A stretch of 18,626 nt of DNA from Ruminococcus sp. (lineage in GTDB: Bacteria > Bacillota > Clostridia > Oscillospirales > Ruminococcaceae). Location of the stretch: NCBI GenBank assembly GCA_017622635.1, contig JAGAQS010000095.1, positions 1 to 18,626 on the forward strand, written 5' to 3'. Positions 1 to 18,626 of this stretch are shown here, piece after piece. A model generated the notes under the pieces. It was not told the DNA's origin and made no database searches. It saw only the letters and a program-made list of their open reading frames with translations. The first letter of the stretch is position 1; the number at the start of each line of letters is the position of its first letter. The translations under genes and the position numbers were made by a program.

Positions 1-74
1 ATGACGGTATATTCAATGAAAACGATATTATATTGATTAGAGACTTTATATTAGGTAAAATAGAACAGTTCTAA
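1..74 (+). CDS. 3' end of an upstream gene ending in a dockerin repeat (partial)
   Basis: Reading from base 3, the frame gives DGIFNENDIILIRDFILGK followed by IEQF and a TAA stop at 72-74. This is the second half of a type I dockerin calcium-binding repeat: DG, a hydrophobic residue, N, two recognition positions (E, N), the calcium-ligand Asp, then a helix ending in ILGK. Dockerins attach secreted enzymes to cohesins on scaffoldins. The catalytic part lies outside the window, so the protein cannot be named. The same kind of repeat ends the GH8 gene downstream, and a clean terminator follows the stop. Confidence 0.72.
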   Translation, partial: DGIFNENDIILIRDFILGKIEQF

Positions 75-80
75 AATAGA

Positions 81-115
81 AATCTGCACCCGTATTATTC
101 AGGTGCAGATTTTTT
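81..115 (+). terminator. Rho-independent terminator of the dockerin gene
   Basis: AATCTGCACC (81-90) pairs perfectly with GGTGCAGATT (102-111) around an 11-base loop and runs into a T tract, 6 bases after the stop at 74. Confidence 0.88.
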
Positions 116-131
116 ATGTTTCGGACTATAA

Positions 132-169
132 TAAAAAAACAGGTATACCCTAAGATATACCTGTTTTTT
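132..169 (-). terminator. Terminator after tRNA-Ala, probably bidirectional
   Basis: AAAAAACAGGTATA (134-147) pairs with TATACCTGTTTTTT (156-169) around an 8-base loop. On the minus strand it starts a few bases past the tRNA CCA end and finishes in a run of seven Ts. Because A and T tracts flank the stem, it could also stop plus-strand transcripts. Confidence 0.85.
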
Positions 170-174
170 CTTAA

Positions 175-250
175 TGGTGGAGCATAGGGGACTCGAACCC
201 CTGACTTCCACACTGCCAGTGTGACACGCTCCCAGCTGCGTTAATGCCCC
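175..250 (-). tRNA. tRNA-Ala (anticodon GGC)
   Basis: The reverse complement folds into a canonical 76-nt tRNA. The acceptor is GGGGCAT/ATGCTCC with discriminator A and an encoded CCA (175-177 on the plus strand). The D stem is ACGC/GCGT, the anticodon stem TCACA/TGTGG, and the loop CTGGCAG carries anticodon GGC at plus-strand 215-217. The T arm is AGGGG-TTCGAGT-CCCCT. GGC reads GCC/GCU alanine codons. The gene stands alone between two dockerin genes of the opposite orientation, with its own promoter and terminator. Confidence 0.97.
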
Positions 251-258
251 ATGAATAT

Positions 259-287
259 ATAATATCATATAAACAGGAAAAAGTCAA
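259..287 (-). promoter_or_regulatory. Promoter of tRNA-Ala
   Basis: On the minus strand TTGACT (282-287) is followed by a 17-base spacer and TATTAT (259-264). The predicted start is only a few bases before the tRNA 5' end at 250, giving a very short leader. Confidence 0.7.
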
Positions 288-326
288 TACCTGTTTTTAG
301 TTTTTTATGTGAAATAATTGTTTTGC

Positions 327-355
327 TTGACATAGTATATATTTAATGTTATAAT
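327..355 (+). promoter_or_regulatory. Consensus promoter of the GH8 gene
   Basis: TTGACA (327-332), a 17-base spacer and TATAAT (350-355) match the primary sigma-factor consensus exactly. Transcription should start near 362, leaving a leader of about 43 bases with AAGGAG (391-396) eight bases before the ATG at 405. Confidence 0.9.
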
Positions 356-404
356 ATTTTTAGTGAATCCCCCTGAAAATATATTATAAAAAGGAGAATT
401 TATT

Positions 405-1811
405 ATGCATATTTTAAAAAGAACAACAGCCTTTCTTTTTGCCCTTGTAAGTATGGCTACAATGAATGGTATGTGTGCTGTTGCAGGCGGTGAGAAAGGA
501 ATATTTACGGACGAAACGGTAGAATTTTATAATTACTGGAAAGAAAGATATGTTGTACAGGATACATATGTAACTGACGAAAAGCAGTATTATGTATGGT
601 ACAGCGACGAGGAATATTCAGATAACAATACAGGCATTGAAGTTACTGTTTCCGAAGCACAGGGTTATGGTATGCTTATTGCGGCAAGTATGGCTGAATA
701 TGATATTTATGCAAAGGATATTTTTGACGGAATGTACCGTTATTACAGGTCACATCTCAGCGAAATAGGTCCGAACCTCATGGCGTGGCAGCAGCAGGAC
801 AACGGAACGGCAATTGTGAATGTGTCGGGAGCGGATTCCGCAACAGACGGTGATATGGATATAGCTTATTCACTGCTTATAGCCGACAGTGTGTGGGGCA
901 GTGATGAGGGAATTGACTATAAGCAGTCAGCCATTGACATTATAAACGATATAATGAAATACGAAGTAAATAAAACTGACTGGGTTTTACAGCTTGGTGA
1001 CTGGGCGTACTATACAGATGAAAGTGACGTGAATTATTCGGCAACAAGAGCGTCTGATTTTATAATGCAGTATATGCCTGTTTTTGCGGAGGTCACCGGT
1101 GATGAACGCTGGCTGAATGTCTATGACAGTACATACCGTATTATTGACAGTATAGTTGACGAATATAATACGGGTATTCTTCCCGACTTCATTGTAAAGG
1201 ACAGCGAAACGGGTAAATTTATACCGTCGCCCCCGAACTTCCTTGAAAGTGAATATGACGGATACTACTATTATAACAGTTGCCGTACACCTTGGCGTAT
1301 AGGTATGGACTATCTTATAAATAAAAACAGTTCGGCTAAAAAATTCTCTGATACTATAACGTCGTTCATTTCAAAGGCGACAAACGGTGACCCGTCTGAA
1401 ATAAAGGCAGGTTACAAACTTGACGGTACACCTGTTGAGGATTATGACGACTTGTGCTTTATCGCACCTTTTATGATTACATCTGCTTATGATGATGATA
1501 AGACATGGCATGACGCTGTTCGTGATACTGTTCTTAACTACGGTGAAGATGTTTACTTTGGTGATACAATAAAAATGCTTTGTCTTATGGTAGATGACGG
1601 CGGTTGGATTGTTCCCGAATATCGACAGGAGAGTGTTGAAGGTGATGTAAATTCCGACGGAGAGTTCAGCGTGGCGGACGTTGTTTCAATGCAAAAGTAT
1701 ATTCTCGGTACGGAATCACTGAAAGACCTGAAAGCAGGAGACGTGAACAAAGACGGTTATGCAGATTCTTTTGACCTTAGTTTAATGAAGAAAATGATAA
1801 TATCAAAATAA
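405..1811 (+). CDS. Secreted GH8 glycoside hydrolase with C-terminal dockerin
   Basis: A 468-residue enzyme exported by a signal peptide (about 1-27, ending AVA). The GH8 catalytic domain (about 35-405) shows the proton-donor Glu84 in VSEAQGYGM and a complete GH8 signature from Ala146 to Trp164 (ATDGDMDIA, active-site Asp148). CRTPWR (293-298) marks the far side of the cleft. Residues 413-466 form a type I dockerin with two calcium-binding repeats (GDVNSDGEF and GDVNKDGYA), so the enzyme should join a cellulosome-like complex or a cohesin-bearing surface. GH8 members cleave beta-1,4-glucan, xylan, lichenan or chitosan. The position that I recall holding the base Asp in the CelA-type subfamily is Asn291, which points to the subfamily containing chitosanases and lichenases. 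Substrate is not certain. The start is fixed by a consensus promoter and AAGGAG. Confidence 0.92.
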   Translation: MHILKRTTAFLFALVSMATMNGMCAVAGGEKGIFTDETVEFYNYWKERYVVQDTYVTDEKQYYVWYSDEEYSDNNTGIEVTVSEAQGYGMLIAASMAEYDIYAKDIFDGMYRYYRSHLSEIGPNLMAWQQQDNGTAIVNVSGADSATDGDMDIAYSLLIADSVWGSDEGIDYKQSAIDIINDIMKYEVNKTDWVLQLGDWAYYTDESDVNYSATRASDFIMQYMPVFAEVTGDERWLNVYDSTYRIIDSIVDEYNTGILPDFIVKDSETGKFIPSPPNFLESEYDGYYYYNSCRTPWRIGMDYLINKNSSAKKFSDTITSFISKATNGDPSEIKAGYKLDGTPVEDYDDLCFIAPFMITSAYDDDKTWHDAVRDTVLNYGEDVYFGDTIKMLCLMVDDGGWIVPEYRQESVEGDVNSDGEFSVADVVSMQKYILGTESLKDLKAGDVNKDGYADSFDLSLMKKMIISK

Positions 1812-1819
1812 TAATTCAG

Positions 1820-1857
1820 ATGCACTCTTTTCGTATAAAAATATGGAAAGAGTGCAT
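1820..1857. other. Stem-loop after the GH8 gene, possible weak terminator
   Basis: ATGCACTCTTT (1820-1830) pairs with AAAGAGTGCAT (1847-1857), 11 base pairs with a 16-base loop. No T tract follows on either strand, so it is a hairpin of uncertain function; it may protect the mRNA end or terminate weakly. Confidence 0.45.
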
Positions 1858-1864
1858 TCCGGTA

Positions 1865-1893
1865 TGGACAAATTTAAAAATAAGTGTTATAAT
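1865..1893 (+). promoter_or_regulatory. Promoter of the hydrogenase/sensor operon
   Basis: TGGACA (1865-1870), a 17-base spacer and TATAAT (1888-1893). GAGGTGA (1917-1923) lies six bases before the ATG at 1930. No other convincing promoter appears before the terminator at 7271, so one transcript of five genes is likely. Confidence 0.8.
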
Positions 1894-1929
1894 ATAATCG
1901 TAATTTTTTGAAAACAGAGGTGACCTACT

Positions 1930-2685
1930 ATGAATCTGGACAGGGTGATAGCCGTACGCAATACAAAGACAATTTACCGTGACGGCGACAAATGTATAAA
2001 AGTATTCAATCAGGATTATACAAGTGCGGACGTACTGAATGAAGCATTTAATCAGGCTATGGCAGCGGAATCGGGTTTAAGCGTGCCGAGAATAAAGGAA
2101 GTTTCCGAACATGACGGCAAATGGGCTATAACTTCCGAATATATTATCGGCAAGTCCCTTTCTCAGCTTATGGACGAATTTCCCGACAGAACAGATGAAT
2201 ATCTGAATCTGCTTGTTGATTTACAGTTGAAAGTACATTCAAAAAGCTGTCCGACGCTTAAACGTCTCAGAGACCAGATGAACCGTAAAATTAAAAATTC
2301 GGGTCTTGACGCTACAGACAGGTTCGCACTCCATACACGTCTTGACTCAATGCCCAGACACAATAAACTTCTTCACGGCGATTTCAACCCGTCGAATATA
2401 ATAATTTCACAGTCGGGAACACCGTATATTTTAGACTGGTCTCATGCGGTTCAGGGAAACTCTTCGTCTGATTCTGCCATTACTTATCTTACATTCATGC
2501 TCGGCAGTGACAGTTACACGGCAAACAGATATATTGAAATGTTCTGTGAAAAAAGCGGAACTGAACTGGATTATGTAAAGAAATGGTTTCCGATATCAGC
2601 GGCGGCAATGTCTGTACAGCGTAACGGTGAAGAAAGAAAGTTCCTGCTTGAATTTGCGGAAAAATCAATAAATGAAAAGAGGTAG
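1930..2685 (+). CDS. APH/choline-kinase-fold phosphotransferase
   Basis: A 251-residue soluble protein with the eukaryotic-like kinase fold of aminoglycoside phosphotransferases and small-molecule kinases. The N-lobe has KCIKVF with Lys24 as the likely ATP-contacting lysine. The C-lobe carries HGDFNPSN, with catalytic Asp151 and metal-binding Asn156, then the DW motif with metal-binding Asp169. There is no signal peptide or membrane segment. Substrate cannot be read from the sequence: it could be a small molecule or a protein. Its stop is 6 bases before the next start, in an operon that also encodes a PP2C-type phosphatase, so a kinase/phosphatase pair in hydrogen signalling is conceivable but unproven. 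An antibiotic-resistance role is not supported by context. Confidence 0.82.
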   Translation: MNLDRVIAVRNTKTIYRDGDKCIKVFNQDYTSADVLNEAFNQAMAAESGLSVPRIKEVSEHDGKWAITSEYIIGKSLSQLMDEFPDRTDEYLNLLVDLQLKVHSKSCPTLKRLRDQMNRKIKNSGLDATDRFALHTRLDSMPRHNKLLHGDFNPSNIIISQSGTPYILDWSHAVQGNSSSDSAITYLTFMLGSDSYTANRYIEMFCEKSGTELDYVKKWFPISAAAMSVQRNGEERKFLLEFAEKSINEKR

Positions 2686-2691
2686 ATTTTT

Positions 2692-2931
2692 ATGAAAGTA
2701 ACAATATGTATCGGTTCGTCGTGCCACATAAAAGGCTCACGCAGTGTTGTTGAACAGTTGCAGGAACTGGTTGCGGAAAATAATCTCGGTGACAGGGTTG
2801 AACTTTCAGGCACATTCTGTATGGGAAAGTGTCAGCAGGGTGTATGTGTGACTGTTGATGACAGATTTTTTTCAGTATCTCCCGAAACTGTAAAACAGTT
2901 TTTTGAAACGGAGGTCATGGCAAAGTTATGA
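2692..2931 (+). CDS. [2Fe-2S] thioredoxin-like ferredoxin (NuoE/HydC-like domain)
   Basis: A 79-residue single-domain protein. Cys6-x4-Cys11 and Cys43-x3-Cys47 are the four ligands of the thioredoxin-like [2Fe-2S] ferredoxin fold found in the NuoE subunit of complex I and the small subunits of bifurcating hydrogenases; Cys52 is extra. The protein is shorter than NuoE, lacking its N-terminal helical part. It probably shuttles electrons to or from one of the two hydrogenases encoded downstream. A GAGG site that overlaps the end of the preceding gene serves its ATG. Stand-alone proteins of this kind commonly sit beside sensory [FeFe]-hydrogenases. Confidence 0.85.
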   Translation: MKVTICIGSSCHIKGSRSVVEQLQELVAENNLGDRVELSGTFCMGKCQQGVCVTVDDRFFSVSPETVKQFFETEVMAKL

Positions 2932-2964
2932 TTTGCAATTCAGCCGTGAACGGAGGTAATATAT

Positions 2965-4641
2965 ATGTCTGATTTTCTTACCCTGAAAAAATCCAACTGT
3001 AAGAACTGTTATAAATGCATACGTCACTGCCCTGTAAAATCAATACGTTTTTCGGGAAATCAGGCTCATATTATCGGGAATGACTGTATTCTGTGCGGAC
3101 AGTGTTTTGTTGTATGTCCGCAGAACGCAAAGGAAATTGCTGACGGTACGGAAAAAGTACGTGTTCTTTTGCAGAGCGGAAAACCCGTTGTTGCAAGTAT
3201 AGCACCGTCGTTTATAGCGAATTATGAGGGAACGGGAATAGAGGCTATGCGTGAGGCACTGAAAAAACTCGGCTTTTATGATGCCGAAGAAACGGCAGTC
3301 GGTGCAACCATAGTCAAGACGGAGTATGAAAGACTTGTCAACGAAGAAAAGAACGATATAATAATTACTTCATGCTGTCACTCGGTAAATCTTCTTGTAC
3401 AGAAGTATTTCCCGAATGAACTGCCGTTCCTTGCAAAAGTACTTTCACCCATGCAGGCACATTGTGCGGATATAAAGAAACGTATTCCCGAAGCAAAGAC
3501 CGTATTTATAGGACCTTGTCTTTCCAAAAAGGACGAAGCCGAAATGTACGGCGGAACGGTTGACGCAGTTCTTACTTTTGAGGAGCTGACTGTATGGTTT
3601 AAGTCGGAAAATATAACACCTGAAAAGAAAATTATCGGTAATAATGAAAGTCTTGCGAGACTTTTCCCGACAACAGGCGGTATATTAAAGACCATGACAA
3701 ATAAAAATCCCGATTATGTATATATGGCGGTTGACGGTGTAGAAAACTGTATCAACGTACTCAGGGATATTGAAAACGGAAATATACATAAATGTTTTAT
3801 AGAGATGTCGGCTTGTTCGGGAAGCTGTACGGGCGGACCTGTGATGGAAAAGTATCACCGCAGTCCTGTCAGGGATTTTATGGCGGTTTCACAGTATGCG
3901 GGAAAACAGGATTTTGATGTTGTACAGCCCGAAGTTCAGGAAATCGCAAAAAGTTTTTCATATATAGAGAGGAATACTGCTGTTCCGAGTGAGAACGAAA
4001 TAACCGAAATCATGAAACGCATGGGAAAATTCCGTCCTGAGCAGGAGCTGAACTGTGGAAGCTGTGGTTATAATACGTGCCGTGAAAAAGCGGTTGCGAT
4101 ATATCAGGGAAAGGCGGAAATTTCAATGTGTCTGCCGTTCCTGAAGGACAAGGCGGAGAGTTTTTCGGATACGATTGTTAAGAATACTCCGAACGGTCTT
4201 ATTGTCCTCAACGATATGCTTGAAGTACAGCAGATAAACAAAACCGCACTTTCTATCATGAACCTGCGTTCTGCCGGTGACATTCTCGGCGACCAGGTTA
4301 TAAGAATCCTTGACCCTTGCCCTTTCATTGAGGTACAGAGTACAGGCAGGGGCATCTATAACGAGCGTACTTATCTTGCTGAGTATCAGCGTTATGTTGA
4401 ACAGACGATAGTTCCCGACAGTGAAAGTCAGATGCTCATCTGTATTATGCGTGACGTTACCGACGAGGAAAACGAACGTGAAAAGAAAGAATCAATAAGC
4501 AGGCAGACGGTTGAAGTCGCTGACAGGGTTGTTGACAAACAGATGAGGATTGTTCAGGAAATAGCCTCACTTCTCGGTGAAACTGCTGCCGAAACTAAAA
4601 TTGCACTGTCAAAATTAAAGGAGTCAATTACGAATGAATGA
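2965..4641 (+). CDS. hydS: HydS-type sensory [FeFe]-hydrogenase with PAS domain
   Basis: A 558-residue cytoplasmic protein. In order: two [4Fe-4S] ferredoxin clusters (Cys12/15/18/22 and 41/44/47/51); an H-cluster domain (about 70-330) with ligands in TSCCHS (Cys138), GPCLSKK (Cys185) and ACSGSC (Cys284, Cys288), plus the proton-relay Cys137; a further Fe-S motif (Cys364/367/372/389); a PAS domain (about 400-500); and a charged helical tail. The H-cluster loops differ from catalytic enzymes: TSCC is followed by HS rather than P, and GPC replaces MPC. This is the layout of group C hydrogenases, thought to sense hydrogen rather than turn it over. It has no kinase domain of its own. GGAGGT sits seven bases before the ATG. 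Its stop overlaps the phosphatase start, making a sensor-effector pair likely. Confidence 0.9.
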   Translation: MSDFLTLKKSNCKNCYKCIRHCPVKSIRFSGNQAHIIGNDCILCGQCFVVCPQNAKEIADGTEKVRVLLQSGKPVVASIAPSFIANYEGTGIEAMREALKKLGFYDAEETAVGATIVKTEYERLVNEEKNDIIITSCCHSVNLLVQKYFPNELPFLAKVLSPMQAHCADIKKRIPEAKTVFIGPCLSKKDEAEMYGGTVDAVLTFEELTVWFKSENITPEKKIIGNNESLARLFPTTGGILKTMTNKNPDYVYMAVDGVENCINVLRDIENGNIHKCFIEMSACSGSCTGGPVMEKYHRSPVRDFMAVSQYAGKQDFDVVQPEVQEIAKSFSYIERNTAVPSENEITEIMKRMGKFRPEQELNCGSCGYNTCREKAVAIYQGKAEISMCLPFLKDKAESFSDTIVKNTPNGLIVLNDMLEVQQINKTALSIMNLRSAGDILGDQVIRILDPCPFIEVQSTGRGIYNERTYLAEYQRYVEQTIVPDSESQMLICIMRDVTDEENEREKKESISRQTVEVADRVVDKQMRIVQEIASLLGETAAETKIALSKLKESITNE

Positions 4642-5806
4642 TTTGTGTGCGGATATTGGTTATAAAAGTATCAATCATTACGGTGAACAACTCTGCGGTG
4701 ACCACGTTGACATAGTTGAACAGGGTGAAAATTCAACCGTAATAGTTCTTGCGGACGGTCTCGGAAGCGGAGTAAAGGCGAGTATACTTTCGACCCTTAC
4801 TTCAAAAATCATTTCTACCATGATATCGGCAGGACTTCCCATTGAAGAATGTGTTGCGACAATTGCAGAAACACTGCCTGTATGTTCCGTGCGTGGCGTT
4901 GCCTATTCGACTTTTACAATAATACGTCTCATGAACAACGAAACCGCTGAAATTATACAATATGACAATCCGCAGGTCATTTTTATACGTGATGCCGAAA
5001 GCACTGACTACACGAAAAACGAAATGAACATAGACGGAAAGAAAATTTATCGTTCCGTAATAAAACTGCGTGAGAATGACTTATTTATTGCAATGAGTGA
5101 CGGCTGTCCCCATGCAGGTATCGGAAATTCATATAATTTCGGCTGGAAAACGGAAGATATAGCTTCATTTGTAGAAAGTCTCGTCCCCGTCGGTTTTACG
5201 GCGAAAACACTTTCAACAATGATTGTTGACGAATGTGAAAAACTTTACGGGTACAAGGCAGGCGACGACGCAACGGCTTGTGTTGTTAGAATCCGTAAGA
5301 GAGAACCCATGAATATTCTTTTCGGTCCGCCCTCAAACCGTGACGACTGTGGCAGAATGATGAGTCTGTTTTTTTCAAAGGCAGGAAAACACATTATATG
5401 CGGAGGTACTACCGCTACTATTGCAGGGCAGTGGCTCGGAAAACCCGTCAGGGCAAGCCTTAAATTTGAACGGAGTGACATACCCCCGACTGCTGAAATA
5501 GAGGGCGTTGACCTTGTGACAGAGGGCGTTATTACGGTAAGTAAAGTTCTTGAATATGCGGTTGACTATGTGAACGAAAACAAACTTTATGAGGAGTGGA
5601 ATTTTCAGGAAAACGGTGCTGCAAAGATAAGCCGTATGTTGTTTGAGGAAGCGACGGATATAAACTTTTATGTCGGAAAGGCTGTCAATCCTGCACACCA
5701 GAATCCGAATCTGCCCATAAATTTCAGTATAAAAATGAATCTTGTTCAGGAACTTTCGGAGTGTCTGAAAAAAATGGGCAAAAGAATAAAGGTTATTTAT
5801 TTTTGA
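4634..5806 (+). CDS. SpoIIE/PP2C-family protein phosphatase with unrecognised C-terminal domain
   Basis: A 390-residue protein. Residues 1-220 are a PP2C-like phosphatase domain with metal-binding acidic residues in GDH (Asp23), LADGLGSG (Asp41), SDG (Asp156) and GDDATA (Asp211/Asp212). Such enzymes dephosphorylate Ser/Thr, often on anti-sigma-factor antagonists. Residues about 225-390 form a second domain that I do not recognise (ILFGPPSNRDD, HIICGGTTA). The ATG lies inside the last codons of hydS (ATGAATGA, 8-base overlap), so translation is coupled and the amounts are probably matched. The likely job is to turn the redox or hydrogen state of the HydS H-cluster and PAS domain into dephosphorylation of an unknown partner. 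That role is inferred from order and overlap only. Confidence 0.87.
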   Translation: MNDLCADIGYKSINHYGEQLCGDHVDIVEQGENSTVIVLADGLGSGVKASILSTLTSKIISTMISAGLPIEECVATIAETLPVCSVRGVAYSTFTIIRLMNNETAEIIQYDNPQVIFIRDAESTDYTKNEMNIDGKKIYRSVIKLRENDLFIAMSDGCPHAGIGNSYNFGWKTEDIASFVESLVPVGFTAKTLSTMIVDECEKLYGYKAGDDATACVVRIRKREPMNILFGPPSNRDDCGRMMSLFFSKAGKHIICGGTTATIAGQWLGKPVRASLKFERSDIPPTAEIEGVDLVTEGVITVSKVLEYAVDYVNENKLYEEWNFQENGAAKISRMLFEEATDINFYVGKAVNPAHQNPNLPINFSIKMNLVQELSECLKKMGKRIKVIYF

Positions 5807-5814
5807 GGTGAAAT

Positions 5815-7239
5815 ATGAGAAAGTTTGATACAAAAGTACAATATCTTAAATATAAAGTACTGAGAGAGGTTGCAAGGCAGGCGTGGAATGACACACTTCT
5901 TGAAAACCTTATAAGTATTCCTGAAATTATTGTCCCCGGAAAAACACCGACAATGCGTTGTTGTGTTTATAAGGAGAGGGCTATTTTAGGGGAAATGGTT
6001 AAGCTTGCAATAGGCGGTGACAAGGAAAACCCGAATGTGATTGAAGTGATTGATATTGCCTGTGACGAATGCCCCGCAGCAGGATATGAAATAACAGATT
6101 CATGCAGGGGCTGTCTTGCACACCGCTGTGAAGAAGTATGTCCGAGGGGTGCTATTACATATGACCACAATCACACGGGACATATTGACAAGGAAAAGTG
6201 TATCGAGTGCGGAAAATGTGCGTCTGTCTGTCCGTATTCGGCGATTGTGAACAGAAAGCGTCCGTGTCAGAATGCGTGCAAGATAAAAGCCATATATATT
6301 AATGATGAGAATGCGGCTTCAATTGATAATGACAAGTGTATAGAATGTGGGGCGTGTGTATATCAGTGTCCTTTCGGTGCAATTATGGACAAATCGTATA
6401 TTCTTGACGTAATTGATATGCTGAAAAAGAGTGAAAACGGAAAGAATTTCAAGGTATATGCAGTTGTTGCACCGTCGATTTCAAGTCAGTTTTCATATGC
6501 TAAACTCGGTCAGGTTGTCAGCGGACTTAAAAAAATCGGTTTTCACACCGTAGTTGAGGCGGCACTCGGTGCTGATATGGTGGCGGACGCTGAATCACGT
6601 GAACTTGCTGAAAAAGGTTTCCTTACAAGTTCATGCTGTCCTGCTTTTGTGAAGTACATAAAATCCGCTTTTCCCGAAATGGCAGAACATATTTCACACA
6701 ACCTTTCGCCTATGGCTTCAATCTCAAAGTATATAAAGGAAAGACACGAAAATGCAAAAGTTGTGTTTATAGGACCGTGTACCGCCAAAAAGTCGGAAGT
6801 CAAACTTGAGACGGTAAAGCCTTATGTTGATTCGGCAATGACTTTTGAAGAACTTCAGGCTTTGTTTGACAGTAAAGATATTGATATAACTGCACTCGAA
6901 GAAGATGTTTTGAACAATGCCTCATATTATGGCAGAATCTTTGCAAGGAGCGGTGGACTTTCCGAAGCCGTTGAGCAGGGTCTCAGGGAAAACGGTATTG
7001 ATGATTTCACACTTGAGGCTTGTGTATGTGACGGAATAGAAGAATGCCGTTCGGCTCTCATGAAAGCAAAGCGTAATGTACTGAAAGCCAATTTTATTGA
7101 GGGAATGGCGTGCAACGGTGGCTGTATCGGCGGTGCAGGCTGTCTCACTCACGGAGAAAAAAACAAGACTCAGGTTGACAAGTACGGCAGGGAAGCAATG
7201 GAAAAAAATATATCCGATGCCATATCAGTTCTGAAATAA
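5815..7239 (+). CDS. hydA2: Monomeric [FeFe]-hydrogenase, group-B-like (HydA2-type)
   Basis: A 474-residue cytoplasmic enzyme expected to reduce protons with electrons from ferredoxin, or the reverse. The N-terminal part (about 95-190) is cysteine-rich with three ferredoxin-like stretches (Cys97/100/105/109, Cys129/132/135/139, Cys175/178/181/185) plus Cys151 and Cys155. The H-cluster domain has SSCCPAF (Cys274/Cys275), GPCTAKK (Cys322) and GMACNGGC (Cys433/Cys437), covering the four ligands of the [4Fe-4S] subcluster and the proton-relay cysteine. GPC and CPAF favour the group B (M3) enzymes over clostridial HydA1. GAGGTG overlaps the upstream stop, and the ATG is 8 bases past it. Last gene of the operon, followed by a perfect terminator. 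Maturation proteins HydE, HydF and HydG are not in this window. Confidence 0.9.
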   Translation: MRKFDTKVQYLKYKVLREVARQAWNDTLLENLISIPEIIVPGKTPTMRCCVYKERAILGEMVKLAIGGDKENPNVIEVIDIACDECPAAGYEITDSCRGCLAHRCEEVCPRGAITYDHNHTGHIDKEKCIECGKCASVCPYSAIVNRKRPCQNACKIKAIYINDENAASIDNDKCIECGACVYQCPFGAIMDKSYILDVIDMLKKSENGKNFKVYAVVAPSISSQFSYAKLGQVVSGLKKIGFHTVVEAALGADMVADAESRELAEKGFLTSSCCPAFVKYIKSAFPEMAEHISHNLSPMASISKYIKERHENAKVVFIGPCTAKKSEVKLETVKPYVDSAMTFEELQALFDSKDIDITALEEDVLNNASYYGRIFARSGGLSEAVEQGLRENGIDDFTLEACVCDGIEECRSALMKAKRNVLKANFIEGMACNGGCIGGAGCLTHGEKNKTQVDKYGREAMEKNISDAISVLK

Positions 7240-7270
7240 CTGTGTTTTTTGTTAAATATATATGTTATTG

Positions 7271-7303
7271 AAGCGTATTACAATAATACGCTTTGATTTT
7301 TTC
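7271..7303 (+). terminator. Rho-independent terminator of the hydrogenase operon
   Basis: AAGCGTATTA (7271-7280) pairs perfectly with TAATACGCTT (7284-7293) across a 3-base loop, followed by TGATTTTTT, 31 bases after the hydA2 stop. Confidence 0.92.
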
Positions 7304-7546
7304 TGATTTTTTTGTTGATTATGCTACTCTTTTTGCTGACTGTTTTTTGTGAAAATGCACAAATTATACAATTCGTAATAGTATGTTACGCCGAAATTAT
7401 ACTTTTTAGTCAAAAAAATATTGACATTTTTAAAATGTGGTGCTATAATTATGACACTGCAAACGATTCATTAATGCATTTTTACTACAAATAAATATAC
7501 TTGCCATGATTTGCAAAAGTTTAAGGAAAGGCAGGCTGATAATTTT
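7304..7546 (+). other. Intergenic region and leader before the surface-protein operon
   Basis: Between hydA2 and the next gene (307 bases in total) I see the terminator above, a promoter (7421-7449) and a leader of about 90 bases. Apart from these I see no convincing gene, riboswitch or repeat. The leader ends in a purine-rich AAGGAAAGGCAGG stretch (7523-7535). Confidence 0.6.
7421..7449 (+). promoter_or_regulatory. Consensus promoter of the surface-protein operon
   Basis: TTGACA (7421-7426), a 17-base spacer and TATAAT (7444-7449). It is an exact match to the primary sigma-factor consensus and likely drives the pilin-like gene, the coiled-coil gene, the signal peptidase and the giant surface protein. 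Confidence 0.9.
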
Positions 7547-8821
7547 ATGCTTTTGAAAAAAATAAGATTATTGAATATCGTTATATGTATAATTACTGTT
7601 CTGTCGCTTCTTTCACTGATGATTCCGTCACAGAAAATTCATGCGGAGGATGGAAATAAATCTCTTACACTGGTATGCGTAAATGATGATGTTGTTCTTC
7701 CGGGTATGCAGTGGAAACTTTACAAGGTCGGCAAACGACGCAATACAGCACAGAATTTTGTGCAGACGGGCGATTTTTCGGCATTTCAGGTTAATCTGCG
7801 TAATCTCACCGTGGAAAGAGTAACAGAAGCCGCACAGTCTTTTCAGGCTTATGCGATTGCAAACAAAATCAAGCCGTTGAGAGAGGGTACAACAGACAAA
7901 AACGGAGAAGTTACTTTTACAGGTCTTGACGCAGGTCTTTATCTTCTGTCAGGAAAACTTCTTAAAATCGACAGTCATTATTATGTACCGGGTGTATCTC
8001 TTGTTGAAATAAAAGAAGATGATGATAATTTAAGATATAATGCATATCCTAAGTTCTCATATCAGGTAATGAATGCAACACCGAAAAATTATACTGTAAG
8101 GAAAGTCTGGTCAAATGATGAGGACAGAATAGACGAACGTCCGAAATCAGTTACCGTTAATATTTACAGGGACGATGAATTTTATGATTCCGCTGTCCTT
8201 GATGAATCAAATGACTGGAAATACAGGTGGGTTGATGATAAGGGCGTTTCTTCATGGATTGTAATGGAAGATGAAATCCCTTCCGATTATGAAATGAAAG
8301 TTACTTATGATGAATCACATTATCTTATTGAAAACGCCTACTTTGAAGATGCAGGAACATTTACTGTTACAACTACAGTCACTACTGCATCAACTACCAC
8401 TTTGGTATCCAACAATACAGTGACAACAACGGCAACAGGCTCAGGTTCGATTGGTGACGGTTCTGACACAAGAACAAATACAACAACTGTTACTACAGTT
8501 TCAGGACCTATTGGCGACGGTTCTGCAACAAGAACAAATACGGCGACTACAGTTTCAGGTCCTATCGGTGACGGTTCTGCAACAAATACAACAACGTCAG
8601 GTACGGGCGATAACAATTCGTCAACAAAAACAGGAACGTCGTCCGGTTCAGGTGGAGGAAATAGCGGAGGTTCTGGCGGTGGAAACAGCGGAAGCTCCGG
8701 CAACGGAAAACTTCCGCAGACAGGTCAGTTATGGTGGCCCGTTGTACCGCTTTCAATCGGCGGTGTGATTCTTATTGCGGCAGGTCTGACAATAAGGGCA
8801 AGAAAAAAATCAGATGAATGA
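7547..8821 (+). CDS. LPXTG-anchored pilin-like surface protein (SpaA/Cna-B type)
   Basis: A 424-residue exported protein. A signal peptide (1-33, cut after IHA) leads into an N-terminal pilin domain (about 37-165), then the pilin-motif-like sequence YNAYPK (Lys169), where sortase C would join subunits. A Cna-B domain follows (about 180-268: VRKVWSNDEDR, RPKSVTVNIYRD, and WIVMEDEIPSDY resembling an E box). After it come a Thr/Ser/Gly-rich stalk (270-387) and a sorting signal: LPQTG (389-393), a hydrophobic helix and RARKKSDE. The architecture suits a backbone or basal pilin. I chose the ATG at 7547 because the in-frame TTG at 7511 has no ribosome site, whereas AAGGAAAGGCAGG precedes 7547, though spaced rather far (about 11 bases). 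No sortase is in the window. Confidence 0.85.
   Translation: MLLKKIRLLNIVICIITVLSLLSLMIPSQKIHAEDGNKSLTLVCVNDDVVLPGMQWKLYKVGKRRNTAQNFVQTGDFSAFQVNLRNLTVERVTEAAQSFQAYAIANKIKPLREGTTDKNGEVTFTGLDAGLYLLSGKLLKIDSHYYVPGVSLVEIKEDDDNLRYNAYPKFSYQVMNATPKNYTVRKVWSNDEDRIDERPKSVTVNIYRDDEFYDSAVLDESNDWKYRWVDDKGVSSWIVMEDEIPSDYEMKVTYDESHYLIENAYFEDAGTFTVTTTVTTASTTTLVSNNTVTTTATGSGSIGDGSDTRTNTTTVTTVSGPIGDGSATRTNTATTVSGPIGDGSATNTTTSGTGDNNSSTKTGTSSGSGGGNSGGSGGGNSGSSGNGKLPQTGQLWWPVVPLSIGGVILIAAGLTIRARKKSDE
8444..8599 (+). repeat. In-frame stalk repeat, 18-20 residues per unit
   Basis: Three consecutive units within the stalk of the LPXTG protein: a 20-residue unit starting GSIGDGSDTRT, an 18-residue unit starting GPIGDGSATRT, and a truncated unit starting GPIGDGSATNT. 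DNA identity between units 2 and 3 is high (GG[AT]CCTAT then GACGGTTCTGCAACAA), so copy number may vary between strains. Confidence 0.85.
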
Positions 8822-8848
8822 TAACTTTATTTAAAAGGAATTGAGTGT

Positions 8849-9052
8849 ATGACTGATAAGGAACTGCGTAAGCTGAAACGTTCTGAACTGCTTGATTTGC
8901 TGTTATATATGCGTAAAGAACTTGACGAACTTCAGGAGGAAAACGAAAACCTCAGAAAACAACTGAAAGATTCGGCGGAAAACCGTGAAATGCTTGAAAA
9001 AATTTTTAAAGCCGTATGTACGGAAGAACAGAAAAAGGAGTCTGACGTATGA
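8849..9052 (+). CDS. Small coiled-coil protein of unknown function
   Basis: A 67-residue, highly charged protein without signal peptide or membrane segment. Residues 5-57 read as one long helix with heptad-like leucines (LLDLLLY, LDELQEE, NENLRKQL) and should form a coiled coil. AAAGGAA lies eight bases before the ATG. The gene begins 27 bases after the LPXTG gene, and its stop overlaps the signal peptidase start as ATGA, so the two are translationally coupled. I do not recognise the family. The position suggests a cytoplasmic accessory or scaffold for export or assembly of the surface proteins, but nothing in the sequence proves it. Confidence 0.75.
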   Translation: MTDKELRKLKRSELLDLLLYMRKELDELQEENENLRKQLKDSAENREMLEKIFKAVCTEEQKKESDV

Positions 9053-9642
9053 GCAGAAAACGGCTGAATGTTTCAATGGAAAATCTTCCGACTGCCGAAC
9101 AGTTTGAATCGGAACTGAAACGTATAAGATACCGCAAGGATTTTTCAAGAATATTGAAAAGCACGATTTCGTCACTTCTTGTGGTTGCGGCAATTGCAGT
9201 GCTTATCTCAATGCTTCTGCTTCCTATTCTCAGGGTTACGGGTTCAAGTATGACTCCTACAATGCAGAATGATGAACTTGTTGTTTGTTCAAAGAGAAGC
9301 AACTTCAAGGCAGGAGATATTGTGGCATTCTACTACAATAACAAAATTCTCCTTAAAAGAGTTATAGGAACGGCAGGCGACGTTATAGACATCAAAGAGG
9401 ACGGCACTGTTTTTCTGAACGGTGAGGAACTCGATGAACCTTATGTCAATGAAAAATCTTTGGGAACGTGTGATATTGAATTGCCTTATCAGGTCCCCGA
9501 CAACAGAATATTTGTAATGGGTGACCACCGTTCAGTTTCTGTTGACAGCCGTTCAACTACTGTGGGTTGTATCGCTGATGAATATGTTATCGGAAAAGTT
9601 ATTTTCAGACTATGGCCCTGGAAATCAATTGGTACAGTATGA
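9049..9642 (+). CDS. lepB: Signal peptidase I (S26 family)
   Basis: A 197-residue membrane protease that removes signal peptides from exported proteins. A cytoplasmic N-terminal stretch is followed by one membrane segment (about 38-62), then the catalytic domain outside. Catalytic Ser67 is in GSSMTPT, general-base Lys103 in LLKRVIG, and the conserved GDHRSVSVDSR (158-168) is box E, with His in place of the more usual Asn. The Ser/Lys dyad marks it as the bacterial P type rather than the Ser/His SipW type. It overlaps the coiled-coil gene by ATGA and sits between two genes whose products have signal peptides, so it may be dedicated to these surface proteins. No terminator precedes the giant gene 51 bases downstream. 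Confidence 0.93.
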   Translation: MSRKRLNVSMENLPTAEQFESELKRIRYRKDFSRILKSTISSLLVVAAIAVLISMLLLPILRVTGSSMTPTMQNDELVVCSKRSNFKAGDIVAFYYNNKILLKRVIGTAGDVIDIKEDGTVFLNGEELDEPYVNEKSLGTCDIELPYQVPDNRIFVMGDHRSVSVDSRSTTVGCIADEYVIGKVIFRLWPWKSIGTV

Positions 9643-9680
9643 TTTTTGAATTTATGTAATATTTATTAAAAAATTTTAGA

Positions 9681-9696
9681 GGAGGGAGCTTCATTG
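9681..9696 (+). promoter_or_regulatory. Ribosome binding site and TTG start of the giant surface gene
   Basis: GGAGG (9681-9685, inside a longer GAGGAGGGAG) lies eight bases before TTG (9694-9696). No ATG follows until the end of the signal peptide (9817), and an in-frame TAA is at 9667. The TTG is therefore the only start that gives an intact signal peptide. Confidence 0.87.
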
Positions 9697-12600
9697 AAGA
9701 GATTTCAATCTATTATTCAGAAATATATTACAAATCATCAGAAACATAAAAAATATCTTGCGGCAGTGTTAGCTCTGTCCATTCTTGTGTCATTCGCTGT
9801 TCCTGTCAGCCTTATTATGCCCGCTGTCAGCATGACAAATGGTGAATCTCCGCAGGCTGACTATGATAATAATATTGTGGCTTTGGCTAATGATACACCA
9901 CCTGCATTTGATTTAAGTCAGTATCCTGATTGTTTGGATATGATGAGTGCTAATAGTTGGAGTATGTATGTTAGTAATTATGGGGAAGAGGGTAGCTTAT
10001 TTAATAAAAATAATAATAGCACTGGCAATGGTATAGATACTGATTATGGTGATTACCAAGGAAAAGAGTTAGAGTTCTATTTTGATTATACATTCAATAA
10101 TAAATTAGATTATTTCGATTATGGTTTAAATAAAAAATATATGTACATAAATTTTAAATTAAGTACTGGTCTTACTCTTAGTTCAAATACGAAAACTGGA
10201 AATGTCATGGATACTGAATATAATTCTGAATTGCAAGCCGGAACTTATGAGATTAAAGATGATGGATATATTTTAGTAACACTTACAGAAAATTATATTA
10301 ATTATATTAACAAGGGTAGTGGTAAAATTACTGGTACGCTTAAATTTTATGGTACATTATCAATTGACAATGATGCAGATGGCAATCAAAATTTTTGGTT
10401 TGGTAATTATAATATTCCCGTTACATTTCAGGAGAAAAATCCTACAATAACTAAGAATGGCAATGTAAATAGTTCAAATGGTTGTATAGAATGGACTGTT
10501 ACAATAAACAATCAAAATAAAAATGATTTAAATAAATATGAATTGTATGATGACATGCTGAAAAAAGCAAGCGAAGTAACATTTAATCCTAAAGATACAG
10601 GTACTTGTGATAAAACGAATGGTAAAATTACTTTTGCGAATGGCTTAGAAAATCAGCAGCAGATTACAATTACATATAAAACTCCCATAGATGCATATAA
10701 TACAAATATTAAAAATAATGCATCATTAAAGAAAAATGGTGTTGAAAAAAGTCCAGGTTCAAAAGAAGTATGGATTGGTCAACCTGTAAATGTTACTAAG
10801 ACAGGTACAGCTGACTATAGTACAGGTAACAAGACATATAACAATGAGGTTATCTGGACAATTGAAATAAACAGTTGTTATGGACAGTCACTGGACGGTT
10901 ATATAATTGATGATGCTAATTTCCCGAGCAACGTTTCAGATATAACAGTTTCACCCAATGCTTCTTTGAAAAATAATGACGGCAAATACATTCTCAGTAC
11001 AAATGAAAAGAGTGTAACTCTTACTTATAAGCAGAAAGTAAACAATATTGGTAATGTATATAATATAGTAACCGTTAAAACTCCGGACGGAAACAATTCT
11101 GTAACGGGAGATAATACAGTTACATATCAATCAAAGTCAAATTTGTATAATTTAACTAAAGAGGGTTCTTATGACAAAGACACACATTTAATTAAATGGA
11201 CTGTCAAAGTTTCTTCTACAAACGGTTCTTCTTTAAACGGATATAAGTTATTTGATGAGGGCTTTAAAAATGCGGTTGATAGTAAGTTCTATGTAAATTA
11301 TACCAATAATGAATTTAATGATTATAATTTGAGTGAATCAACTATGACATTGAACAGTAACAGCAGTAACATTGAGTTCTATTACTATACTAAAGCAACT
11401 GCCAGTGATTCAGGAAAAGACGTTACAAACAGCGTTGAACTTAAAAATCCTGATGATACTTCTTTTAAAGACCCTACTTCAAAAACGGTGAAAGTTGATG
11501 AGTTTAGAAACGAACTTTCTAAACAGGTAGTAAGTTATGAAAGTAATTCTGTTGCAAGCAAAGGTGAAATCAAACAGGTTATTGGTTGGAAAGCAAGTAT
11601 TACATATGATAATAACCTTGCAAATAAGACATATACAGATACACTTTCAGTTAATGGCGAAAGTAATGCAACACATACTATTACGCAGAAACAGCTGGAC
11701 GCTATTGAAGTATATGCAAAAGTAAAAAATAGTGATGGTCGTACAAAATTAGTTAAAGGTAATGACTATACAATTGATCCAACTGATAATGGCTTTACAG
11801 TTAAATTTAATGCTACACTTGATGAAAAAGGTTATAATTATGTTGATATTGAATACAATACAACTGCAACAATACCCGCAAGTGAAAGTTATGATACTAT
11901 TACTGAATTTAAAAACAGCGGTAGTGGTTTTGGCGATGGTGCAAGTGTTAGTCATTCAATTACCAGAGGAAATCCGAATGTAGATAACAAGTTAAATCTT
12001 ATAGTTAACAAAACATGGGACGGCAATGATGATGAAAGTAAAAGACCTGATGTCTATATAAAAGTAATGTATCAGACAAAGGTTGGAAATGCATCAGCCA
12101 GTGAATGGAAACCCCTTAAAAAGGATTCGAGCGGAAATCCTTCTGTTGAAGAAACTCTTAATGACAATTATATTGTTGAATTAAAGAAAGATGGTACATG
12201 GTCAACAGTGTTAAATGGTCTTCCTATGGAAAAATCTTATGCACTTGACGACGGTACAAAGAGTGAAGTTACTTATTATTATTATAAGCTGGTTGAAGTT
12301 GATAAAGACGGTACCGAAATCAAGCATATTCCGACAGAAAACGGCTTATATAGAGTAAGCAACAGTGATAATACAAATACCGATTCTGCTTCACAGTCAT
12401 TGACCGTTACTAATACCTATTATGGTAATATTAACATAACAGGTATTAAGAACTGGAGTAATGATAGCGATTATACAGGTGACAGAAAAGGAGTTACTGT
12501 TGAACTGCGTCGTTCAACTGACCAGTATAACTGGAGCAGTTATACAGTTGTTGAAACTAAGACTTTAGACAGCAGTAATAATTGGTCTTATACATGGAAC

Positions 12601-15600
12601 AATCTTCCGTCAAGAGGTTTTGAACACGGAGATGTTGTAACTTACTACTATAAGTTGGTTGAAACCAAATGCGGTGATACAACTATTGATGATAATAACA
12701 AAATTATTTTTACTGATAATGGTTATTATGAATCAAGTGTTTCAAGTAATGTTACGAATAGTTCAAACCAGACTCTTAGTGTTACAAATACGTTCCATAA
12801 AAATATTGATATTTCAGGTCAGAAAATTTGGCGTGGTGACAATATTGAGAACAAACCGGCAATTACTCTCCAGTTGATGCGTAGTGAAAAGGATAAGAAT
12901 GACTGGAAAGAATATCGCAATTTAACATTAAATTCGGATAGTAACTGGGAATATTCTTTCAATAATCTTCCGACCAAAGCGATGGACAATAATCAGATTA
13001 AGGACTATGAGTACAAGGTTGTGGAAACAAAAATCGGAAATTATAATGTTTCTTCAAACAAGGCTATAGTAAACAATGGCTATTATATAGTTAGTTATAG
13101 TGATAATAATGCTATAAGTAATAATAAGAGTGATTTGAATATTACAAACACTTTCCACAAAACTAAAAATCTGACAATCACAGCTAATAAGGTGTGGGAC
13201 GATGAAGGTTATGTAGAAAAACGTCCTGATTCGATTATACTTCAGTTACAGAAAAAAGCAAACAATGGCAACTGGGAAAATTTCGGTGATGAAAAGACAA
13301 TAATTTCAAATGGTGATAATCAGTCTTGTTCATGGAATAATCTTGTTTCACAGAATATTGATGACCACGGAAATGTAACAGAGTATGCGTACAAAGTTGT
13401 AGAAGTCGGATATGTTGTCAATGGTAAAACGTACAGAATCCCTGATAACGAGACACTTGCAATAGACACAAGCGGCTTTTACGAAATAAAGTATGATAAT
13501 AAGGAATTAAAAGATTCAGGTACAGTAACAGTCACTAATGAATTTACTCCAAACGGTACAATAAGCATTACACCGAAAAAAGTCTGGGCAAAGGATACCG
13601 ATACAGCAAGATATGATAATGTTACATTGCGTGTGCAGGTAAAGAACGGCAATGAATGGGTAGACTACAGAGGCTCTGACGGAAATTTATTTGAAGTTAC
13701 GTTTGGACCGTCAGAAAATGACCCTACAGAGACTGAATTTAAAGACGGTCAGAATGTTGTTGTAAAGGTTACTTGGACAGGTGACGTTATATCAAATCTG
13801 CCGAAACAGAAAATCACAATTACTGAAGAAAATGTTGACGGTAAGACTGTAAGAAAGATTGATACAGAATATTATACTTACAGACTCGTTGAAGTATTTA
13901 ACGGAGAAGTTCTTGAGGCTAATGATAAAATCAGTGTTAAGAACGGAAATGACAAGTACGAAGTAACTTATTCCAGTGAGATAACCATGAATAACGGAGA
14001 ATTTACAGTTACAAATACATTTGTCAAGAACATAGGTGTTGATAAGTATGCAGTAGATGTAGTTGTCAATAACGGAAATGTTATTGTCAAAAATAAGGGT
14101 AAGGAAATTTCTATTGATAAAGATATTTTAACAGATGAAAATTCTCCTTATAAGAAAACCATTGACGGTAAACAATACTATGTATTCAACTGGGTTCTTG
14201 ATTTTGATACTCCCGGTATGAGTAGTTCTACATTTGACCAGCTTCCTAAAGGTTTTACTCTTGTGGATAAAGAAATTTACAAAGAAATGCCTTGGGGGCC
14301 TAGTGTACAAATAGTAGATTTTAAAACGCCATTTAATAGCACAGTAAAGAATTATTGTTCTGATGGTTATTATTGGAGACCATATTTTGTTTATTCAAAT
14401 ATGAATGGTGCTAGTAGCACTGGTATAACTAATCCAACAAAGCAATCAATGTTGTCACAGGTTGTTGGTAGTAAAACTGATGGATATTTTTATGATACAG
14501 TAAGTAACAAAGTTTATTTTTCTAAACCAAAAGTTAATGAAGGAGTTGTTTTTGAAATTTGCTATTCCACTAAAGTTGAGTGTGCAACACTGGACGCTAT
14601 GATTCAGAAAAAAAGCTATCCTGTTACTAACCATGTTATAAAGCTGGAGGATAATGGTAAGGAAACTAAGGAAGACTCAGAGGCAACTGTATTGATTAAA
14701 AATCAGGCTCCTTCCGACCTTATCAGCAAAGAATATGTAGCAAATGCAAATCAGGGTTGGATAGGCTTCTCACTGGATATCAACCCCGACGGAAAAAACC
14801 TTTCCAACGGCGATACCATTGACATTGAAGATATTTTCAAAACTGAAAGCTACATTGACAAAGACAAAGACAATCAGTTTACACCAGGTTCAAATCTCGT
14901 TGACGTTCTTATGAAGAGCATTTCAATTTACAGTGTTGATGCGAACGGAAATGAAACAAAACTTGACAGAAATAATTATATACTGAATTTTGAGAGTAAC
15001 GAAAAAGGTGTGACAAACCGTGACAATGAAACAGGCGAGGCGTTAATAAAACTTACCGTCCCCGATGAAACGCATATCAGGGTCAAATATCTGTATAAGA
15101 TGATTGCAAACAATAACACGCCTTCTGTACGCAACGGGTGCAAGAGTTCTGAAAGAGATAAGGTTACGGGTAAATTCCCGATAATGGCTCCCGGTATGGT
15201 GCCACCGGTAGGGGATACAATTACATTCAGCAATACCGCAAAACTCTATTCTGACGGTGTTTCTGCTGAAGATTCAGTAAATTCACAGGAATATGTTGTT
15301 TCAAGGTCAGGTGCTACGATTTCTACAAATGCACTTCCTAAAATCAAGAAAGTCAATGTCGGAAATTATAATATTAATAATCTGTCATCAAAATTCCTGC
15401 TTGCACGTTATGACGATTCAAAGAAACAGTGGCTTTATGCTACTGAGATTAATGAGCAAAATGCAATAACAAAATGGAGTGACGGCTTTACAGGTTTGAC
15501 CGTATGTAAAAACGCAGAACCAATTAACGTAGGTGAATCTTATTATCAGATTTCACTTGATAAAAATTCACTTTATAAGTTGGTGGAAGTAAGAGTTCCT

Positions 15601-18600
15601 ACAGGATACGAGGGCTCAAACCTTAACTTGAGTGATGCTGAGTTTGAACAACTGATAAGACAGTATCTGAATGACAAAACTAAGACTAAATTGAATGGAA
15701 AAGATTATTCTGTATTCCTTGAAAAATATGTTCCTGTATATTACTTTGTGTATAACAGTATAATTACTTCTTATCCTGACGGTATTAATTCAAGTGATGT
15801 AATTCAGGTTAAATCAGGTGAAGACGTTGAAATTCCAAACAGCGAGTTGATTGACATCGGTGTAGATAAACAGTGGGTTGACGGAGAAAAGGCGGATTCA
15901 ACAATTGATGTGGAATTATATTGGTCTTACAATAAATCCACTTCAAAAATGCCGTCTGACGCACAGCTTGCAACTGCTGAAGAACTTGGAATTATGTATG
16001 GTGGATTTTCAGCTAACAAAACCGTAAATTCGGGTAAAAATCAAAAAGTATGGGAAGATTTACCGAATGGTAAAGACAGCAAACCTATTTATTATTACAT
16101 CAAAGAAACGGCTTATACAATCGATAACATGAAGTACACGCTTGTTACAGATAAAGAAAAGGAAAATTATGGAAAATATGTTACAGAAAATGGTTATGTT
16201 GGTGAATATTTTCCGACTTATGTCGGAAATGCCACAAATTCCGATTCTGTAATTACAGTTAATAATTCTCAGAAACTGATTCTTAAAAAAGTATGGAAAA
16301 ATGCTTCTAATATGCCGTTAAGTGCAGGCAAAATTCCGGCAGATGAAATTCTTGTAACAATTTATGGTACAGATAAATCAGATGCTGAAGTAGAACTTTT
16401 CAAAGATGTTAGAGTAACAAAAGACGACAACTGGGAACGTGACATAACTGAGTTGCTTAAAACAAATGAAATCAACCTTGAAGATTACAAGAGTTTCAGG
16501 GCTGAGGAATCGGGATTCGATACAAAAGATTATGTAGTCAGCTGTGTATTCAATCTTAACGCAGATACAGGTGAAATTACGGTAACAAATAAGTGCGTCA
16601 ATGCTACAGATGCGTCTGTAACCGTAAATAAATCGTGGAGCGACGGAAACGATACACACGAAAAGGATTCAATTAAAGTTTCGCTTTATCAGTCAACATC
16701 ACCAATTTCAGATATTACAAATCTTACATCTGACGATTTATCAGGTGCAAAGCTTTATGAAAATGTTGAGTTGAATGTGAAGAATGATTGGTCATATACA
16801 TGGACCGGTCTGCCGTTGGATAACAGTACTGATGAAACAAACGCAACTGAAAGTTATTACTATTATGTATTGGAAACTGATGTCATAATTGATGGCGACG
16901 ATGAAAATAAAACTAATGCAAAGAAGTATGAAACAACATATTCTTACGATAAACCAAACAATAGTAAAACCACATATACAATAAATAATACACGTAATTC
17001 TATCAAGGTTCAGAAAGAATGGTATGATGTAAATAATGAACTTATTCCGAATGAATTTATTGATGAAGCAGACGGCAGTGTAACTCCAAACGAAGCATTA
17101 AACGGATTGGAAATTAAGCTGAGCCTATATGAAAAGGCAGAAAATCCGTTGATTCGTGACGGTTGTCACCCAAGTGAAGAGGGATATGAGGCAATTGCAA
17201 ATGAATATTTAAATGCAATTCAAAGTATTTATGCTACTCCTCCGGAAAAGGAACTGGAAATTATAGCTTTGGGTGATTCTATTACAGATGGATATCAGAC
17301 CTTTTCTAAAGGTGAAAAATGTTATCCCAGTAAATTAACTTCATTCTTAACTAATAAAAGTTATAAGCTTAAAGGTAATTCAGTTGTAAATAGGGGTGAA
17401 AGTGGTCAAAGACTGGGTAATAGTGCTGATGATGGTGATACTATTAGAAACAGAGTAAAGAGTCAGATTACAGATACTGCAGATATTGTTCTTTTGCTTG
17501 GTGGTACTAATGATATACATCAAGATAGGTATAATAATAATGCATGGTCTAATCCTACAGAATGTATGAGGAGATTAGAGGCTTGTATTGGAGAAATACA
17601 AGCAAAAGCTGAAAATGCTATAATCATTGTAGGAAGCATTCCTCATTTTGATTATGTTGGTGCTGACGGTAATGCAACAACGGCTTCTACTTGGTGGGGG
17701 GTAAATGAGGAAGATGCTAATAAATATATCGACCAGTATAATGCATTAATAAACGCTTATACAGAATCTAATGATAGTGATAATGTTTACTATGTAGATA
17801 CTTGCACAGCTGTTGATGGAATTTCTCCTGCAAAGGATGAAAATGGTAATCCTCTTTCTGAGATTACTCTCAACAGTGGTAATAACTGGACAGCAATAGT
17901 TGACGTTACAGGTAATGACAAGTATTATTTTGAAGAAACACAAGTCATACTGAGTGACGAAGATGTTACTGACGATTGGAAAGTAAGTTATAAAGATAAC
18001 GGACAGACAGCAGGAGGTCAGACACCTATTATCGTAAAGAATAAAAAAGCACCTGTTCCGACAACATCAGTTTTCATTGAAAAGACATGGGTAGGTGATA
18101 ATGCAGATACTGATGCTTCGGAGAGAGCAAAAATCAAGCTTGAACTCTGGAGAACTGCAACGCCGGATGTTGAAGATAGCTGGGAATGGTACGCAGATGT
18201 TGATTCACAGCATACCGGTACAGGCAATGTATGGACATATACCTGTGATAATCTTCCGGCTAAGGATAATTTCGGTAATGCGTATAGTTACAAAGTTGTT
18301 GAATTGGATATGGACGGCTATACTGTTTCGTACGATAATCCTGATAGCGTAATAGCTTTGGAAAACGGTAACGCAGGTACTCTTAAACTCACTAATACAA
18401 GAACAGTTTCACTGAAATTCAAGAAAATATGGTCTGACGGTGATACTAATGAACATCTTAATGATAAAGTTGAGGTGAAAGTTTACCGCTCTACCAATCC
18501 CGATGACGCAAAAAAATATATTATTGATGACAAAAATCTTATACTGCATATTTCTTCGGAGAATGTTTCAGTCGGAGTTAATTCAAGTACATCTGTAACT

Positions 18601-18626
18601 GCTAACAAGAGTGGCATTACTGCAAC
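9694..18626 (+). CDS. Giant multi-domain Cna-B surface protein with inserted SGNH hydrolase (3' end beyond window)
   Basis: An open frame of 2,977 codons with no stop, cut by the window edge. A long signal peptide (1 to about 45: basic NHQKHKKY, then a hydrophobic run ending PAVSMT) leads to a head of unknown fold (about 50-249). Four Ig-like/DUF11-like repeats follow (about 250-765, each opening with a Thr/Ser-Lys pair and containing W-[TK]-[VIA]), then five Cna-B domains (766-1447). A second module (1450-2050) contains similar Ig-like domains and a SpaA/prealbumin-like domain (LYKLVEVRVPTGY). At least six more Cna-B domains (2053 onward) follow, the ninth overall carrying an SGNH esterase. 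Cna-B domains usually hold Lys-Asn isopeptide bonds that stiffen stalks. The protein is probably an adhesin or pilus-tip component. A C-terminal LPXTG signal is expected but not seen. Confidence 0.92.
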   Translation, partial: MKRFQSIIQKYITNHQKHKKYLAAVLALSILVSFAVPVSLIMPAVSMTNGESPQADYDNNIVALANDTPPAFDLSQYPDCLDMMSANSWSMYVSNYGEEGSLFNKNNNSTGNGIDTDYGDYQGKELEFYFDYTFNNKLDYFDYGLNKKYMYINFKLSTGLTLSSNTKTGNVMDTEYNSELQAGTYEIKDDGYILVTLTENYINYINKGSGKITGTLKFYGTLSIDNDADGNQNFWFGNYNIPVTFQEKNPTITKNGNVNSSNGCIEWTVTINNQNKNDLNKYELYDDMLKKASEVTFNPKDTGTCDKTNGKITFANGLENQQQITITYKTPIDAYNTNIKNNASLKKNGVEKSPGSKEVWIGQPVNVTKTGTADYSTGNKTYNNEVIWTIEINSCYGQSLDGYIIDDANFPSNVSDITVSPNASLKNNDGKYILSTNEKSVTLTYKQKVNNIGNVYNIVTVKTPDGNNSVTGDNTVTYQSKSNLYNLTKEGSYDKDTHLIKWTVKVSSTNGSSLNGYKLFDEGFKNAVDSKFYVNYTNNEFNDYNLSESTMTLNSNSSNIEFYYYTKATASDSGKDVTNSVELKNPDDTSFKDPTSKTVKVDEFRNELSKQVVSYESNSVASKGEIKQVIGWKASITYDNNLANKTYTDTLSVNGESNATHTITQKQLDAIEVYAKVKNSDGRTKLVKGNDYTIDPTDNGFTVKFNATLDEKGYNYVDIEYNTTATIPASESYDTITEFKNSGSGFGDGASVSHSITRGNPNVDNKLNLIVNKTWDGNDDESKRPDVYIKVMYQTKVGNASASEWKPLKKDSSGNPSVEETLNDNYIVELKKDGTWSTVLNGLPMEKSYALDDGTKSEVTYYYYKLVEVDKDGTEIKHIPTENGLYRVSNSDNTNTDSASQSLTVTNTYYGNINITGIKNWSNDSDYTGDRKGVTVELRRSTDQYNWSSYTVVETKTLDSSNNWSYTWNNLPSRGFEHGDVVTYYYKLVETKCGDTTIDDNNKIIFTDNGYYESSVSSNVTNSSNQTLSVTNTFHKNIDISGQKIWRGDNIENKPAITLQLMRSEKDKNDWKEYRNLTLNSDSNWEYSFNNLPTKAMDNNQIKDYEYKVVETKIGNYNVSSNKAIVNNGYYIVSYSDNNAISNNKSDLNITNTFHKTKNLTITANKVWDDEGYVEKRPDSIILQLQKKANNGNWENFGDEKTIISNGDNQSCSWNNLVSQNIDDHGNVTEYAYKVVEVGYVVNGKTYRIPDNETLAIDTSGFYEIKYDNKELKDSGTVTVTNEFTPNGTISITPKKVWAKDTDTARYDNVTLRVQVKNGNEWVDYRGSDGNLFEVTFGPSENDPTETEFKDGQNVVVKVTWTGDVISNLPKQKITITEENVDGKTVRKIDTEYYTYRLVEVFNGEVLEANDKISVKNGNDKYEVTYSSEITMNNGEFTVTNTFVKNIGVDKYAVDVVVNNGNVIVKNKGKEISIDKDILTDENSPYKKTIDGKQYYVFNWVLDFDTPGMSSSTFDQLPKGFTLVDKEIYKEMPWGPSVQIVDFKTPFNSTVKNYCSDGYYWRPYFVYSNMNGASSTGITNPTKQSMLSQVVGSKTDGYFYDTVSNKVYFSKPKVNEGVVFEICYSTKVECATLDAMIQKKSYPVTNHVIKLEDNGKETKEDSEATVLIKNQAPSDLISKEYVANANQGWIGFSLDINPDGKNLSNGDTIDIEDIFKTESYIDKDKDNQFTPGSNLVDVLMKSISIYSVDANGNETKLDRNNYILNFESNEKGVTNRDNETGEALIKLTVPDETHIRVKYLYKMIANNNTPSVRNGCKSSERDKVTGKFPIMAPGMVPPVGDTITFSNTAKLYSDGVSAEDSVNSQEYVVSRSGATISTNALPKIKKVNVGNYNINNLSSKFLLARYDDSKKQWLYATEINEQNAITKWSDGFTGLTVCKNAEPINVGESYYQISLDKNSLYKLVEVRVPTGYEGSNLNLSDAEFEQLIRQYLNDKTKTKLNGKDYSVFLEKYVPVYYFVYNSIITSYPDGINSSDVIQVKSGEDVEIPNSELIDIGVDKQWVDGEKADSTIDVELYWSYNKSTSKMPSDAQLATAEELGIMYGGFSANKTVNSGKNQKVWEDLPNGKDSKPIYYYIKETAYTIDNMKYTLVTDKEKENYGKYVTENGYVGEYFPTYVGNATNSDSVITVNNSQKLILKKVWKNASNMPLSAGKIPADEILVTIYGTDKSDAEVELFKDVRVTKDDNWERDITELLKTNEINLEDYKSFRAEESGFDTKDYVVSCVFNLNADTGEITVTNKCVNATDASVTVNKSWSDGNDTHEKDSIKVSLYQSTSPISDITNLTSDDLSGAKLYENVELNVKNDWSYTWTGLPLDNSTDETNATESYYYYVLETDVIIDGDDENKTNAKKYETTYSYDKPNNSKTTYTINNTRNSIKVQKEWYDVNNELIPNEFIDEADGSVTPNEALNGLEIKLSLYEKAENPLIRDGCHPSEEGYEAIANEYLNAIQSIYATPPEKELEIIALGDSITDGYQTFSKGEKCYPSKLTSFLTNKSYKLKGNSVVNRGESGQRLGNSADDGDTIRNRVKSQITDTADIVLLLGGTNDIHQDRYNNNAWSNPTECMRRLEACIGEIQAKAENAIIIVGSIPHFDYVGADGNATTASTWWGVNEEDANKYIDQYNALINAYTESNDSDNVYYVDTCTAVDGISPAKDENGNPLSEITLNSGNNWTAIVDVTGNDKYYFEETQVILSDEDVTDDWKVSYKDNGQTAGGQTPIIVKNKKAPVPTTSVFIEKTWVGDNADTDASERAKIKLELWRTATPDVEDSWEWYADVDSQHTGTGNVWTYTCDNLPAKDNFGNAYSYKVVELDMDGYTVSYDNPDSVIALENGNAGTLKLTNTRTVSLKFKKIWSDGDTNEHLNDKVEVKVYRSTNPDDAKKYIIDDKNLILHISSENVSVGVNSSTSVTANKSGITA
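10441..11988 (+). repeat. Four tandem Ig-like/DUF11-like domains in the giant protein
   Basis: Units start near 10441 (TITKNG...CIEWTVTIN), 10786 (NVTKTG...VIWTIEIN), 11137 (NLTKEG...LIKWTVKVS) and 11506 (ELSKQV...VIGWKASIT). Each is 115-160 residues, has a Lys in the first strand, a Trp strand 13-25 residues later and, in the first three, a Y-x-[IL]-x-D element after it. The pattern resembles isopeptide-forming adhesin domains. The family name is tentative because divergence is high. Confidence 0.6.
11989..14031 (+). repeat. First Cna-B array (five domains)
   Basis: Domains start near 11989, 12421, 12796, 13156 and 13558. Each opens with a strand of the type [IV]-x-[KG]-x-x-W-x-x-[DN] (VNKTWDGND, GIKNWSND, GQKIWRGD, ANKVWDDE, PKKVWAKD), has a central W-[ST/E]-x-x-x-[FWL]-N-x-L strand and Y-x-[LV]-[VY]-E, and closes with [VI]-T-N-[TE]-[YF]. 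The first-strand Lys, middle Glu and closing Asn are the usual isopeptide triad. Confidence 0.88.
14032..15849 (+). other. Second head module with SpaA/prealbumin-like domain
   Basis: This stretch of about 600 residues separates the two Cna-B arrays. It contains a divergent domain with two close aromatic clusters (14161-14580), an Ig-like domain (about 14710-15270, opening SKEYVANANQGW and closing TFSNTAKL), and a SpaA-like domain (15343-15630, opening IKKVN with FLLARYD and closing LYKLVEVRVPTGYEG). A helical/Tyr-rich segment (YVPVYYFVYNS) precedes Cna-B 6. Boundaries are approximate. The 14161-14580 part has no family I recognise. Confidence 0.6.
15850..18626 (+). repeat. Second Cna-B array (at least six domains, one interrupted)
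   Basis: Domains start near 15850 (VDKQWVDG), 16266 (LKKVWKNA), 16610 (VNKSWSDGND), 16990 (VQKEWYDV), 18064 (IEKTWVGDN) and 18412 (FKKIWSDGD). The last is cut by the window end. All but one are about 115-140 residues. The fourth is about 355 residues because it holds the SGNH insert. Closing strands vary (VNNS, VTNK, INNT, VKNK, LTNT). Confidence 0.87.
17146..17850 (+). other. Circularly permuted SGNH/GDSL hydrolase domain inserted in Cna-B 9
   Basis: The segment reads, in order: DGCHPSEEGYEAIANEYLNAI (the Asp-His block that normally ends an SGNH enzyme; Asp2489, His2492), a linker (about QSIYATPPEKELE), EIIALGDSIT (block I, Ser2529), VVNRGESGQ (block II, Gly2571), LLLGGTND (block III, Asn2606), helices (IDQYNALINAY) and NVYYVDTCTAVDG, the strand that normally precedes the Asp-His block. 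All four SGNH signature residues and the catalytic Asp are present, and the core is about 210 residues, a full domain. Natural C and N termini are joined, and the new termini lie in the loop before DxxH. The motifs most resemble acetyl-esterase families such as CE3, so deacetylation of a glycan is a reasonable but unproven role. Confidence 0.85.

Follow-up and report, generated by a model that had tools for sequence, protein, structure and literature searches.

A probable in-place circular permutation of an SGNH domain inserted in a Cna-B loop of a giant Ruminococcus surface protein

A giant Cna-B-containing protein of a Ruminococcus genome carries, in one loop of a Cna-B domain, an SGNH unit that is very probably a real, single-copy domain circularly permuted in place, and orthologous proteins carry an SGNH domain at the same site in the natural order. 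The permuted order (H-S-G-N) is already known from other SGNH proteins; what is notable here is that both orders coexist in orthologues. Circular permutations in nature are usually deduced by comparing distant homologues, and both orders at one site in orthologues make the old and new states of a natural rearrangement visible. The initial annotation had proposed a circular permutation within one Cna-B loop. Four lines of evidence support this proposal: how the profile is covered, the presence of natural-order relatives at this site, the grouping of the permuted proteins in one clade, and a confident structural model.

The window (the whole stretch of DNA analyzed, 18,626 nucleotides) is an entire contig (G000:C25) of a 1.68-Mb genome that is fragmented into 382 contigs and 69% complete. 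The giant open reading frame encodes 2,977 amino acids and is still open at its 3′ end, where the contig stops. Its full-length permuted relatives have LPXTG-like motifs at the C terminus (MPSTGG in P0004 and P0005, LPMTGG in P0007), and a predicted surface protein of the sortase-anchored type is the best explanation of the giant Ruminococcus protein. The features of the permuted domain, its host domain, and the neighboring genes are collected in Table 1.

Table 1. Coordinates of the main features of the window (residue numbers refer to the giant protein, model numbers to the structural model)
Feature	Position	Strand	Basis or remark
Cna-B protein, candidate minor pilin	7511..8821	+	Pfam Cna_B; comparable L005 gene beside pilin and sortase
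Signal peptidase S26, between two Cna-B genes	9049..9642	+	Pfam PF10502
Giant Cna-B-containing surface protein (predicted)	9694..18624	+	Cna-B matches and one Lipase_GDSL_2 match
N-terminal half of host Cna-B (NTRNSIKVQKEWYD...KLSLYEKAENP)	16987..17148	+	Alignment A1; model strands 5-13 and 41-50
Candidate isopeptide Lys2441	17014-17016		In N-terminal host half
Relocated block V and last helix (LIRDGCHPSEEGYEAIANEYLNAIQSIY)	17149..17232	+	HMM 196-223; model helix 64-82
Asp2489; His2492	17158-17160; 17167-17169	+	Within relocated block V
Nine-residue linker, old C terminus to old N terminus	17233..17259	+	Between model helix 64-82 and strand 92-96
SGNH core, usual internal order, ending with strand VYYVDT	17260..17817	+	Pfam Lipase_GDSL_2; structural matches
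Ser2529; Gly2571; Asn2606	17278-17280; 17404-17406; 17509-17511	+	Within SGNH core
Exit linker (DGISPAKDENGNPLS) back to host domain	17818..17862	+	Alignment with natural-order relatives
C-terminal half of host Cna-B	17863..18057	+	Invariant columns of alignment A1
Candidate isopeptide Glu2748; Asn2783	17935-17937; 18040-18042	+	In C-terminal host half

Translation places the SGNH unit around residues 2485 to 2709, with DGCHPS at 2489 to 2494, GDSITDG at 2527, and GGTND at 2603, all in frame and free of stops; by motif, the active-site residues are assigned to Asp2489, His2492, Ser2529, Gly2571, and Asn2606. As had been read from the sequence at the outset, the Asp/His block (DGCHP, 2489) lies upstream of the Ser block (GDSIT, 2527), here by 38 residues, and the Gly and Asn blocks come after, giving the order H-S-G-N instead of the canonical S-G-N-H of Lipase_GDSL_2. 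The Pfam model of that family (PF13472) matched the native sequence with an E value of 9.7e-21 (75.5 bits against a cut-off of 32.9), so the SGNH match is not due to chance. The match spans positions 1 to 153 of 178 and lacks the end of the model, and an annotation based on profiles only would label the permuted domain as truncated.

A custom HMM made from seven natural-order relatives (224 positions) matched the native order in two pieces without overlap, the profile tail upstream of the nucleophile (model 196 to 223 on query residues 3 to 29, 28.5 bits) and the profile body downstream of it (model 3 to 191 on query residues 37 to 223, 220.1 bits). Recast to the natural order, the sequence gave a single match over 3 to 223 and the higher score, 260.0 bits against 246.4 for the native order, in keeping with the permutation annotated initially; the core alone scored 221.2 bits and the best of 50 shuffled tails 231.2. 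With the Pfam model, the match went from 1 to 149 of 178 (73.3 bits) in native order to the full 1 to 178 (79.6 bits) in natural order. The other four permuted proteins showed the same HMM pattern as that of the window.

These data also bear on a rival reading that the initial annotation had itself raised, in which two SGNH inserts recombined and DGCHP is the degenerate leftover of one of them, so that the enzyme would be broken. We consider it very unlikely. The profile is covered just once and without overlap, which argues against a leftover second copy, and none was seen. The Ser, Gly, Asn, and Asp/His blocks (GDSIT, NRGESG, GGTND, and DGCHP) are complete in all five proteins with the permuted order, even where identity falls to about 50%, and in the comparison of the cores of the window and L003 (181 codons) third codon positions are less alike (0.60) than the first and second (0.72 and 0.75), as in a protein under constraint. 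The residues DGISP, located beyond the last strand, slightly resemble a decayed H block, but their score as a relic is weak, being reached by 27 to 59 of 1,000 shuffles in three of the proteins and by 396 and 658 of 1,000 in the other two. The proposal that the exit linker is a decayed H block is accordingly a weak one.

To place the domain among its relatives, protein searches were run with residues 2432 to 2790 (best 120 of 1,583 matches listed) and with P0007 (best 120 of 1,597 matches listed). Among the 202 distinct relatives listed, 197 have the order S-N-H and five the order H-S-N, figures that describe listed matches weighted to close relatives and not a family rate. The five are the window's own protein (P0003) and four homologues sharing its H-S-G-N order, namely, P0004 (85% identity), P0005 (82%), and P0006 and P0007 (50% each). 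The initial annotation had regarded enzymes inserted as permuted units in stalk domains as rare; among the listed relatives, an SGNH domain in this Cna-B loop is the common state and the permuted order the exception (5 of the 202). When the window protein was aligned with 29 of the listed relatives (30 rows), natural-order and permuted inserts proved to occupy one and the same loop.

At the level of loci, the contig scan kept 80 of 134 relatives, nine of which were examined (L003 to L007, L026, L054, L070, and L073; L084, L085, and L087 are duplicate names of L006, L005, and L007, respectively). The natural order was found at ten loci (L004, L005, L006, L007, L086, L089, L093, L094, L113, and L114), the H block of L094 being placed by profile match. 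L113 belongs to a genome outside the family of the window and has, as judged by eye, its insert in the same loop. The permuted order was found at two of the loci examined, the window and L003, a Ruminococcus MAG from roe-deer colon whose protein has the permuted stretch of P0006. An assembly artefact, in which a chimeric contig yields the apparent permutation, could be suspected from the fragmented, incomplete genome and from the window protein, which combines P0008-like with P0005-like sequence. Its probability is negligible, since the order recurs on separate contigs in P0004 to P0007, two of which are only about 50% identical to the window protein, and the permuted junctions lie at equivalent places; such independent recurrence argues against an artefact.

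In genome searches, only the window itself matched among 394 order-level genomes (at 1e-10), and the window and G135, which has the natural order, among 297 genomes of the family; nine of 125 genus genomes matched at 1e-8. Among viral contigs, 42 stretches fit the pattern and none encoded a relative. A profile of the junction (A4) had some match at 0.001 in 44 of the 125 genomes from the genus and in 8 of the 391 from the class, nearly all confined to one half of the profile, and the window was the only case in which both halves scored strongly (E value of 3e-38). Weak spanning matches in G300, G346, and G381 were discarded, being judged by eye to be ordinary natural-order GDSL proteins with a dockerin-like end. 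With the junction alone as query, a protein search limited to 8 candidates recovered three permuted proteins and for that reason missed P0006 and P0007. Two further observations concern the relatives. In block II, 132 of the 202 listed have Thr at the usual Gly (NQGQSTQQIG), and SG is kept in all five permuted proteins. L007 (7001 to 8092) combines Cna-B flanks like those of the clade of the window with a very divergent natural-order SGNH domain bearing the motifs LGTNN and DGCHL, and thus has a further type of cassette in this loop.

A tree was constructed from the contiguous core alone, for which 209 domains were thinned at 90% identity to 31 rows, with all five permuted rows retained and a midpoint root used for drawing. 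The permuted rows form one side of a branch (100/99) among natural-order rows, the natural-order P0033 adjoins this clade (92/94, a branch that is not starred), and the outermost rows, L007 and L093, are both natural-order. With one permuted clade amid natural-order rows, the simplest reading is a single in-place permutation, which is apparently what these sequences record. P0033 is not singled out by raw core identity (52% to the window, the best row reaching 54%). Common ancestry with the core cannot be shown from so short a segment as the H block; rank correlations between the two over 22 natural rows were significant in none of the five.

The same order, H-S-G-N, has been described for AlgX and AlgJ (AlgX family) and PatB1 (DHHW family), in passages that present them as circularly permuted SGNH folds (PMC9487903, PMC4148444). 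The permuted order itself is thus on record. No publication in the library searched connected SGNH/GDSL domains with Cna-B; the passages on these three proteins name no Cna-B insertion (“Cna” occurs zero times in those of PMC9487903). Given this common order, and a loop that can host inserts of very different sequence (L007), an SGNH domain from a different family, for example AlgX- or DHHW-like and permuted independently, might have replaced a natural-order insert. We judge this extremely unlikely. AlgX and AlgJ are described with Tyr at the block III Asn and DxH, and PatB1 with KDS and DHHW motifs (PMC9487903), whereas the window has GDS, the canonical Asn2606, and DxxH and none of their motifs. 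The Pfam profiles of the AlgX and DHHW families gave no match to the window at E values up to 1, and the permuted core sits among natural-order cores of the same loop, in a tree drawn without AlgX or DHHW rows. The passages describe the AlgX and DHHW order family-wide; in the present case orthologous proteins have both orders.

Another close comparison is with the natural-order inserts (for example, P0008, P0033, P0110, and L004 to L006), which agree with the window in the kind of protein, loop, SGNH subfamily, and motifs but have the order S-G-N-H and are tethered via the old N and C termini. Esterases of the Lipase_GDSL_2/CE3 type, such as CE3 of C. thermocellum (2vpt), also have the natural order, solved as a separate domain and not in Cna-B. 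RNA polymerase offers a precedent for an inserted domain whose order is permuted with respect to homologues that stand alone (PMC13114784); other domains are concerned there, and the passage in question is silent on both orders in orthologues. The placement of SGNH enzymes inside stalk domains of Ruminococcus surface proteins is one for which we found no paper. The window protein and P0008 form a matched pair in which to study the origin of a permutation, the possible retention of activity, and the effect of a tether on the active-site side.

In the ancestor of the small permuted clade, the inserted SGNH domain would have been circularly permuted in place. The segment with the catalytic Asp, the His, and the last helix would have been relocated ahead of the Ser strand, a linker of nine residues would have connected the old ends, and the new ends lie directly after the last core strand and directly before the catalytic Asp. 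As the most likely route, we infer that the insert was duplicated in tandem and that the first copy then lost its front and the second copy its back. By eye, the new linker NAIQSIYATPPEKELEII resembles the natural linkers fused, the C-terminal (...NAIQSYYT) followed by the N-terminal (...TVPTDSIGIVAF), which suits a duplication with opposite ends lost. None of the 202 relatives listed has two SGNH copies in one protein, and no two-copy intermediate of this route was found among them. Base composition was also considered as a sign of foreign origin, and no inference was drawn from it, the G+C content of the insert being 34.7% against 33.6% in the preceding part of the gene (SD of 2.6 in windows of insert length); the H block alone has 40.5% (111 bases) and the part after the insert 38.4%.

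For an isopeptide bond in the host Cna-B domain, a Lys, a Glu, and an Asn would be expected. Candidates for all three are present (Lys2441, Glu2748, and Asn2783) and are invariant in all five permuted proteins; their roles are presumed by analogy to other Cna-B repeats. The pattern VxKxW around the host lysine was found in 201 of 203 rows and misses only P0006 and P0007, in which the Lys is kept and the first position is Ala. The corresponding domain of G389 (L090) is free of any insert, and the loop borders proposed from the window alone fit it. This insert-free domain matched Pfam Cna_B (PF05738) over positions 2 to 86 of 87 with 16.6 bits, below the cut-off of 22.3, and the two host halves of the window taken alone gave no match to the Cna_B profile.

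Comparison of whole proteins revealed a patchwork of identities. Over residues 1 to 2400, the window protein and P0008, whose insert is natural-order, are at least 90% identical in 20 of 24 hundred-residue blocks (minimum, 75%). Identity is 96% at 2426 to 2450, drops to 52% at 2451 to 2475 and to 28 to 64% across the SGNH unit (2476 to 2725), and is then 72 to 80% at 2726 to 2800, 30 to 48% at 2801 to 2900, and 80 to 100% at 2901 to 2975. With P0005, the pattern is the opposite, identity being 60 to 92% over 2426 to 2900 (at least 76% in 15 of 19 blocks) and 21 to 62% per hundred residues upstream. With P0008-like flanks around a segment that in P0008 is natural-order, the segment seems to have been exchanged between alleles, and inserts appear to move by recombination in the flanking Cna-B sequence; P0008 was compared as a protein sequence, and the borders in the window contig could be those of a strain chimera. 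Chimeric assembly could mimic the exchange in the window; it would leave the permutation seen in P0004 to P0007 unexplained. P0005 and L007 share 81 to 94% identity over P0005 residues 1901 to 2400 and 79 to 85% over 2701 to 3000, 31 to 83% in most blocks before residue 1901, and 14 to 41% (25-residue blocks) over 2451 to 2675, where the SGNH domain of L007 is natural-order and very different. From the identity patterns of P0008, P0005, and L007, the loop looks like a point of exchange for enzyme cassettes of either order.

The AlphaFold2 model of the permuted domain is confident (pLDDT of 88.6), with host strands at 5 to 13 and 41 to 50, a helix at 64 to 82, and strands at 92 to 96 and 267 to 270. 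VIA structural matches to SGNH esterases extend over about model residues 89 to 279, and AlgX, AlgJ, and PatB1 are absent among the best 50 structural matches listed. In the SGNH fold, the catalytic residues sit where the parallel strands end, on the C-terminal side, and from there the last helix returns to the other pole. By this geometry, natural-order inserts would be attached to the stalk at the pole away from the active site. The permuted insert, tethered after its last strand and by the seven residues between host strand and catalytic Asp, would hang from the active-site pole, turned end over end with respect to the stalk, and its pocket would adjoin the Cna-B surface. Such a flip relative to natural-order inserts is likely, judging from the fold, and if it is true the active site of the predicted esterase would face the stalk and not away from it.

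Esterase activity of the permuted domain is predicted with reasonable, slightly lower confidence. We infer an O-acetyl (carbohydrate) esterase whose substrates would be glycans of plants or of cell surfaces close to the stalk. A gene for a GH8 glycoside hydrolase bearing a type I dockerin (405 to 1811), i.e., a cellulosome-type enzyme, lies ca. 8 kb upstream, making acetylated plant polysaccharide a first guess at the substrate. Alternatively, the folded, permuted domain could be a binding module or an acyltransferase and not a hydrolase. The host is an adhesin-like surface protein, with a weak collagen-binding match, below the cut-off, in P0007, and the permuted SGNH proteins already described (AlgX, AlgJ, and PatB1) are acetyltransferases. 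Against this, the full set of Ser, Gly, Asn, Asp, and His and the esterase-like structural matches favor the esterase, and we hold the alternative to be unlikely.

At the natural-order locus L005, genes for a pilin backbone, a sortase, and a Cna-B minor pilin (10079 to 14228) lie directly downstream of the giant gene. In the window, a Cna-B protein and a signal peptidase are encoded upstream of the giant gene, and S26-type signal peptidases accompany Gram-positive pilus loci. By comparison with L005, a pilus-linked giant protein is plausible, and the upstream Cna-B protein would belong to one pilus locus with it. At L006, pilus genes are absent after the giant gene, where the neighbors are instead a GH5 cellulase encoded on the opposite strand, an unassigned ORF, and a HAD hydrolase. 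A broader scheme, in which the loop would be an exchangeable enzyme socket in a pilus-linked protein, permutation a switch of orientation, and the cassettes traded between strains through recombination of the flanking stalk, is speculative and, in our estimation, doubtful.

The remaining genes of the window include an iron hydrogenase with a weak PAS match, a SpoIIE-type phosphatase, and a second iron hydrogenase (2965 to 7239), which we take to resemble a hydrogen-sensing cluster. Tandem repeats with units of 54 and 24 bases are found inside the upstream Cna-B gene (8450 to 8692). Another contig of the same genome (G000:C26, locus L119) encodes, at 3926 to 6000, a sortase and an LPSTGG-anchored protein.
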